Below are positions 1 through 64,000 of a stretch of 64,000 nt of DNA, in pieces; position 1 is the first letter of the stretch; every line of letters begins with the position of its first letter. Under the pieces are notes generated by a model. The model had not been told where the DNA came from and did no database searches. It saw only the letters and a program-made list of their open reading frames with translations. Both the position numbers and the translations under genes were made by a program. The stretch comes from an uncultured Eubacteriales bacterium (GTDB taxonomy: Bacteria; Bacillota; Clostridia; Christensenellales; CALVMC01): the NCBI GenBank assembly GCA_949296455.1, contig CASFOZ010000001.1, forward strand, positions 62,001 to 126,000. Direction: 5' to 3'.

Positions 1-628
1 TTGAAGAATCGGTAAAATATTTGGGCATATTTTGAGCGGGGGCGTTCGGGTCGAAATCCTCTTCGTCCTCGGGGGGTACGGGTCTGAATTCCACTTCGTC
101 TTCCGTTTCGGAGGTACTGTCGTCATCGCTTGAAACAGAGCCGCCGCTGTTTAAAATCTCGTCTTTTTCAAGTTCGTCGTAAATTTCGTCGTAAGCGGTT
201 TGAAGGGTTTCGTTAGCCGCTTCGATTGCCTTTTTAAGTTCGGCGGGCGTAATTAATTTGTTATAGATTATATCGTTTGACAAAGCTGTTTTGTCTATCT
301 TGTCGTCGTGTGTCTTGTTATATTCTTCGACATAGTACTCTTCGGCTTTCAGAATAAGAAGCTTTCTTTGAGCAAGACTTTCAACCATAAGGTCGACAGT
401 TTCTTCTACGGAATAGCCGTACTGACTCACATAAGCATAGCCGGTCGAATTCATTAAAGCCGTAACTTCGCCTTTTTTAACATATTCAATCATTCCGTTA
501 TAATTGACAGTTGCAAGAATCTGATTGTAATCCACTTCGGCGTTAAGAACAAAAAGGGTTCCGCAGCCGCAGAGAAGAGAAAGGCTTATCGCAACTACCA
601 AAATAACAGAAATTAACTTTCTTTTCAT
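1..628 (-). CDS. Foldase-like lipoprotein, C-terminal part beyond left edge
   Basis: The first 209 codons of a secreted lipoprotein are present; the gene runs off the left edge. It starts at the ATG at 628, behind an AAGGAG site. A Lys/Arg start and a hydrophobic stretch lead to a lipobox-like LCGC at residues 19-22, so it is probably lipid-anchored. Residues 35-155 are helical and charged, followed by a Ser/Asp/Glu-rich acidic linker. No catalytic PPIase domain lies in the visible part. In Clostridia a PrsA/SurA-type foldase commonly follows pth and mfd, and the N-terminal helical pattern fits a SurA_N-like chaperone region. That assignment rests mostly on context; the sequence itself shows a lipoprotein with a long helical region. 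It has its own promoter at 664-692. Confidence 0.7.
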   Translation of the reverse strand, partial: MKRKLISVILVVAISLSLLCGCGTLFVLNAEVDYNQILATVNYNGMIEYVKKGEVTALMNSTGYAYVSQYGYSVEETVDLMVESLAQRKLLILKAEEYYVEEYNKTHDDKIDKTALSNDIIYNKLITPAELKKAIEAANETLQTAYDEIYDELEKDEILNSGGSVSSDDDSTSETEDEVEFRPVPPEDEEDFDPNAPAQNMPKYFTDSS

Positions 629-663
629 ATAATCTCCTTAATCGCAAAATCCGATATGTAGAT

Positions 664-692
664 ATTATAACTAATTTTAATTTTAAAAGCAA
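664..692 (-). promoter_or_regulatory. Sigma-A promoter for the foldase-like lipoprotein
   Basis: On the minus strand TTGCTT (687-692) and TATAAT (664-669) are separated by 17 bases, about 35 bases upstream of the start codon at 628. This suggests the lipoprotein is transcribed independently of mfd. Confidence 0.6.
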
Positions 693-809
693 TTAATAAT
701 TATATATAAAGTATATAAAATTTATCCGTACAAATCAAATAAAAATATTCGATATAATAATTTTATTTACAGTTTTTTTTATTAAATAACCGAAATACGA
801 AATTAAAAA

Positions 810-3800
810 TCAAGATATTCTGATTAAAAAATCCAAAACCGCATCGGTTTTATCTTTAACAGAGCGAATATTTTCGAAACTTGCGCAAACGGGAATATCG
901 GTATTGAGTCTTATATTCTTTGCGTCGCTTACCGCTTCTATTATTTTTCGGTCTTTAAAAACATCGGCGGAAACAAAATAGAGTTCGGCACGGGTTTCGT
1001 CTATTATTATTTTGCTTATATTTTTTGACGAAGCGAGATTTTTAATAAGGCAAATTTTTAAAAGGTTAACCGTTGCGTCTTTGGGTTTTCCGTACAGTTC
1101 GGTAAGTTCGAGAATGAGATTTTCAAGTTCCTCTTTATTCGATAAAGAAGCTGCTTTTTTGTAATATTTCAGTTTGTCAGACTGATTTTCGATATAAGAA
1201 GAATCAATGTAAGCGTCCTGATTTACGAATAACTCGGTATCGGTTTCTTTGACTTCTTCTCTTCCTTCCGCCTCGCTAACGGCTTCTGCAAGAAGTTTGC
1301 AATAAAGTTCGTAACCTACTTCGGCAATATGGCCGCTTTGTTCCCTTCCCAAAAGTTCCCCCGCTCCTCTGATTTCCAAATCCGCCATTGCGATTTTCAT
1401 ACCGCTTCCGAGTTCCGTATTCTGTACAAGGGCTTTCAGTCTGCTCTCTCCTTCTTTGGTAAGAGCTTTCCCTTTTTCGACGGTAAAATAGGCTTTCGCA
1501 AGTCTTGAAGACCGTCCGACTCTTCCTCTCAGCTGATAAAGAGAGTTAAGTCCTAATCTGTCGGCGTCGATTACTATAAGGGTATTTGCGTCGGGTAAAT
1601 CTATTCCGTTTTCGATAATCGTGGTGGTAACAAGAATGTTACCTTCTTTTTCGTAAAATGCGTTGATTCTCGTATCGAGTTCTTCCGGGGATAGTCTGCC
1701 GTGGGTTACGATTATTTGAGCGTTTTTGACAAGTTCCGAAATATGGCGGGCAAAATCTTCTATACCTTTAACACGGTTATAAAGAATGAAAACCTGTCCT
1801 TGCCTTGCAATTTCTCTTTCTATTGCGTCCTTGACGAGAGCGTCGGAATATTCGGTGACATAAGTGTCGATAGGCAATCTGTTTTTCGGCGAAGTTTCGA
1901 GAATACTTATATCCCTTATACCGCAAAGCGCCATATTCAGAGTTCTTGGTATGGGCGTTGCCGACATAGTCAATACATTGAGGTCGTTTTTGAGTTCTTT
2001 TATTTTCTCTTTATGTTCGACACCGAACCTTTGTTCTTCGTCGAGAACGAGAAGCCCCAAATCTTTAAACACTACATCGGGCGACAGCATTCTGTGTGTT
2101 GCTACAAGCACGTCTACCGAACCGTTTTCGAGATTTTTAAGGGTTTTTTTAATTTCCGCAGGCTTTTGCAGCCTTGTAAGCATAGCGGCCTTTACTCCGA
2201 ATTTTTCCATTCTCTTTACAACGGTATTATAATGCTGCTTGGCAAGTATGGTTGTGGGCGAAAGTATTGCGGCTTGCTTAGAAGAAGTTACGGTTTTGAA
2301 AACCGCCCGTAAAGCGACTTCGGTTTTACCGTACCCTACGTCTCCGCAGATAAGTCTGTCCATAACCTTACCTTTTTCCATATCGGATTTTACGTCTTCT
2401 ATTGCCTGCAACTGGTCGGGCGTCTCGGTATATTCGAAATCGTCTTCGAACTGTTTTTGAAGAAAATCGTCAACGGGATAAACAAATCCTTTGGCCTTTT
2501 CTCTTTTTGCGTAAAGTTCCAAAAGATTGACCGCCATTTTTTTGACGCTTTCCTTTACTCTTTCCTTTACTTTTTCGAAACTTTTTGTTCCGATTTTGGA
2601 AAGCACGGGAGCGGTGTCTGCGCCCGAATAGCGGCTGAGTCTCGTCATCTGGTCTACGGGAATATATAAAACATCGCCGCCGTAATATTCAACGGTTATA
2701 TAATCTCTTTTTATTCCGTCGGTTATCATATCGCAAAAGCCTGTACACTTTCCTATTCCGTGAACTTCGTGAACTACGAAATCGCCTATTTTAGGCATTT
2801 CGGAAAGTCCCGTTTTCCGTCTTGCGATACTCTGTTTTTTTCTGACAAGTTCGCTTTTGCCTATTACTGCGATTTTTGCGATAGGGTCTATGAATCCTTT
2901 TTCTACCGAAGCGTCGGAACATACGGAATTCGAAAATCCCTCTTTCTTAATATTTTCAAAAGATTGAAAAGATAAGCTTATCCCTTCTTTTAGAAATGCA
3001 CTTTGAGAAGACAGCGCTCTGTCTTTATCGCCGAAACAGAGAACAATATCGTAGCCGTCGTTTTGAAATTTCAAAATATCTTTAACCAGCAGATTGTAAT
3101 CCAAAAAATACGAAGGAACGGACGGTGAATTTAATTTTAATATATTTTTGTCTTCGGTCTCGGTAGCGAAATCGATAACTGAAAAATCTTTTAATTTTTT
3201 TTCTATGCAAGAAAAATCGATAACTGCTTCGCTGTGTTCCTTTAAAGTTTCGCCCGACAAAAGAAGTTCTTTTGCTCTTTGACTGTTTTCTCTGTCGCAG
3301 ACGGCGCCTTTTTCCTTTATGGATTTGAAGCCGTCGAAAAAGACGGGTAAATTATTTAAATATGAAAATATATCGGTTTTTGTTTCGGAAAAAGGCAGAG
3401 CCCATAAAAGGGAAGTATCGTAGTTTTTATTTTTAAGTTTTTCTATAACTTCCGAAACGATATCTTCGGCTCTCTTACGGGCTTCGCTTGTCATTGTTTT
3501 ATTCTGTAAGACAAAAGCGTCGCTGAGTTTTTTTATGTTTATAGCTGAATAATCGTACTCGTAAGCGGGTGAGATTTTTACCGAATTCAAAGACTGAACG
3601 GAAAGTCCGCTTTCCGGGCTGAAAGAACGGATTTTTTCCACGGTATCGTCCTCGAAAACAATTCTTATCGGTAAAGCCTGTCCCAAAGGATAAATATCCA
3701 CTATGCCGCCCCGCACCGAAAATGTTCCTATTTCTTTTTCCCCTCTCTTGTATCCGAGTCTGACGAGTTTAGCTATAAGCTCGTCGACGCTTAAATTTTC

Positions 3801-4199
3801 GGAAAGGAAAAATTCTTCATAGTTCAAAAAATATTCCGGTCTTTCATAATACTGTTTAAGCGCTTCCACGCTGACAACCGCTTTTTTAAGTCCGCAAGCG
3901 ATATCGGTCAGAGCTTCCACCCTTTTCGATATTCTCTCCAAACCTAAATCTTCTTTATAAATAAGACTGTCCGCCCGAGAAGTAAGCACCCTTACGTCTG
4001 TTCCGTAACTTCTTATTATTTCGGCGTAGTATTCCGCTTCCGCATCGTCTCTTGTGACGAACAAAAACTCGTCAAGTAAACTCAGCGCAAGACATTTGAG
4101 TCCCGTACTTAAACCGAAAACGGCTGTGGTCTTATTGCCAAGCCGCTCGATAAGTTCTTTAAGTATTCCGTTTTTTGCGATATCGGAAAATTTTTTCAA
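810..4199 (-). CDS. mfd: Transcription-repair coupling factor Mfd
   Basis: The 1129-residue protein is full length for Mfd. It is the ATP-driven translocase that removes RNA polymerase stalled at DNA damage and recruits UvrA. The N-terminal third is the UvrB-like module. The RNA-polymerase-interacting Tudor-like domain starts near residue 470 (GDFVVHEVHGIG). The RecG-like motor follows, with Walker A GDVGYGKT near residue 618, the DEEQ box near 720, SATPIPRT soon after, and the C-terminal domain that blocks UvrA contacts. It lies 4 bases downstream of pth, the usual clostridial order, and probably shares its transcript. Confidence 0.98.
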   Translation of the reverse strand: MKKFSDIAKNGILKELIERLGNKTTAVFGLSTGLKCLALSLLDEFLFVTRDDAEAEYYAEIIRSYGTDVRVLTSRADSLIYKEDLGLERISKRVEALTDIACGLKKAVVSVEALKQYYERPEYFLNYEEFFLSENLSVDELIAKLVRLGYKRGEKEIGTFSVRGGIVDIYPLGQALPIRIVFEDDTVEKIRSFSPESGLSVQSLNSVKISPAYEYDYSAINIKKLSDAFVLQNKTMTSEARKRAEDIVSEVIEKLKNKNYDTSLLWALPFSETKTDIFSYLNNLPVFFDGFKSIKEKGAVCDRENSQRAKELLLSGETLKEHSEAVIDFSCIEKKLKDFSVIDFATETEDKNILKLNSPSVPSYFLDYNLLVKDILKFQNDGYDIVLCFGDKDRALSSQSAFLKEGISLSFQSFENIKKEGFSNSVCSDASVEKGFIDPIAKIAVIGKSELVRKKQSIARRKTGLSEMPKIGDFVVHEVHGIGKCTGFCDMITDGIKRDYITVEYYGGDVLYIPVDQMTRLSRYSGADTAPVLSKIGTKSFEKVKERVKESVKKMAVNLLELYAKREKAKGFVYPVDDFLQKQFEDDFEYTETPDQLQAIEDVKSDMEKGKVMDRLICGDVGYGKTEVALRAVFKTVTSSKQAAILSPTTILAKQHYNTVVKRMEKFGVKAAMLTRLQKPAEIKKTLKNLENGSVDVLVATHRMLSPDVVFKDLGLLVLDEEQRFGVEHKEKIKELKNDLNVLTMSATPIPRTLNMALCGIRDISILETSPKNRLPIDTYVTEYSDALVKDAIEREIARQGQVFILYNRVKGIEDFARHISELVKNAQIIVTHGRLSPEELDTRINAFYEKEGNILVTTTIIENGIDLPDANTLIVIDADRLGLNSLYQLRGRVGRSSRLAKAYFTVEKGKALTKEGESRLKALVQNTELGSGMKIAMADLEIRGAGELLGREQSGHIAEVGYELYCKLLAEAVSEAEGREEVKETDTELFVNQDAYIDSSYIENQSDKLKYYKKAASLSNKEELENLILELTELYGKPKDATVNLLKICLIKNLASSKNISKIIIDETRAELYFVSADVFKDRKIIEAVSDAKNIRLNTDIPVCASFENIRSVKDKTDAVLDFLIRIS

Positions 4200-4203
4200 T
4201 ATA

Positions 4204-4773
4204 TTACCTGCTTTTTTTATTGTACTTTTGCATTAATCTTTCGAAATCTCTGTTTTCGATATATTGGTAAGCGGCTTCCGACGCCGTTATGCACCCCTTT
4301 AAAAACAATTCTCCTTCTTCCCCTTTCAAAGGCGAAAGGACATAATTTTTAAGATTTTCCAAGCAAGGCTTTCCTGCACCTATTCTTATTCGCTTAATGT
4401 TTTCCGAAGAAAGTTCGAAAACGATATTTTTCATTCCGTTATGAGTTCCCGCACTTCCCTTTTCCCTTAACCTTATATCGCCTAACGGAAGGTCTATATC
4501 GTCGTATATTACTAACAGTTCTTCGTTTTTTGCGCCGAACTTGTTTTTGAGTTCTCTTAAACTTATTCCTGAAAGGTTCATATAAGTCTGCGGTTTTGCA
4601 AGTACCGTTTTTTCGCCGTTTATATAAGTTACCGTATAAAGTGCGCTGCAACCTTTTTTATCGAAACGGACATTCAGCTTGTCCGCTAAATTGTCTATTG
4701 CCGTAAAGCCTGCGTTATGAACGGTCTTTTCGTATTCTCTGCCGATATTTCCGAGTCCTGAAATTATTAACAT
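4204..4773 (-). CDS. pth: Peptidyl-tRNA hydrolase
   Basis: This 189-residue enzyme recycles peptidyl-tRNA dropped from ribosomes. The family motifs are all present: GLGNIGREYEKTVHNAG with the catalytic His, KPQTYMNLSG, YDDIDLPLG, and GSAGTHNGMKNI with the substrate-binding Asn. A longer frame begins at 4836, but the family N-terminus (MLIISGLGN) corresponds to the ATG at 4773. That ATG overlaps the stop of the upstream GlmU-like gene by one base (TGATG), so the two genes are probably translationally coupled. Confidence 0.97.
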   Translation of the reverse strand: MLIISGLGNIGREYEKTVHNAGFTAIDNLADKLNVRFDKKGCSALYTVTYINGEKTVLAKPQTYMNLSGISLRELKNKFGAKNEELLVIYDDIDLPLGDIRLREKGSAGTHNGMKNIVFELSSENIKRIRIGAGKPCLENLKNYVLSPLKGEEGELFLKGCITASEAAYQYIENRDFERLMQKYNKKSR

Positions 4774-5819
4774 CAGTTTTCCTTTTTCTGTCTTTTCCAG
4801 TTGGTTTTGACTACCTGTCTTTCCCTTGCAATGCAAAGAACGTCGCCCGGAACATCGTCGGTAACCGTACTTCCCGCAGCAATATATGCGTTGTCGCCTA
4901 CCGTAATCGGGGCGATTAAATTGGAATTGCTTCCTATAAATACATTCTTACCGACAGTCGTATGCTGTTTGATAACTCCGTTGTAATTTACGAAAATCGA
5001 ACCGCAGCCGACATTGGTTTCTTCGCCCACCGATGCATCGCCTATATAAGCAAGGTGTGCGGCTTTGACTCCTTTTTCAAGAGTGGAATTTTTTATTTCC
5101 ACAAAATCTCCTATACGACATTCGTCTTTTATTACGCTTTTGTTTCTGAAATATGTAAAAGGTCCTACACGGCAGGAATTTCCCACCTCGCTGTCTTCTA
5201 TACGGGACATAATAACTGTGGAATTTTTGCCTATTTTCGAATCCCTTATGTAACAGCCGCTTTCGATATTCGTTCCCGAACCTATTTCCGTTCTTCCGTA
5301 AATCGTGACGTTAGGATAAATCTTTGCGCCCTTTTCTATAACGACATCGTCGCCTATATAAGTGTTGGACGAGTCTATGACAATCGCTCCGTTTTCAAGC
5401 GCCTTTTTAATGTTTCTTTTTGAAATACCTTTATAAACCTTTTCAACCGTTAAGTTGTCTTCTACCGAAACGGTCTCTTCGTTTTCGAAAGACAACGCCG
5501 ATTTTACGTCTTCTCCGTAAATTCCGCGCATTACTATGTTTCCTTTTCCGAAACGCACGGACGCCGCTCCGTTCTCTTCCATAAACCTGACTGCGTCAAA
5601 AACGGTTTTTTCGTTGACCAGAGCCATATCGTCTTTAATCGTAACGACATAATCGCAATCTTTATCCGGATTGACTTTTTTGTCTTTATCGCTGCGGATA
5701 ATTTTAAAATTAGTCAAAGCCCTTTCCGGGTATTCCGAAAGTTTATGCCCGAACACTAAAACGTCGAGTTCGGGTCTGTCGGTTTTTTCAATTACTATAT
5801 TTATTCTGAGATAATTCAT
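4773..5819 (-). CDS. GlmU-like acetyltransferase lacking the uridylyltransferase domain
   Basis: The protein has 348 residues, against about 450 for bifunctional GlmU. From about residue 125 it follows GlmU closely: the linker with ENGAIVIDSSNTYIGDDV, then a left-handed beta-helix of hexapeptide repeats, and the acetyltransferase core with KAAHLAYIGD (catalytic His), VNYNG and GSNSNLIAPITVG. This half should transfer acetyl from acetyl-CoA to glucosamine-1-phosphate. The first 125 residues do not contain the pyrophosphorylase signature (L-A-A-G-x-G-T-R-M) or the PK motif. They look like a shrunken, divergent remnant. UDP-GlcNAc synthesis would therefore need a separate uridylyltransferase elsewhere. 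It could instead acetylate another sugar phosphate. It overlaps tadA by 32 bases. Confidence 0.85.
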   Translation of the reverse strand: MNYLRINIVIEKTDRPELDVLVFGHKLSEYPERALTNFKIIRSDKDKKVNPDKDCDYVVTIKDDMALVNEKTVFDAVRFMEENGAASVRFGKGNIVMRGIYGEDVKSALSFENEETVSVEDNLTVEKVYKGISKRNIKKALENGAIVIDSSNTYIGDDVVIEKGAKIYPNVTIYGRTEIGSGTNIESGCYIRDSKIGKNSTVIMSRIEDSEVGNSCRVGPFTYFRNKSVIKDECRIGDFVEIKNSTLEKGVKAAHLAYIGDASVGEETNVGCGSIFVNYNGVIKQHTTVGKNVFIGSNSNLIAPITVGDNAYIAAGSTVTDDVPGDVLCIARERQVVKTNWKRQKKEN

Positions 5820-6273
5820 TTTGATTTTTCTTCCTTTTATTTTCGAAATATTTACTTAAAATCTCTGCGCATTCTTTTTCCATAATTCCGCCTTTGACTT
5901 CGAGACGGTGATTAAGCCTGCTGTCTTCCGTAATACTGTAAAGGGTTTTACAGCCGCCCGCTTTTTTGTCGTATGCTCCGAAAAACAGTTTATCGATTCT
6001 GCTGTTGACTATTGCCCCTGCGCACATAGGACAGGGCTCCAAAGTCACATACATTTCGCACCCGTTAAGACGCCAATCTCCCGTTTTTTTACACGCTTTT
6101 ATTATTGCTACTATCTCGGCGTGGTATACCGAACAGTTTTTTTTCTCTTTTAAATTATAACCTTCGGCAATAATTTTTCCGTCTTTAACGATTACGGCGC
6201 CGACAGGTACTTCGTCTTTCAAAGCGGCTTTTTCGGCAAGAAAAACAGCCCTTTGCATATATTTTTCATACAT
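5788..6273 (-). CDS. tadA: tRNA-specific adenosine deaminase TadA
   Basis: The 161-residue zinc deaminase converts adenosine 34 to inosine in tRNA-Arg(ACG). The zinc and proton-shuttle motif HAE is at residues 51-53 and PCPMC at 80-84, followed by AGAIVNSRI, as in TadA. The C-terminus carries a lysine/asparagine-rich tail that overlaps the start of the next gene. TadA rather than a cytidine deaminase is favoured by the EVPVGAVIV start and overall length. Confidence 0.95.
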   Translation of the reverse strand: MYEKYMQRAVFLAEKAALKDEVPVGAVIVKDGKIIAEGYNLKEKKNCSVYHAEIVAIIKACKKTGDWRLNGCEMYVTLEPCPMCAGAIVNSRIDKLFFGAYDKKAGGCKTLYSITEDSRLNHRLEVKGGIMEKECAEILSKYFENKRKKNQNELSQNKYSN

Positions 6274-6325
6274 AAAATAATTTTATCATTTTTAAGTGCT
6301 TACTGCAATTATTTTAGTCAATATA

Positions 6326-7153
6326 TCATAACTTAACTTCGGTTTCGGAAGCGATTTCGGTATAAAAAGCAATTATATCTTCATTGTCTTTCAGCATTTT
6401 TTCGAAAACTTTACCGGAAAGCGGATAGGAAGCGTTATCCGAGCCGGTTTCCACCGTTATTCCGAGTCCCGAAAAATTAAGGGTGTACCAGTCTTTATAT
6501 CCTCCGTGACTGTCTTTTGAAAGCAAAGGCATATATCCTAATTTATCGGCAATTTTATTTACCTGCTTTTCATATCTTATTATGTTTTCGTAACCGTAAT
6601 ATATAACCTCGCCTCTTGAATGATAGGACACCGTAAGACTGTAACGGTTTTTTTCGGTAATGTTTTTCAGAGCGAAGCTTTCTTTTTCGGAAAAAGGTTT
6701 TTCGCCTATATAGTTTTCGGGCGCCGGATAGGTTAAATTCAATTTGCCTTTTCCGAAACCTGCGTCGAAATTCACATTAAGGTCGACTGCGTTTGCGTTG
6801 GCTTTCCATAAGGTAAAATCCGAACTTTTGCCGTTTACCGAAAAGAGATAATCTCTTCTTTCCTTATCGTATATACTGTCAAGTCCTAAATTGCATAAAT
6901 CCACGCCGTCGGGATTAACCATGGGTATAACGGTTACCGGAAAACTTCCGTTATAATCTTTTATAAGCTCGATAAGAAGTTTTGCGGTCAGAAATTCCCT
7001 TGCGTGAATTGCTCCGTGTATTAAAACACGGCTTTTTCCGTTCCCTTTATGCAAGGCATAAATATTTTTGTCGAGCGTGCTTTTTCCGATAATTTCGCTT
7101 TCGGTATTTTCAAGCGAAAGTATGTCCTTTTCTAAATCAGAATATGTATACAC
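6326..7153 (-). CDS. M14-family metallopeptidase, gamma-D-Glu-diaminopimelate peptidase type
   Basis: The 275-residue protein has the M14 zinc triad: H50 and E53 in HAREF, and H178 in SYHSRGE. The catalytic Glu is E235 in GITVETGSD, and NPDGVDL is also conserved. The usual NRNF motif, whose Arg binds the C-terminal carboxylate of carboxypeptidase substrates, reads NVNF at 126-129. Such substitutions are known in the gamma-D-glutamyl-meso-diaminopimelate endopeptidase (YqgT/ENP I) branch, so a muropeptide substrate is likely. There is no signal peptide, which suggests action on imported or cytoplasmic muropeptides during cell-wall recycling. The substrate is inferred. Confidence 0.83.
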   Translation of the reverse strand: MYTYSDLEKDILSLENTESEIIGKSTLDKNIYALHKGNGKSRVLIHGAIHAREFLTAKLLIELIKDYNGSFPVTVIPMVNPDGVDLCNLGLDSIYDKERRDYLFSVNGKSSDFTLWKANANAVDLNVNFDAGFGKGKLNLTYPAPENYIGEKPFSEKESFALKNITEKNRYSLTVSYHSRGEVIYYGYENIIRYEKQVNKIADKLGYMPLLSKDSHGGYKDWYTLNFSGLGITVETGSDNASYPLSGKVFEKMLKDNEDIIAFYTEIASETEVKL

Positions 7154-7247
7154 AGATTTATAATATGTAAACAGAAACAGTTTGTTTCACGGTTTGAAAA
7201 AATAGTTAAAGTTATTCGAATACCGCAATGTTTAAATTGAATTAAAA

Positions 7248-7703
7248 TTATTTATGGTAGGTTATGTTTTCCATAATCGTGAAAGCTCTATAAATTTGTT
7301 CGGAAAGTATTACCCTCATAAGCTGATGCGGATAAGTGAATTTGCCGAACGACAAAACAAAATCTCCGCACTTTTTGGCATTTTCCGAAAGTCCGTAAGA
7401 ACCGCCTATAACAAATGTAATTTCGCTTATTCCCGACACAAACTGCTTTTTCATAAGATTGGAAAATTCTTCGCTTTCCATCTCTCTGCCGCTTTTGTCG
7501 AGAACTATAACATATCCCGAAGCCTTGGAAGACAACTCTTCTCCTTCTTCTCTTACTGCGCTTATGATATCGTCCTTTTTTGATTCGGGAATTTCCGTAA
7601 CTGTAAGGGTGCAGAATCTCGAAAGTCTTTTGGCATAATTTTCAAAGGCTTCTTTAAAAAAACTGTCGGAAAGTTTTCCGACGGCAAGTATTCTTATTTT
7701 CAT
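7248..7703 (-). CDS. rlmH: 23S rRNA pseudouridine-1915 N3-methyltransferase RlmH
   Basis: This 151-residue SPOUT methyltransferase modifies 23S rRNA in assembled 70S ribosomes using SAM. Diagnostic stretches are FVIGGSYGLSENAKK in the SAM-binding knot and the terminal FTYPHQLMRVILSEQIYRA followed by ITYHK. The start at 7703 has an AAAGGAG site 7 bases upstream. Confidence 0.97.
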   Translation of the reverse strand: MKIRILAVGKLSDSFFKEAFENYAKRLSRFCTLTVTEIPESKKDDIISAVREEGEELSSKASGYVIVLDKSGREMESEEFSNLMKKQFVSGISEITFVIGGSYGLSENAKKCGDFVLSFGKFTYPHQLMRVILSEQIYRAFTIMENITYHK

Positions 7704-7939
7704 TTTTTGCTCCTTTCTTCTTTTGTTCGCTAACGCTTATTTTTTAGTACTTATTTTTCCGTTTATAATTTTTCGTTAAATACCCGTTTTAAATAAAGGT
7801 TATTTTTTTTAATATTAACTGACTTACTAAAAATCTATGTACGGATTTACTTTGTAAAACAGTTATATAGATTAAAATTTGAAAAATATAAATTACGCCT
7901 GTTTATACTGTATATCCTTAAACAATTCAATATATCGGT

Positions 7940-8911
7940 TTATCTCAATATCCCCCACACAAGGGTGAATATCGTTGCAAGAGCGCCGAGTAAAACGGCT
8001 GCATATAAAGGCGAATTCAAAGCAAGATTTAATTCCTTCGAATAACGCACCCTTAATATGAAAGGATTATTGAGTTTATAATGAAAGTATGATTTTCTTA
8101 AATACCTGTATGTCAGATAAAACGCTAAAAGATAAACGATTATCATTAAAGCATAGCCGAAAATTTCCGAATATAAAAAGAAGAAGTTTTCGATAAAATT
8201 TATTATTCCGCCTTTTTGCGAAGAGTATGAACTTAAAACCGACCACGCATTATTGAAGAAATGAATAAACATTGCAGGATAAATACTTTTAAGGGTTACG
8301 GTTAAAAATCCTAAAATAAGTCCGCCTGCGAAAGTATACAAAAACTGCTGAATATTCTGATGCATAAGGGCAAAAAGCAACGCAGAAATTATAATGGCGT
8401 TTCTCTCGCCGCACTCGTCTTTAAGTCCCGAAAGCAGTACTCCCCTATGTGTAAACTCTTCGAATATGGCAGGAAGCACCGCAGTAAAAATAAGGTCGAT
8501 AAAAAGGTCTCCTATATTGGAATAAATAACCGAAGGTCCGCTTGTCGGAACAAAACCTATAAGGTTTATTACAACGGAATTGAAAATACTTACCGCTCTT
8601 GTGACGAATATAAAGGTTATGGCTATTATTACCGTAATAAGCAAAGCCTGACGATTGTCGGATTTTTTATAGCCGAAGGAATTTTTCATTCTTATATTCG
8701 TTTCGTATAAATTATTCCTATAATTGAAAGCGAAATATAAAATCAAAGGTATTATTCCCATACAGATAATCTGCGAAAGGAATGTGAACAGAAGGTCTGA
8801 AAAATTATCGGAATAATTGATTGCGGTAAAAAGTATTCTCACTAAAGTTAGAGAAATGAGTACCGTAAGATAAATTATTCCCGTGCTGAATTTTTTGCTT
8901 TTTAAAAACAT
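7940..8911 (-). CDS. CPBP-family intramembrane metalloprotease (first of three)
   Basis: The 323-residue membrane protein has about eight hydrophobic segments. It carries the CPBP (CAAX protease/bacteriocin-processing, Abi) motifs: EEFTHRG near residue 150, FALMHQN, and FIHFFNNAW. The Glu/His residues form the active site in Rce1-type intramembrane proteases. The motif-1 Arg is preceded by Thr-His rather than the more common Phe-Arg. It is the shortest of three adjacent paralogues and ends in a single C-terminal membrane segment. The gap to the next gene upstream is only 7 bases. The substrate is unknown; in other Bacillota such proteins serve bacteriocin immunity or processing, or surface-protein display. 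Confidence 0.88.
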   Translation of the reverse strand: MFLKSKKFSTGIIYLTVLISLTLVRILFTAINYSDNFSDLLFTFLSQIICMGIIPLILYFAFNYRNNLYETNIRMKNSFGYKKSDNRQALLITVIIAITFIFVTRAVSIFNSVVINLIGFVPTSGPSVIYSNIGDLFIDLIFTAVLPAIFEEFTHRGVLLSGLKDECGERNAIIISALLFALMHQNIQQFLYTFAGGLILGFLTVTLKSIYPAMFIHFFNNAWSVLSSYSSQKGGIINFIENFFFLYSEIFGYALMIIVYLLAFYLTYRYLRKSYFHYKLNNPFILRVRYSKELNLALNSPLYAAVLLGALATIFTLVWGILR

Positions 8912-8918
8912 ATACGCC

Positions 8919-10664
8919 TCACTTAAAAGACAAAACGGTATTTATTATCAATATTATTATAGCAAATCCCGTAGTTAAAATAACATTGGAAATTTTATTT
9001 TCCAAAACAGCGACGAAATTCTTGAATCCTATATCGTCGGTTACCTTTTCGAATCTTTTTAAATCGTTGAGAATAAGGTGTCTGATTTCCTCTTCGGATA
9101 TGAATGCTAAATTTTCGAAACACAGTTCTTTTCCCTTGAATGTATACAATTTCTGAATATGTCCTTCTGTTTTCTTTGAAGATTTTTTTGAGGCAAAGGA
9201 AAATCCGAAAAGCCTTTTAATCTTTGACTTGCTGTCCGTCGGTTTTTCGGTAACCTTGTTTTCTGTTTCGCTTTCGTCGTTTGTATTTTGAATAAACTCC
9301 TGCACTTCTTTTTCGGAACAAATTTTAGATACTTTATTTATAAATAATTTATAATTTTCTATAAGCTGTCTGTCGGAAAGATAATCTTTGAAATAAAGTT
9401 TATCTAAAATATCCGAAATTTTTTCTTTGAAATTCTTTATTCTGTCTTTAAAGGTTTTTTTGTTTTTTTCTTCGTCTTCTTTCAAGGAATAAAATTCTTT
9501 TTTGATATCTTCGTAAATATTAAAGTTTTCGGCGCTTTTTTTATCCTGACTTTCGGAAGATTTTTCATTTATGGGAATATCTTTTTTTGAATCGCTTTTT
9601 AAATCCTGATTTTCCAAAACGGTATCCGAACCGTTCTGTCTGTTCGCAAAATCTGCTTGTATTTTGGAAAATGTTTCACTGTCGATATTCTCCTCGTTTT
9701 GCAGATAAATTACTTCGGTATTATCGTCAATTTCTTTTTCGGGATTTTTATTATCGGAAACTTCTTTTTTATTTTTTTTCGGCTTGTTTTTTTTATTTAT
9801 TTTAAATAGTCCTTCGCTTTCTTTTTTGCATATAAAAATATAAGCAATAATAAGCAAGGGTACAATTATTATACCTGCTATAAGATAAACAATAAAAATC
9901 GGAACGGAAGTATAAGGATTATAAGAGAAAAGGTCGAAAGAAAGAGCAAGTATATTGTTTAAAGAATGAATAATGATAGGCGCAATAATGGTATTGGAAG
10001 AAAGAGTAACCAAAGCAAGTACTATACCCAAAAGAAACTGATAAAAAAGCTGATAAATATTTCCGTGCATAACTGCAAACATAAGTGAGGAAAAGAGAAC
10101 GCCGAAAAGTTTTCCTCTTCCTGAAAGGCCTGAAAGCAGTGCTCCTCTGAAAAGAAATTCTTCGCAAATCGGCGCAAGCAGTCCCATAACTATAAAAGCG
10201 GTAACTATTCTTGTCGGGGTATTAATAAGCGGGGTATTTACGGCCAAAGTTACGGAAGAAACGAAACTCGAAACTAATTTTTCGAATGCGTAATTTACCG
10301 TTCCCAAACAATAAATGCAGACAAAAGTAATTATAATTAAAAATAAAAGTTTAAGATAACTCATATTGTAGTGAATTCTGAGCGAAGTTCTTAACTTAAC
10401 GCCGTTCATTCGGGAATATATAATCGTAACCGAAATAAAAACAATCTGATTGCTGATTATAAGTATCCAAAGAAAGACCTGACTGCCGGTAATTAGTTCT
10501 GCGGAAATATGGGCAAAGAAAGCATAGGCGTAGACAACGCCTATCAATAAAATCTGGACGAGATAAATTGCACAAAGGGCAATACCGAAAAGCAAAGCCG
10601 CCTTCTGAACCGAAAGAACATATCTTTTTTCTTTTAAAAATAATTTTTCTTCTTCCGTCAACAT
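8919..10664 (-). CDS. CPBP-family intramembrane metalloprotease with long charged tail (second of three)
   Basis: Residues 1-290 are a multi-pass CPBP domain with EEFLFRG, FAVMHGN and IIHSLNN. Residues about 290-550 form a hydrophilic, Lys/Glu/Asp-rich, probably cytoplasmic region with little sequence complexity. The last 22 residues are a hydrophobic anchor. At 581 residues it is roughly twice the usual CPBP length. It starts at ATG 10664 behind GGTGA. The tail could bind a partner or substrate, but no known domain is recognised in it. Confidence 0.87.
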   Translation of the reverse strand: MLTEEEKLFLKEKRYVLSVQKAALLFGIALCAIYLVQILLIGVVYAYAFFAHISAELITGSQVFLWILIISNQIVFISVTIIYSRMNGVKLRTSLRIHYNMSYLKLLFLIIITFVCIYCLGTVNYAFEKLVSSFVSSVTLAVNTPLINTPTRIVTAFIVMGLLAPICEEFLFRGALLSGLSGRGKLFGVLFSSLMFAVMHGNIYQLFYQFLLGIVLALVTLSSNTIIAPIIIHSLNNILALSFDLFSYNPYTSVPIFIVYLIAGIIIVPLLIIAYIFICKKESEGLFKINKKNKPKKNKKEVSDNKNPEKEIDDNTEVIYLQNEENIDSETFSKIQADFANRQNGSDTVLENQDLKSDSKKDIPINEKSSESQDKKSAENFNIYEDIKKEFYSLKEDEEKNKKTFKDRIKNFKEKISDILDKLYFKDYLSDRQLIENYKLFINKVSKICSEKEVQEFIQNTNDESETENKVTEKPTDSKSKIKRLFGFSFASKKSSKKTEGHIQKLYTFKGKELCFENLAFISEEEIRHLILNDLKRFEKVTDDIGFKNFVAVLENKISNVILTTGFAIIILIINTVLSFK

Positions 10665-10671
10665 AAGTCAC

Positions 10672-12051
10672 CTATAAAAGAGAAATAGTTCCGAGTATGA
10701 ACTGTACGAGAAGTATTACTGTCGCAAATACAAAACCTCCGAAACTGTTTTCTTTCTTTTTTTCGCTTTCTTCGAAAATTTTTTCCTTATACCTTTTTTT
10801 ATTGGATTTCAAAAGTGCGTCGTGCTGTAAAATTTCGTCGTTGTAGCCCGGTTTATAATTTATGTTTTTCTCCGACGCATTATTATCGTTATCGGATATT
10901 TCTGCAAGTTCTGAATTTACGGCGATAGCGGCTTCGTCTGCGGAAAGATAGAGAATTCCTTTATCTTTCTTATCCTTAATATCGTAGTCGTAAAACAATA
11001 TATCGAGTATTGCGCTCGGTTTACTTTTACCGCTGAGATGCGCTATATCTTTTTCTTTTTTAACGGTATTTTTTTCTTCTTTTTTCGCTCCTTCTTTTTT
11101 TACTATGTATGCGCCTTCCTCGTACAAGGTAAACTCGTCACCAAAAGAAAGACTTTTTTGTTCGTTATTCGAAATAATATAAAATTTTTCCGGAAATTTA
11201 GCTTTTACTCTTTTCAGATAATAGAGAGTCAGAAGCCAAAGAACCACTATTATAATTGCAATCGAAGCAAAACCTGCGATAACGCTGAATAAAAATCCCG
11301 AAGTAACAGGCACATTAAAGTAAGACATAAATAAAACGAAAATATTATTTACGGCATGCATTATAACGGACGGGAAAATAGAATTCGATACGATATCGAC
11401 ATAAGCCATAACCGAACCCATTACGAAAGGATAAAAAAACTGAACGGGATTTGCGTGCATAAGCGCAAACAGAAAAGCCGAATAAAATATAGCCATGAAT
11501 TTGTTCTTTTTGGCAAGTCCGAAAAGCACCGCTCCTCTGAAAAGAACTTCTTCGCCTATTGCGGGAAATATGCCTACAAAAATGATTGCCAAAGCAAACT
11601 TCCAACCTTCGTCGAAATAAAAGGCGGTGTTGAGATTGTCTTCCATATCGCTTATGCCGGGGATTTCGGAAATTGCGATATTTAACAGTTCCCCGACATA
11701 AAGGCAGCAAAAAACGAGAACGACACTTGCAACTACCGTGATAGGCGAAATTTTAAAATTAAGTTTGAGTCCGTTATTTAAATCGATATTATACTTTTTT
11801 ATGAACCAAAAAACCGTCAAAGCAAACACTAACTGCGGTGCGATTAACGAAATCCATTCAGTAAGCGTTCCGTAATTTTGGGAAGAAAGATTTTGATTGA
11901 TATTTTCGAATCCGCCGTCGGAAAGTGCTTCCATAACGGCTATAATCCCGAGAACAAGACTTACGACAAGCAAAATCAAAGAGGCGCAAGAAAGTGTTAT
12001 GCCTGCACTTTTGATTGTAAAAGACGGAATTTTCTTACTGTCTTTTTTCAT
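10672..12051 (-). CDS. CPBP-family intramembrane metalloprotease with C-terminal anchor (third of three)
   Basis: This 459-residue paralogue has a CPBP domain in residues 1-290 with EEVLFRG, FALMHAN and IMHAVNN. A charged region of about 140 residues and a final hydrophobic segment follow. The overall plan matches the 581-residue neighbour, with a shorter linker, so the two probably arose by tandem duplication. The start overlaps the end of the metallo-beta-lactamase-fold gene by 17 bases, which indicates co-transcription. Confidence 0.87.
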   Translation of the reverse strand: MKKDSKKIPSFTIKSAGITLSCASLILLVVSLVLGIIAVMEALSDGGFENINQNLSSQNYGTLTEWISLIAPQLVFALTVFWFIKKYNIDLNNGLKLNFKISPITVVASVVLVFCCLYVGELLNIAISEIPGISDMEDNLNTAFYFDEGWKFALAIIFVGIFPAIGEEVLFRGAVLFGLAKKNKFMAIFYSAFLFALMHANPVQFFYPFVMGSVMAYVDIVSNSIFPSVIMHAVNNIFVLFMSYFNVPVTSGFLFSVIAGFASIAIIIVVLWLLTLYYLKRVKAKFPEKFYIISNNEQKSLSFGDEFTLYEEGAYIVKKEGAKKEEKNTVKKEKDIAHLSGKSKPSAILDILFYDYDIKDKKDKGILYLSADEAAIAVNSELAEISDNDNNASEKNINYKPGYNDEILQHDALLKSNKKRYKEKIFEESEKKKENSFGGFVFATVILLVQFILGTISLL

Positions 12052-12835
12052 AAATACTCCCGAAATTACAAGGTTTTTTTTGCGACGCTATCTGAATTTC
12101 GGCGTCGTCTTCTTTTATGCCGTTTTCTTCGAAAATTTTGCCGTATGCCGAACGGACATGAATTTCCGTATTGTTTTCTTCGCTAAGGTGAGCGAACATT
12201 ACTGCCTTTGTCCCTTGTTTGATAAGTGCCGCAGCAAGGCTTGCTCCGCTCTCGTTAGATAGATGCCCGAAATCGGAAAGTATTCTTTCTTTAAGTTTTT
12301 CGGGATATTTCACTCCGCATTTTAAAAGTTCTATATCGTGGTTGGTTTCGATAACCGCTGAGTCGCAGCCTTTAAGATTTTCCACAACCCCTTCGGTAAC
12401 CTTTCCTAAATCTGTTGCGACGGCGGTTTTTTCCCTGCCGTCCTCTATCGTAAACCCTACGGGATAGACGGTATCGTGCGGAATACGAAAAGGGGTAATT
12501 TTAAAATCTCTGAAATAAAAAGGCGAATCTGAAAAGGTTCTGACTTTAATCTTTTTTTTATCGGCCACCCTTTCCATAAAACTTTTCAAAGCCTTCTCAT
12601 GCACGAAAACGGGAATATTGTAACTTTGCGAAAGCGCCTCGACTCCTTTTATATGGTCTGTATGTTCGTGCGTGATTATTATGGCAGAAACCCTTTCTAT
12701 TCTTACTCCTTTTGCTCTCGTCAGAAATTCTTTAACGCTGAGTCCTTGGTCGCAGATAATACAGTCACGACCTTTTCTTATATACACCGAATTTCCTTTG
12801 CTGCCGCTTGCAAGCGTTCCCGTTTCTAGTTCCAT
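12035..12835 (-). CDS. Metallo-beta-lactamase-fold hydrolase, WalJ/YycJ type
   Basis: The 266-residue protein has the HxHxDH motif (HEHTDHIKG) near residue 57 and the ATDLGKV strand, as in the YycJ/WalJ family. YycJ is a 5'-to-3' exonuclease implicated in mismatch repair and is often next to walRK, but no walRK genes are here. It is last-to-first coupled with the CPBP genes downstream and abuts the ABC permease upstream at 12835. Its activity as a nuclease is inferred from the family. Confidence 0.85.
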   Translation of the reverse strand: MELETGTLASGSKGNSVYIRKGRDCIICDQGLSVKEFLTRAKGVRIERVSAIIITHEHTDHIKGVEALSQSYNIPVFVHEKALKSFMERVADKKKIKVRTFSDSPFYFRDFKITPFRIPHDTVYPVGFTIEDGREKTAVATDLGKVTEGVVENLKGCDSAVIETNHDIELLKCGVKYPEKLKERILSDFGHLSNESGASLAAALIKQGTKAVMFAHLSEENNTEIHVRSAYGKIFEENGIKEDDAEIQIASQKKPCNFGSIYEKRQ

Positions 12836-13884
12836 TATATATCCCTTCTGTTAAATACTATAAATTGTGTTGCGTTAAAAAACAAGCAATATACAACGGT
12901 TAAAGCAAAAGACGCATAGAAATTCATTCCTTTAAGCAGAGGTCCCGTAACCGTAAAAAACGCCCCTAAGTCCATATTGGTAAGATAGGAAGCATAACCT
13001 ATATAAGCGTAGCCCGTAACCGTCTTCCATAAAGAACCGGCAAAAAACAGAATAAACGAGAGAGTCAGAGTCAACGCCGTACTTTTGGATACGACGGAAA
13101 GCCACAAGGAAAGCTGGACAAAAAACATAGTATTCAAAGCAATAAAGACGAACGACAAAATTACCTGTTCCCCGCCCATAAAGAACACATTGCTCGAATT
13201 GAAAACCGCCATAAATGTTGCGTTATCTTTAAAGCGGATACCGCCGTAAATACATGCCCCTATAAAAGATACGATTAAAAGTATCAAAGCGTAAAGATAA
13301 ACCGATAAAACCTTTGCCCGCAAAATATCTTTTCTGAAATACGGTCTTGTAAGTATAAGTCTCATCGTCCCCGTTTTGTACTCTTCGGCAAAAACCGAAC
13401 TTGCAAAAATTACGGCAAAAACGATTATAACCGAAGACATCGCCGAAGTGAAAAAGTCCACGAAATCAGCAAAGGTTTCTCTTATTGCGCCGTTATAAGA
13501 ATATATATAGTAGGAATTTTCGGTAGCCGTTCCGTTTTCGATAAGGTATTCCAAAATTGCGATATTACTGTCGATAATATATAAAGTCGTATCGAAATTA
13601 TCGTAATTGTTTTCTTTTAAATATTCCTCTCTCTGCGCTTTCAGAAGATTTAAGTTTTCGGTATAGTAAGCCGTTAAATCTTCTTCTGAAATATCGGTTT
13701 CCTGTAAACTTTGTGTTCCGTTTTCATATCCCAACTGCTCGATAATATCGTTTTCGAAATATATCAGCGTTTCAAAACTCAGAATAAACAGAAAGGCAAA
13801 AAGAAAAAGTACCGCTGCCAAAATAAATTTTCTGTTTCCTGAAAACCCCTTTTTGAATTCGCCGGAAAAGAGAGAAAATGTCAT
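12835..13884 (-). CDS. ABC-2 type transporter permease
   Basis: The 349-residue membrane protein has an N-terminal transmembrane helix, an external loop of about 100 residues and five further helices. The segment FAEEYKTGTMRLILTRP is the typical ABC-2/NatB coupling region. It overlaps the ATPase gene by 4 bases (ATGA), so the two subunits are co-translated. The exported substrate is unknown. Confidence 0.9.
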   Translation of the reverse strand: MTFSLFSGEFKKGFSGNRKFILAAVLFLFAFLFILSFETLIYFENDIIEQLGYENGTQSLQETDISEEDLTAYYTENLNLLKAQREEYLKENNYDNFDTTLYIIDSNIAILEYLIENGTATENSYYIYSYNGAIRETFADFVDFFTSAMSSVIIVFAVIFASSVFAEEYKTGTMRLILTRPYFRKDILRAKVLSVYLYALILLIVSFIGACIYGGIRFKDNATFMAVFNSSNVFFMGGEQVILSFVFIALNTMFFVQLSLWLSVVSKSTALTLTLSFILFFAGSLWKTVTGYAYIGYASYLTNMDLGAFFTVTGPLLKGMNFYASFALTVVYCLFFNATQFIVFNRRDI

Positions 13885-14933
13885 AAATCTTTCCCTCCCG
13901 TTTTATTATTCGTTGAAAACGGATTTTCACCCTTTTCGGCAGAGTCTGAATCGGTTTCTTTCGGTTCGTTTTTATCGTTGCCTTTTGTAAGGTCTGTGAA
14001 AATATCTTCGAGACTTTTTTCTTTTGTTTTCAAAGAGCCTACTTTTATTCCGTTCATAACGAGTTCGGAAATAATTAACGGAACGGTATTACCGTCGCAA
14101 TTCAAAACCGTTTTCCCGTCGATATTTTCGGCTTTTATATTAAATTTTTCATTTATTATTTTGCTTGCTTTTTCAAAATTTTCGCAAATGAATTCCACCC
14201 TTTCTTGACCGTCGAACTTTATCTCGTCTATTTCTTTAAAGGCGACAAGTTCCCCTTTGTTTATCACGGCAACTTTTGTGCAAAGCTGTTCCATTTCGGC
14301 AAGATTATGGGAAGATACAATAATTGCCGTTCCCTCTTTTGCAAGACTCTTGAGCATTTTCCTTAAAACTATAATACTTTCGGCGTCGAGAGAATTTGTC
14401 GGCTCGTCGAGAATTAAAAGCTTCGGCTTCCCCATAAGTGCCTGAGTTATTGCGATTTTCTGTTTCATTCCCGCCGAATATGTTTTTACCTTTTCGTTTG
14501 CATAATCGTCCGCACCGAAAAGCCTGAGTATTTCTTCGGTATATTCCCGATTTACTCCGCCTTGAATCTTGGCAAGGTAATCGAGATTGTTTATTGCGGA
14601 CATTTTTAAAAACAAATCAGGACCTTCAATAACAGCCCCGACATTTTTTAAAGCTTCTCTACGCTCCTTGACAATATCCTTTCCGCAGATTTTCACGCTT
14701 CCGTAAGTGGGAAGAACAAGCCCCGTAATCATTTTGAGAGTGGTACTTTTGCCTGCCCCGTTCCCTCCTAAAAGCCCGAGAATTTCGCCCTCCGAAACTT
14801 CGAGATTAAGATTTTTAACCGCATACTTCAACTCTGCCGCATTTACGGCAAGCCCGAAAATATTTTTTATTCGTCCCGACCTTGTCGTCGGAAAACCTTT
14901 TGTCAATGATTCAACTTGAAGTACGGGTTTCAT
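13881..14933 (-). CDS. ABC transporter ATP-binding protein
   Basis: The 350-residue ATPase partners the adjacent permease. It has Walker A GGNGAGKST, the signature motif YSAGMKQK, Walker B LLILDEPTNSLD and the switch His in SSHN. The C-terminal 50 residues are polar and acidic. It resembles the ATPases of antibiotic-export and Na+-efflux ABC-2 systems. It starts behind AGGAG at 14933, facing the divergent plus-strand DnaD operon. Confidence 0.93.
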   Translation of the reverse strand: MKPVLQVESLTKGFPTTRSGRIKNIFGLAVNAAELKYAVKNLNLEVSEGEILGLLGGNGAGKSTTLKMITGLVLPTYGSVKICGKDIVKERREALKNVGAVIEGPDLFLKMSAINNLDYLAKIQGGVNREYTEEILRLFGADDYANEKVKTYSAGMKQKIAITQALMGKPKLLILDEPTNSLDAESIIVLRKMLKSLAKEGTAIIVSSHNLAEMEQLCTKVAVINKGELVAFKEIDEIKFDGQERVEFICENFEKASKIINEKFNIKAENIDGKTVLNCDGNTVPLIISELVMNGIKVGSLKTKEKSLEDIFTDLTKGNDKNEPKETDSDSAEKGENPFSTNNKTGGKDL

Positions 14934-15181
14934 AATTCTCCTGAATCTAATTTTAATAAATTTATCTGTTTGTTCACGGCAATTCGCCGTTCAAAGTAAT
15001 TCGTTAAAATTCTTTGATTTCCTTCCCGGTTATGTTATACTATACTTTACCGATATTTAAATTATTTAAATACGGTATAAGAAAAATATTTATAACTACA
15101 TAAAAGATACTCGAAAGTATCCATATTGATTTTTATTATATCATTATATTAAATATTTATCAATATGCGGGAGAAATTTTT

Positions 15182-16639
15182 ATGAGTCTTTGTACCTTTT
15201 CTAACGAATATTTAATCAAAGGTTCAACAATGGTTGACAATATTTTTATATCCGACTATCTTCCGAAAGCGACGGGAGACCAGGTTAGAGTCTATCTTTA
15301 CGGACTTTTAATGTGCAATGTAACCGAAGGTAAAGACAATAACATTCAAAGTTTTGCGGAAGAACTCAATATGGAAATAGACGATGTATATAAAGCCTTT
15401 ACCTTTTGGAAGGAACTCGGTCTTGTGGAAATCGTTTCCAAAAATCCTCTCGAAGTCAGATATATTCCGATTCTCAGCGCAAAAGCGGAACCTAAAAAAT
15501 ACAAGGCGTCCAAATATTCCGAATTCAACAAAGAACTTCAGGAAATGTTCCCCGAAAGAATGATAACGCCAACCGAATACAACACCTATTACGATTTAAT
15601 CGAAACGCAGAAAATAGATATTGCCGCCATGCTTCTTATCGCAAAGTACTGTATCAGCATTAAGGGGGCTAATGTAAAGTACCCTTACATTATAACCGTC
15701 GCAAGAGATTGGGCAAAAAACGGAATAACCACGGTCAAATCGGTAACCGAAACGATAGAAGAGCACGAAAAACTTACCGAAGACGTAAAAGCCGTTCTTG
15801 CCGCATTAGGCAAAAAATCCCCGCCCGACTTTGAAGACAAACAACTCTATATTAAATGGACGAAAAACTGGGGATACAATTCGGAAGCGATAATTTTAAC
15901 TGCAAAATCTTTTAAAAACAAAGGCGGAATGGAAAAACTCGATAAGGTTCTCGACGAATATTACAGAATGGGCTTATTCACTTCTCAGGAAATAACCGAC
16001 TTTATGAAAGAGCGCAATAAAATGTACGATATAGCAAAAACCGTTAATAAAAATCTCGGACTTTATTATGAATCCCTGGACTATATCGTAGAAAGTTATA
16101 TATCCAAGTGGCTGGAACTCGGCTTTGACGAAAAAGCTCTTTTTACCATTTCGGTTTACTGCTTTAAGACAAGTATAAGAACTCTCGAAGGAATGAATAA
16201 CGCCATTCATAAATTTTACGGACTCGGTCTTTTAACTACCGAAGCCATAAACTCCCACATAAACAAACTTGCAGAAAGAGATAAGATAATTTCGGAAATC
16301 ATTTCGCTGAGCGGAAGTTTAAGAAACATTACCCAAACCGACAGAGATTACTTTAATACCTGGCACAACGAATGGGGACACAGTATAGACCTCATAAAAT
16401 ATGTAGCAAAAGCCGTTTCGGGTCAGTCGCACTCTTTCAGACAAATGAATCTTTATCTTGCCAAATTCAAGGACGAAAAAATATTTACCCTTGAAAAAGC
16501 GCAAAACAGCAATATAATTAATTCGGAAATCACAACAGACGGCAAAAAGCAAGATTCGAAAAAATATATTAAACACGAATACACCAAAGAAGAACTTGAA
16601 AGTTTCTTCTATGATATAGAAAAACTCAGTGAGGAATAA
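15182..16639 (+). CDS. DnaD/DnaB-like replication protein with four DnaD-type repeats
   Basis: The 485-residue protein has an N-terminal winged-helix-like domain (residues about 15-110). Four copies of the DnaD C-terminal (DnaB_2) helical module follow, near 125-190, 215-275, 300-365 and 385-445. Each has an aromatic residue on the first helix, and three have a W-x(3-6)-WG-like or LGF core. Most DnaD-family proteins carry one or two such modules. The family remodels oriC DNA and helps DnaI load the replicative helicase. The DnaI-like gene directly downstream supports this role. The ATG at 15182 has a GGGAGA site; a second in-frame Met at residue 17 is an alternative start. Confidence 0.85.
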   Translation: MSLCTFSNEYLIKGSTMVDNIFISDYLPKATGDQVRVYLYGLLMCNVTEGKDNNIQSFAEELNMEIDDVYKAFTFWKELGLVEIVSKNPLEVRYIPILSAKAEPKKYKASKYSEFNKELQEMFPERMITPTEYNTYYDLIETQKIDIAAMLLIAKYCISIKGANVKYPYIITVARDWAKNGITTVKSVTETIEEHEKLTEDVKAVLAALGKKSPPDFEDKQLYIKWTKNWGYNSEAIILTAKSFKNKGGMEKLDKVLDEYYRMGLFTSQEITDFMKERNKMYDIAKTVNKNLGLYYESLDYIVESYISKWLELGFDEKALFTISVYCFKTSIRTLEGMNNAIHKFYGLGLLTTEAINSHINKLAERDKIISEIISLSGSLRNITQTDRDYFNTWHNEWGHSIDLIKYVAKAVSGQSHSFRQMNLYLAKFKDEKIFTLEKAQNSNIINSEITTDGKKQDSKKYIKHEYTKEELESFFYDIEKLSEE

Positions 16640-16643
16640 TATA

Positions 16644-17552
16644 ATGGATAAAATAACCGATAAAATTCTCGGCGAAATGCAGAACGATTTATTCGCAAGA
16701 AAAAATCTTGTCCGTATAAATATGGAAAAGGCTTATAAAAATGCCGACTTCAAAAAAGCAGATATCGCATACCGTGAAGCCTTACTTTTAAATATGACGT
16801 CAAAAAGCGAAGAGAGTCAGAAGAAATTCGAAAATGCTGAAAAAAAGCGTGCTTCCTGCGCAAAAAAAGCCGGAATAGACTTAGAAAGTCTCGAAGTAAA
16901 ATATAACTGTTCTCTTTGTAAGGACAAAGGAATAAAAAAGGACGGGTCCCTTTGCAAATGCGTATTGCAGAAAATTAAAAATTATAAAATCAAAGAGAAC
17001 AAAAACCAAGGTTTCGATTTTACATTCGAAATGAATAAAATTGCTTCTATGAAAGTTAAGCAATCGGCAGCCCTTTCCAAAATTTATAAGCACATGGAAG
17101 GGTTCTGTAAAAAGTTTCCCGAAACGGAATTTTTAAACTATCTCATAATAGGCGGAGTGGGTGTCGGCAAAAGCTGTCTTTTAAGCGCAGTTGCCAACGA
17201 AATGATTAAAAAGGGACACAGCGTTAATTTTACTACCGCTTTTTCAATGAATAAATCGTTTTTGGATTATCATCTTTCATCGGGTATCCGTTCTCTTTCC
17301 CCTTTTACCGAACCGGAACTTCTTATTATAGACGATTTGGGAAGCGAGCAGATATTTAAAAATGTAACGGTGGAATACCTTTTCTGTATATTAGACGACA
17401 GAATAAGAAATAAAAAACATACCATAATAAGCAGTAATCTCGATTTTTCAATGCTCGAAGACAGATACACTCAAAGAATAACGTCACGTCTCAGTGCAAA
17501 AGAAAATTCCTGTCTGTTAAATATAGTCGGCGACGATTTAAGAACAAAATAA
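16644..17552 (+). CDS. DnaI/DnaC-like helicase-loader ATPase
   Basis: The 302-residue AAA+ protein is the probable helicase loader. An N-terminal helical region leads to a zinc-finger-like cluster (CSLCKDKG then LCKC) near residues 90-110. The ATPase core has Walker A GGVGVGKS and Walker B LLIIDDLGSE. A frame extending to GTG 16629 exists, but GTGAGGA there is the ribosome site and ATG 16644 the likely start, 4 bases after the DnaD-like stop codon. In this operon the DnaD-repeat protein is the natural partner. Confidence 0.9.
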   Translation: MDKITDKILGEMQNDLFARKNLVRINMEKAYKNADFKKADIAYREALLLNMTSKSEESQKKFENAEKKRASCAKKAGIDLESLEVKYNCSLCKDKGIKKDGSLCKCVLQKIKNYKIKENKNQGFDFTFEMNKIASMKVKQSAALSKIYKHMEGFCKKFPETEFLNYLIIGGVGVGKSCLLSAVANEMIKKGHSVNFTTAFSMNKSFLDYHLSSGIRSLSPFTEPELLIIDDLGSEQIFKNVTVEYLFCILDDRIRNKKHTIISSNLDFSMLEDRYTQRITSRLSAKENSCLLNIVGDDLRTK

Positions 17553-17887
17553 AATCTTGTGAAAATTAATCGCACCTATCAATCATACTTTTAAATAAAA
17601 TGATTTTAAAAAAAATCTGAATGCGACGCTTAAACTAAATACCCGTCTAACTAATAAAGTAAAAATGATTGCGACGGCAAACTAGTTACTAACGAATAAA
17701 CCTTTAAACAAATTAAGGTATAATATGGAAAACAAAAGAGAATAAAATCGTTGACATAATCGATAAATTTATTTATACTTTTGTTGTTCGCTTTTTGAGA
17801 AGAAACAGAATTTTAAAATTATTTATTATGCTTTATCGAATAAATAATTTAATCGGAAAGTTTTTTAACTGAATTAAAATTTAATAT
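17553..17887. other. Intergenic region upstream of tRNA-Thr
   Basis: This stretch of about 335 AT-rich bases after the DnaI-like gene has no credible coding frame. It holds the strong promoter at 17751-17779. No clear intrinsic terminator for the DnaD-DnaI operon was found. Confidence 0.6.
17751..17779 (+). promoter_or_regulatory. Consensus sigma-A promoter for the tRNA-Thr locus
   Basis: TTGACA (17751-17756) and TATACT (17774-17779) are separated by 17 bases. This is one of the best promoter matches in the window. Transcription would begin near 17786 and read through the broken tRNA copy before the intact tRNA-Thr. Confidence 0.75.
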
Positions 17888-17926
17888 GCTGCTGTGGCAC
17901 AGTCGGTAGCGCACATCCTTGGTAAG
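17888..17926 (+). pseudogene. 5' half of a second tRNA-Thr(GGT), truncated in the anticodon stem
   Basis: The sequence matches the intact tRNA located exactly 100 bases downstream through the acceptor 5' strand, D arm and anticodon loop TTGGTAA, with several substitutions including a mismatch in the D stem. After the anticodon loop the similarity stops: there is no 3' anticodon strand, T arm or acceptor 3' strand. The flank just before it also resembles the flank of the intact gene (both end ATATGCT). This points to a tandem duplication that later lost its 3' half. Confidence 0.75.
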
Positions 17927-17987
17927 ATAAAAAATGGCAAATTTTACCACTTAAAAAACAACAAACTTTAACTCAAAAATTGAATAT

Positions 17988-18063
17988 GCTAATGTAGCAC
18001 AGTCGGTAGTGCACCGCCTTGGTAAGGCGGAGGTCACGGGTTCAAGTCCCGTCATTAGCTCCA
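17988..18063 (+). tRNA. tRNA-Thr(GGT)
   Basis: A full cloverleaf of 76 bases folds: acceptor GCTAATG/CATTAGC, D arm GCAC/GTGC, anticodon stem CCGCC/GGCGG with loop TTGGTAA (anticodon GGT, threonine), T arm ACGGG/CCCGT with loop TTCAAGT. An encoded CCA follows the discriminator T. It is transcribed from the promoter at 17751-17779 and followed by a long hairpin terminator. Confidence 0.97.
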
Positions 18064-18068
18064 CAATC

Positions 18069-18136
18069 AAAAATCGCTAAAAACCTTTTAGTTTACGCAA
18101 GCTCTGCTTATAAACAAAGGGATTTAGCGATTTTTT
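18069..18136 (+). terminator. Long nested hairpin terminator after tRNA-Thr
   Basis: A 13-base outer stem (18069-18081 with 18123-18135) encloses further nested stems: 18084-18088 with 18116-18120, 18091-18095 with 18111-18115, and 18099-18102 with 18106-18109 around a TCT loop. Six T residues follow at 18131-18136. It is a Rho-independent terminator that is much longer than usual. Confidence 0.8.
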
Positions 18137-18334
18137 ATTTTTAATTTTAGAGAGCACTACCCTTTTCCAAAAATGCAATAGGTGTATTTTTTAAGTGTCG
18201 TAGGTGTATAAATTTAATTAAAAATTATAAAAATAAAGACCGAAAACTCAATTTCGAATTTTCAGTCTAAACCTGCCTAAAAATACCTAAAACCACCCCA
18301 ATTTAGTGTCAATTGTTTTCAAAATTTTTATACA

Positions 18335-18901
18335 TTAATCACAATACATAAATGATGGTTTCTCTATTTTTTCCCACATATCTTTAAGCAATATACCATT
18401 TATATTAGCTTTATTTTCAAACTCTTCACGAGATTTATATTCTTGCTGAAAATTTTTACTACAAAATACAATATAACAATCGTCATTACTTTTAGAATTT
18501 TTATTAGCTTTTAAAAACACTTCATATACTTCACTATTATATTCAAACAACATTTCACTATAAAAATATAAACCATTAACAAATTCATTAAAAGTTGCCT
18601 TAAAGGGTTTTCCTCGTCTATATTGTTCTCTTGCAGTTGTAGGAGTTACAAGCATAGGATAGCTTATTCCTGCTTTCTTCTCTAACATCTCTTCATCTTT
18701 GCTGAATTTCCAACCACAATTTTTACACTCGCCATTACCATATTGATCTTGCATTGCAACATGTCCACAAATTGAACATTTAACTAATTGGTCTTTTACA
18801 TAAGGATCATCATACTTGAAAAATTTAAAATTCTTTTCATTTAAACCAGAAATATTTTTATTTTGTTTTTCTATCTCATAATCACTTAATTGTTTTGTCA
18901 T
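18335..18901 (-). CDS. Hypothetical protein with CxxC...CxxC zinc ribbon
   Basis: The 188-residue soluble protein is not recognised as a whole. Residues about 42-63 form a zinc-ribbon pattern (CSICGHVAMQ, then CKNCGW), resembling small CPCC-type domains. The C-terminal half is mixed alpha/beta with several aromatic residues and ends in Cys-Asp. It lies between the tRNA-Thr hairpin and a frameshifted GIY-YIG gene, in a lower-GC stretch than its neighbours, consistent with acquired DNA. No function is proposed. Confidence 0.6.
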   Translation of the reverse strand: MTKQLSDYEIEKQNKNISGLNEKNFKFFKYDDPYVKDQLVKCSICGHVAMQDQYGNGECKNCGWKFSKDEEMLEKKAGISYPMLVTPTTAREQYRRGKPFKATFNEFVNGLYFYSEMLFEYNSEVYEVFLKANKNSKSNDDCYIVFCSKNFQQEYKSREEFENKANINGILLKDMWEKIEKPSFMYCD

Positions 18902-18937
18902 TTCTTATCCTTTTAAAATAAAGATTATAATCTGGAT

Positions 18938-19191
18938 CTAATTTTCAGGATTTCTCTCCGGATATCCTTTCTCCCAACTCCAATTATGATCATGTGGAAA
19001 CTCAATGTATCTTTATATCAGACAATCTTGAACTTACTTCATAAGTAGCATAAACTCTAAATGCAAAGGGAACACACTCGCTTCTATTTAACTGTTCCAA
19101 TCTTTTTTTAACATCATCTGCATATCCAATTTTTACATACTCTGGAAATGACGGATTGGTTAAAATATATTACCCCTGTGTTTTCTTCCAT
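18938..19191 (-). pseudogene. Frameshifted GIY-YIG (T5orf172-like) nuclease remnant
   Basis: From ATG 19191 the first ten codons read MEENTGVIY and then leave frame. Removing one base from the T run (plus-strand A run 19162-19165) restores LTNPSFPEYVKIGYADDV and KKRLEQLNRSECVPFAFRVY. These match the N-terminal half of T5orf172/GIY-YIG proteins. The restored frame stops at 19002, right after a KIH that usually continues for about 100 residues more. A third frame then reads EFPHDHNWSWEKGYPERNP to a stop at 18938, possibly from an unrelated gene. The gene is therefore broken at least twice. Confidence 0.7.
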
Positions 19192-19291
19192 ATAAACCTC
19201 ACTGTACTTGAATATTATAACATATGTTTATTTTTTTTATATAAAATTATAAAACAAAAATGATTAATGATTTTTTTAAAAACAAATTTTT

Positions 19292-19717
19292 TTAATTCAA
19301 TCTATTATATTCTTCGTCAGTTACGGGGTTTAGCCATTCGGTAGAAGTCTCTTCGCCGTTCATTTCCACCGCTATATGAGAAAACCAGCTGTCATTTTTT
19401 GCTCCGTGCCAGTGTCTGACATTTGCAGGTATGGTAATTACCTTTCCGGGAACAAGGGAAACGGCTTTTTTGTTTTCTTCTTTGTACCACCCTTCCCCTG
19501 CCGTGCAAATTAAAATCTGACCGCCGCCCGACTTTGCTTTATGTATATGCCAATTATTTCTACACCCGGGTTCGAAAGTTACATTTGCCATAAACAATCC
19601 ACACTTAATATCGGTTAAAGGATTAAGATAGGATTTTCCGATAAAATATTTTTGATACTGAACATTTTCCCTTCCTAATCCGAAAACATTCTGTTTATTA
19701 AATTCTTTTTCTTCCAT
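19292..19717 (-). CDS. Cupin-domain protein
   Basis: The 141-residue protein is a single small beta-barrel. Cupin motif 1 appears as NNWHIHKAKSGGGQILICTAG and motif 2 as PGKVITIPANVRHWHGA, supplying His ligands for a metal. Such cupins are commonly paired with carboxymuconolactone decarboxylase-like proteins, as here (4-base gap). It is the last gene of the MarR-headed operon. Substrate unknown; a role with quinone or aromatic electrophiles is inferred from the operon. Confidence 0.9.
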   Translation of the reverse strand: MEEKEFNKQNVFGLGRENVQYQKYFIGKSYLNPLTDIKCGLFMANVTFEPGCRNNWHIHKAKSGGGQILICTAGEGWYKEENKKAVSLVPGKVITIPANVRHWHGAKNDSWFSHIAVEMNGEETSTEWLNPVTDEEYNRLN

Positions 19718-19721
19718 AACT

Positions 19722-20042
19722 TTATTCCCCGCCGTAAACTTCTTCTATTAAAGGAAAGACGCTCCAAGCCTTAGGCCAACCTGCATAGAATGCAAGGTGA
19801 GTTACGGTTTCCACGATTTCTTCCTTTTTGAGTCCGTGTCTTTTCCCTATCTCGATATGGGCTTTTACCTGCGGATAAAGTCCCTGCGCCATAAGTGCGC
19901 TTATCGTTATTAAACTTCTGTCTCTTAAAGAAAGTTCCTTTTCTCTTGCCCAAACTTCACCAAACAAAACATCGTCGTTAAGTTCTGCAAACTTCGGGGC
20001 AAGTTTTCCGAGTATATCTCTTCCTGCCGTCTGTTTTTCCAT
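19722..20042 (-). CDS. Carboxymuconolactone decarboxylase-like (AhpD-fold) protein
   Basis: The 106-residue all-helical protein matches the CMD family: SLRDRSLITISALMAQG, then YPQVKAHIEIGKRHGLKKEEI and VTHLAFYAGWPKAW. The CxxC pair of peroxidase-reducing AhpD proteins is missing, so an AhpD-like redox role is unlikely. It lies between the cupin and nitroreductase genes with gaps of 4 and 11 bases. Confidence 0.9.
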   Translation of the reverse strand: MEKQTAGRDILGKLAPKFAELNDDVLFGEVWAREKELSLRDRSLITISALMAQGLYPQVKAHIEIGKRHGLKKEEIVETVTHLAFYAGWPKAWSVFPLIEEVYGGE

Positions 20043-20053
20043 AACCTTTCTCC

Positions 20054-20569
20054 TTATTGATTATTTTCAAAGATAACCGTTTCTTCGAGATTTTTTCTTA
20101 CAGTGTGCATCGGATTTCCCGTATAGCTTTTATCCGCATATCCCATAGGTATAAGACAAATCGGTTCGATATTATCGGGCAAATTAAACTCTTTTTTCGC
20201 AGCTTCTATATCGAATCTTCTTACCCATATATTATCCACGCCTAAATTTGTGGCTTCCAAAACTATATGCGTTGCGACTATGCAGGCGTCGGTTTCATAT
20301 GTTGAATAAATTCCGTCGGACCAGGCAATGTTCTTGTCCGAACAAACAAGCAATACTATCGGCGCACCGTATCTGCACGGAGAAATTTTATCTATTTTTT
20401 CCAAAGACTGTTTGGAATTTAAAACATAAATTTTTTGCGGTTGCAGATTTTTTGCGGTAGGCGCAAGACTTGCCGTTTTTAAAATTCTTTCCAAGGTTTT
20501 CTGCGGAACGTTTTTTTCGCTGAATTTTCTTGTTGCAGTTCTCTTTTTAACAACTTCTTCGAATTCCAT
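20054..20569 (-). CDS. Nitroreductase-family FMN oxidoreductase
   Basis: The 171-residue protein begins with EEVVKKRTATRKFSEKNVP, the phosphate-binding start of the nitroreductase fold. It continues with SLAPTAKNLQPQKIYV and ends with IGYAD-like IPMGYADKSYTGNP. The family reduces nitroaromatics, quinones or flavins using NAD(P)H. It is on the short side (170 against about 190-220 residues) but has all core motifs. Confidence 0.93.
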   Translation of the reverse strand: MEFEEVVKKRTATRKFSEKNVPQKTLERILKTASLAPTAKNLQPQKIYVLNSKQSLEKIDKISPCRYGAPIVLLVCSDKNIAWSDGIYSTYETDACIVATHIVLEATNLGVDNIWVRRFDIEAAKKEFNLPDNIEPICLIPMGYADKSYTGNPMHTVRKNLEETVIFENNQ

Positions 20570-20570
20570 A

Positions 20571-20876
20571 TTAATCTCCTTTTATTTCCGAGTATTTATA
20601 AGCTTTCATTTTTATTTTATATTTATCTTTTAACTTTTCTATTTCTTTCATAAGCGGTGATTTATGGTGCTGTTTTAAGGCATTTTCGTCTTCCCAGCAA
20701 TCGATAAGCAAAACGGTATCGTCGTTTTCCAAAGGATAAAAATATTCATATCTTTTATTTCCTTTTTCCTTTCTTATTTTGTCCACTATTCCGCTTGAAA
20801 TCATTTCTTCGGCAAACCTTCTTGCGTTTCCGTTTTGCCCTTCATAGTAAATATTGATAACTAAATCCATTTTCAT
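20571..20876 (-). CDS. Antibiotic-biosynthesis-monooxygenase-like (ABM) protein
   Basis: The 101-residue ferredoxin-like protein has the ABM layout: beta strand VINIYYEGQNG, a helix rich in charged residues, and the core YFYPLENDDTVLLIDCWED followed by HHKSPLMKEIEK. YgiN-type members act as quinol monooxygenases or protect against quinones. The ATG two codons further in (20870) is equally well spaced from the GGG site. One base separates it from the nitroreductase gene. Confidence 0.83.
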   Translation of the reverse strand: MKMDLVINIYYEGQNGNARRFAEEMISSGIVDKIRKEKGNKRYEYFYPLENDDTVLLIDCWEDENALKQHHKSPLMKEIEKLKDKYKIKMKAYKYSEIKGD

Positions 20877-20971
20877 TTCCCTTTTATTTTTTTAACGATA
20901 ATATTTTATGGCATTAAATTATTGCTATTAAAAAATACTTTAAATTATAAAAAATAAAAGACTTCGTCGTA

Positions 20972-21445
20972 TTACATATAATTTTTTGCCCAAAGCAGTA
21001 ATTCACGGGAATCGGAATTTCCGGAAAATCTTTTACCTTTTTCTACTACGGCGTTTTTTGCGACAGACTGAATGTATTTATAAGTTTCGCCCATTCCGCT
21101 GCCGCCGGAGGTTGCAAAAGGAATTATCCTTTTGTTTTTAAAATCGTATTGTTCCAAAAAGGTATCGACTACCGAAGGTTCTCTGTACCACCAGATAGGA
21201 AATCCTATAAAAATATTATCGTAACCGTTAAAATCTTCGACTTTTCCTACAATTTCGGGACGAGAATTAACGTCCGCCATTTCTTTGGAACTTCTCGAAT
21301 TTTTATCTGTCCAGTCCAAATCCTTATCGGTATATTTTTGTCGTGGTACAATTTCAAAGATATCGGAGCCTATTGCTTCCGCAAGTCTTTTTGCGAGTTT
21401 TTCGGTTACTCCGCTTGCACTGAAATAAACTACTAAATTCTTCAT
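20972..21445 (-). CDS. Flavodoxin
   Basis: This 157-residue flavodoxin-fold protein has the FMN phosphate loop SASGVTEKLAKRLAE at residues about 9-23. It also has FIGFPIWWYREPSVVDTFLEQ and the second FMN loop PFATSGGSGMGET. The family carries low-potential electrons or, as in WrbA/flavodoxin-like oxidoreductases, reduces quinones. A 95-base AT-rich gap separates it from the next gene downstream, the longest gap within the operon. Confidence 0.93.
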   Translation of the reverse strand: MKNLVVYFSASGVTEKLAKRLAEAIGSDIFEIVPRQKYTDKDLDWTDKNSRSSKEMADVNSRPEIVGKVEDFNGYDNIFIGFPIWWYREPSVVDTFLEQYDFKNKRIIPFATSGGSGMGETYKYIQSVAKNAVVEKGKRFSGNSDSRELLLWAKNYM

Positions 21446-21458
21446 TTTAAACTCCTTA

Positions 21459-22436
21459 TTAAAACAAATATTTATTATAAAATTCCGCTATTTTTTCGAA
21501 AGGAATTACATTCATATTGTCATATAAATCGGTATGAACCGCATTCGGAATAATCAGCAATTCTTTGTTTTGTCCTTTAAGTTTTTTAAAAGCGTCTTTA
21601 CTGAAATAGCAGGAATGCGCTTTTTCTCCGTGTATCATTAAAACTGCGCTTCTGATTTCATTACTGAAAGTCAGTATCGGCATATTTATAAAAGAAAGAG
21701 CCGAAGTCTTATTCCATCCGCCGTTAGAGTTTAAAGAACGCTTATGGTATCCCCGTTCCGTTTTGTAATACATATAGTAATCTCTAACGAACTGAGGTGC
21801 GTCGCAAGGCAACGGGTCTACTACTCCGCCCGCAAGTTCGTAATCTCCTTTTTGATAATCGATAGTTCTTTGAGCATTGAGACTTAGTTTTAATTTATAC
21901 CTTTCTTCATCATCGGTCTTGTCAAAATATCCGTAAGCGTTAACTCTCGACATATCGTACATTGTCGAAGTTACCGTCGCTTTTATTCTCGTATCGATAG
22001 CGGCTGCGTTGAGCGCCATTCCGCCGAATCCGCAAATTCCGAGGATTCCTATTCTTTCAGCGTCCGCATTATCCTGAACGGATAAAAAATCGACAGCTGC
22101 GCAAAAGTCTTCTGTATTTATATCGGGGGACGCTACATATCTCGGATTTCCTCCGCTCTCTCCTGTAAACGACGGGTCGAAAGCCAAAGTTAAAAACCCG
22201 TACTCGGCAATTTTTTGAGCGTAAAGCCCGGAACTCTGCTCTTTAACCGCTCCGAAAGGTCCGCTTATCGCAATTGCCGGCAACTTGCCTTTTTTGTCTT
22301 TCGGCTCGTATAAATCAGCCGCAAGGGTTATACCGTATCGGTTATGAAAAGACACCTTCCTGTGATTTACATTATTGCTTTTGGCAAAGGTCTTGTCCCA
22401 CTCTTTACATAAATTCAATTTTTCTTCAACAAACAT
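21459..22436 (-). CDS. Alpha/beta hydrolase with GICGFGG nucleophile elbow
   Basis: The 325-residue protein has an oxyanion strand PAIAISGPFGAVKEQSSG, an elbow GILGICGFGG with Cys at the expected nucleophile position, and a C-terminal catalytic His in NAVHTDLYD. Cysteine in place of serine recalls dienelactone-hydrolase-like members. These proteins often co-occur with carboxymuconolactone decarboxylase and cupin genes. Substrate unknown. Confidence 0.88.
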   Translation of the reverse strand: MFVEEKLNLCKEWDKTFAKSNNVNHRKVSFHNRYGITLAADLYEPKDKKGKLPAIAISGPFGAVKEQSSGLYAQKIAEYGFLTLAFDPSFTGESGGNPRYVASPDINTEDFCAAVDFLSVQDNADAERIGILGICGFGGMALNAAAIDTRIKATVTSTMYDMSRVNAYGYFDKTDDEERYKLKLSLNAQRTIDYQKGDYELAGGVVDPLPCDAPQFVRDYYMYYKTERGYHKRSLNSNGGWNKTSALSFINMPILTFSNEIRSAVLMIHGEKAHSCYFSKDAFKKLKGQNKELLIIPNAVHTDLYDNMNVIPFEKIAEFYNKYLF

Positions 22437-22449
22437 TTTATATCTCCTT

Positions 22450-22953
22450 CTATTTTATAAAATCGACTACTACACTTCCACTGCCTAAGCACTTTTTTAA
22501 ATTTGTAGTATCGACAATTTTGCCGATTTTCGAATATGAGTATCCCGATGAAAATGTTTCATAAAATATAACTATACAATTATTTCCCCAAAGCATTATA
22601 TCGCCGGCATAAATCTTTTCTGTTTTTTCAGAATTTGCAGGCAAAGATGAGTCCAGATAACAATACTTTTCGTTACCGTTTAATTCATTCATATTTAAGG
22701 ATTGCGGCAACATATCGTAAAAAGAATCAGCCGTGCTGTTTTTTTCCAGACTTATTTCAAAGATTGTGTTGTCAATTTTAATTTTCATAAACCCACCTTC
22801 GTTATCGTTTAACTCCATATCTTCATCGTCTTTTACGGGAGTTTCCGTTTCACTGCCCGATGGCAAGTTTGAATAATTTTTAATATTGCAAGAAGAGAGT
22901 ATAAACACAAAACAGAAAATGCAAAACATACTCAATATTTTTAAATATTTCAT
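22450..22953 (-). CDS. Cyclophilin-like-fold lipoprotein
   Basis: The 167-residue precursor has a lipoprotein signal with lipobox ILSSC. An acidic linker follows, then a domain (MKIKIDNTIFEISLEKNSTA ... AGDIMLWGNNCIVIFYETF ... SYSKIGKI) that matches the cyclophilin-like family. That family is frequently found beside flavodoxin genes. The longer frame starts at 22977, but ATG 22953 follows an AGAGGGG site. It is probably an extracytoplasmic partner of the operon's redox proteins; its ligand is unknown. Confidence 0.85.
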   Translation of the reverse strand: MKYLKILSMFCIFCFVFILSSCNIKNYSNLPSGSETETPVKDDEDMELNDNEGGFMKIKIDNTIFEISLEKNSTADSFYDMLPQSLNMNELNGNEKYCYLDSSLPANSEKTEKIYAGDIMLWGNNCIVIFYETFSSGYSYSKIGKIVDTTNLKKCLGSGSVVVDFIK

Positions 22954-22963
22954 ATCAACCCCT

Positions 22964-23401
22964 CTACTGATTTTCAATTTGAAAAACTTTATTTATTTCC
23001 TTCTCGAAATCTTCCAACTCCAAAATCAGATTTTCTGCATTTTTTTCAATTTTCTTAAAGACCTGTTTTTCCAAATCAAATAATTTTACTAAAAGTCTGT
23101 CGGAAAAATTCTGTCCTTCTTTTGTAAGAGTAATATTCATTTCTCTTTTTTTACCGCCTATTTTAAGCAATTTCACAAGTTTCTGTTTTTCCAAATCTTT
23201 GATTATGGTATTTATGGTTGTTAACGGCAAATCCCATTCGTTACATATTTCTTTTTGCGTATGCGGTTTATTATCGCTTAAAGCATACATAATCCAAAGC
23301 AAATTGGCTTTTACATTTTCTTTTTTTGCAAAATCGGAATAATAACCGTCTATTTTGTAAATGATTTTACCAAACTTATAAAAAAATTCTCTGCTGTCCA
23401 T
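22964..23401 (-). CDS. MarR-family transcriptional regulator
   Basis: The 145-residue regulator has a winged helix with PHTQKEICNEWDLPLTTINT as helix-turn-helix (residues about 48-67) and the wing LKIGGKKREMNITLTKEG. The start used here is ATG 23401, behind AAGGAGA. It is the first gene of an operon of electrophile- and quinone-type genes, so it is likely their repressor, comparable in setting to MhqR or YodB-like regulators. The inducer is unknown. Confidence 0.92.
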   Translation of the reverse strand: MDSREFFYKFGKIIYKIDGYYSDFAKKENVKANLLWIMYALSDNKPHTQKEICNEWDLPLTTINTIIKDLEKQKLVKLLKIGGKKREMNITLTKEGQNFSDRLLVKLFDLEKQVFKKIEKNAENLILELEDFEKEINKVFQIENQ

Positions 23402-23418
23402 TTTATCTCCTTGCATAT

Positions 23419-23448
23419 ATTATAATACGAATTAGGATTTTAAGTCAA
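23419..23448 (-). promoter_or_regulatory. Promoter of the MarR-headed operon
   Basis: On the minus strand TTGACT (23443-23448) and TATAAT (23419-23424) have an 18-base spacer, 18 bases before the MarR start. Any autorepression operator should overlap this site, but no clean palindrome was recognised. Confidence 0.65.
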
Positions 23449-23745
23449 TACCGTTACGGATTTTTTATATTTTCAGTTATTTCCGAATTTACCATTAAAC
23501 ACTCGATAAATAAAATTCAATCTCTTAAAGTTCGGAAACTTTATTTGATATTTTAACCTAAGTAGTTATGACGATATAAAATAATTTTGAAAATATATTA
23601 AAATATAAAGAATTAAATAAGAAATTTCATTTTTTATCGTTTACAAAATATAATATCGCTGAAAATAAATTTTACATCGTTACCGTTTAATGTTAAATAA
23701 TATTACTGCAATATAAACATTTATTAATATTGTTTTTCGCTTGCT

Positions 23746-23775
23746 GTTTACAAAAAAAAGTAAACTTGTTAAAAT
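23746..23775 (+). promoter_or_regulatory. Promoter with overlapping inverted repeat GTTTAC-N8-GTAAAC
   Basis: TTTACA (23747-23752) and TAAAAT (23770-23775) are spaced by 17 bases. The -35 box lies inside a perfect inverted repeat, GTTTAC (23746-23751), eight A residues, and GTAAAC (23760-23765). A repressor dimer bound there would cover the -35 element. The protein that might bind is not identifiable. Confidence 0.6.
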
Positions 23776-23791
23776 ACATTAAGGTGAAACA

Positions 23792-24502
23792 ATGAATTTA
23801 ATAAAAGACGAATGGACTTTAAACGACATTGGTAAGTTTGAGCAATACCTTGAAACTTTTAAACAAAGCGAAGACAAAATCAAAAGAGCTACAAGTATTT
23901 TATGCACCGGTTACAGAGTACTTGCCATACCCACCATTACTCTTAAAAAAATAGCGAAAGAAATTTTAAAAGGCAACTTTCAAAGTTTTTTAAATCTTAA
24001 AATTTATTCGACCTATGAAAGCATAGCGATATCGGGGTTTATCATTTCTAACATAAAAGATTTTGAACTTTTAAAAAGTTATCTTTCCGAATATTCAAAG
24101 AAAGCGGACTGCTGGGCGCTGTGCGATTTGTTTTCTTTTATTGTAAAGGGAAAAGAAAATTCCTTTTTAAATCTTTCAAATAGTTTAATCGACTCCGACT
24201 TGCCTTTCGAGAGAAGAATAGGTTATAGAATTTTATTCAGTTTTATCGACACAAATCTGCCTTTTATTTTTAATGCCGTAAACGGAAGCTTTAATGAAAA
24301 AGAATATTATGTAAATATGATAATAGCCTGGCTTCTTTGCGAATGTTTTATAAAACAAAAAAAAGAAACGACAGACTTTATACTTAAAAACCGACTTAAT
24401 GACTTTGTAAAAAATAAATTCATTCAAAAATGCAGAGAAAGTTACAGAGTATCCGAACTTGATAAGGAATTTTTACTATCACTAAAAAAACAAAGTCAAT
24501 AA
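23792..24502 (+). CDS. DNA alkylation repair protein, AlkD-like HEAT-repeat family
   Basis: The 236-residue all-helical protein matches the DNA_alkylation family of AlkD/AlkC glycosylases. It has AIPTITLKKIAKEI near residue 46, the central ADCWALCD equivalent to the W-D motif, and FERRIGYRILFSF. These monofunctional glycosylases excise alkylated purines. Overall length is typical. It stands alone between two promoters and a shared terminator at its end. Confidence 0.85.
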   Translation: MNLIKDEWTLNDIGKFEQYLETFKQSEDKIKRATSILCTGYRVLAIPTITLKKIAKEILKGNFQSFLNLKIYSTYESIAISGFIISNIKDFELLKSYLSEYSKKADCWALCDLFSFIVKGKENSFLNLSNSLIDSDLPFERRIGYRILFSFIDTNLPFIFNAVNGSFNEKEYYVNMIIAWLLCECFIKQKKETTDFILKNRLNDFVKNKFIQKCRESYRVSELDKEFLLSLKKQSQ

Positions 24503-24596
24503 CTTTTGTCAATTTTTTTAACTGAATTTACGATAAAACATTTTATTTTAATCTTTTAAAACCATCTATTAAACTTATAATAATATATAACCAATT

Positions 24597-24633
24597 AATA
24601 AAGCAATCTGTCAAAAAGGCAGATTGCTTTATT
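24597..24633. terminator. Bidirectional intrinsic terminator between convergent genes
   Basis: A 14-base stem (24597-24610 with 24620-24633) surrounds a nine-base loop. Its AT-rich ends (AATAAAG/CTTTATT) serve both the alkylation-repair gene and the convergent flavin reductase gene. Confidence 0.85.
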
Positions 24634-24651
24634 TGAATATCGATTATTAAA

Positions 24652-25563
24652 TTATTTCTTTTTTTCCTGACGGCGCTTGTCGTTTATTACGGTAAGAGCT
24701 TGTTCGTCTATCAGAGTTATTCCTTCGCTTTTTGCTATCTCCACCATTTGAGTGAGTGCCATTTTCAAAAAAACTCTCGGGATTTTAGTAAGTTTTTCGC
24801 AAGCTTCTTTTGTAAATTTAACATTCGGATCTATTCTGCCAGCACAGTAAATAACAGAATTGACATCGCCGTCTTTTGCCTGAATTTGCTCCGCTATCGG
24901 TTTTCTGAATTTCGTATACCAGAAGTTTGTACTGTCTCTGTATCCGTAATCTACGGGAACCTTTGGAAAAGCGCTTCCTTTAACGCCGTTCACGATTGCG
25001 TCGTACTGTTTTTCTTTCATCCAGATTTTATCTACTTTAAGAATGAAATGAGCTCCGAACTTGCTTGTTATACCGTTAAAGTTTCTGTACGGCGGTTCGT
25101 ACCCTTCAAGACAGCCTTCCTTGTCTTTGTAAGCATCTTCAAGACTGTCGTCCCATGTGCATTCGAAAACCTGAAATGCGTCTTTTACGATTTTAGGCCT
25201 ATCGGCACCTATTTCGCTGTCGACAAGTTCGAACTTACAGTCTTTCATCTTCTCGTCGGTAGTCTCGCCGGGAAACCCTAACCTTACCGCCTCTTTAAAA
25301 TTCTTCCTGTCGTCAGTAATAAAATTCAAAGTGGCTTTTTTGGTGCGAAGAATATTCTGTGCGGTGTTTGAACTGTTCCTTGCTTCGAGAAGCATCGCAT
25401 AGTAATCTTTCCCTGCGATATAGTACGGGAAGCAAAGAGAGTATGAACCTAAATTGGTCTTTCCGTTTTGGGAAACGGTAGAAATCAAAATCGTAGGCAT
25501 CGGATAAAAAGCCGATGTCTGATAAAAATTATCAACTATTCTTAAATCTTTAAAATCCTTCAT
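24652..25563 (-). CDS. Flavin reductase-like domain protein
   Basis: The 303-residue protein has a split-barrel FMN-binding domain: PMPTILISTVSQNGKTNLGSYS near the N-terminus, RNSSNTAQNILRTK and LRLGFPGETT-like VRLGFPGETT. The C-terminal 100 residues extend the usual 190-residue domain and end in a basic tail. The family uses FMN to move electrons from NAD(P)H or ferredoxin. A GTG frame extends to 25572, but ATG 25563 is 5 bases after GGTGG. The upstream region carries that Shine-Dalgarno stretch twice. Confidence 0.85.
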   Translation of the reverse strand: MKDFKDLRIVDNFYQTSAFYPMPTILISTVSQNGKTNLGSYSLCFPYYIAGKDYYAMLLEARNSSNTAQNILRTKKATLNFITDDRKNFKEAVRLGFPGETTDEKMKDCKFELVDSEIGADRPKIVKDAFQVFECTWDDSLEDAYKDKEGCLEGYEPPYRNFNGITSKFGAHFILKVDKIWMKEKQYDAIVNGVKGSAFPKVPVDYGYRDSTNFWYTKFRKPIAEQIQAKDGDVNSVIYCAGRIDPNVKFTKEACEKLTKIPRVFLKMALTQMVEIAKSEGITLIDEQALTVINDKRRQEKKK

Positions 25564-25699
25564 AACTGCCACCTACATATTACCACCTACATATAAGTTA
25601 TATTATAATTATATACCTTAAAAGACAAAAGTACAATATGTATTTAAGTTTAAAATACAAAAGAAAGTTTTTTTGAAAACAATATCGGATATTTAAAAT

Positions 25700-26059
25700 T
25701 TAAAAGTCAACCGGGCCTGCAAAGTTAGTAATTTTTTTATTGCACTCATTTGCATATTTAAAAGTTTCGTTCATACCGGCATCGAAAGGTAAATAATTAA
25801 TTTCCGGTTTATAACTTTTCATGTAATAAAAAATACAGAAATCGCTGTCGTCAATCATAGAACGGTTCCTTGCCAGAAATGAAATATTTTTCTTACTTTC
25901 TGTCTTTGGCTCATAGGTCTTTCTCTCGTCGAAAAGCATCCCCTCGCTGAATTTCCGATAAAAATTATCGTTAAGCCTGTTCAGGATATTAATATCCTTT
26001 TCAAGCAAACATCTTTGGAAATAAGAAGTGTAAGCAATTCTTTTTATATTGGATTTATT
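25700..26059 (-). pseudogene. N-terminally truncated SLOG/DUF1273-like fragment
   Basis: An open frame from a stop near 26060 to 25700 reads KRIAYTSYFQR, later FLARNRSMIDDSDFCIFYY and MNETFKYANECNKKI. The stretch RNRSMIDDSDFCIFYY is characteristic of the second half of SLOG-type (DUF1273) proteins. The nucleotide-binding N-terminal half and a normal start codon are missing. A TTG at 26008 could start a 102-residue product, but this is most likely a decayed gene. Confidence 0.55.
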
Positions 26060-26063
26060 TTAT

Positions 26064-26171
26064 TTGGGCAGAGAATACAACGAAGAAGACAAGTATGTTT
26101 TAGATATGTTCGGCAATCTTTCCAAAGAAAGCAGACAGATAATATTGGATTTAATGAAAAAACTTAAATAA
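26064..26171 (+). pseudogene. Short remnant resembling the C-terminus of an XRE-type regulator
   Basis: The frame reads LGREYNEEDKYVLDMFGNLS and ends with SRQIILDLMKKLK before a stop. That helical ending is common in XRE-family regulators. There is no start codon, ribosome site or DNA-binding domain. It faces the SLOG fragment and may mark a deleted segment. Confidence 0.3.
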
Positions 26172-26272
26172 TCAAGTATCTCTATTTTACAAGGTTAATT
26201 ATTTCCTTAATCGTTTACAATACAATTTTATATTCATAAAAATTAAAATCCGTTATTATAACTGTTTTTTAC

Positions 26273-27205
26273 TTAATTTTTCTTTTGTTTAGCTTTAATA
26301 AGCTTTTCTTTTTTATTTAAGTTCAAGGCTGCAATAACTATAAATACAGAAAGCACAATCAAAGTGCAGGAAAACAATATTACAAACATCGATAACGGTT
26401 TTATTTCATTTCCGAAAACAACATATTTAAAATCAAAACTTTCCGAAATTGCGTCCACCATTTGCTCGGGCAATACATTGCCCATTTCCGAAATTACTTT
26501 ATTCATAAAATTCTGTCTGAAAAAAAACGTCGAATATGTGCCGGGAATAAATGCGGTTACCGATTTCATTGCATCGCCCATCATATTTATCGGCATATAC
26601 GCACCGCAGATAAATCCGTACATTGCGGATACCAAAGTACAAACGCCGCTTACCGCTCCCTGCGAATTCGTAAAACTCCATACTATATTGGCAAGAAGTG
26701 TCCCGAAAAGAGCTGTTACTACAATATTGACAACAGCAAGCAAAATATCGGTAAAAGTGAGATAAAATCCGACGACCGCAAGATATATAAGTCCTATGAC
26801 AAGAAGAACTAGACAAATAATTATAGTCGCAACAAGGTTTGCAAGTACATACCCTATCTGTAATGTCGTCTTTTTTACGGGGCAGACGGCAAAATCAAAA
26901 TTTACCTTATTTATTTTGTCGAGTACCGTTATCCCCGAACAAAACGCAACCGTTATACAAGAAGTCGCAAGCACCGACGATATCAGCCAGCCGCCAATAA
27001 GACCGTCTATCAGTTTTTTATCGAGAGTCAGGCTTCCTACTATGTTCAAAATAGTGTCTTCGTAAACGCTTTTTAAAAAGGTTACGAATAATATAAGCAA
27101 TATCAAAGGGGTTATTAAAGATACGAAAAAAGTGAATTTATCCTTGAAATATATCTTTATGTTCCGTACCGTAAAATACATTAATTTTTTGAGTTCGCTT
27201 TTCAT
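26273..27205 (-). CDS. ABC-2 type transporter permease (second system)
   Basis: The 310-residue membrane protein has six predicted helices and the ABC-2 permease pattern, with a cytoplasmic start, a first helix at about 25-45 and an extended extracellular loop before the last helix. It overlaps its ATPase gene by 4 bases. It resembles DrrB-type drug exporters; the substrate is unknown. Confidence 0.9.
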   Translation of the reverse strand: MKSELKKLMYFTVRNIKIYFKDKFTFFVSLITPLILLILFVTFLKSVYEDTILNIVGSLTLDKKLIDGLIGGWLISSVLATSCITVAFCSGITVLDKINKVNFDFAVCPVKKTTLQIGYVLANLVATIIICLVLLVIGLIYLAVVGFYLTFTDILLAVVNIVVTALFGTLLANIVWSFTNSQGAVSGVCTLVSAMYGFICGAYMPINMMGDAMKSVTAFIPGTYSTFFFRQNFMNKVISEMGNVLPEQMVDAISESFDFKYVVFGNEIKPLSMFVILFSCTLIVLSVFIVIAALNLNKKEKLIKAKQKKN

Positions 27206-28116
27206 CTTAACTCCTTAATATCCCGCCCTGTGACATTTAAAAATACATCGTCCATTTTGCCTTTAATAACTTCAAAATCCGTTATTATTTTTTCATTTTC
27301 CATAAGAAAATTCTTGGCGGACAAGGTATCTTTAAATTCTATTTGTATAAACTCTCTGTTTTTTATATATTTTAAATCATGGCTTTTTAAAACTTCGATA
27401 AGTTTATAATCGTATCCGTATATCTTCATATAATCGCTTGCGTACTCGTTTTTTAGCTGTGTGGGCGTTCCTGTCGCAACGATTTTGCCCGATTCCATAA
27501 TGGCAACATAATCCGCTTCCGACGCTTCTTCCATATAATGGGTAGTTAAAAGTACGGTGAGCCTGTCAGATTTTCTGAGCTGTGAGATAAGCGTCCAGAC
27601 TAATTTCCTCGTTTGCGGGTCAAGCCCCGTGGTAGGCTCGTCCAGAATAAGTAATTTGGGCTTATGTATGAGCGCCCTTGCGATATCGGCTTTCCTTTTT
27701 TGGCCGCCGCTGAGCTTTTCGAAGGTTTTTTTGAGTATGTTTTTCATATCGAGAGCTTCGGTTAAAAAATCAAGATTTTTATCGAACTCTTCTTTCATAA
27801 TACCGTAAAGAGCCGCCCTGTATCTTAAATTCTCCAAAACCGTAAGCTTGTTATCGAGAACGGAAGACTGAAAGACAATTCCTATTTCAGGTAAGATTTT
27901 TTCAATATCGTCAACCGATTTTGAGTTAACGATACATTCTCCGCTGTCCTTTTTGAGAATACCGACAATTATATTTATAGTAGTACTCTTTCCCGCCCCG
28001 TTAAGTCCTAAAAATGCAAAAAGCTGTCCTTCTTTTACACTGAAAGAAATATCATCGACAGCTTTCACTTCTCCGAAATATTTTTTTAAGTTTTTTATCT
28101 CGATAACTTTGTCCAT
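27202..28116 (-). CDS. ABC transporter ATP-binding protein, DrrA type
   Basis: The 304-residue ATPase has Walker A GLNGAGKST, the signature LSGGQKRK, Walker B LLILDEPTTGLD and the switch His in LTTHYMEEA. The C-terminal 80 residues match the extra domain of DrrA-type daunorubicin-resistance ATPases. Together with the permease it forms an exporter for a hydrophobic or peptide compound. The pair follows the polysaccharide operon after 57 bases and may be read from it in part. Confidence 0.93.
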   Translation of the reverse strand: MDKVIEIKNLKKYFGEVKAVDDISFSVKEGQLFAFLGLNGAGKSTTINIIVGILKKDSGECIVNSKSVDDIEKILPEIGIVFQSSVLDNKLTVLENLRYRAALYGIMKEEFDKNLDFLTEALDMKNILKKTFEKLSGGQKRKADIARALIHKPKLLILDEPTTGLDPQTRKLVWTLISQLRKSDRLTVLLTTHYMEEASEADYVAIMESGKIVATGTPTQLKNEYASDYMKIYGYDYKLIEVLKSHDLKYIKNREFIQIEFKDTLSAKNFLMENEKIITDFEVIKGKMDDVFLNVTGRDIKELR

Positions 28117-28132
28117 AAACTAATATAAAATT

Positions 28133-28159
28133 ATTATTTCATTTAATATATGAAATAAT
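28133..28159 (-). terminator. AT-rich hairpin at end of polysaccharide operon
   Basis: A 10-base stem (28133-28142 with 28150-28159) lies just after rfbA. It lacks GC pairs and a clean T run, so it may terminate weakly and allow read-through into the ABC genes. Confidence 0.35.
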
Positions 28160-28173
28160 GTTGCCTATAAAAA

Positions 28174-29052
28174 TTAATATTTAATTCTCTTTTCTTTAAG
28201 TTTTTTCAGATATTTTCCGTAACTGCTCTTTCCGTAGCTTTCTATACTTTTATCAAGTTTTTCTTCGTCTATCCACCCATTAATAAACGCAACTTCTTCA
28301 GGCACGCAAACTTTTATTCCCTGTCTTTTTTCAAGTAAATTCATAAAATTTCCTGCATCTAAAAGACTATCCACAGTCCCTGTATCTAGCCAAGCAAAAC
28401 CTCTGCCAAGCAATTTAACATTTAGTAATCCTTCATTTAAATACAGCTTGTTTATATCTGTAATTTCTAATTCTCCTCTTTTGCTGGGTTTAATTCTTTT
28501 CGCAAATTCCACCACTTTGTTATCGTAAACATATAAACCGGTTACGGCATAATTCGATTTTGGATTTAAAGGTTTCTCTTCTATTGAAATTACTTTATCG
28601 TTTTTGTCAAACTCAACAACACCGAATCTTTCAGGATCATCAACAAAGTAGCCGAAAACCGTTGCACCCCTTTTTTGAGAAACTGCATCTTTTAAAATCT
28701 GCGAAAGTCCGTTGCCGTAAAATATATTATCGCCGAGTATCATTGTACAACTGTCTGAGCCGATAAAATTTTCGCCTATCAAAAAAGCCTGAGCAAGTCC
28801 GTCCGGGCTTGGTTGTTCTGCATATTGAATGTTTATACCAAATTGATTTCCGTCTTTTAAAAGTTCTTTAAAAGCAGGTAAATCTCTGGGGGTGGAAATA
28901 ATCAAAATATCTTTTATTCCGGCAAGCATAAGAGTAGATAAAGGATAAAAAATCATAGGCTTATCATAAACAGGTAAAATTTGTTTTGATAAAGTAGAAG
29001 TTAAAGGATACAACCTTGTTCCGCTGCCACCTGCAAGAATTATTCCTTTCAT
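28174..29052 (-). CDS. rfbA: Glucose-1-phosphate thymidylyltransferase RfbA
   Basis: The 292-residue enzyme makes dTDP-glucose, the first step to dTDP-L-rhamnose. It has the nucleotidyltransferase signature [11 protein letters not shown] and [17 protein letters not shown] at residues 8-40, then GDNIFYG and EKP. Length and sequence fit RmlA. It is the last gene of the polysaccharide operon and overlaps rfbB by 4 bases. Confidence 0.97.
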
Positions 29053-30080
29053 AGATTTTTCTCCTTTGTTTTATACATTTTTTCGTAATACTTTTCATAT
29101 TCACCCGAAATTATATCTTCCCACCATTTTTTGTTTTCTAAATACCAATTAATTGTGTTTTCAATACCTTTATCAAACTTTGTTTCAGGCGTCCAATTTA
29201 ATTCCTTTTCTATTTTTTCAGGATTTATTGCGTAACGCAAATCATGTCCTTTTCTGTCCTCAACAAATGTAATAAGACTTTCAGGTTTATTGAGCTTTTT
29301 AAGTATTAACTTAACTATTTCTATATTACTTTTTTCGTTGTGCCCGCCAACATTATAAACTTCTCCCATTTTCCCTTTTGAAATAATCAAATCGATAGCT
29401 TTACAATGATCTTCAACATAAAGCCAATCTCTGACATTTTTTCCGTTGCCGTAAACAGGTAAAGTTTTATCGTTCAATGCTCTTGTAATCATAAGAGGAA
29501 TAAGTTTTTCAGGAAAATGATAAGGGCCATAATTATTACTACATCTTGAAATAGTTACCGGAAGTCCATATGTTCTAAAATAAGCAAGTGTCAGTAAATC
29601 CGCCGAAGCCTTACTCGCACTATAAGGACTGGAAGTATGAATAGGTGTGTCTTCCGTGAACATAAGTTCCGGCCTGTTTAAGGGCAAATCTCCATAAACT
29701 TCATCTGTTGAAACCTGGTGAAATCTTATATTACCGAATTTTTTACATGCTTCCATAAGGACCTGCGCTCCTATAATGTTTGTTACTAAAAACACTTCAG
29801 GATTCAAAATACTTCTATCGACATGACTTTCCGCAGCAAAATTTATTACGACATCGAATTTTTCCTTTGCGAATAAATTGTCTACGGTTTTTCTGTCGGC
29901 TATGTCCCCTTTGACGAATTTAAAATTTTTGTTAGTAAAAGCATCTTTTAATGTGGATAAGTTTCCCGCATATGTAAGCTTGTCTAAACAAACAATTTTG
30001 TAATCGGAATATTTTTTCAAAATATAATGTATAAAATTTCCTCCGATAAATCCGGCTCCGCCTGTTACCAACAATTTCAT
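29049..30080 (-). CDS. rfbB: dTDP-glucose 4,6-dehydratase RfbB
   Basis: This 343-residue short-chain dehydrogenase converts dTDP-glucose to dTDP-4-keto-6-deoxyglucose. It has the NAD-binding [10 protein letters not shown] at residues 7-16, the catalytic STDEVYGD stretch and YSASKAS with the Tyr/Lys pair. It overlaps both neighbours by 4 bases. Confidence 0.97.
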
Positions 30081-31468
30081 TTGTTTATCTCCTTAAAATA
30101 TTTTTTTAGTGCCTCATTCCATAACGGAGGTTTTCTGTAACCGCATTCAATAAGTTTATCTTTATTAAGTCTGCTATTTAACGGTCTGACCGCTTTTGCA
30201 TTGTATTCTCTTGTACTAATAGGATTAACTTTTACGCATTTACCCGATAGTTTAAAAATTTCATTTGCAAAATCAAACCAACTGCAATAACCGTCATTTG
30301 AAAAATTATATATTCCATACTTATCGGTTTGCATGATAAAATATATAAATTCTGCAAGGTCGGGTGTATATGTAGGAGATCCTATTTGATCGTTAACCAC
30401 AAACAGACTTTCTTTCTCATCGGCAAGCCTTAACATTGTTTTAACGAAATTATTTCCGTTTATACCGAAAACCCAAGAAGTTCTTATGATAAATAATTTA
30501 TCGAGCAATTTTGAGCATACTTTTTCTCCTTCCAGCTTCGTTTCTCCATAAACGCATAAAGGATTTGTTTTTTCCGTTTCTTTAATAGGAAGCGAACCGT
30601 TATTTCCGTAGACATAATCCGTAGATATATATATCATTATTGCATCGGTTTTTTTACAAGCTTCTGCAATATTTTTGCTTCCGTCAACATTTATTAATTT
30701 GCATTTTTCTTTTTCTGTTTCTGCCAAGTCAACAGCGGTAAAAGCAGCACAATGAATTACCACGTCGGGATTATACTTGATAATAAAATCTTCTGTTTGT
30801 TTAAAATCGGTTATATCAAAATCTTGAATATCGACTCCTCTAACATTAATACCATTATGCTGCAAAATTTTTACTACATCTCTCCCAAGTTGCCCGTTTG
30901 CGCCCGTAACTAAAACTTTAACTGAGAACTCGTTTCCTATATCTTTTAATAGAGGTGCATTTTTATCTTTATCGGATAATATCGGATTTTCAACATTCCA
31001 ATTTATTCCTATCGAAGAATCGTTATACCGAATAGACCTATCGCTTTCTTTGTTATAAAAATTATCTGTTTTATATTGTATTTCAACATCATCGGTCAAG
31101 GTTATAAAACCATGAGCATATCCTCTCGGAATCATCAACTGTTTATGGTTTTCTTCACTTAATGTTATAGCAACATGTTTAAGGTAAGTATTACTTCCCT
31201 TTCTTATATCTACCGCAAAATCAATTATCGATCCTTTTGTACATCTTACCAACTTTGCCTGTGAAAACGGTTCAGCTTGATAATGAAGTCCTCTTATAAC
31301 TCCTTTCTGTTTTGAAAAACTGTGATTGTCTTGAACAAAATCATAAAAAAGCCCGGCTTTTTCAAATGATCTTTTACTGTAACTTTCAGTAAACCAACCT
31401 CTGTTATCTCCAAAAACATCGGGTTCGATTATTTTTACACCTTTAAGTATCGTATTTGTAACTTTCAT
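30077..31468 (-). CDS. Fused RfbC-RfbD: dTDP-4-keto-6-deoxyglucose epimerase and dTDP-4-keto-rhamnose reductase
   Basis: The 463-residue protein joins two rhamnose-pathway enzymes. Residues 1-180 are an RmlC-type cupin epimerase (FGDNRGWFTESY, GVIRGLHYQ with the catalytic His, PRGYAHGF). Residues about 186-463 are an RmlD-type reductase (VTGANGQLGRD, STDYVYG, YGETKLEGE). The reading frame runs through the linker without interruption. With rfbA and rfbB it completes dTDP-L-rhamnose synthesis. Fusion could channel the unstable keto-sugar. Confidence 0.95.
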   Translation of the reverse strand: MKVTNTILKGVKIIEPDVFGDNRGWFTESYSKRSFEKAGLFYDFVQDNHSFSKQKGVIRGLHYQAEPFSQAKLVRCTKGSIIDFAVDIRKGSNTYLKHVAITLSEENHKQLMIPRGYAHGFITLTDDVEIQYKTDNFYNKESDRSIRYNDSSIGINWNVENPILSDKDKNAPLLKDIGNEFSVKVLVTGANGQLGRDVVKILQHNGINVRGVDIQDFDITDFKQTEDFIIKYNPDVVIHCAAFTAVDLAETEKEKCKLINVDGSKNIAEACKKTDAIMIYISTDYVYGNNGSLPIKETEKTNPLCVYGETKLEGEKVCSKLLDKLFIIRTSWVFGINGNNFVKTMLRLADEKESLFVVNDQIGSPTYTPDLAEFIYFIMQTDKYGIYNFSNDGYCSWFDFANEIFKLSGKCVKVNPISTREYNAKAVRPLNSRLNKDKLIECGYRKPPLWNEALKKYFKEINK

Positions 31469-31498
31469 AATAATCCTCTAATATTTATAATACCATAA

Positions 31499-33070
31499 TT
31501 AATGCTGCATATCTGTATTTTTTTTAATTTTAAACAATTTTTTTAAAGCAGCAATATAATATGACATTTCTTCCGTTTTTAAATAACACAATATTATTAC
31601 TACAGCAGGAAAAATAACGCATATAAAACCTTTTAGTATAAAATCTCCTATAACATTTTCTAAAGCAAAACTATTACAAATAAACCAACAAGCTGCACAT
31701 AAAATTCCGAAAATTGAAAATTCGATTATCTGTTTTATCATATATTTAAAATAAGAATTTTTAAATATATGTTTACAGCAAATATGCGGTAAAACTGTAC
31801 ACTCTTTAATCAATAAACAAATTAAAGTTCCGACAAGCACACCTGCCGCTCCCCAGACAAAAACAAGTCCTATTGAAATTGCTAAATTCAATATTGCTAT
31901 AACTATATGAAGATATTTATCAGGTTCGAATTTCCCCGCTGCAAATCGAACATTTCCGAGCATTCCAGAATAACCTGTTATAAAAAAGTTAACACCCATA
32001 AGTACTACAAAGGCAATATCCATAAGTCCATCTGAATTCAACCATATTTTCGATATAAACATATCGCTAAGACAAATAAAGCCTATACCGAATACGACAT
32101 AAATAATAAAAAGCGGAAATTGTGCGATTTTATAAGTTCTGTAAACTTTGTCTCCGTCTGCTTCCACTATTAAATTTCCGAAACTCGGAAGCATCGCCGA
32201 AGCAATTTTCCCGAAAACAGTTGTCAGGGCAGTTGTTATAGTATAATAATTCCCTGTAATTCCTGCTACGACAGAAGTTAAAACACTTGAAATAATAATA
32301 GTATCTGTTCCGGTTACAAGATAATTTCCTACCCTGTGATATATTAAAGCTCCGACTTTGGTTTTAATCAATTTTTTATCTTCGTCTTCAAGTTTTCCTT
32401 TTGGTTTTATAGTATACGGATATTTCCGTCTGACTAAAACATAAATAAATAAATTACAAATAAATGTAAAAACGATTGCCGCTATAAGATAAATAACAAA
32501 GAACAATTTTGCTTGATCTGCAAAATACTTTATCATATACAGAACAACAAACTGAACAACATACATTATTGTGGTAAAAATCATTGTAGGTATATTTACA
32601 AGATATTCCTTTTGATCTGCAATTAACAAAGTTTGATTAAATGAAAATAAATAAGTAATAATTGCATTCAATGCAAAAAGAAAATACACTAAACATAAGT
32701 ATCCTAATTCATACTCACTTTTTGTTATGACTTTAATAAACGGCATTGTAACGGCAACTCCGATAAGTATAATCCCTGCCATTACAAAATAAATTATTTT
32801 ATATAATCTTATTAAGAGTGCGATTTTTAACTCGTTCTTTTTGGCAATCGGTTCATAAAGGCAAAAAGTAATTGCACTTCCTATGCCAAGTTCGGTAACG
32901 GAAAGCATCGAAATAATCGATGTGCAAGTTCTGTTGACCCCTACTAAATCATATCCTAAATATTTAACAAGTTGTTGCTGCACGAAAAACAACAACACCA
33001 ATTTGAGTATGGCGGAAGAAAAAGAAAATATAATATTAATAATTGAATACTTTGTTCTGCTTTGACTCAT
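31499..33070 (-). CDS. Wzx-type polysaccharide repeat-unit flippase
   Basis: The 523-residue protein has 12-14 hydrophobic helices across its whole length and resembles the polysaccharide transporter/MOP superfamily. Residues GVNRTCTSIISMLSVTELGIG near the N-terminus are typical of Wzx-like flippases. It would move lipid-linked repeat units across the membrane. It lies beside the candidate polymerase and glycosyltransferases, all AT-rich. Confidence 0.87.
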   Translation of the reverse strand: MSQSRTKYSIINIIFSFSSAILKLVLLFFVQQQLVKYLGYDLVGVNRTCTSIISMLSVTELGIGSAITFCLYEPIAKKNELKIALLIRLYKIIYFVMAGIILIGVAVTMPFIKVITKSEYELGYLCLVYFLFALNAIITYLFSFNQTLLIADQKEYLVNIPTMIFTTIMYVVQFVVLYMIKYFADQAKLFFVIYLIAAIVFTFICNLFIYVLVRRKYPYTIKPKGKLEDEDKKLIKTKVGALIYHRVGNYLVTGTDTIIISSVLTSVVAGITGNYYTITTALTTVFGKIASAMLPSFGNLIVEADGDKVYRTYKIAQFPLFIIYVVFGIGFICLSDMFISKIWLNSDGLMDIAFVVLMGVNFFITGYSGMLGNVRFAAGKFEPDKYLHIVIAILNLAISIGLVFVWGAAGVLVGTLICLLIKECTVLPHICCKHIFKNSYFKYMIKQIIEFSIFGILCAACWFICNSFALENVIGDFILKGFICVIFPAVVIILCYLKTEEMSYYIAALKKLFKIKKNTDMQH

Positions 33071-33072
33071 AT

Positions 33073-34080
33073 TTATTTCTTTAAAACAATTTTTTCATCT
33101 GCTAAAATTTTAGAATAAACTTCTTTTTTAACATCGTCATATCTATTTGTATAGAACAAAATACTATTTTTTAATAAAACAATATTAGATAAATTCATTC
33201 CAGATAAAAACCTTTTTATCAATACTAAAAATATGTAAAATTTTCTCCATAATTTCCACCTGGTTTTCCCATAGAACTCTTTAAAATCAATTATACGATT
33301 TGTATAATGAACTACCGTTGATTTAAAAGCTTTATCTGCATCTTTATTAGGGTTTATTGACATCCCAACTTTATGAAATATTTTCAAAGATAAATCTACC
33401 CCGACAATAGCTTTATTAATTTTTGCTTTATAACAAAAATTAAAATCTTCTTCCCCATGAAAAAATTTATCTGTTAATATTCCGTTTTTATTTATATAAT
33501 CAGTTTTAATCAACATAGCACAACCTGTAATGTAATCTGCTGGAATATAAGAAACACCTTTTTTTATTAATTTATCAATCTTTTTTTGCGAAAAATACTT
33601 TCTGTCGCCATACCATTTAAATTTTCCACCTGCATTCCACAAAACATTTTTATCATCATAATATCTTATATCGCAGGTTAATGCGTCTGTATTTTCTTTT
33701 TTTGCTCTTGTCGATAAATTAACTATAAAATTTTCCGGTACCACCGTATCGTTGTTTAAAAGTAAAATATGTTCGTAGTTTTTATAAATTTTATATCCGA
33801 CAAAATTATTCCCACAAGCAAATCCTAAATTTTCAGTCGACCTTATCAAACAAATATCGAAATTTTCGATCGGTTTATTTTTAAAATCCTCTGAATTTAT
33901 GAAAACAGTTTTTTTATGAAAATTTTTTAAACTTGAAACTAAAACATTATAATTTTCCGTTTCGGATCCGTTATCCAATACATAAATATCGCAGAATTCG
34001 TTTTTCAACGACTCTAAACATTCTAATGTATCTTTAGTCCCATTCCAATTTAAAATTATAACTGCAACATTTTTATCCAT
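33073..34080 (-). CDS. Family 2 glycosyltransferase, rhamnosyltransferase-like
   Basis: The 335-residue GT-A enzyme has VAVIILNWNGTKDTLECLES at the start, NNDTVVP (DxD-type metal site) near residue 100 and GEEDFNFCYKA as acceptor-site acid. The sequence resembles WbbL-type rhamnosyltransferases, which agrees with dTDP-rhamnose made by this operon. Donor choice is inferred. It overlaps the polymerase gene by 8 bases. Confidence 0.87.
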   Translation of the reverse strand: MDKNVAVIILNWNGTKDTLECLESLKNEFCDIYVLDNGSETENYNVLVSSLKNFHKKTVFINSEDFKNKPIENFDICLIRSTENLGFACGNNFVGYKIYKNYEHILLLNNDTVVPENFIVNLSTRAKKENTDALTCDIRYYDDKNVLWNAGGKFKWYGDRKYFSQKKIDKLIKKGVSYIPADYITGCAMLIKTDYINKNGILTDKFFHGEEDFNFCYKAKINKAIVGVDLSLKIFHKVGMSINPNKDADKAFKSTVVHYTNRIIDFKEFYGKTRWKLWRKFYIFLVLIKRFLSGMNLSNIVLLKNSILFYTNRYDDVKKEVYSKILADEKIVLKK

Positions 34081-35329
34081 AAACTTTTACCTTTTTTATA
34101 CATTTTATATCTTTTAAAAATTTGCTTCCTAAGTAAGCAAGGTAACAATAAACACTTATTTCCAAACATATCAATCTCATAAAATTATTTCCGAATAAAG
34201 CAATGACCAATCCCATTGATAAATATGAATAAGCCATTGCGGAATATTTATTGCCTTTTCTTGTCCCGACAAATAAGTTATAAATTATTATCGAAATAAA
34301 TGAGGTATATAATAATATCATTAACAATCCACCTCTTATATAAATTTCTCCAAATATACTCGAAACATTTGTGGTTTTATCAGGTCCTACTTTTATATAT
34401 TCATTTATTATATTATTAAATTCTCCATCAATCAATCCTAAAAATTTAAATACTGTATCTATAGGATTAAAAACTTCATTAAAGTTAAATTGATAAGGCA
34501 ATTTAATATATTCTCCCATCCCACCAATTCCCGCAAACACATAGTTACCTAAATGCATAAATAACTCCTTTAATACATTTATATTTAAAACTATGTTACC
34601 TCTTTTAATAGAAAAATCTACAATATAGACTCCAAAAAAAATTATCACGGCAATTATGCCGGCATAAACAACATAACGCAGTTTAAAATTCATTTTACCA
34701 TTGTAAATCCTAAATAATAAACCGGCAAAAAATGTTACAACTAAATCACTTTTTACTCCTGCCAATACTAAAAATATAAGGATAGCCGTAATATCTATTA
34801 AAGCTAAAAAATTTTTAAAATTTGCTTTACCGATTAAATAAATTACTATGACACTAAGTATAATTAATAAATGTCCGAAAATCCCTTGCGAAAAAAATTC
34901 TTCAAAAGCTTTAAATCCTAAACTTCCGATTTTGGGAAAAGAATAAAAAATCATTGCTATGCCTTCAATTATAATTAAAAACAAAGTAATAATTTTAAAA
35001 TTAAAGGAAATATTGTTTTCATTAAAAGTATAAATACTTAATTTAATTTTTTCGTTTTCTTGGATAGGTTTATATTTATATCCTATTGTAAATACATTGC
35101 CAACTATAAAAAAAATCAAAGTACCAAAAAGCCAAATATATACAACAGAAGGGTTAAGTTCGTAAAAGCCGAAATACTTTAACAAAAAATTGGAAAAAAA
35201 CAAAACTATTGAAAAAGGTACTGTAAGCATAAAAATAGGCGTAAGTACGATGCCAAATTTCTTTTTTTCATACCAACACATAAAAAATATTACAGTTATA
35301 TAGCAAATTGTAATTAAAAATGCTTCCAT
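34073..35329 (-). CDS. O-antigen/capsule polymerase-like membrane protein (Wzy type)
   Basis: The 418-residue protein has about 11-12 hydrophobic segments and no soluble domain. Its length, topology and position among the flippase and transferases fit a Wzy-like polymerase that joins repeat units outside the membrane. Wzy proteins share little sequence, so this rests on topology and context. A periplasmic-type loop around residues 250-310 would be the active region. Confidence 0.72.
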   Translation of the reverse strand: MEAFLITICYITVIFFMCWYEKKKFGIVLTPIFMLTVPFSIVLFFSNFLLKYFGFYELNPSVVYIWLFGTLIFFIVGNVFTIGYKYKPIQENEKIKLSIYTFNENNISFNFKIITLFLIIIEGIAMIFYSFPKIGSLGFKAFEEFFSQGIFGHLLIILSVIVIYLIGKANFKNFLALIDITAILIFLVLAGVKSDLVVTFFAGLLFRIYNGKMNFKLRYVVYAGIIAVIIFFGVYIVDFSIKRGNIVLNINVLKELFMHLGNYVFAGIGGMGEYIKLPYQFNFNEVFNPIDTVFKFLGLIDGEFNNIINEYIKVGPDKTTNVSSIFGEIYIRGGLLMILLYTSFISIIIYNLFVGTRKGNKYSAMAYSYLSMGLVIALFGNNFMRLICLEISVYCYLAYLGSKFLKDIKCIKKVKVYG

Positions 35330-35341
35330 TTATTTTTTTGT

Positions 35342-36574
35342 TTACACCATATCCACTAAATGATTTACATAATTATTTATAGAATTTTTAGAAAATTTTT
35401 CTAAAAATATTTTTTTTGTTTCTTCTCTTCTTTTAATTTTTTCTTCATAACTTTTATTTTTAAAATCTATTATTGCTTTTGCAAAATCTTCGGCTCCTGC
35501 ATTATTTGACAGTAGATAATCTTTATTGTTATCGACGCAAATCTCTCTGTTTCCGCCGACATCTCTGCATATTACAGGTATACCAAAAGAATTCGCTTCC
35601 ATTATTGTTACCGGAACACCTTCACTATCCGAACAGTTTATAAATAAATCAATTGTATTATTTTTATAATAATTCAATATTTCTTCATTCTTTAATGCTC
35701 CTTTAAAATGATATTTTATATTTTCTTTTTTTGCTAATTTTTCTTCTGCAAATTTTGTTATTTCGTCAAATTTTTCTCCGCCGCCTATATGTATCCAACT
35801 AATCTTAAAATCATCAATCATTGAAAGCGCATTTATTAAAATATCTAATCTCTTAACGGGAACAACATTCGAACAACTAACTATCCTTAAATACTCATCT
35901 TCTGAATAATTAGTTTCTGTAAAATTCTTATTGATACCTAAATAACTAACTACTAAATTACATTTATTCTGTAAGTCCTGATAAAAAGTTCTTTCGTAAT
36001 AATTTTTACCATCTTCTGAAATAAAACAAATTGTGTCGACATTATCACCTATAAATTTTCTGTAAACAAGTATATAATCATTTCTGATATAACAATCAAA
36101 TCTATGAGATCGAGTTATAAACGGACAGTTTATTTTTTTATCGAATTTCAATTTAGCAACTGCATAGGCTTTAGAACTCATCCAATATGTATAAACTAAA
36201 TCGGCATCTTTACCTTCTTTTTTTATAATATTTTTTAATAAAAAATAAACATAGTTATAAATAAATAACTGCTTATAAATTTTTATTCTTGAAGCATTTT
36301 TATAATATTTTTTACATTCTTTGAAAGCCTGTCTACCCGACTTATTAAACAATGCAAATAAAGCATTAAATGCCTTAAAAATTTTAAATTTTTTTTGATT
36401 TACTTTAATTACTTTCAAATTGGCAGGAATATCTTCTCTTAATTCCCCTTCTCCTGTTGAAATAATCGTTATATTATCAAATTTTTCTGCAAGAGCATAA
36501 ATCTCGTTTTGAATAAAACAATTATCTCCTAAGTTCCCAAACGGATAATTAGATGTTAATAGTAATAATTTCAT
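35342..36574 (-). CDS. Family 4 glycosyltransferase
   Basis: The 410-residue GT-B enzyme has an N-terminal LLLLTSNYPFGNLGDNCF start and a C-terminal nucleotide-sugar domain with IVSCSNVVPVKRLDILI. The E-x7-E motif is seen in SEGVPVTIMEANSFGIPVI, followed by DVGGNREI. It adds one sugar of the repeat; the donor cannot be told from sequence. It overlaps the oxidoreductase gene by 4 bases. Confidence 0.9.
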   Translation of the reverse strand: MKLLLLTSNYPFGNLGDNCFIQNEIYALAEKFDNITIISTGEGELREDIPANLKVIKVNQKKFKIFKAFNALFALFNKSGRQAFKECKKYYKNASRIKIYKQLFIYNYVYFLLKNIIKKEGKDADLVYTYWMSSKAYAVAKLKFDKKINCPFITRSHRFDCYIRNDYILVYRKFIGDNVDTICFISEDGKNYYERTFYQDLQNKCNLVVSYLGINKNFTETNYSEDEYLRIVSCSNVVPVKRLDILINALSMIDDFKISWIHIGGGEKFDEITKFAEEKLAKKENIKYHFKGALKNEEILNYYKNNTIDLFINCSDSEGVPVTIMEANSFGIPVICRDVGGNREICVDNNKDYLLSNNAGAEDFAKAIIDFKNKSYEEKIKRREETKKIFLEKFSKNSINNYVNHLVDMV

Positions 36575-37653
36575 TTATCGTATTCTCCGACAAAATCGAG
36601 AGTCGAACAGTTTTTTAACGGAAGTTTTACGGGCTTTCCTTCAAAAGAGGATTTATATACGGCAAGTACGAGTTCCAATGCCTTTCTGCCTTCTTCCGCC
36701 CCTATATACGGTTTTCTGTTATTTGTTATTGCACTTTCCATATCTTTAAAAAGACTTGTATGTCCGTTACCGTAAACATTAGCGGTTTCTTCAAAAAATC
36801 CTTTGTACTGAGTATCGTTTTCGCTTTCGCCTTTAAAATCCCATATATCTATTGCGTTTGTGGATTTTCCGCCGAGTTTAACCGTACCGTTTTCGCCGAA
36901 CAGATACAGTGTTTCTTCAAGATTTTTCGGATAAACATTAGTCGTTCCCTCAATAGTTCCTATTGCGCCGTTTTTGAATTTCACAACCGCCATACCGATA
37001 TCTTCGCATTCTATGTATTTATGGAATTGTCTTTTAGTAACACCGTAAACTTCTTCGATTTCTCCGCCCATCATCCAACGAAGCAAATCTATTCCGTGAA
37101 TACACTGATTCATAAGCGCACCGCCGTCCTGAGCCCATGTCCCTCTCCATTTAGCCTGGTCGTAATAATCTTTGTTTCTGTTCCACCTTACATGGATTGA
37201 ACCGTGGGAAATTTTCCCGAACCTTCCTTCTTCCAAAGCCTTTCTCATTTGCTGAACGGCTATATTGAATCTGTTCTGATGACAAGCGCAGACCTTCACA
37301 TTTTTTTCCTTGCTTTTTTCGATAATCATATCCGCATCTTTTAAACTTAATGCGATAGGTTTTTCGATAATAATGTTTACATTCTTTTCTATACAGTCAA
37401 GAGCGATTTTTGCGTGTTTTCCGCTTTCAGTCGCTATCGAAACAAGTTCTATTTCAGGATGCTCCGAAAGCATTTTATTATAATCCGTATATCTTGCGAT
37501 ATGTTTTGCCCCGTCAGAAAAATGTTTCGATAACACATCTTCCATGTGGTCGGAAACAATATCGCAAACTGCAACTATTTCAAAACCGTTTTCCTTTGCG
37601 GCTTTTATATGATTTGTGGAAATTCTTCCGCAACCGATAAGAGCGTATTTCAT
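36571..37653 (-). CDS. WlbA/WbpB-like UDP-GlcNAc-uronate 3-dehydrogenase
   Basis: The 360-residue Gfo/Idh/MocA oxidoreductase has the NAD motif ALIGCGRISTNH at the start, EKPIAL near residue 100, and the active-site HQNRFNIAVQ with GALMNQCIHGIDLL. The stretches VRWNRNKDYY and WRGTWAQDGG are typical of WlbA-type enzymes. These oxidise the 3-hydroxyl of UDP-N-acetyl-glucosaminuronic acid. The WbpA-, WbpE- and WbpD-like proteins in the same operon complete the pathway to UDP-2,3-diacetamido-2,3-dideoxy-glucuronate. Confidence 0.88.
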   Translation of the reverse strand: MKYALIGCGRISTNHIKAAKENGFEIVAVCDIVSDHMEDVLSKHFSDGAKHIARYTDYNKMLSEHPEIELVSIATESGKHAKIALDCIEKNVNIIIEKPIALSLKDADMIIEKSKEKNVKVCACHQNRFNIAVQQMRKALEEGRFGKISHGSIHVRWNRNKDYYDQAKWRGTWAQDGGALMNQCIHGIDLLRWMMGGEIEEVYGVTKRQFHKYIECEDIGMAVVKFKNGAIGTIEGTTNVYPKNLEETLYLFGENGTVKLGGKSTNAIDIWDFKGESENDTQYKGFFEETANVYGNGHTSLFKDMESAITNNRKPYIGAEEGRKALELVLAVYKSSFEGKPVKLPLKNCSTLDFVGEYDK

Positions 37654-38273
37654 TATAATTTATCTGAAACCTCCGTGTATAAATTTATTTTTTCGCATTT
37701 CAATGTCTTTAAATCGTTTAAACTTATACCAAGACCGCTTTTAACATAAAACGCCTTGCAGTTCTTATCCGACGCAGCCTTGATCTCTTGATACCCATCG
37801 CCTATTATTATATCATCTTCTTTTATTTCTTGCATTAAATATTCATACTTATTTAATTTTTCAGGAAATAAAACTTTAATATCGTTAAAATATTTAAAAT
37901 ATCCCAATTTATTTATTTGCCATATTAAATTTTCTTCTACTCTTCGAATCGTAACAAGATTTATTTTATATCCTTTTTTTATTGCAAAGTTTGCGAAATT
38001 AACAAAATCACCAAGCGGTATATCCAAACTTAAATAAGATTTGTCCTCTAAAAATTCCTTTTTAAAATTATAATAATCATTAATATTAATTAATTCCCCG
38101 GTTAATCTCTCTGCAATTAAATGATCTTTTATTAATTCTGTTTTATATTTTTTATAATCTTCCAAAGTAAAATCGTGTTTTAGCCCGTTTTTTTTCATAA
38201 AAGTTTTTAACACATTAGCATATCGGGGAAAAACATCAACTAAAGTTCCGTCAAAATCTAAAAAAATATTCAT
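37653..38273 (-). CDS. HAD-superfamily hydrolase
   Basis: The 206-residue protein begins with FLDFDGTLVDVFP (motif 1 with nucleophile Asp) and has a helical cap, LVTIRR as motif 2 and IIGDGYQEIKAA as motif 4. It overlaps the ATP-grasp gene by 4 bases and probably works with it. A sugar or phosphoryl intermediate is the likely substrate, but this is not shown by sequence. Confidence 0.87.
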   Translation of the reverse strand: MNIFLDFDGTLVDVFPRYANVLKTFMKKNGLKHDFTLEDYKKYKTELIKDHLIAERLTGELININDYYNFKKEFLEDKSYLSLDIPLGDFVNFANFAIKKGYKINLVTIRRVEENLIWQINKLGYFKYFNDIKVLFPEKLNKYEYLMQEIKEDDIIIGDGYQEIKAASDKNCKAFYVKSGLGISLNDLKTLKCEKINLYTEVSDKL

Positions 38274-39214
38274 TTACTTTCCTTAATAAAAATCTCGTTA
38301 TAATAACGAATCATTTTTGTGCCGTCTGTTTTGGGACTTTGTCTGTATATTTCGGTATTTCCTGTTAAGATCAAATCAATTATCTTTTCGGGAATATTGA
38401 AACCGCACTGCACCGATAAAGGCAATCCGCCGGAAGCTAATCTTGTGTTAAAATCAATAATATAATATTTACCGTTGTTTTTTATATATTGAAAATTAAC
38501 AGGTCCTATTATTTGATTCAAATTTTCTAATTTTTTTATAATTCTATCTAAATTTTCATCTGTCTCGGATACGGTAACTACTGCCCCGCCTGAAATTGTT
38601 TTTAATCTTTTTCGATTATTATATCCGATACATTTTCCATTTAAATCAAAAAGGCAATCGACAGTATATTCTTCTCCATTTAAATATTCTGTTACTATAA
38701 CTTTGGTATTGTCTTCGGTAAAAAAATAATAATCTTTAATACTTTTTATAATTTGTGAATTTTTACTCCCCGAACCTTTTTCCGGTTTTATAAATACGGG
38801 AAATTTATCAGGAACGGAATCATAAACTTTTGGCACTTCGATATTGAGTTCTTTAAAAAAATTGTATAGTTTCCTTTTATTACTCAAAGTTTCGTTTATA
38901 ATATAGTTAGGTGTCAAAATTCTATAATCTGAAAATTTATTGACAGAAAAAAAATCAACATCAAGAGAAGTAATAGGAATAATGCAATCGAATTTATATT
39001 CTTGCATTAACTTTTTTAGAAAATTTATGTATTTTTCATCGTTAATTTTAGGTGCCTTATAAAAAACATCTGAAAAATATTTAGCCGGTACATCTTGATT
39101 AATATCGACAGATACTGTAAAAATTTCATATTTTGTTGAGTTTTTAAAATTCCGAAGTAAATATGTTCCTGTAAGTCCGCCTGCCGAAGTTAATAAAACT
39201 TTAATTTTTTTCAT
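38270..39214 (-). CDS. ATP-grasp domain enzyme of the polysaccharide operon
   Basis: The 314-residue protein resembles carbamoyl-phosphate-synthase-type ATP-grasp ligases. A Rossmann-like start (VLLTSAGGLTGTYLLRNF) leads to the ATP-binding region with FIKPEKGSGSKNS, VTEYLNGEEYTVDCLFD and the metal site IDFNTRLASGG. Such enzymes form amide or ester links by acyl-phosphate chemistry. One possibility is amidation of the uronic acid carboxylate made by this operon; that is inference. It pairs with the adjacent HAD phosphatase. Confidence 0.85.
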   Translation of the reverse strand: MKKIKVLLTSAGGLTGTYLLRNFKNSTKYEIFTVSVDINQDVPAKYFSDVFYKAPKINDEKYINFLKKLMQEYKFDCIIPITSLDVDFFSVNKFSDYRILTPNYIINETLSNKRKLYNFFKELNIEVPKVYDSVPDKFPVFIKPEKGSGSKNSQIIKSIKDYYFFTEDNTKVIVTEYLNGEEYTVDCLFDLNGKCIGYNNRKRLKTISGGAVVTVSETDENLDRIIKKLENLNQIIGPVNFQYIKNNGKYYIIDFNTRLASGGLPLSVQCGFNIPEKIIDLILTGNTEIYRQSPKTDGTKMIRYYNEIFIKESK

Positions 39215-40533
39215 TATAGCAAATATAAATTTTTACGGTTTTTAACCGATTTCATAGCGTTCTTTGTATCGAACACTGCTTTTGCATTATTTGCAACCAT
39301 ATCGTAATCTATTTTTGTATGGGCTGTCGTAACTATTACTATATCGTACTTTTTAACTATTTCTTCCGATATGTTTTTGAGTCCTTTAAAGATTTTTCCG
39401 CCGTGCTTATACTCTGCAATATACGGGTCGTAGTAATCTACCTGTGCGCCTTTATTTCTCAGAATTTCGCTGACTACTACCGCAGGACTTTCCCTGTAAT
39501 CGTCTATATCCTGTTTGTAAGCAACACCGAGCTGTAATACTTTTGAGCCCTTTAAAGATTTTTCGAAAGAATTTAAAATTTCCGCCGTTCTGTCCACTGT
39601 ATATTCGGGCATTTTATCGTTAATCATCATAGAAGACTCTATCATGGAAGTATGGAATCCGAACTCTCTTGCCTTCCATGAAAGATAATAAGGGTCGAGC
39701 GGTATACAGTGCCCGCCAAGACCTGGCCCCGGATAGAAAGCCTGAAAGCCGTAAGGCTTCGACTTTGCCGCCTCTATTACTTCCCATATACTGATTTTCA
39801 TTTTATGGCAAAGCTGAGCAAGTTCATTGACTAAGCCAATATTTATATTGCGGTAGGTATTTTCAAGTATTTTTTCCATTTCCGCAACGGCAGGACTCGA
39901 AACTTCGTAAACATCGCTTGAAAGCACCGCTCTGTACATTGCCGCAATAACTTCTCTTGCGTCATCGCCTATGGCTCCGACTACTTTCGGGGTATTTTTA
40001 GTCTTATAAATAAGGTTGCCGGGGTCTACCCTTTCAGGACTGAACCCGAGATAAAAATCCTTTCCGCAAACAAGACCGCTTCCTTCTTCGAGTATCGGTT
40101 TTAAAAGTTCTTCGGTCGTTCCCGGATATGTAGTTGATTCGAGTACCACCATAGTACCTTTTTTGAGATATTTGGATACTGCAACCGCACTGTCACGAAC
40201 ATAACTTATATCTGGCTGTTGGTGAATATCGAGAGGCGTGGGAACGCAAATTGCTATAAAATCCACTTCCTTAATGAAAGAAAAATCGGAAGTTGCTTTA
40301 AGCATTCCGCTTTTAACTATTTCCGCAAGGTCTTCGTTTACAACATCGCCTATGTAATTTTGTCCTTTATTTACCATATCGACTTTTTGAGCCTGTACAT
40401 CGAAGCCGGTAGTTTTAAAACCTGCCTTGGCTTTTTCTACCGCCAAAGGAAGCCCTACATATCCTAAGCCGACAACGCCGACTTTTATAGTCTTGTTTTT
40501 GATTTTTTCTAAAAGTTCGTTTTTCAGTCCCAT
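39214..40533 (-). CDS. UDP-N-acetylglucosamine 6-dehydrogenase (WbpA-like)
   Basis: The 439-residue nucleotide-sugar dehydrogenase has GLGYVGLPLAVEKAK for NAD binding (residues 22-36), VPTPLD and ESTTYPGTTEE. The catalytic Cys is in GLGGHCIPLDPYY near residue 270, and a C-terminal NAD-like domain follows. Sequence features (PGLGGHCIPLDP with YYLSWKA) suit the WbpA/UDP-GlcNAc branch. It produces UDP-GlcNAcA for the WlbA-like enzyme. Confidence 0.9.
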   Translation of the reverse strand: MGLKNELLEKIKNKTIKVGVVGLGYVGLPLAVEKAKAGFKTTGFDVQAQKVDMVNKGQNYIGDVVNEDLAEIVKSGMLKATSDFSFIKEVDFIAICVPTPLDIHQQPDISYVRDSAVAVSKYLKKGTMVVLESTTYPGTTEELLKPILEEGSGLVCGKDFYLGFSPERVDPGNLIYKTKNTPKVVGAIGDDAREVIAAMYRAVLSSDVYEVSSPAVAEMEKILENTYRNINIGLVNELAQLCHKMKISIWEVIEAAKSKPYGFQAFYPGPGLGGHCIPLDPYYLSWKAREFGFHTSMIESSMMINDKMPEYTVDRTAEILNSFEKSLKGSKVLQLGVAYKQDIDDYRESPAVVVSEILRNKGAQVDYYDPYIAEYKHGGKIFKGLKNISEEIVKKYDIVIVTTAHTKIDYDMVANNAKAVFDTKNAMKSVKNRKNLYLL

Positions 40534-41102
40534 TATTCTCTTACGACTACTCCTTCGCTTGTTTTATATTTTTTACCGCATTTACATTCTGCGTGATTAT
40601 TATCGAAAATTAATTTCTCTCCGCATTCGCAAACATAACCTTTTACCGACGCAGGGTTTCCGTATACAACCGCATAATCGGGTACGCTTTTCGTAACGAC
40701 GCTTCCTGCTCCGATTAAAGCATATTTTCCTATTTCAATCCCGCATATTATTGTACTGTTTGCGCCTACGCTTGCTCCTTCTTTTAAAAGGGTTTTTCTG
40801 TATTCGTTTTTTCTGTTTACCGCACTTCTCGGATTTATTACATTGGTGAAAACACAACTCGGTCCTAAAAACACATTATCTTCGCAAACGACTCCGTCAT
40901 AAAGAGAAACATTATTTTGTATCTTCACATTTTTGCCGAGTCTCACGCCTGAGGCTATAAAAACATTTTGCCCTATGTTGTAATTTTCGCCTATTGAGCA
41001 ATTTTTCATGATATGACAAAAATGCCATATCTTACTTCCTTTTCCGATAACGCAAGGCTTATCTATAAAACTTGATTTGTGAACAAAAAATTCCTTTTTC
41101 AT
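40533..41102 (-). CDS. WbpD/WlbB-like hexapeptide N-acetyltransferase
   Basis: The 189-residue protein is a left-handed beta-helix with repeats such as CVIGKGSKIWHFCHIM, SIGENYNIGQNVFIA and TIICGIEIGKYALIGAGSVVTKSV. The FCHI and NPRS-x-V-x-RK features match the WbpD/WlbB acetyltransferases. These acetylate the 3-amino group of UDP-GlcNAc(3N)A. A C-terminal four-Cys cluster (CECGE, CKCGK) suggests a small zinc ribbon. It overlaps the aminotransferase half of the next gene by 4 bases. Confidence 0.9.
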   Translation of the reverse strand: MKKEFFVHKSSFIDKPCVIGKGSKIWHFCHIMKNCSIGENYNIGQNVFIASGVRLGKNVKIQNNVSLYDGVVCEDNVFLGPSCVFTNVINPRSAVNRKNEYRKTLLKEGASVGANSTIICGIEIGKYALIGAGSVVTKSVPDYAVVYGNPASVKGYVCECGEKLIFDNNHAECKCGKKYKTSEGVVVRE

Positions 41103-43522
41103 ATTAGTTTTTCTTTATTTATATTATAAAAAGCACTTGCGATTTTGTCAACATCGCTCTTTTTAAGATAGGGGTGCATCGGAATACTGAAAACAGTTTT
41201 GCAAAGTTTAGTAGAAACTTCAAGTTCTTCTTCTTTATAAGGTGTATTTTTAAAAGCTGTTTGCAAGTGCATAGGGATAGGATAGTATATCATGGCAGGT
41301 ATGTTTTGTTCTTTTAACTTTGCTATTATATCGTTCCTTTGCTTTTCGCTTTCGGCAATCAAAGTATACTGTGCAAAACTGCTTTTAAACCCTTGCGGAA
41401 TAACGGGCAGTTTAAATTTTCCGTTTAACTTCTCGGAATACATTTTTGCTATTTCCTGTCTTTTTTGAAGTTCGTATTTTTTAAAAGCTTCGAGTTTTAC
41501 TTTAAGCACCGCAGCCTGAACGGTATCGAGCCGAGAATTGTAACCGAGTCTTACATTGTCGTATTTAAAACTTCCTTTTCCGTGGACTGCAAGAGAAGAG
41601 GCAAGTTTATAGTATTCTTCATTGTCCGTAAATATAGCTCCGCCGTCACCGTAACATCCGAGCGGTTTTGCCGGGAAAAAGGAAGTTGTGGAAATATCTC
41701 CGAAAGAACAAGCTTTTTTACCGTTTATCTCTCCTCCGAAACCTTGAGCGCCGTCTTCGATTATTTTAAGAGAATATTTTTCGGTTACCTTTTTTATTTC
41801 AGGATAATTTGCGGGAAGCCCGAAAAGGTCTACGGTAATTACACATTTAGGTTTTAATTTTCCTTCTTTAATAACTCTTTGAATTGCGTTATCGAGTTTT
41901 TCGGGATTAATATTAAAAGTTCTTTCGTCAACATCTACAAAAATACATTCGGCACCTTCGAGAGCCGGTGTTTCCGCCGTCGCAAAAAAGGTAAAATCAG
42001 GGACAAAAACAGCGTCTCCCTTCCCTACTTCCAAACACCTTAATGCAATGGTAAGTGCATCGGTACCGTTTGCGCAAGTTACGCAGTATTTACTTCCCAC
42101 ATATTCGCATAAACTCGAAGAAAGTTCTTTTACTTCCTTTCCGCCTATAAAATCTCCTCTTTTGAGTACCGTTTTTATTCCTTTATCTATATCGCTTTTT
42201 AAAACCTTATATTGTTTTTTCAAATCAATAAATTCCATAGTTTTTCCGCCTTCTTTTTTGTTTTTTAAAGAGCAAGCATAATTTATAACTTGTTCGAATT
42301 TATCCGTTAACTTTTCAAAATCAAAGTCTTTTGCTCCGTTCTGTGCGTTTATGCACATTTGGTTATAATCGTTATTATCCATATCGCAAAATTTTTGTAT
42401 TGCGTCAGCTACACATTCAGGCGTTTGATTTTCAATAGACATTCCGCATTTATATTTTTCAATATAATCGTAATTAACTTTAAGAGTAGACAGTATCGGC
42501 TTTGCTGCATTCATATAATCAAATAATTTATTCCAGCTTGTTCCGTATTTCGATATCCCTGTCTGTCTTACGGTAACGATATTCAAATCCGCTTTCGATA
42601 AGATATAAGGAACGTATTTTTTATCAACTCTGCCTTTGAAAACAATATTAGTTAAATTTTTATCGGTACATTTCTTTTCCAATTCTTCTTTTTGCGTTCC
42701 GTCACCGTAAATTAAAAATTTTATTTTATCGTTATTTCTTTTATAAAGCTCTTCTGCAGTATCGACAAGTAATCCTACATCATTAACTTCCCTTATCGAG
42801 CCTGTGTAAACTACTTTAAATTTATCGCTGTTTAAATCCTCGTCTTCTATGGTAAACTCTTTCTTCTGTTTTTCTTGAAGTGCGGTATCTATTCCGTTAT
42901 TTATATTAAAAATCTTATCGAGATTCACTTTGTTCTGCCATTTTTTATCTATTATGTATTGCCTTCCGCCTTCCATGGTATATACCAAAGCCGAAGCCCT
43001 TTTATATATTAGTTTTTCGAGAAAATAAAGCCCTTTAATAACAGGATTCTTTTCCGATATATTTTTATATTCGACAATAGACAACGGCCATAAATCTCTT
43101 ACTTCCACAACGCAAGGAACTTTCATTTTTCTTGCAAGTATCTCCGCTTGCCATGCGGTGAATAAATCAGGTGTGGAAGTATAAATTATATCGGGTTTTT
43201 CGTTTTTATATGCTTTTTTTATCTTTCTTATATCGAAAGCAAAGCCAAGCATATTTTTTATTCTTCCTAAACCGTTCCCTTTATATTGCGAAGATTTAAT
43301 ATATGTATAAGTCAAACCGTCAGCGTCTGCTTCTTTGAAAAGACATTTTTCGTCGTCTTTTATAATGTTTATATCGGTATTGTGTATTGCGGAAGATGTG
43401 AAAACTCTTACATTATATCCCTTTTCTATAAGTTTTTCAGTAAAAAAATAATGTCTGCAAAGTCCGCCTTGGGAAGGCGTAAGAGCATAGTGATTAATTA
43501 TCCAAACGGTTTTCTTACTCAT
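41099..43522 (-). CDS. Fusion of family 4 glycosyltransferase (WbuB-like) and WbpE-like aminotransferase
   Basis: One uninterrupted frame of 807 residues holds two enzymes. Residues 1-420 are a GT-B glycosyltransferase (HYALTPSQGGLCRH, VYTGSIREVND, E-x7-E-type C-terminus). Residues about 430-807 are a DegT-type PLP aminotransferase beginning MEFIDLKKQYK and containing CANGTDALTIAL and TSFFPAKPLGCYGDGGA with the PLP Lys. At the joint, an internal ATG at 42238 follows AAGGCGG by 7 bases, so the second half could also be made alone (379 residues). The start is ATG 43522 behind GGAGA; the longer frame to 43552 is not favoured. Confidence 0.9.
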   Translation of the reverse strand: MSKKTVWIINHYALTPSQGGLCRHYFFTEKLIEKGYNVRVFTSSAIHNTDINIIKDDEKCLFKEADADGLTYTYIKSSQYKGNGLGRIKNMLGFAFDIRKIKKAYKNEKPDIIYTSTPDLFTAWQAEILARKMKVPCVVEVRDLWPLSIVEYKNISEKNPVIKGLYFLEKLIYKRASALVYTMEGGRQYIIDKKWQNKVNLDKIFNINNGIDTALQEKQKKEFTIEDEDLNSDKFKVVYTGSIREVNDVGLLVDTAEELYKRNNDKIKFLIYGDGTQKEELEKKCTDKNLTNIVFKGRVDKKYVPYILSKADLNIVTVRQTGISKYGTSWNKLFDYMNAAKPILSTLKVNYDYIEKYKCGMSIENQTPECVADAIQKFCDMDNNDYNQMCINAQNGAKDFDFEKLTDKFEQVINYACSLKNKKEGGKTMEFIDLKKQYKVLKSDIDKGIKTVLKRGDFIGGKEVKELSSSLCEYVGSKYCVTCANGTDALTIALRCLEVGKGDAVFVPDFTFFATAETPALEGAECIFVDVDERTFNINPEKLDNAIQRVIKEGKLKPKCVITVDLFGLPANYPEIKKVTEKYSLKIIEDGAQGFGGEINGKKACSFGDISTTSFFPAKPLGCYGDGGAIFTDNEEYYKLASSLAVHGKGSFKYDNVRLGYNSRLDTVQAAVLKVKLEAFKKYELQKRQEIAKMYSEKLNGKFKLPVIPQGFKSSFAQYTLIAESEKQRNDIIAKLKEQNIPAMIYYPIPMHLQTAFKNTPYKEEELEVSTKLCKTVFSIPMHPYLKKSDVDKIASAFYNINKEKLI

Positions 43523-44321
43523 TATTATTCTCCGACATCTTTGTATCTTCAATTTTTTTATTTTGTTTGATTTTTACTTTCTGAACGGCTTTTAAGTTTT
43601 TAATTTTTAAAGCCACGGATTTGCAATATTCACTTCTTGTTTTTTTATTTAAAATTATTTCCTTTGAAAATCCGACTTTTTCGTTATATTCATTTTCCGT
43701 TATATCGCCTTTTCTTAAAAGATAATCGCCATAATCTTCTGAAGTTTCCATACCTTCCGTTGAAACATCTTCGCTTTTAAGTACTTTTCCTACCGTTTTA
43801 AAAATAATTTTTATATCGGTTAAAAATTTTACCGAATTTACATATTCTATATCGAAAGCAAATCTTTCTTCCCATAAAATGTTGTTTCTTCCGTTAACCT
43901 GTGCGCTTCCTGTGAGTCCCGGTCTTACGCTTTGCCTTAAAATAACGCTGTCATCGAAAAAAACCATATCTTTAACAAGCTGGGGACGGGGTCCTACTAT
44001 GCTCATCTGTCCTAAAAAAATATTAAATAGTTCGGGAAGTTCATCGATTGAAAGACTGCGAAGCTTTTTCCCGAATCCCGTCATTCTTTTTTCGTCGGGA
44101 AGAAGATTGCCGTCCTTGTCTTTTGCGTTAGTCATGGTACGGTATTTTATGAGTTTGAATATTTTTCCGTTTTTACCCGGTCTTTTCTGAACAAAGAAGG
44201 GATTTCCTTTCATTGCTATTGCTACTATAGGCGTAAAAATAAGAAAAAAAGGACTTAAAATTATAATCCCTAAAAAACTTAAAATAAAATCAAATAAAGG
44301 CTTAAAGAAACTTTTATACAT
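43515..44321 (-). CDS. Undecaprenyl-phosphate sugar-1-phosphate transferase (priming transferase)
   Basis: The 268-residue protein belongs to the bacterial sugar-transferase (WcaJ/PglC) family. An N-terminal membrane helix precedes VQKRPGKNGKIFKLIKYRTM. LRSLSIDELPELFNIFLGQM and SIVGPRPQL carry the catalytic Asp-Glu. It attaches the first sugar phosphate to the lipid carrier. After residue 205 a lysine-rich tail extends the usual 200-residue core. It overlaps both neighbours by 8 bases. Confidence 0.95.
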   Translation of the reverse strand: MYKSFFKPLFDFILSFLGIIILSPFFLIFTPIVAIAMKGNPFFVQKRPGKNGKIFKLIKYRTMTNAKDKDGNLLPDEKRMTGFGKKLRSLSIDELPELFNIFLGQMSIVGPRPQLVKDMVFFDDSVILRQSVRPGLTGSAQVNGRNNILWEERFAFDIEYVNSVKFLTDIKIIFKTVGKVLKSEDVSTEGMETSEDYGDYLLRKGDITENEYNEKVGFSKEIILNKKTRSEYCKSVALKIKNLKAVQKVKIKQNKKIEDTKMSENNNE

Positions 44322-45522
44322 TAAGCTTAACCTCTTTTATGGAATCAATAAAATTTTCGGCAACAAAAATCATATCTTCATTTGAAAGTTTGGTATGTAA
44401 AGGTAATGTAATTTCACTTTGGTAAGCTTTTAAAGCATTCGGAAAGTCTTTTATATCGAAACCTAATTTCTTATAAGCTGTAAATAAAGGTAAAGGTTTA
44501 TAATGCACATTGGTACTTATTCCCTTTTCAGCCATTTTTAAAATTATTGCGTTTCTTTGTTCTTCGTTTATTCCGAACGGTCTTGTGATATAAAGATGTC
44601 CGCTTGACGATGCGTTAGGGAAAAAGTGATTATATTCCCACACATAATCGGATAATGTTTTATTATAATATTCTATAATTTCCTTTCTTCTTTTTAAAAG
44701 GCTCGGATATCTTTTAAGCTGAACAAGCCCTATTGCTGCGGCAATGTCGGTCATGTTACATTTCTGTCCCAAAAGTTCTATATCGTATTCCCAAGAGCCG
44801 AGATTGGTTTTAGCAAGAGCGTCTTTGCTTTGTCCGTGCAGCGACCAAAGCATAAAGCTGCGGTAAAGTTCGTCGTCGTTTATATTTCTGTTTCTTTTCC
44901 AAGTAACCGCTCCGCCCTCTGCCGTAGTAAGATTTTTTACGGCGTGGAAACTGAACGATGTAAAATCGGCAATATTACCGCTTTTAACTCCCTTTCTTAC
45001 TGCGCCGAAACTGTGCGCTCCGTCTGCAAGAACTATTATTCTGCCGAACGCCTCTTGCATTTTATTGTTTGCAACGAATTTATTTTTATATGAATTTACG
45101 ATATCGAAAACCTTATCATAATCGCATATTTTGCCGCCGATATCTATCGGAATAACAGCTTTTGTTTTATCTGTAATTAAACCTTTTAGTTTATTATAAT
45201 CCATTTCAAGGGTATCGGGATTGATATCGCAAAGAACGATTTTTGCGCCGACATGTTCTATAACGCTTGCGCTAGCGGTATAAGTATAAGCGCTTGTTAT
45301 TACTTCGTCGCCTTTTCCTATTCCCATAATTTTAAGAACAAGTTCGAGACCTGCGGTTGCGGAATTTAAACAAACAGCTTTTGTTGTACCGCAAAATTCT
45401 GCAATATTTTTTTCGAATTCTTTTGTTTTTGGTCCCGTAGTAATCCAACCTGATTTTAAAGCATCTTTTACAGCATTTATTTCTTCTTCTGTAATATCGG
45501 GAGGTGAAAAAGGAATTTTCAT
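44314..45522 (-). CDS. DegT/DnrJ/EryC1 aminotransferase
   Basis: The 402-residue PLP enzyme has the start FSPPDITEEEINAVKDALKS, LNSATAGLELVLK, DGAHSFGA and the PLP-binding Lys in SFHAVKNLTTAEGG. It resembles ArnB/PglE-type UDP-4-keto-sugar aminotransferases. No matching UDP 4,6-dehydratase lies in the window, so the substrate may come from elsewhere or be a dTDP-4-keto sugar. It is the first gene after the operon promoter. Confidence 0.9.
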   Translation of the reverse strand: MKIPFSPPDITEEEINAVKDALKSGWITTGPKTKEFEKNIAEFCGTTKAVCLNSATAGLELVLKIMGIGKGDEVITSAYTYTASASVIEHVGAKIVLCDINPDTLEMDYNKLKGLITDKTKAVIPIDIGGKICDYDKVFDIVNSYKNKFVANNKMQEAFGRIIVLADGAHSFGAVRKGVKSGNIADFTSFSFHAVKNLTTAEGGAVTWKRNRNINDDELYRSFMLWSLHGQSKDALAKTNLGSWEYDIELLGQKCNMTDIAAAIGLVQLKRYPSLLKRRKEIIEYYNKTLSDYVWEYNHFFPNASSSGHLYITRPFGINEEQRNAIILKMAEKGISTNVHYKPLPLFTAYKKLGFDIKDFPNALKAYQSEITLPLHTKLSNEDMIFVAENFIDSIKEVKLNV

Positions 45523-45547
45523 ATAACGCTCCGTAAAGGTTTTTTTA

Positions 45548-45576
45548 ATTATAACATATTATCTTTTTAACGGCAA
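45548..45576 (-). promoter_or_regulatory. Promoter of the polysaccharide operon
   Basis: On the minus strand TTGCCG (45571-45576) and TATAAT (45548-45553) have a 17-base spacer, 25 bases before the first start codon. Downstream genes mostly overlap or have gaps of 30 bases or less, so this promoter may drive about 17 kb. Confidence 0.7.
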
Positions 45577-45610
45577 TTAATTAGTTAAATTATGCAAATT
45601 ACTGCCAATT

Positions 45611-45641
45611 AAAAACAAAAAAAGGACCGCAAATGCGGTCC
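45611..45641 (-). terminator. Terminator of the collagen-like gene
   Basis: A GC-rich stem (45624-45630 with 45635-45641, loop AAAT) is followed on the minus strand by a long T run (A-rich 45611-45623). It insulates the polysaccharide promoter from the collagen-like gene. Confidence 0.9.
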
Positions 45642-45661
45642 TTGATAAAGGTTAGGTTTCT

Positions 45662-46690
45662 TTAATCGGAAATTTTGACTATTGTAACACAAGCGGACTG
45701 TCCGTTAACCGCAGTAAAGGTTACCTGATTGGTTCCTTCTATATTTAGAGTTACCGTATCATTTGCGCTCAGATTTGCAAGGACGCTGCCGCTGTTTGAA
45801 GTAGCATCGGATAAAAATACCGTTGAACCGTCGAGCGGAGCAGAATTGACTTCTATTACCATATAACTGTCAGTTGTGGTATTGGAAGCATTGTATACGC
45901 CGTAGTTAATAAGGTACACGCCTGCTTCGCTGACTTCCATTTCGTTGGACGCTAAGGTAATACCGCTGCTCTGACCTGTGCTGTCGATTTCGTAAACTGC
46001 GTTCTGAACAGAAGGCGACTGAGTAGAATAGAAATTACCGTAACTCGATGCAAATGCGGGACCTGTGGGACCGGTGGGGCCGGTATCTCCGGTATCTCCT
46101 TTTGCTCCTGCGGGGCCTGCCGGACCTTCCGGACCCTGAATTCCTTGAAGTCCCTGTGCGCCCTGCTGTCCTTGTGGCCCTTCGGGACCTGTGGGACCGG
46201 TTGGCCCGGTTGCGCCAGTATCACCTTGTAAACCTTGAAGTCCCTGTGCGCCCTGCTGTCCTTGTGGCCCTTCGGGACCTGTGGGACCGGTTGGCCCGGT
46301 TGCGCCTGTTGCGCCCGTATCGCCCTGTAAGCCTTGAATACCTTGTATTCCCTGCGGACCTTCGGGACCGGTGGGGCCGGTTGCTCCGGTAGGGCCTGTG
46401 GGACCGGTTGCTCCCGTTGCGCCGGTTACACCTTGAATACCTTGTAACCCTTGAATACCCTGCGGACCTTCGGGACCGGTTGCTCCCGTTGCACCGGTAG
46501 GGCCTGTGGGACCGGTTGCCCCCGTTGCTCCTCTCGGTCCGCCCGAGGGACCTGTTGCTCCCGTTGCGCCGGTAGGTCCTGTGGGGCCTACACAGCAACA
46601 ACACCTTGTAAGTTTTTCGTCGTCGCAGCAATTTCTTTTTTTATTACACGGGTTGCATGAATTACAACCGCCGAACATATAAAAACTCAT
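45662..46690 (-). CDS. Collagen-like surface protein, BclA type
   Basis: The 342-residue protein has three parts. Residues 1-35 are Cys-rich (about ten Cys, including a CCCC run) and could crosslink or bind metal. Residues about 36-215 are Gly-x-y triplets, mostly GPTGATG and GPQGIQG. The last 125 residues are a beta-rich domain like the C1q/TNF-like BclA tip, with [15 protein letters not shown]. No signal peptide is seen, as in exosporium BclA-type proteins. The start ATG 46690 follows AAAGGAG; a longer frame to 46747 is not used. GC content is far above its neighbours because of Gly/Pro codons. Confidence 0.9.
46143..46306 (-). repeat. Identical 74-base direct repeats in the collagen region
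   Basis: Bases 46143-46216 and 46233-46306 are identical over 74 bases with a 90-base offset, encoding the same Gly-x-y block. This suggests recent unit gain by slippage or recombination, so triplet number probably varies among strains. Confidence 0.85.
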
Positions 46691-46778
46691 TTTTTTCTCC
46701 TTTAAAATTTTATGTTGTAGGAAACCATCTATCCCTATATTCAGCATATTAAAATACTTTAAAATTTGTTAATAAAAT

Positions 46779-46803
46779 AAAAAAATACCGAAAACGGTAT
46801 TTT
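46779..46803 (-). terminator. Terminator after the dUTPase gene
   Basis: On the minus strand AAATACCG and CGGTATTT pair around a TTTT loop and run into seven T residues. It ends the two-component/ADH/dut transcript. Confidence 0.85.
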
Positions 46804-46862
46804 AATATCTGACATAAATCAATAAATAAATTTAAAACTTTCTAAACGATTAATTTAAATTA

Positions 46863-47384
46863 TTAAATTTCAAATTTACCCGTACTTCCGAACCCGCCGT
46901 TTCTTATACCGGAACAATTATCGGATTCTGTAATGCCGAAAGGAATAAATACGCCTTGAACAAAAGCTTGAGAGCAATTTATATTTAAAATCTTGTCTGA
47001 TTCGTTTGTGATTTTTATTATAATGTGTCCTTCGTTATCGCTGTTACAGTAATCGGAATCGATAATACCGACCGTGTTATCCAACTTCAATTTAAATTTA
47101 TTTCCTAATCCGCTTTTAGGAAAACAAGCAAGAAACCAACCTTGCTGAATGTACACTCTGACTCCAGTAAAAATTTTAATGCTTTCACCGGGGTTCAAGG
47201 AAAATGAGTACGGTGCAAAAAAGTCGTAACCGCACGAACCTTTTGTCGCACGGACAGGAAGAATAATATTTTTATAAAGTTCTTCTAATTGTTCTGTTTT
47301 AAAATTCTTGTCGTATTCCGATAAGTCTTTTATGAATATTTTTTCTGAAACTTTTAAAAATTCAGCTATTCTTTTCAAATCCAA
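46863..47384 (-). CDS. dut: dUTP diphosphatase
   Basis: The 173-residue trimeric dUTPase hydrolyses dUTP to dUMP, limiting uracil in DNA. Motifs appear in order: RATKGSCGYDFFAP (motif 1, with Cys where Ala is usual), PKSGLGNK (2), DNTVGIIDSDYCNSDNEGHI (3, with catalytic Asp), and the C-terminal GGFGSTG (5). An N-terminal 40-residue helical extension is unusual for the family. It overlaps the ADH gene by 23 bases. Confidence 0.9.
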   Translation of the reverse strand: MDLKRIAEFLKVSEKIFIKDLSEYDKNFKTEQLEELYKNIILPVRATKGSCGYDFFAPYSFSLNPGESIKIFTGVRVYIQQGWFLACFPKSGLGNKFKLKLDNTVGIIDSDYCNSDNEGHIIIKITNESDKILNINCSQAFVQGVFIPFGITESDNCSGIRNGGFGSTGKFEI

Positions 47385-48582
47385 CCTCCGTAAAGTTTAA
47401 TTTATTGAAGATATCGAGATAATCTTTTTTAGAAAAAATGACGGGCGACGGATATAAGGGATTTGATTCTTCAAAAGCGTGAGCCGCCATTTGTTTGAAC
47501 TCGCTTTCGTTGAGTTTAAACTTATCCTCGATATCGAGTTTAAAGTTAAGCTCTTCAACATACTGAATAAATTTTTCGGCTTTGATATCGGGCAAAGCTG
47601 ATTTTTCGGCAATAGAAATGTAGTCAGCGATTTCTGAAAGTTTCCGATAAGCCTTTGGTCCGTATTTTCTGAGCACTAAAGGAAGAGTTGCAGCGCAGGC
47701 AACACCATGCGGAACGCCAGCAAATCCGCCTACCGAATGAGCCGCTGCATGAACCGGTCCTACATAAGCCCGTGTAAAAGCCAAACCTGCATAGAAAGAA
47801 GCGTAAAGCATGTTTTTATAATTATCATCGGTAGCCTCCCCGTTATAAACAGATAAAAGATTTTCAGAAATCAATTTAATGGATTTTAGGGCGCACTCGT
47901 CTGTAAAAGGGGTACCGCTTTTACCGATATAAGCTTCAACGGCATGAGTTAAAGCGTCCATTCCGGAAGAAGCGGTAATTCTTTGGGAAAGATTTGAAAT
48001 GAGTCTGAAATCCAAAAGCGCATAAGACGGAATAAGGACGGTATCGATAATGCTGTACTTATCCTTATTTTTTCTGTTGATTATCACGGAAGCCGCAGTA
48101 GCCTCGCTGCCTGTCCCTGCGGTTGTGGGAACGGCGATAAATAAAGGAAGTTTTTTCCTTACTTTCAGAATACCTCTGAGGCTTTTAATATCCTTACCTG
48201 TAACGGCAACTGCCGCAATGGCTTTTGCGCAGTCTATAACTGACCCTCCGCCTATTGCGATAATCGATTTACAGTTTTTTTCTTTGAAAAATTTTGCGCC
48301 TTTTTCTACAAGAACGGTATCTGGGTCGGAAGTAGTTTCACAAAAGGTTTCGAAAGGAATTTTTTTATTGTGAAGTTCAGAAATAAATTCGTTGAAAAAA
48401 GTCTGTTGACTTACGGTTTTTCCGGAAACTATTAAAACGGGAAAAAGTTTTTTTTCTTTTAAGATTTCTGACACTTCCTGAAAAGAACTTAAAATTTCAG
48501 GTTTCGGCCAATTAATACATTTAGCAAGGATTCTCATAGTAAACTGATAGAATCTGCAATAGGATTTAAAAAAACAATTCAT
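47362..48582 (-). CDS. Iron-containing alcohol dehydrogenase
   Basis: The 406-residue enzyme has the NAD motif IGGGSVIDCAKA near residue 100. The group III ADH metal site is seen in SGMDALTHAVEAYIG and VHAAAHSVGGFAGVPHGVACA, with the His ligands. It probably reduces an aldehyde or ketone with NAD(P)H in fermentation. ATG 48582 is 12 bases after the longer GTG frame and follows an unusually G-rich site (GGGTGGGGG). Substrate not assignable. Confidence 0.92.
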   Translation of the reverse strand: MNCFFKSYCRFYQFTMRILAKCINWPKPEILSSFQEVSEILKEKKLFPVLIVSGKTVSQQTFFNEFISELHNKKIPFETFCETTSDPDTVLVEKGAKFFKEKNCKSIIAIGGGSVIDCAKAIAAVAVTGKDIKSLRGILKVRKKLPLFIAVPTTAGTGSEATAASVIINRKNKDKYSIIDTVLIPSYALLDFRLISNLSQRITASSGMDALTHAVEAYIGKSGTPFTDECALKSIKLISENLLSVYNGEATDDNYKNMLYASFYAGLAFTRAYVGPVHAAAHSVGGFAGVPHGVACAATLPLVLRKYGPKAYRKLSEIADYISIAEKSALPDIKAEKFIQYVEELNFKLDIEDKFKLNESEFKQMAAHAFEESNPLYPSPVIFSKKDYLDIFNKLNFTEVGFEKNS

Positions 48583-48601
48583 AAATACCCCCACCCTTGA
48601 A

Positions 48602-49831
48602 TTAATTTAATTTATTTAACAAAACTGTAAAAGTCACTGTATCATCGACGCACGATACTGAAATTTTACCTTTATGTTCTTTAACGATACTTTCTGCAAT
48701 TGAAAGACCTAATCCGTTTCCTCCCATTTCTCTTGACCTTGAACGGTCGACACGATAAAAGCGTTGAAAGATATTTTTTTGCTGTTCCTCTGAAAGAGGA
48801 GTTGCTTTATTGGAAACTTTAAGCTCCGCCTTTTCTTTAGTCGACGAAAGTTTAAGATTGATTGTACTTTGAGCATAAGAGTATTTCAAAGCATTGTCAA
48901 GAAGAATGACGCAAAGTTGTTTTAATTTTGCGCTGTTTCCTGAAACGAAAACATTTTTTTCGATATCGCATTGAAGGGTTTTATTTTTTTCGTAATACAC
49001 GGGTTCGAAAAGCAAGGCTTCGTTTTCGACGCAGTCGCTGAAATTTGTTTTGGTAAGTTCCGACTCTATATTTTCGCTGTTATCGCTACGGGCAAGAAAC
49101 AGCATATTATTTACAAGTTCGGTAAGTCTTTTAAGTTCGGTTTTGGTATTTTTAATCCAAATCATCTGACTTTCGATTGTTTCGGATTTGTTTGCTTCGA
49201 GAATTTCGGTATTAGCCATAATGACGGTAAGAGGGGTTTTAAGCTCGTGATTGACATCCGCTACAAGTTGTTTTTGCTGCGCCCAGGATTTTTCGACCGG
49301 TCTTAGCGCTAATTTCGATAAAAAGAAGCTTATAAAAAACAGCACGACGAAACTTAGAATACAAATAATTATACAAGTATAAATAAGGCTGTTCAAAGTT
49401 TGCTTTTCAGCCTGTCTGTCGAGTAGTACCATAAAAGTGCTTCCGGAGGAGCGTTCGATAAGGAAACGGACTTTATCGGAAGAAGAAATACCTCTTTCTT
49501 CTCCGCTTAAATAACATTCGATTAAAGTTTCCTGAAGTTCGTCGTCCTGAATAATAAACTCGTCGCTGAAAATAACAATGGCTTCGTTTTGTTCCGGGAT
49601 AATTTTGGCGACGGCAATATCTTTAGGCTGCATGGAATAATTTTCCTTATCGGAAATAAAACTTTCGGCATATTCGGTAAAAGGCTTAATGGCTTGATAC
49701 ATACGAGTAATACTGGAAGTTTCAAGATTTTTACTCATAATATTGACAATTACGCCCATAGAAATACAGATAATTATGAATATGAGAACCATATTTATAG
49801 TAATAATCTGAAAGCGCAGTTTTTTCAGCAT
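48602..49831 (-). CDS. Two-component sensor histidine kinase
   Basis: The 409-residue kinase has a first membrane helix at about 8-30, an extracellular sensor of about 125 residues, a second helix near 155-180, then HisKA with VNHELKTPLTV (phospho-acceptor His near 195). The HATPase has LLDNALKYS near 310 and GGNGLGLSIA near 372. No HAMP domain is obvious. It starts inside the last codons of the regulator gene (7-base overlap). The signal sensed is unknown. Confidence 0.95.
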   Translation of the reverse strand: MLKKLRFQIITINMVLIFIIICISMGVIVNIMSKNLETSSITRMYQAIKPFTEYAESFISDKENYSMQPKDIAVAKIIPEQNEAIVIFSDEFIIQDDELQETLIECYLSGEERGISSSDKVRFLIERSSGSTFMVLLDRQAEKQTLNSLIYTCIIICILSFVVLFFISFFLSKLALRPVEKSWAQQKQLVADVNHELKTPLTVIMANTEILEANKSETIESQMIWIKNTKTELKRLTELVNNMLFLARSDNSENIESELTKTNFSDCVENEALLFEPVYYEKNKTLQCDIEKNVFVSGNSAKLKQLCVILLDNALKYSYAQSTINLKLSSTKEKAELKVSNKATPLSEEQQKNIFQRFYRVDRSRSREMGGNGLGLSIAESIVKEHKGKISVSCVDDTVTFTVLLNKLN

Positions 49832-50502
49832 GACTCAGCCTCTAAAAAGTAGCCTAATTTTCTTTTAACGCCAATGTTGACCTTTGAGCCTAAATAGAAG
49901 AGTTTTTTTCTGAGAAAGGAAATATAAGCTTCTATATTGTTGTCGGTAGCTTCGGAATCGAGTCCCCATACTTTTGAGATAATAGTTTCCTTTTCGATAA
50001 CCTGTTTGGGATTTGACAACAGAATACGCATAATTTCAAATTCCTTGAACCCGAGCCCCACTGTTTTTTCACCGCAGGAAAGACTGTAATTTTTCAAATC
50101 GAGAACGATATCGGAAAAAGAGAGCGTGTCCATAACGACCGTACCCTGTCTTCTTGTAAGTGCTCTGATTCTTGCAATTAATTCCTCGGTTTCAAAAGGC
50201 TTTGTAAGGTAATCGTCTGCGCCTATATTAAGACCGTGAATTTTATCGGCGACATCGCTTTTTGCGGTGAGCATTAAAATGGGGGTATTTTTCCCTTCCT
50301 TTCTTATTCTTTTTGCAACTTCGAAGCCGTCGAGTTTAGGAAGCATTATATCGAGAACAATGCAATCGTAATCGTCGTTTAAAGCATAATAAAGACCTGT
50401 TTCTCCGTCGTTTGCTATATCGTAGAGATACTTTGACTGCTTAAGTAAATGTCCTATTGCCTCGCCCAGCATAATTTCGTCTTCGATTATCAGTACTTTC
50501 AT
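49825..50502 (-). CDS. Two-component response regulator, OmpR family
   Basis: The 225-residue regulator has a receiver domain with acidic pair EDE at 7-9, phospho-acceptor D51 in VLDIMLPK and K101 in YLTKPFE. A C-terminal winged helix follows (residues about 130-222). It is first in a run with the kinase, ADH and dut, suggesting that the system controls its own operon. Confidence 0.96.
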   Translation of the reverse strand: MKVLIIEDEIMLGEAIGHLLKQSKYLYDIANDGETGLYYALNDDYDCIVLDIMLPKLDGFEVAKRIRKEGKNTPILMLTAKSDVADKIHGLNIGADDYLTKPFETEELIARIRALTRRQGTVVMDTLSFSDIVLDLKNYSLSCGEKTVGLGFKEFEIMRILLSNPKQVIEKETIISKVWGLDSEATDNNIEAYISFLRKKLFYLGSKVNIGVKRKLGYFLEAESC

Positions 50503-50730
50503 TATTATATCGGATATTAAATCCCGTCCTCCGATTAAATTAGTTATCTGTATATAATATAAAAAATAATTCTTAAATTTAGTTTAAATATTATGTATAT
50601 ATTATATTTTATTTAATTAATAATTTCAATAAGTTTTTGAAATTTTGATAATAACTGAAAATAATCTGAAAAAACTTTTTTTTATTTTTAAGTTTATTTT
50701 AAGTTAGTAAATATACAATATAATCAAAGA

Positions 50731-50810
50731 TGAAAATCTTTAATAATAACCCCCCCAAAGTTATTATACTCCTTGTAGAAACGGCCTTTTAAAAAGGCCG
50801 TTTCTATTTC
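50731..50810 (+). ncRNA. Candidate small RNA with C7 loop and GC-rich hairpin
   Basis: A TATAAT at 50719-50724 (poor -35) precedes two hairpins. The first pairs 50743-50750 with 50760-50767 and exposes CCCCCCAAA in its loop; the stem-closing C makes seven C residues in all. The second pairs 50777-50790 with 50792-50805 and is followed by a T-rich stretch. Between them lies ACTCCTTG, complementary to Shine-Dalgarno sequence. C-rich loops that pair with ribosome sites are known in Gram-positive sRNAs, so this arrangement suggests an antisense sRNA. An ATG-started 20-codon frame through the same bases has no ribosome site. Confidence 0.4.
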
Positions 50811-51003
50811 ACTGAATTTCATTTATAATTTTTTATATTCCGCTCTTACCACTCTTAAAATTTTCTAAAGACAAATTTATTACATTCAAATTCCGACTCT
50901 ATACTTTTGCAGATTACTTGATAAATCCTTAAATTGCATTTTTTATTAAACTTAAATTTTATACACTGAAACAGTATTAATATAAAAACTAATTATAAAT
51001 TAC

Positions 51004-51035
51004 AAAAAAAACGGAACCACTAAGGTTCCGTTTTT
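51004..51035 (-). terminator. Terminator of first large lipoprotein gene
   Basis: CGGAACC (51012-51018) pairs with GGTTCCG (51024-51030), and A/T tracts on both sides extend the stem. A run of T follows on the minus strand. Confidence 0.9.
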
Positions 51036-51051
51036 CCATAATACAATCTGA

Positions 51052-53322
51052 TTATTCGATAATAGTCATTCCGTCTACCCCGTAAATCTTGATATTGTCG
51101 CCTTTTAAAGTAAGTACGGCAACTCCGCCTGCGGAAGTAATAACTCCGTCTTCATCACATTTCCAGGTTATAATTTTAACCTCTTCGATTGCGCCTTTAT
51201 CGTTCTTTTGAGTTATGAGATAATCCATAATTTTAACATACTCGCCTGTCGAAAGCCTGAATGCTCCGCCAAGTCTTATTTTGGGAACATTTGAGTAAGC
51301 AGTTTCATACTCTCCGAACTCACCTTCGAAACCGACCGGCACGAGTTTTTCAGTATACCGAACATTACCGAAAGTTATATTTTCAATCGATATTGCCATT
51401 TTCTGATAACCTGCAAAGAGTATAGAAAGTATCTTATCGAAGGAATCCTTGGTTGGATCGGAAGCGCCGAACAAGGTATACAAGGCTTCTTTGAAATCCT
51501 TATTTATTTCGGTATAATCTATTACTCCGTCGTTATCGGAATCGATAAAATTAATATTTCCCCAAACGGTAGTAATCGTTTTAAGAGTATTGAACAGAAT
51601 ATCTTTATAATCGGACTGTTTAGCGTTCTTCTTTTCGTAAGAACGGAAAGCGGCAACGATTGCATAATCAGTAAGGTCGTATATATTTATCTCGGCTTTT
51701 GTTTTAATTTCACCGTCAGTTGTATAAAATTCGATTATTGCCTCATTATTTTCGATATTGATATCCTTTGCGTTGAAATAAAGGTAAGAGTCAATATTGC
51801 CTTCCGAATCTTTAAGAACGAATTCGATAAGACCTTTACCGTTTGTGCCGCTGTTTTTAAGGTGAGTCATAACAGCGTCAACTATACCTTCCCATAAAAC
51901 TGCGCATTTTTCTTTATACTCGGCGTCGGTCATACCGTCGGTTTTTACGACTTTATTCTGTGGGTCGAAAGCGTATTCCAAACCTGCCATTACTGCTCCC
52001 ATAACATCTATATCTACTTTTAACTCGTAAGTATAAGTTTCCGCAGTTTCTATTTCGCTCGAACTATTGTATCTCTTGACTGTGCCGTTCATAGTAAATG
52101 ACAGCATATTGTTCGATACGGCCATAGTTCCCGAATAAGCGTCTATTAAATTGGTAATTTTAGATTGTATTTCGGTATCGACGCTTTGGTTAAAGGAAGC
52201 GTTGATAGCAATTTTATCGAAAAGAAGTTTAGCGGAACCTTTTGTGAAATGGAATTTAATTAATTCCTTGCAGCTGAAAATTTCATCGGTATATTCGTCT
52301 TTTCCCATAGGAACGCCTAAAACTATATCGAAAGTTTCGGCGCTGTTAATAAATTCAACCGCAAGATTTTGAAGGCTGTTGTCAGAGCCTATTTTGGCAG
52401 AAAGAACAACATCTACTCCTTTACATGAAGGAAGATTATTGTTGGAAAGAGCGTCCCACTGACCTTCTCCGACCTGTATATAAATTCCTGCTTCCTGGAA
52501 GTATTCTTTTAAACTTGAATAAACATTTTTTCCGTCCACGGTAGGTGAAATGAACCCTAAGAGAGCGCCTCCCATAGTTTTAACCATATTCATAACGCTT
52601 TCGAGGTCTATCGTGATTTTGACGTCTTTCGAGCCGTCGGAATTAGTTGTTATGTAAGGATTTACAGTACTGTTCGGGTCTGCTCCGACCGGGTCTTTAC
52701 AGAAACCTGCAATGGCTGCAATTATAACATCGATATCGAGAGAACTGGTATCGTTTGTGCTTTCGGTTGTCGCCGTATTATCGGTAACCAAATTTGCAAT
52801 AGCGGCAACGGAAGCGAAATCGATTCTGCCGGTTATATAAGCCTGGTCGCCGAAAATTGTACCTGTGATACTCTGGTCGTTTTTAAGAATAAGGAACAAA
52901 TCGCTTTCGTTTTCGTCATCGTTATAATAAGCGCCGAATACGAGTTTGTTATCGGTAAGAGAATTATTTACGATTTCGAACATTAAAGAAGTATTCTGCC
53001 CGCCTGTTATATCGATATTACCTTTAAGCGTAACAGTATAGTTTTCCTTAGTTTCGGTTGCGTCCGTAGGGTTATTTGTCCAGTTTGCCGAAAAATCGAT
53101 ATTTATTACCTTTTCTTTAATTTGAGAAAACCCGTTGGTAAATTCCGTAACGGCAGAACCTAAAATCAAGTTCAATGCTTCCGTTTTTGCGTTTAACCAG
53201 CTCGTAGTTGTTTGATCGCCATCATCGGGTTCTTCCGGCGGGTTACAAGCAATTAACGAAAAAGCAAGAACGCAGACAAGCACTACTGAAATAAGTATTT
53301 TCCAAAATTTAAACTTTTTCAT
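51052..53322 (-). CDS. Large lipoprotein with EF-hand-like loop (paralogue 1)
   Basis: The 756-residue precursor has a lipoprotein signal with lipobox SLIAC near residue 26, then an Asp/Glu/Pro linker and a long domain not recognised. Residues about 594-605 read DSDNDGVIDYTE, a canonical 12-residue EF-hand calcium loop (D1, D3, D5, G6, I8, E12), flanked by helical segments. The C-terminal 100 residues are beta-rich. ATG 53322 follows GGAGG. The neighbour at 53702-55891 is a close paralogue, with conserved signal, linker and blocks throughout. Its function is unknown; a surface calcium-binding role is inferred. Confidence 0.8.
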   Translation of the reverse strand: MKKFKFWKILISVVLVCVLAFSLIACNPPEEPDDGDQTTTSWLNAKTEALNLILGSAVTEFTNGFSQIKEKVINIDFSANWTNNPTDATETKENYTVTLKGNIDITGGQNTSLMFEIVNNSLTDNKLVFGAYYNDDENESDLFLILKNDQSITGTIFGDQAYITGRIDFASVAAIANLVTDNTATTESTNDTSSLDIDVIIAAIAGFCKDPVGADPNSTVNPYITTNSDGSKDVKITIDLESVMNMVKTMGGALLGFISPTVDGKNVYSSLKEYFQEAGIYIQVGEGQWDALSNNNLPSCKGVDVVLSAKIGSDNSLQNLAVEFINSAETFDIVLGVPMGKDEYTDEIFSCKELIKFHFTKGSAKLLFDKIAINASFNQSVDTEIQSKITNLIDAYSGTMAVSNNMLSFTMNGTVKRYNSSSEIETAETYTYELKVDIDVMGAVMAGLEYAFDPQNKVVKTDGMTDAEYKEKCAVLWEGIVDAVMTHLKNSGTNGKGLIEFVLKDSEGNIDSYLYFNAKDINIENNEAIIEFYTTDGEIKTKAEINIYDLTDYAIVAAFRSYEKKNAKQSDYKDILFNTLKTITTVWGNINFIDSDNDGVIDYTEINKDFKEALYTLFGASDPTKDSFDKILSILFAGYQKMAISIENITFGNVRYTEKLVPVGFEGEFGEYETAYSNVPKIRLGGAFRLSTGEYVKIMDYLITQKNDKGAIEEVKIITWKCDEDGVITSAGGVAVLTLKGDNIKIYGVDGMTIIE

Positions 53323-53395
53323 AATTCCTCCCATTTAAGGTATTTTTTATATTAAAATTTATAAAAAATTTATTTTTTAAATTTTCTACTCATTA

Positions 53396-53424
53396 ATTTT
53401 AACACAAGTAAAAGTTCAATGCAA
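53396..53424 (-). promoter_or_regulatory. Promoter of lipoprotein paralogue 1
   Basis: TTGCAT (53419-53424) and TAAAAT (53396-53401) have a 17-base spacer on the minus strand. The same box pair, TTGCAA and TAAAAT with the same spacing, precedes paralogue 2. Confidence 0.6.
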
Positions 53425-53650
53425 GACTTTTTCTTTTTTTTATTAATATATATATGGAAAATATTGTAAATAGAATATCGGCTATTTCAATTAGATTCAG
53501 ATAATATATGGAAATTAAAGAAAGATAACTTTTAATTTTTAACGGATAATTAAATTTCGTTTTTCGATTTAAAGTTTTAATGGAAATAAATTATAGTAAA
53601 TTCCCCTTGTTGCGTTGCGAATTCTTTATTTGAATGATATTCAAAATCAT

Positions 53651-53680
53651 AAAAAAACGGAACCTTTCGGTTCCGTTTTT
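53651..53680 (-). terminator. Terminator of second large lipoprotein gene
   Basis: CGGAACC (53658-53664) pairs with GGTTCCG (53669-53675) around TTTC, with a T run on the minus strand from A residues 53651-53657. The stem is the same as at 51012-51030, so the duplication included the terminator. Confidence 0.9.
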
Positions 53681-53701
53681 AAAACATTGTAAATTTGTCA
53701 A

Positions 53702-55891
53702 TTAAGCAATCGGATTTCCATTGACATCTTTGATTGTGATATCAGTACCTGTGATATCGAATACAACGCATCCGCCGTTAAGTACTACATTGCCTTCTGC
53801 ATCGCAAGTCCAAGCGATAACCTTGGCTTTTGTAATTTTGTTGGAAGCGTCTCTTTGAGTTACGAGATAATCCAATACTTTAAAGGTTTTGCTGTCAACT
53901 TCGACTTTTGCGCCGACCTGAATTTCGGATACTGCAAAAGAATCTGTCGAAAGTACTACTCCGCCCGTAAAGCCTTCAAGGTCGGAAGGAGTGGTCATGA
54001 ACTGAACATCGCCGAACGAGAAGGATTCGATGGAAACAGACATTTTGTCTTTACCGCCGAAGATTGTATCGATAACTACATCGATAGAAGCCTTTGTTCC
54101 TGCTGTCGGATTGAATATAGCATATAAACCGTCAACAAAGGTTTTGTAAACTTCGGTATATTCTACAACGCCGTTATCGTCACTGTCAACAAAGTTAACA
54201 TTGCCCCAAAGACCGGTAAGTGCTTTTAATGTGTTGAATATAACTACTTTATAATCCAAAGTTGTAGTAGCTTTGTCTTCGCTTGCAAAAGCAGCGGTTG
54301 CAGCATATTCGATTACATCGTAAAGGTTCAAAGTCGATTTAACTTTTTGTCCTTCTGCGGTTGTTGTGTATAATACGATTGCTGCTTTTCTGTTTGTGAT
54401 ATTGATAGAGGCTGCGTCAAAACAGAAGTAGGTATTGGTAGTAGTTCCGTTACCCATCCAGTATTCTATTTTAGCTTTTCCGTTGCCGTTATCGTAAAGA
54501 TAATCAATAACTTCGTCAACTATTTCCATAGTGAGTTCATAGCAAGCTGCATCGTATTGAGCGTCGGTCATGTCGCCTTTAACGACTTTGTTTTTCATAC
54601 CGTATTCGAGACCTGCCCAAACAGCGCCTATAACATCGGCATCGATATTGAATTTGTATTCGTAAGTATCTGTAGCGTCAGCATAATTGCCGTCATATCT
54701 TTTAACTTCACCCGAGAAGCTGAATGCAAGCGCATTGCTTGAAGATATATCGCCGAACTCTGTGATTTTGCCGTCGATAGTACTTGCAATATTAGCGTCT
54801 TTCGAGGTTCCTACATTAAGAGTATCAACAGAAAGTTTTGCGCTGCCTGCTGCAAAATTAAAGTTGAATAATTCTTTGTAAGTATTTCCGGAAGGTACTC
54901 CGAGAACGAAATCGAAAGCAGTGCTGTTTTTGAATTCAACTGCTAAATTCTGTAAATTGCTGCTTGCATCGATTTTAGCCGAAAGAACAACTTCTACTCC
55001 TGTGCATGCAGGAAGATTGTTGTTGGAAAGAGGCTGCCATTCGCTGCCTACTTTGGTGTAAAGACCTGCAGCTGCGAAATATTCGCTTAAAGACTCGTAA
55101 TCGTTGGTTTTACCGTCGCTGCTCGGTGAAATGAATCCTAAGAGCGCACCGCCCATGGTTTTAACCATAGTCATAACGCTTCCAAGGTCGATTGTAATGC
55201 TTACGGTTTTAGAACCGTCAGAGTTTGCAGTAATATAAGGATTAACACCTTCGGTAGGCTCACCTGCTCCTACGGGATCTTTACAGAAACCTGCAACAGC
55301 CGCAATTATAACATCGAGATCGAGAGAGCTCATATCAATGGTGCTTTCGGTTGTTGAATCATCGGTGAAAAGGTTAACGATAGAAGCAACGGACGGGAAA
55401 GATATTCTTCCTGTAAGATAATCTTCACTTCCGAAAATGTTTCCGGTAAGTTTTGCATCGTTTTTGAGTTTAAGGAAGATATCGGAACCGTCTTTGTAAT
55501 AAGCACCGAATACGAGTTTGTCTTCGGTAAGGGAATTGTTTACAACTTCAACCATTAAAGCGGTATCGGTTCCACCCGTGATATCGATATTACCTTTAAC
55601 GCTGAAAGTGAAGTTCTCTGTTGCAGCACTTGCGCCGTTCGGAGTATTTGTCCATGACGCAGCAAGGTCAAGGCTTATTACTTTGGTTGTAATGTCGCCG
55701 AATCCGCTGACCTTAGTTACAGCAGAACCTAAAATTAAGTTCAATGCTTCCGTTTTTGCGTTTAACCAGCTCGTAGTTTTTTGATCGTCATCACCGGGTT
55801 CTTCCGGCGGGTTACAAGCAATTAACGAAAAAGCAAGAACACATACTAACAATACTGAAATCAGTATTTTCCAAAATTTAAACTTTTTCAT
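53702..55891 (-). CDS. Large lipoprotein with EF-hand-like loop (paralogue 2)
   Basis: The 729-residue precursor shares with paralogue 1 the signal peptide (lipobox SLIAC), the NPPEEP linker and conserved blocks such as GNIDITGG, VIIAAVAGFCKDPVGA and VKTMGGALLGFISP. Residues about 569-580 read DSDDNGVVEYTE, again an EF-hand-like loop (Asn at position 5). ATG 55891 follows GGAGG; the longer frame to 55933 reads through upstream leader. No family is recognised. The tandem pair suggests a duplicated secreted or surface function. Confidence 0.8.
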   Translation of the reverse strand: MKKFKFWKILISVLLVCVLAFSLIACNPPEEPGDDDQKTTSWLNAKTEALNLILGSAVTKVSGFGDITTKVISLDLAASWTNTPNGASAATENFTFSVKGNIDITGGTDTALMVEVVNNSLTEDKLVFGAYYKDGSDIFLKLKNDAKLTGNIFGSEDYLTGRISFPSVASIVNLFTDDSTTESTIDMSSLDLDVIIAAVAGFCKDPVGAGEPTEGVNPYITANSDGSKTVSITIDLGSVMTMVKTMGGALLGFISPSSDGKTNDYESLSEYFAAAGLYTKVGSEWQPLSNNNLPACTGVEVVLSAKIDASSNLQNLAVEFKNSTAFDFVLGVPSGNTYKELFNFNFAAGSAKLSVDTLNVGTSKDANIASTIDGKITEFGDISSSNALAFSFSGEVKRYDGNYADATDTYEYKFNIDADVIGAVWAGLEYGMKNKVVKGDMTDAQYDAACYELTMEIVDEVIDYLYDNGNGKAKIEYWMGNGTTTNTYFCFDAASINITNRKAAIVLYTTTAEGQKVKSTLNLYDVIEYAATAAFASEDKATTTLDYKVVIFNTLKALTGLWGNVNFVDSDDNGVVEYTEVYKTFVDGLYAIFNPTAGTKASIDVVIDTIFGGKDKMSVSIESFSFGDVQFMTTPSDLEGFTGGVVLSTDSFAVSEIQVGAKVEVDSKTFKVLDYLVTQRDASNKITKAKVIAWTCDAEGNVVLNGGCVVFDITGTDITIKDVNGNPIA

Positions 55892-55923
55892 AATTCCTCC
55901 CATTTGTAATTTAATACGAATAA

Positions 55924-55952
55924 ATTTTAACATATATGTTTTTTACTTGCAA
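55924..55952 (-). promoter_or_regulatory. Promoter of lipoprotein paralogue 2
   Basis: TTGCAA (55947-55952) and TAAAAT (55924-55929) are spaced by 17 bases, 33 bases upstream of the start. Confidence 0.65.
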
Positions 55953-56215
55953 CAAATTTTAAAAATTTTTACTGTTTTTTTAAGGATTTTTTAAGTAAAA
56001 TCCTGTAAAAAACAATTTTAAACAACTTTTGACTCTTTTTTTAAATATTTTTGTTTATTTGATGATATAAATATATAAATATTTATTTTTAAACCTAATT
56101 AAAAAGACGGTTTAATATTTGCGGTATTTGTTTTTTCGAAGGCAATCGTTGTATTGCCGATTGCGTTAATTTCCGTTTCTTTTTAAAACAAGCGAAACAA
56201 TATTTGTCACCTTAT

Positions 56216-56260
56216 GAAAAACACTTATTTTTTCCCTTATAATTAAAAGAAAAGTGTTTT
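56216..56260 (-). terminator. Hairpin downstream of the hexapeptide-repeat gene
   Basis: AAAACACTT pairs with AAGTGTTTT across a 25-base AT-rich loop, with T residues following on the minus strand. The wide loop makes it a moderate candidate. Confidence 0.5.
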
Positions 56261-56300
56261 ATTCCGATTAAGCGTTCACGGTTTTTCCTTAGTTTAGTTT

Positions 56301-57803
56301 TTAAAGGGAAAGGGTTTTTCCGGTTTTTGCGTCCTGATACATAATCCAATATCCTTCTTTTTCAGGCTGGTTTTTGTCTGCGGGAAACCAGCTGCAAAGG
56401 GAAGAAATATCGGTAGGCGGAATTATCGATTTATTTGCAGGTATTCCGTAGCAGATATAATCGGGATTTTTCCCCACCACCCCTACAACATAGTACTCAT
56501 TGTCCTTAAACTCGATTTTAACCCACTTGGAATCGGGAATATTTTTTTCGAGAATTTCTTCTTTGGGATAGCAAACGAACAGTTCGTCTATCTGCGGTTT
56601 TACTGCGTCGTAAAAGGTTTTATCCGAACCGATAAGTCCGCTTTTTTTGGCTTTTAAAAATATATCGGCGTTTGCTTCTATGCTCTCTGCCACGCTTAAT
56701 CCGTTATCCTTTTTTTGATTGTCTTCCATATCAATGTTACCTCCGCTGTCTTTACTGAATAAATTTTCCTGTCTTGTCATAGGCTCGGCTTTAAAAAACT
56801 CGTTGACCGCATTTCTGTATTCTTTGTCCTTTGCGTTTATAAGATAGGCTCTTTCGAGTTCGATTTTTTTTATTATGTTGGTAATTTTCAAGTCAGTGTC
56901 TAAATACTCGTTATAACAATAAGTTTTACCGCTATTTGAAAAATCTTTTTCCCCGCATTCCGTATCGGCTTGATTTTCTTTATTTTGATTTTCGTTATAG
57001 TCGGAAGTATTCGATTCATTGTTCTCGTGTATTTTTTCAGTTTTGTTTGCAGCTTCTTCGCTTATATTGTCTTGGAATCCGCTTTCCTTAAAACCGATTT
57101 CGTTTTCCTTAATATCACTGTCGTATTTATCACTGCCATTATTAAAGGTGAAGTCTGCTGTCGGACTTTCTTTTTCCTCTTCAAATTCCTCTTTGAATTG
57201 ATTTAGAAAACCGTCGTTCTCTTCCCTTTCCCTATCGGTATTAATTTCCTTATCTGTATTAAATTCATTATCGGTATTAAATTCACTATCGATATTAAGT
57301 TCCCTATCGGTATTAAGTTCCCTATCTGTATTAAGTTCCCTATCTGTATTAAGTTCACTGTTTTCAGCAAGGTATGTTGATTCTTTACTTTCAAAAGGAA
57401 TATCCGTGCCGACGGTTTCATTTTCCATGATAGTTTTTTCAACCGAAAAAGATTCTGTCTGCTCTTTCGGTGAAATTGCGCTTTGACTTTTAAGATAAAG
57501 TTCGGTAATTTTTGCCGTCCTGTACGGATTTCCTTTTCTGCCTAAGCAACCGTAATAAACGGGACTTGTGTCGGTATCGAATAAAACGCATTCAAGACCT
57601 TCTTTTAAAATATCTTCTTTAACGGATATTTGTTTGTTTTTATCGGAAGAAAAAATCCGCCCGTCGTTTATTACCGAAAAACTTTCATAATCTTTATCGC
57701 AGCAAACGGTGAGCCTGCCGTTAAAACTTCTGATTTTTCCCGTTCCGCATTCTTTTCCGTCCTTAACGGTAAAAAATTTAATAGTTTTTTCTGTAAGTTT
57801 CAT
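56301..57803 (-). CDS. Unrecognised 500-residue protein with hexapeptide repeats
   Basis: Residues 1-115 are beta-rich and cysteine-containing, about 149-190 are seven tandem hexapeptides (mostly ELNTDR), and 190-370 are low-complexity, Glu/Asn/Asp-rich. Residues about 385-500 form a second folded domain (IPDSKWVKIEFKDNEYYVVG ... YICYGIPA ... SWFPADK). There is no signal peptide or membrane segment, so it is probably cytoplasmic. The two folded ends joined by a disordered acidic linker suggest a scaffold or adaptor. No family is recognised and no function is proposed. It starts behind AGAGGTG and is divergent from the hyd operon. Confidence 0.7.
   Translation of the reverse strand: MKLTEKTIKFFTVKDGKECGTGKIRSFNGRLTVCCDKDYESFSVINDGRIFSSDKNKQISVKEDILKEGLECVLFDTDTSPVYYGCLGRKGNPYRTAKITELYLKSQSAISPKEQTESFSVEKTIMENETVGTDIPFESKESTYLAENSELNTDRELNTDRELNTDRELNIDSEFNTDNEFNTDKEINTDREREENDGFLNQFKEEFEEEKESPTADFTFNNGSDKYDSDIKENEIGFKESGFQDNISEEAANKTEKIHENNESNTSDYNENQNKENQADTECGEKDFSNSGKTYCYNEYLDTDLKITNIIKKIELERAYLINAKDKEYRNAVNEFFKAEPMTRQENLFSKDSGGNIDMEDNQKKDNGLSVAESIEANADIFLKAKKSGLIGSDKTFYDAVKPQIDELFVCYPKEEILEKNIPDSKWVKIEFKDNEYYVVGVVGKNPDYICYGIPANKSIIPPTDISSLCSWFPADKNQPEKEGYWIMYQDAKTGKTLSL
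57232..57357 (-). repeat. Seven tandem 18-base repeats
   Basis: Seven exact-length 18-base units encode the hexapeptide E-L-N-T-D-R with variants. The leftmost units differ more, while 57304-57357 are nearly identical, as expected from recent slippage. Confidence 0.9.
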
Positions 57804-57970
57804 AAAACACCTCTTTTAAACTTATGCTTTTGAAAACCGTGATATGAGAAAATCGCAAAGGTAAAAGTTATGTTTAATCTTTATTAAATTTTTAAATTGT
57901 AATAAGCATATCTTAAAATGTTTATCTTTTTGCTTTCTAAGAAAATTTTTAGGAATCATTATTAAAATAC

Positions 57971-57999
57971 TTGAATTGTTTATTACATTGTGTTAATAT
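57971..57999 (+). promoter_or_regulatory. Promoter of the hyd maturation operon
   Basis: TTGAAT (57971-57976) and TAATAT (57994-57999) have a 17-base spacer, placing the transcription start near 58006. That is exactly where the structured leader begins. Confidence 0.6.
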
Positions 58000-58005
58000 A
58001 TTTAT

Positions 58006-58183
58006 AAGGAACCGACGGGACGGAAAATCCTACCCGAAGGAATCTTTAAACTTTTAAGCGACTTAAAGTTTTGCTTAAACAAATTAAACATACCGAGTCT
58101 TAGGGTCTTCCGAGGACAAAGAGAGTTTAAATCAAAGAATATTGACTTTGTTTTATTCCTTTGTCTTTGACAAAGGTTTTTTA
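58006..58183 (+). promoter_or_regulatory. Structured leader (candidate riboswitch or attenuator) of the hyd operon
   Basis: About 178 bases of leader precede the first gene. Visible elements: a GC-rich 5' block (58008-58036) with AACCGACGGGACGG and TACCCG; an AT-rich hairpin 58049-58070 (AACTTTTAAG, loop CGA, CTTAAAGTT); and a 3' block 58091-58121 with ACCGAGTCTTAGGGTCTTCC. GGAA (58008-58011) can pair with TTCC (58108-58111), closing the 5' and 3' blocks. The element ends in the terminator at 58158-58182. GACAAAG (58115-58121) can pair with the terminator's 5' arm CTTTGTC (58159-58165), so pairing would block termination. This is the logic of a transcriptional riboswitch. It was not matched to any class known to me. 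Confidence 0.55.
58158..58182 (+). terminator. Intrinsic terminator in the hyd leader
   Basis: CCTTTGTC (58158-58165) pairs perfectly with GACAAAGG (58169-58176) around a TTT loop and runs into six T residues, 14 bases before the first gene start. Its place inside the operon leader implies regulated read-through. Confidence 0.85.
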
Positions 58184-58196
58184 TTTAAGGTGGAAT

Positions 58197-58442
58197 ATGG
58201 AAAACCGCATAGCAGTAATAGGAATAATAGTTGAAAATCAGGATATGACAACTAAACTCAACGAAATTCTTCACGAATACGGAAGTTATATAATCGGAAG
58301 AATGGGCGTACCCTTCCGTGAGAAAGGAATAAACATAATCAGCATAGCGATAAACGCACCGCACGAGATAATCAGCGCACTGTCGGGAAAAATCGGAAGA
58401 CTTGACGGAGTCAGCGCAACGACAGCCTATTCAAAAGTATGA
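58197..58442 (+). CDS. TM1266-family hydrogenase-system regulator
   Basis: The 81-residue protein matches the TM1266-like family (putative iron-only hydrogenase system regulator), with an ACT/NikR-C-like fold: RIAVIGIIVENQD, GSYIIGRMGVPFREKGINIISI and GKIGRLDGV. It is the usual companion of hydE, hydG and hydF. ATG 58197 follows AAGGTGG; an upstream frame to 58161 includes terminator sequence and is not coding. The stop overlaps the hydE start (ATGA). Confidence 0.9.
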   Translation: MENRIAVIGIIVENQDMTTKLNEILHEYGSYIIGRMGVPFREKGINIISIAINAPHEIISALSGKIGRLDGVSATTAYSKV

Positions 58443-59491
58443 AAAAGGATTTTATAGAAAGGATTATAGACAGCGCCCGAAAGGGTATCGTTCCGAAAGC
58501 CGAAGATTTAAAATTAATTTTCGACTGCGACGATAAGGCTTTAAGTCCTTTATTCGAAAGGGCGAGAGAAGCTGCATTTTCTGTATATTCCGACAATGTT
58601 TTTGTAAGGGGGCTTATTGAAATAACATCCTTTTGCAAAAACGACTGTTTATACTGCGGACTCAGACGCTCTAACAAGGAAGCGCAAAGGTACCGCATTA
58701 ACGAAGAAGAGATTTTCGAAATTTGCAAAAAAGGCTATGAAAACGGGTTCAGAACCTTTGTTCTGCAAGGGGGCGAAGACTGTTATTTCGACGATAAAAT
58801 ACTCGTTCCTCTGATAGAAAAAATAAAATCGGATTTTACGAATGTTGCCGTTACGCTTTCCTTAGGAGAAAGGACAAAGGAAAGTTATAAAAATCTGTTT
58901 CTTGCGGGGGCAGACAGATATCTTTTAAGGCACGAAACGGCAGACAGCGAACATTATAAAAAACTGCACCCGAAAGATATGAGTTACGAAAACAGAAAAA
59001 GGTGTCTTTACGATTTAAAGGAAATAGGATATCAGACGGGCTGCGGACTTATGGTAGGCTCGCCCTATCAGACCGAAGAAAGTCTTTATAAAGACCTTGC
59101 TTTCATAAAAGAGTTTGACCCTGAAATGGTAGGAATAGGACCTTTTATTCCCCACAAAAAGACTCCTTTTAAGGACTTTGAAAAAGGCTCTGTCAAAAAA
59201 ACCCTTATAATCCTTGCCCTTGTCAGAATATTGGTACCGAAAGTACTTCTTCCTGCGACAACAGCTTTAAAAACTGCGGACGGCAACGGACTTGTGAAAG
59301 GAATACTTTCGGGCGCAAATGTTATAATGCCTAATATAACGCCCGACGAGTACAGAACAAAATACGAAATATACGACGGGAAAACTATAAGCGATAAAAA
59401 GTGCATTAAAAAATATCTTGAAAATATCGATAAAGAACTTAATAAAATAGGACGGCGGCTTAATATGAGCCGTGGCGATTATAAAAAATAA
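58439..59491 (+). CDS. hydE: [FeFe]-hydrogenase maturase HydE
   Basis: The 350-residue radical SAM enzyme has the cluster-binding CKNDCLYC near residue 65 (CxxxCxxC), FVLQGGED and the SAM region. HydE helps build the H-cluster diiron site, probably its dithiomethylamine precursor. The conserved GQTGCGLMVG-like YQTGCGLMVGSPYQT stretch fits HydE rather than biotin synthase. It is co-transcribed with hydG. Confidence 0.96.
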   Translation: MKKDFIERIIDSARKGIVPKAEDLKLIFDCDDKALSPLFERAREAAFSVYSDNVFVRGLIEITSFCKNDCLYCGLRRSNKEAQRYRINEEEIFEICKKGYENGFRTFVLQGGEDCYFDDKILVPLIEKIKSDFTNVAVTLSLGERTKESYKNLFLAGADRYLLRHETADSEHYKKLHPKDMSYENRKRCLYDLKEIGYQTGCGLMVGSPYQTEESLYKDLAFIKEFDPEMVGIGPFIPHKKTPFKDFEKGSVKKTLIILALVRILVPKVLLPATTALKTADGNGLVKGILSGANVIMPNITPDEYRTKYEIYDGKTISDKKCIKKYLENIDKELNKIGRRLNMSRGDYKK

Positions 59492-59534
59492 AAGCCTGAA
59501 AGGAAAATTTTGACCTTAAAGGCGGGAGGGATAT

Positions 59535-60953
59535 ATGTATAATGTAAAGTCAATGAAAGCGGAAGAGTTTATCGACCATAACGAGATAGAGGAAACCCTT
59601 TCCTACGCAGAAGCAAACAAGAACAATTTAAAACTTATAGACAGTCTTATTGAAAAAGCGAAAGAAAGAAAAGGACTCAGTCACAGAGAAGCCTCCGTTC
59701 TTCTTGCCTGCGAAAACAAGGAAAGACTCGAAGAAATCTACGCTTTGGCAAGACAGATAAAAGAAGATTTTTACGGGAACAGAATTGTAATGTTTGCCCC
59801 CCTTTATCTTTCCAACTACTGTGTAAACGGCTGCGTATACTGTCCCTATCACGGACAGAACAAACATATACCGAGAAAAAAACTGACTCAGGAAGATATC
59901 GTAAAGGAAGTAACCGCCCTTCAAGATATGGGACACAAAAGACTTGCGATAGAATCGGGAGAAGACCCTGTACATAATCCCATAGAATACATACTCGAAA
60001 GCATAAAGACAATATATTCGATAAAACATAAAAACGGCGCCATACGAAGGGTGAATGTAAATATTGCGGCAACCACGGTAGAAAATTATAAAAAACTGAA
60101 AGACGCAGGAATTGGAACATATATACTCTTTCAGGAAACATATCACAAGGAAAGTTACGAAAAACTGCACCCGTGGGGACCTAAGCACGATTACTGCTAT
60201 CATACCGAAGCTATGGACAGAGCGATGCAAGGCGGAATAGACGATGTGGGACTCGGGGTACTTTTCGGACTGGAACTTTACAAGTACGAATTTGCGGGAC
60301 TTTTAATGCACGCAGAACATTTGGAAGCGGTATTCGGAGTAGGTCCGCACACGATAAGCGTGCCGAGAATAAAGAAAGCGGACGATATCAATCCTACCGA
60401 TTTCGATAACGGAATAGACGACGAAACATTTGCTAAAATCTGCGCTCTTATAAGGATAAGCGTTCCTTATACTGGTATGATAATTTCTACAAGGGAAAGC
60501 AAGGCGGTGCGGGAAAAAGTTCTGAGCCTTGGAATATCGCAAATAAGCGGCGGTTCGAAAACAAGCGTCGGCGGATACTATGAAGAGGAAGAAGAAGACG
60601 AAAGTTCGGAACAGTTCGACGTGAGCGATAAAAGAACCCTTGACGAAGTGGTATGCTGGCTTATGGAACTTGGATATATTCCGAGTTTCTGCACGGCTTG
60701 TTACAGAGAAGGCAGAACGGGCGACAGATTTATGACGCTGCTTAAAAACAAGCAGATACTTAACTGTTGTCACCCTAACGCCCTTATGACGCTTAAAGAA
60801 TTTCTGTGCGACTACGCTTCGGAAAAGACGGTTAAAATAGGTAACGAACTTATAAAGCGGGAAGTTGAAAAAATTCCGAACGAAACAGTAAAAGCCAAAG
60901 CCAAGGAAAATCTTGAAAAAATCGAGAAAGGTATCCGTGATTTCAGATTCTGA
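59535..60953 (+). CDS. hydG: [FeFe]-hydrogenase maturase HydG
   Basis: The 472-residue radical SAM tyrosine lyase makes CO and cyanide for the H-cluster. The N-terminal cluster site is CVNGCVYC near residue 95. The C-terminal auxiliary-cluster site is FCTACYREGRTGDRFM with further Cys after about 20 residues (NCCHPNAL). ATG 59535 follows GGGAGG. Confidence 0.97.
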   Translation: MYNVKSMKAEEFIDHNEIEETLSYAEANKNNLKLIDSLIEKAKERKGLSHREASVLLACENKERLEEIYALARQIKEDFYGNRIVMFAPLYLSNYCVNGCVYCPYHGQNKHIPRKKLTQEDIVKEVTALQDMGHKRLAIESGEDPVHNPIEYILESIKTIYSIKHKNGAIRRVNVNIAATTVENYKKLKDAGIGTYILFQETYHKESYEKLHPWGPKHDYCYHTEAMDRAMQGGIDDVGLGVLFGLELYKYEFAGLLMHAEHLEAVFGVGPHTISVPRIKKADDINPTDFDNGIDDETFAKICALIRISVPYTGMIISTRESKAVREKVLSLGISQISGGSKTSVGGYYEEEEEDESSEQFDVSDKRTLDEVVCWLMELGYIPSFCTACYREGRTGDRFMTLLKNKQILNCCHPNALMTLKEFLCDYASEKTVKIGNELIKREVEKIPNETVKAKAKENLEKIEKGIRDFRF

Positions 60954-61198
60954 AATCGGTTTTAAGGTTTTTTAAAATTAAAAAAATTTTATATTTTTAA
61001 TAAGATTATAAAAAACCGTTTTAAAATATTTTCGGATTTAAACATTTCGGTTTTATTTAAGCCGAAAATAGCCGCAAAATTCAACCGATTTAATATATCT
61101 CTTTGGGCAATGTTTTATTAATCCGAAAATAGCCGTAAAAATTTAAGTACCGAAAAATCGTACTTGCTTAATTAAATAAATTATAAGGTGGTAACAAT
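60954..61198 (+). other. hydG-hydF gap with 13-base direct repeats
   Basis: The 245 AT-rich bases between hydG and hydF hold CCGAAAATAGCCG at 61062-61074 and again at 61123-61135, 61 bases apart. No promoter or terminator is clear. Confidence 0.5.
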
Positions 61199-62401
61199 AT
61201 GAGTTTAAACGACACGCCGTTATCGGAAAGAGTGCATATAGCCTTTTTCGGAATGCGAAATGCCGGAAAATCATCACTTGTAAACGCAGTTACAAGACAG
61301 AATGTTTCCGTTGTTTCTGAAAAAAAGGGAACGACGACAGACCCTGTTTACAAAAATATGGAACTTTTGCCGTTAGGTCCCGTTACGATTATTGACACTC
61401 CGGGTTTTGACGACGACGAAGAAACGCTCGGTAAACTCAGAGTGGAAAAAGCCGTTCAGACTTTAAGAAAAACCGATATAGCCGTTCTCGTAAAAGACTC
61501 CTCTCTGCCCTTTTCCGAAACAGAAAAAAAACTCGTTTCGGAATTTGAAAAATTGAATATCCCCTACATAATCGCACAGAACAAGTGCGACCTTATACAA
61601 CATATTGACAGCCAAAACGATACCGTTTTTGTCAGCGCAAAAACCGGTAAAGGAATAACCGAATTAAAAGAAAAAATAGCAAGTTTAAACTTGTTGAAAA
61701 CACAGTCTCGAAAACTGCTCGATGGCATAGCAAATAAAGGCGACACTTTAATTCTTGTAGTTCCGATAGACAAAGCCGCTCCGAAAGGAAGACTTATTCT
61801 TCCCCAACAGCAGGTAATAAGGGAAGCTCTCGACTCAGGCTGCGTTGCGGTTATAACACGGGACGAAGAACTCGAACAGACTCTTAAAACAGTTAACAAC
61901 CCTTCCTTTGTTATATGCGACAGTCAGGTTTTTTCATATACCGCTTCCGTAGTGCCCGAAAGCATACCGCTTACTTCCTTTTCCATACTTATGGCACGAT
62001 ATAAAGGATTTTTAGATACTGCGCTGAAAGGTGTAACAAAAATTTCAAAGCTTACCGAAAAAAACAAGGTTGTAATTTCCGAAGGCTGTACCCATCACCG
62101 TCAGTGCGGCGATATAGGAACGGTTAAGATACCTGCGCTTATTGAAAAATTCACAAAGGTTCGCCCGAAGTACAAATTTACTTCTGGACAGGATTTTTCC
62201 GAAGAGATTATAAAAGACGCCGACCTTGTTATACACTGCGGCGGTTGTATGCTTAACGAAAGAGAAATGCAGTTCAGACAGAATATCGCTTTAAACTGCG
62301 GCGTTCCTTTCACCAATTACGGAACGGCTATTTCCTATATGTCGGGAATACTCAAAAGAAGTATAAAGGATATACCTGAATATAGAAATTTCGATATATA
62401 G
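61199..62401 (+). CDS. hydF: [FeFe]-hydrogenase maturase HydF
   Basis: The 400-residue scaffold GTPase has GMRNAGKSS (P-loop) near residue 18, DTPGFDD, NKCD and SAKTG. A C-terminal iron-sulfur site follows: CTHHRQCG and, about 50 residues later, IHCGGC. It receives the H-cluster precursor and transfers it to the hydrogenase. A hydA structural gene is not in this window. ATG 61199 follows AAGGTGG. Confidence 0.96.
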   Translation: MSLNDTPLSERVHIAFFGMRNAGKSSLVNAVTRQNVSVVSEKKGTTTDPVYKNMELLPLGPVTIIDTPGFDDDEETLGKLRVEKAVQTLRKTDIAVLVKDSSLPFSETEKKLVSEFEKLNIPYIIAQNKCDLIQHIDSQNDTVFVSAKTGKGITELKEKIASLNLLKTQSRKLLDGIANKGDTLILVVPIDKAAPKGRLILPQQQVIREALDSGCVAVITRDEELEQTLKTVNNPSFVICDSQVFSYTASVVPESIPLTSFSILMARYKGFLDTALKGVTKISKLTEKNKVVISEGCTHHRQCGDIGTVKIPALIEKFTKVRPKYKFTSGQDFSEEIIKDADLVIHCGGCMLNEREMQFRQNIALNCGVPFTNYGTAISYMSGILKRSIKDIPEYRNFDI

Positions 62402-62481
62402 TTTTATATTAAATATTTTTAATAAATAAAATAAAACTTTACAACATTTAAAAAAAGTAAAATATTAATCTTTAATTAATA

Positions 62482-63306
62482 TTATTTTTTAAGAATCTCG
62501 TATAATCTTAAAAATTCAAAAGGCTCCAATTCTTCGGCTCTAACTGGCGGTGCCTTTTTTATGCTTTCAGTTGCGGCTTTGATTTTGTCTTTTTCGAATC
62601 CGGCTTTTAAAAGGTTGTTTTCAAGGGTTTTTCTGCGCATGGAAAAACAGCTTTTTATAAACGCCGAAAGCTCTTTTATGTCGCCTGCGACTTTATCCTT
62701 TTTTACGAATTTTATTATTGCGCTGTCTACATTAGGCTCCGGTTTAAACATTTTTCTCGAAACCTTTCTCAGTAATACGCAGTCTGAAAGAAGTTTGGAA
62801 CACACGGAAATTGCCGAGTACTGTGAGCTGCATTTTCCTGCGGTAAATCTTTCCGCAACTTCGAGCTGAACCATAACGGTAATACTTTGCACTTTAAGAC
62901 TGCTTTCCAAAAAGCGCATTATAACGGGCGCCGAAATGTAATAAGGTAGATTTGCAATTATTTTGAAAGGTTTGTTTTCGGTTAATTTTTCTATTTCTTC
63001 GTCGGATACCTTCATAATATCACAATTTAACAGAGTTATATTATCGAAATCTTCAAGCACGGCGCCGAGTACGGGAATAAGATTTTTATCTATCTCGAAA
63101 GCAATTACCTTTTCGGCGGTTTTGGCAATTTCTCTTGTTAGACTTCCTGCTCCTGCGCCTATTTCTAACACTAAGGAATTTTCTGCGTCCCCGTCTTTTG
63201 CAACTGCGCAAAGAAAATTTCGGTCAAGAATAAAATTCTGACCGAACTGTTTGTTGAATCTGAAATTATTTTCTCTTAATATTTCACCTATGTTTTTATC
63301 CGTCAT
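62482..63306 (-). CDS. rsmA: 16S rRNA dimethyladenosine transferase KsgA
   Basis: The 274-residue SAM methyltransferase dimethylates two adenosines of 16S rRNA helix 45. Motifs: FNKQFGQNFILD at the start, EIGAGAGSLTREI (SAM loop) and NLPYYISAPVIM (adenosine pocket). It lies convergent with hydF. In Clostridia it often follows tatD, and the gene upstream here is linked to TatD too. Confidence 0.97.
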   Translation of the reverse strand: MTDKNIGEILRENNFRFNKQFGQNFILDRNFLCAVAKDGDAENSLVLEIGAGAGSLTREIAKTAEKVIAFEIDKNLIPVLGAVLEDFDNITLLNCDIMKVSDEEIEKLTENKPFKIIANLPYYISAPVIMRFLESSLKVQSITVMVQLEVAERFTAGKCSSQYSAISVCSKLLSDCVLLRKVSRKMFKPEPNVDSAIIKFVKKDKVAGDIKELSAFIKSCFSMRRKTLENNLLKAGFEKDKIKAATESIKKAPPVRAEELEPFEFLRLYEILKK

Positions 63307-63416
63307 ATTGAATCTTTATTAAAGTTAATTTATACCTTTTTGACTTTGTAACCATCCGCAGCCTTAAATAGAAAAAGTATATTTGCTTTCCGATTTTTTT
63401 AACAGCAAATTTTATA

Positions 63417-64000
63417 TTATATATATTTCCTTATTCTGAGCTTTGCACCTATCGATTCGGCTATCTTTTTTGCGTGCTCTATCTTTTCTTCCCCGATAAC
63501 ATCAACTACCGAAAGAACGACATTCGGTATAACCGAAACACAGCTTTTTGCAAATTCAAGCATTGAGTAATATGCAAGCGCTCCCGCTTCAGGTCTGCAT
63601 TCGTTTACATAATCCTGTGCGTCAACTCCGTTCAGAGAAATGTTCACGGTATCGATAAGCCCTTTCATTCTTTGAGCGGTATCCTTTCTGCCCGTTATTA
63701 TTTCGGCTTGTCCGTTTGTGTTGACTCTTGTTTTCCCGCCCTTTTCTTTTACGAAAGCGGCAACTTCGAGCATATCGTCAAGTCTGAAAAGGGGTTCGCC
63801 GAAACCGCAAAAAACCGTCTCTTTATATTTTGCGCAATCTTTTAGTTCGTTTTTAAGAACCTTAACGGACGGTTCCTTTTTAAGCCATAAATGATATCCT
63901 TCTATTCCGTCATTGTGATTTCTTATACAGAAATGACAGTTATTGTTGCAACGGTTAGTTAGATTGACATAAATACTGTCCCCTATAACATAAGTGTAAA
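63417..64000 (-). CDS. TatD-linked radical SAM protein, N-terminus beyond right edge
   Basis: The gene enters from the right edge on the minus strand and ends at 63417. The visible 193 residues begin near YVIGDSIYVNLTNRCNNNC and carry the CxxxCxxC cluster (CNNNCHFC), FCGFGEPLFRLDD and VNTNGQAEIITGR. These match the TatD-family-linked radical SAM family, whose reaction is not known. It is probably co-transcribed with tatD beyond the edge. Only the first few residues and start codon are missing. Confidence 0.9.
   Translation of the reverse strand, partial: YTYVIGDSIYVNLTNRCNNNCHFCIRNHNDGIEGYHLWLKKEPSVKVLKNELKDCAKYKETVFCGFGEPLFRLDDMLEVAAFVKEKGGKTRVNTNGQAEIITGRKDTAQRMKGLIDTVNISLNGVDAQDYVNECRPEAGALAYYSMLEFAKSCVSVIPNVVLSVVDVIGEEKIEHAKKIAESIGAKLRIRKYI

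Follow-up and report, generated by a model that had tools for sequence, protein, structure and literature searches.

In riboswitches and other leaders that attenuate transcription, the 3' strand of a hairpin competes with an intrinsic terminator, and the device exists in attenuation and in ribosome-binding-site forms. The RAT hairpins of the LicT, SacY and GlcT systems have two internal loops, are close to twofold symmetric, overlap a terminator and are bound by a small oligomeric protein, and in these systems protein binding gives antitermination, the ON outcome. NikR joins a ribbon-helix-helix DNA-binding half to a C-terminal regulatory domain. The TM1266 family carries an annotation that already guesses 'hydrogenase system regulator', and no mechanism for it was found in the open-access literature searched; to our knowledge, TM1266 is not known as an RNA binder.

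The hairpin described here, found at a hydrogenase-maturation operon of an uncultured Eubacteriales bacterium and linked to TM1266, resembles the attenuating leaders in the competition of its 3' strand with an intrinsic terminator and in occurring in both forms, but differs from them in lacking an Rfam family at gathering score. With the RAT hairpins it shares the two internal loops, the near-twofold symmetry and the terminator overlap; unlike them, its geometry would imply an OFF element, its sequence is another one, and its candidate partner is TM1266 rather than a CAT-PRD protein. No CAT/PRD antiterminator gene is under control of the leader, the downstream genes being TM1266, hydE, hydG and hydF. 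The TM1266 protein encoded here is a full member of its family (TIGR03959, PF21699; structure 2NZC) and consists of a single domain that folds like the regulatory domain of NikR (AlphaFold model pLDDT 96.4; best Foldseek match 2NZC, followed by NikR at a TM-score of about 0.86), but at 81 aa it is without the DNA-binding half that NikR possesses. The present comparison connects TM1266 with one particular RNA and with target genes other than those for hydrogenase. As devices, attenuators and hairpins at ribosome-binding sites are known; the RNA class and its link with TM1266 appear to be new, and no prior open-access report was found that joins an RNA motif or riboswitch with HydG, the H-cluster, hydrogenase maturation or TM1266.

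Promoter, terminator and antiterminator of the leader

The DNA analysed is a stretch of 64,000 nucleotides (the window) from a genome of 1.38 Mb. A plain DNA search for relatives of the stretch found the sister genome alone, and this one same-genus relative was used for comparison. The operon lies on the forward strand in the order TM1266-hydE-hydG-hydF, with every gene above its own NCBIfam cut-off: the TM1266-family gene at 58197-58442 (81 aa; TIGR03959, 111 bits against a cut-off of 60.8), hydE at 58439-59491 (TIGR03956, 480.9 bits), hydG at 59535-60953 (TIGR03955, 927 bits) and hydF at 61199-62401 (TIGR03918, 507 bits). Divergent from the operon, at 56301-57803 on the minus strand, is an open reading frame of 500 aa with imperfect DRELNT-type short repeats, and at 51052-55933, also on the minus strand, two adjacent and similar lipoprotein-like open reading frames of 760 and 743 aa look like tandem paralogues.

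The promoter that the first-pass annotation had placed at 57971-57999 on the forward strand was recovered in the sequence, with a -35 box TTGAAT (57971-57976), a 17-bp spacer and a -10 box TAATAT (57994-57999) that is extended by an upstream TG at 57991-57992 (TGtTAATAT, 57991-57999), and the sister genome carries the identical sequence. A promoter scan is blank at 57971-57999 because only 8 of the 12 consensus bases match. From the position of these boxes transcription would start near 58006. The intrinsic terminator announced 14 bases before the first gene is located at 58158-58182 (+), an 8-bp stem followed by six U residues (CCUUUGUCUUUGACAAAGG-UUUUUU), and 14 nt separate its end at 58182 from the TM1266 ATG at 58197. 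Pairing of GACAAAG (58115-58121) with the 5' arm of this terminator had also been proposed, and the strand around the heptamer, which is the 3' strand of the second of two hairpin copies in the leader, pairs with that arm at -14.6 kcal/mol to form an antiterminator (58108-58168, +) that is part of the leader's minimum-energy fold. The leader as a whole folds with a z of -2.96 relative to shuffles, 1 of 200 of which is as good. Like a transcription attenuator, it combines an intrinsic terminator with an antiterminator, the two being mutually exclusive. The earlier description of it as a leader of this kind is supported and holds, with strong covariation, for many genomes.

The architecture first proposed for the remainder of the leader has to be redrawn. 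A closing pair between 58008-58011 and 58108-58111, joining the two GC blocks of the leader as the ends of one structure, is broken at two of its four positions in the sister genome and is ruled out; the pairs supported by comparison fall inside each GC block and not across the two, and the blocks are instead separate tandem copies of one hairpin, between which lies an AT-rich spacer with a hairpin of its own (58047-58086, +).

At gathering scores Rfam 15 has no family in the window other than a tRNA elsewhere, and none in a leader at the named loci, and permissive Rfam scans of the order, class and leader loci gave only sub-threshold matches in the leaders. The initial impression that the leader falls outside familiar riboswitch classes agrees with the absence of any Rfam family at gathering score in any leader tested. 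The best of the sub-threshold matches, the ribosomal protein L10 leader (RF00557) at 58075-58191, attains 32.7 bits (E 7e-4) but stays below its gathering score of 44; the downstream gene is TM1266 and not rplJ, the sister genome reaches only 30.5 bits (E 0.09), and the match is absent from all other leaders tested. Score and gene context rule out this identity, the probability of which is negligible.

The hairpin family and its copies in the window

TM1266 genes are present in 229 of 396 genomes of the order, and 130 of their upstream regions were gathered. A shared signature, C-C-U-G-A-[4 nt]-A-A-A-G-...-C-U-G-A-[4 nt complementary]-A-A-A-G-G, lies immediately 3' of a -10 box and 5' of a terminator and occurs in 41 of the 130 regions, against 0.23 in dinucleotide shuffles (pattern scan). 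The corresponding hairpin of about 30-42 nt, CUGA-[P2]-AAAG-[P3 loop]-CUGA-[P2']-AAAGG, is nearly symmetric about P2, a central helix of 4 bp with the same CUGA/AAAG internal loop on either side, so that it looks alike after a turn of 180 degrees.

Covariation across relatives had been named beforehand as a test of the leader, and it is present. In a first alignment of 34 sequences, from which the window genus was left out, 8 of the 10 pairs show both-sided changes and the covariation score is 0.516, compared with 0.160 when shuffled; pairs that were not selected on are included, among them the closing pair of P3, which was seen as A-U, G-C, C-G and U-A. After model search the set grew to 77 sequences, in which all ten pairs of the hairpin change on both sides, the covariation score is 0.618 against 0.174 shuffled, and 93.8% of cells are paired against at most 50.3% with the partner slid; these counts lean toward the model to which this alignment, and not that of 34 sequences, was fitted. 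Two models were used, R1 and the broader R2, both built without any sequence of the window genus, and in named genomes all 40 model matches have the same orientation as the gene. Matches to R2 at 24-30 bits include false positives, and one R1 match at 30.9 bits is also false. A match inside relA, the sole good-scoring one at the order level in a genome without TM1266, was judged to be due to chance, as were matches in three further genomes.

The window has three copies of the hairpin, all on the forward strand: two in the leader, at 58006-58046 and 58087-58127, and a stronger one, absent from the first-pass annotation, at the Shine-Dalgarno of hydG (59490-59527). The two best R2 matches in the leader region coincide exactly with the two GC blocks. 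Copy 1 (8.9 bits, E 0.018 in the 251-base leader region) comprises CCGA at 58012-58015, a P2 of CGGG (58016-58019) with CCCG (58033-58036), and AAGG at 58037-58040, and its inner loop departs from the consensus. Copy 2 (12.2 bits, E 0.0018 in the same 251 bases) comprises CCGA at 58093-58096, a P2 of GUCU (58097-58100) with GGAC (58114-58117), AAAG at 58118-58121 and the inner elements UAGG (58101-58104) and CCGA (58110-58113); it fits the signature as a regular expression, a match also seen in 32 of 5000 dinucleotide-shuffled versions of this leader. Under R2 the leader of the sister genome gives 18.1 bits (E 2.8e-5) for copy 2 and 9.0 bits for copy 1. The third copy, between hydE and hydG, scores 33.5 bits under R1 (E 3.2e-8 window-wide), has a P1 of GCCU/AGGC and a P2 of AAGG/CCUU, adjoins the Shine-Dalgarno GGGAGG at 59524-59529 and is also carried by the sister genome (18.1 bits). 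Covarying P1, P2 and P3 with CUGA and AAAG on both strands are found in the window, and the 3' strand either pairs with the terminator arm, in leaders, or abuts the ribosome-binding site, at hydG. Leader copies together with the hydG site also occur in Sporobacter termitidis DSM 10068, which has two leader copies, in Mobilitalea sibirica DSM 26468 and in Lutispora saccharofermentans.

The leader copies score weakly in a whole-window scan, in which R2 ranks them only 6th and 25th and R1 does not report them, as would be expected if they were chance matches and the leader no more than an ordinary terminator or readthrough device before TM1266. Against this explanation, which we regard as very improbable, stand the presence of two copies at a conserved place, the score of the sister leader, the retention of the antiterminator pairing and the window-wide significance of the hydG copy. 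The assignment of these weak leader copies draws on their location, their tandem arrangement, the sister genome and the terminator pairing combined.

Several leaders of the order are built differently. In the TM1266 leaders of some other families, 16 loci in all (minus-strand loci reversed), a second highly conserved element, AUCGAUGA..UUCGGAGAGUAAG, precedes the terminator and is possibly a divergent sister class. In RNAalifold, Type B leaders show hardly any covariation, and we make no claim that they share the structure. The TM1266 leaders of one further family (seven loci) are longer and G-rich, with recurring AAGAUGAGGAAGGAGG-like tails.

Co-occurrence with TM1266 and the genes under the motif

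In a class sample of 226 genomes, with the motif called by R1 at E <=0.005 and TM1266 by its cut-off, the motif is present in 31 genomes, every one of which has TM1266, and in none of the 86 genomes that are TM1266-negative. Divided by HydG, the motif occurs in 23 of 115 genomes with both genes, 0 of 28 with HydG alone, 8 of 25 with TM1266 alone and 0 of 58 with neither. With genomes treated as independent, motif and TM1266 are linked within HydG-positive genomes (p = 0.004), and a link between motif and HydG is absent within TM1266-positive genomes (p = 0.19). The motif tracks TM1266 and not HydG, a co-occurrence that is partly built in, most copies preceding TM1266 itself. At the level of the phylum TM1266 is found in 20 of 22 genomes with a motif match, and of the two exceptions one has its match 5' of yebC and the other a weak match. 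In some genomes TM1266 is present but lies elsewhere, and the motif stands at hydG (two genomes), hydE (two), aspA (two), an importer (two) or an ECF component (three).

The genes under the motif include hydrogenase-type targets in several arrangements (TM1266-hydE/G/F, hydG alone, hydE alone, TM1266-hydF and aspA-hydF), importers of three unrelated types (an ABC system with an SsuA/NMT1-like binding protein, a FecCD-type ABC system and an ECF substrate component) and a nifH-like operon. In one genome two sites carry the motif, hydG and an SsuA-type transporter operon, and another has the hairpin 5' of both hydE-hydF and the nifH-like operon. At three loci the hairpin, at about position 1501, sits at the ribosome-binding site of the ECF substrate component, with TM1266 elsewhere in the genome, and in Loigolactobacillus rennini DSM 20253 the leader precedes TM1266 and a FecCD-type transporter. 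A second TM1266 gene (L221:757-1005, 90 bits) is present in the window genome directly 5' of ctsR-like and clpC-like genes (named by eye), and no copy of the hairpin was found at it. A search for TM1266 in viral contigs gave no match.

These distributions bear on what the hairpin may recognise. A metabolite tied to H-cluster assembly, suggested at the outset as the ligand, is not indicated, the motif being present in HydG-less genomes and tracking the TM1266 gene, and for the same reasons the likelihood of a protein-binding attenuator is no lower than that of a riboswitch. A riboswitch would bind a small molecule or metal directly in the hairpin, with TM1266 as an independent protein that senses this compound or is related to its uptake, and the regulon would share the compound. 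Conserved unpaired GA and AA beside covarying helices, together with the overlap with the expression platform, are hallmarks of riboswitches, non-homologous importers under one element make a typical riboswitch regulon, and tandem hairpin copies occur. But a direct riboswitch needs no protein, and TM1266 is present in every genome with a well-supported motif, including unlinked cases and those without HydG, while an oligomeric protein would account no less well for the pseudo-twofold symmetry and for the variability of P2; we consider the riboswitch the main rival, possible but rather unlikely. It is improbable in our estimation that the hairpin's partner is another RNA-binding protein, or a general factor, with TM1266 co-occurring as part of the same metabolic module. 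Co-occurrence alone shows no contact, it is true, and the closest structural relatives of TM1266 are metal and amino-acid sensing domains rather than RNA binders, but no other gene lies directly under the motif as often as TM1266, which is still present when unlinked, whereas HydG does not predict the motif.

A proposed switch and its candidate regulator

Across 49 leaders the 3' strand of the hairpin pairs with the 5' arm of its own terminator at a mean of -11.6 kcal/mol, compared with -9.1 kcal/mol (sd 0.38) when arms of other leaders are permuted in, and none of 2000 permutations is as low as the own-arm mean. Where the hairpin stands at hydG, its 3' strand contains the ribosome-binding site or adjoins it. 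The preference for its own terminator arm suggests that closing the hairpin frees the terminator, and from the two geometries together stabilisation of the hairpin is predicted to repress. A factor that holds the hairpin closed would block the antiterminator, the terminator would form and the operon would be off, and at hydG the closed hairpin would hide the ribosome-binding site. OFF regulation is what we infer from sequence for both leaders and hydG; regulation could equally be ON, given another outcome of binding.

Less certainly, the factor may be TM1266, the first protein of the operon, which would then act in trans as an effector-responsive repressor of its own operon, of hydG and of other targets. 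A regulator without a DNA-binding domain and an RNA of near-twofold symmetry together suggest an RNA-binding repressor. The best reading of these comparisons is that TM1266 is an RNA-binding regulator of the hairpin, a proposition to which we give about even weight. The broader proposal, which we hold with slightly less than even confidence, is that the TM1266 family are RNA-binding repressors, NikR-type sensors that have lost DNA binding and would instead clamp a near-twofold-symmetric hairpin and, on one cofactor or metal signal, control termination and translation at genes for hydrogenase maturation, importers and nitrogenase-like proteins in the Clostridia and in other classes of their phylum.

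The regulon, unexpected in joining the three unrelated kinds of importer with aspA and the nifH-like operon, points to one common signal. TM1266, a widespread protein named merely as a putative regulator, gains a concrete and testable candidate target and mechanism, and a strongly covarying RNA class is added that Rfam does not contain. For anaerobes, the element at the operon leader and at the hydG ribosome-binding site, in the window and in several cultured strains, offers a handle on the control of H-cluster assembly.
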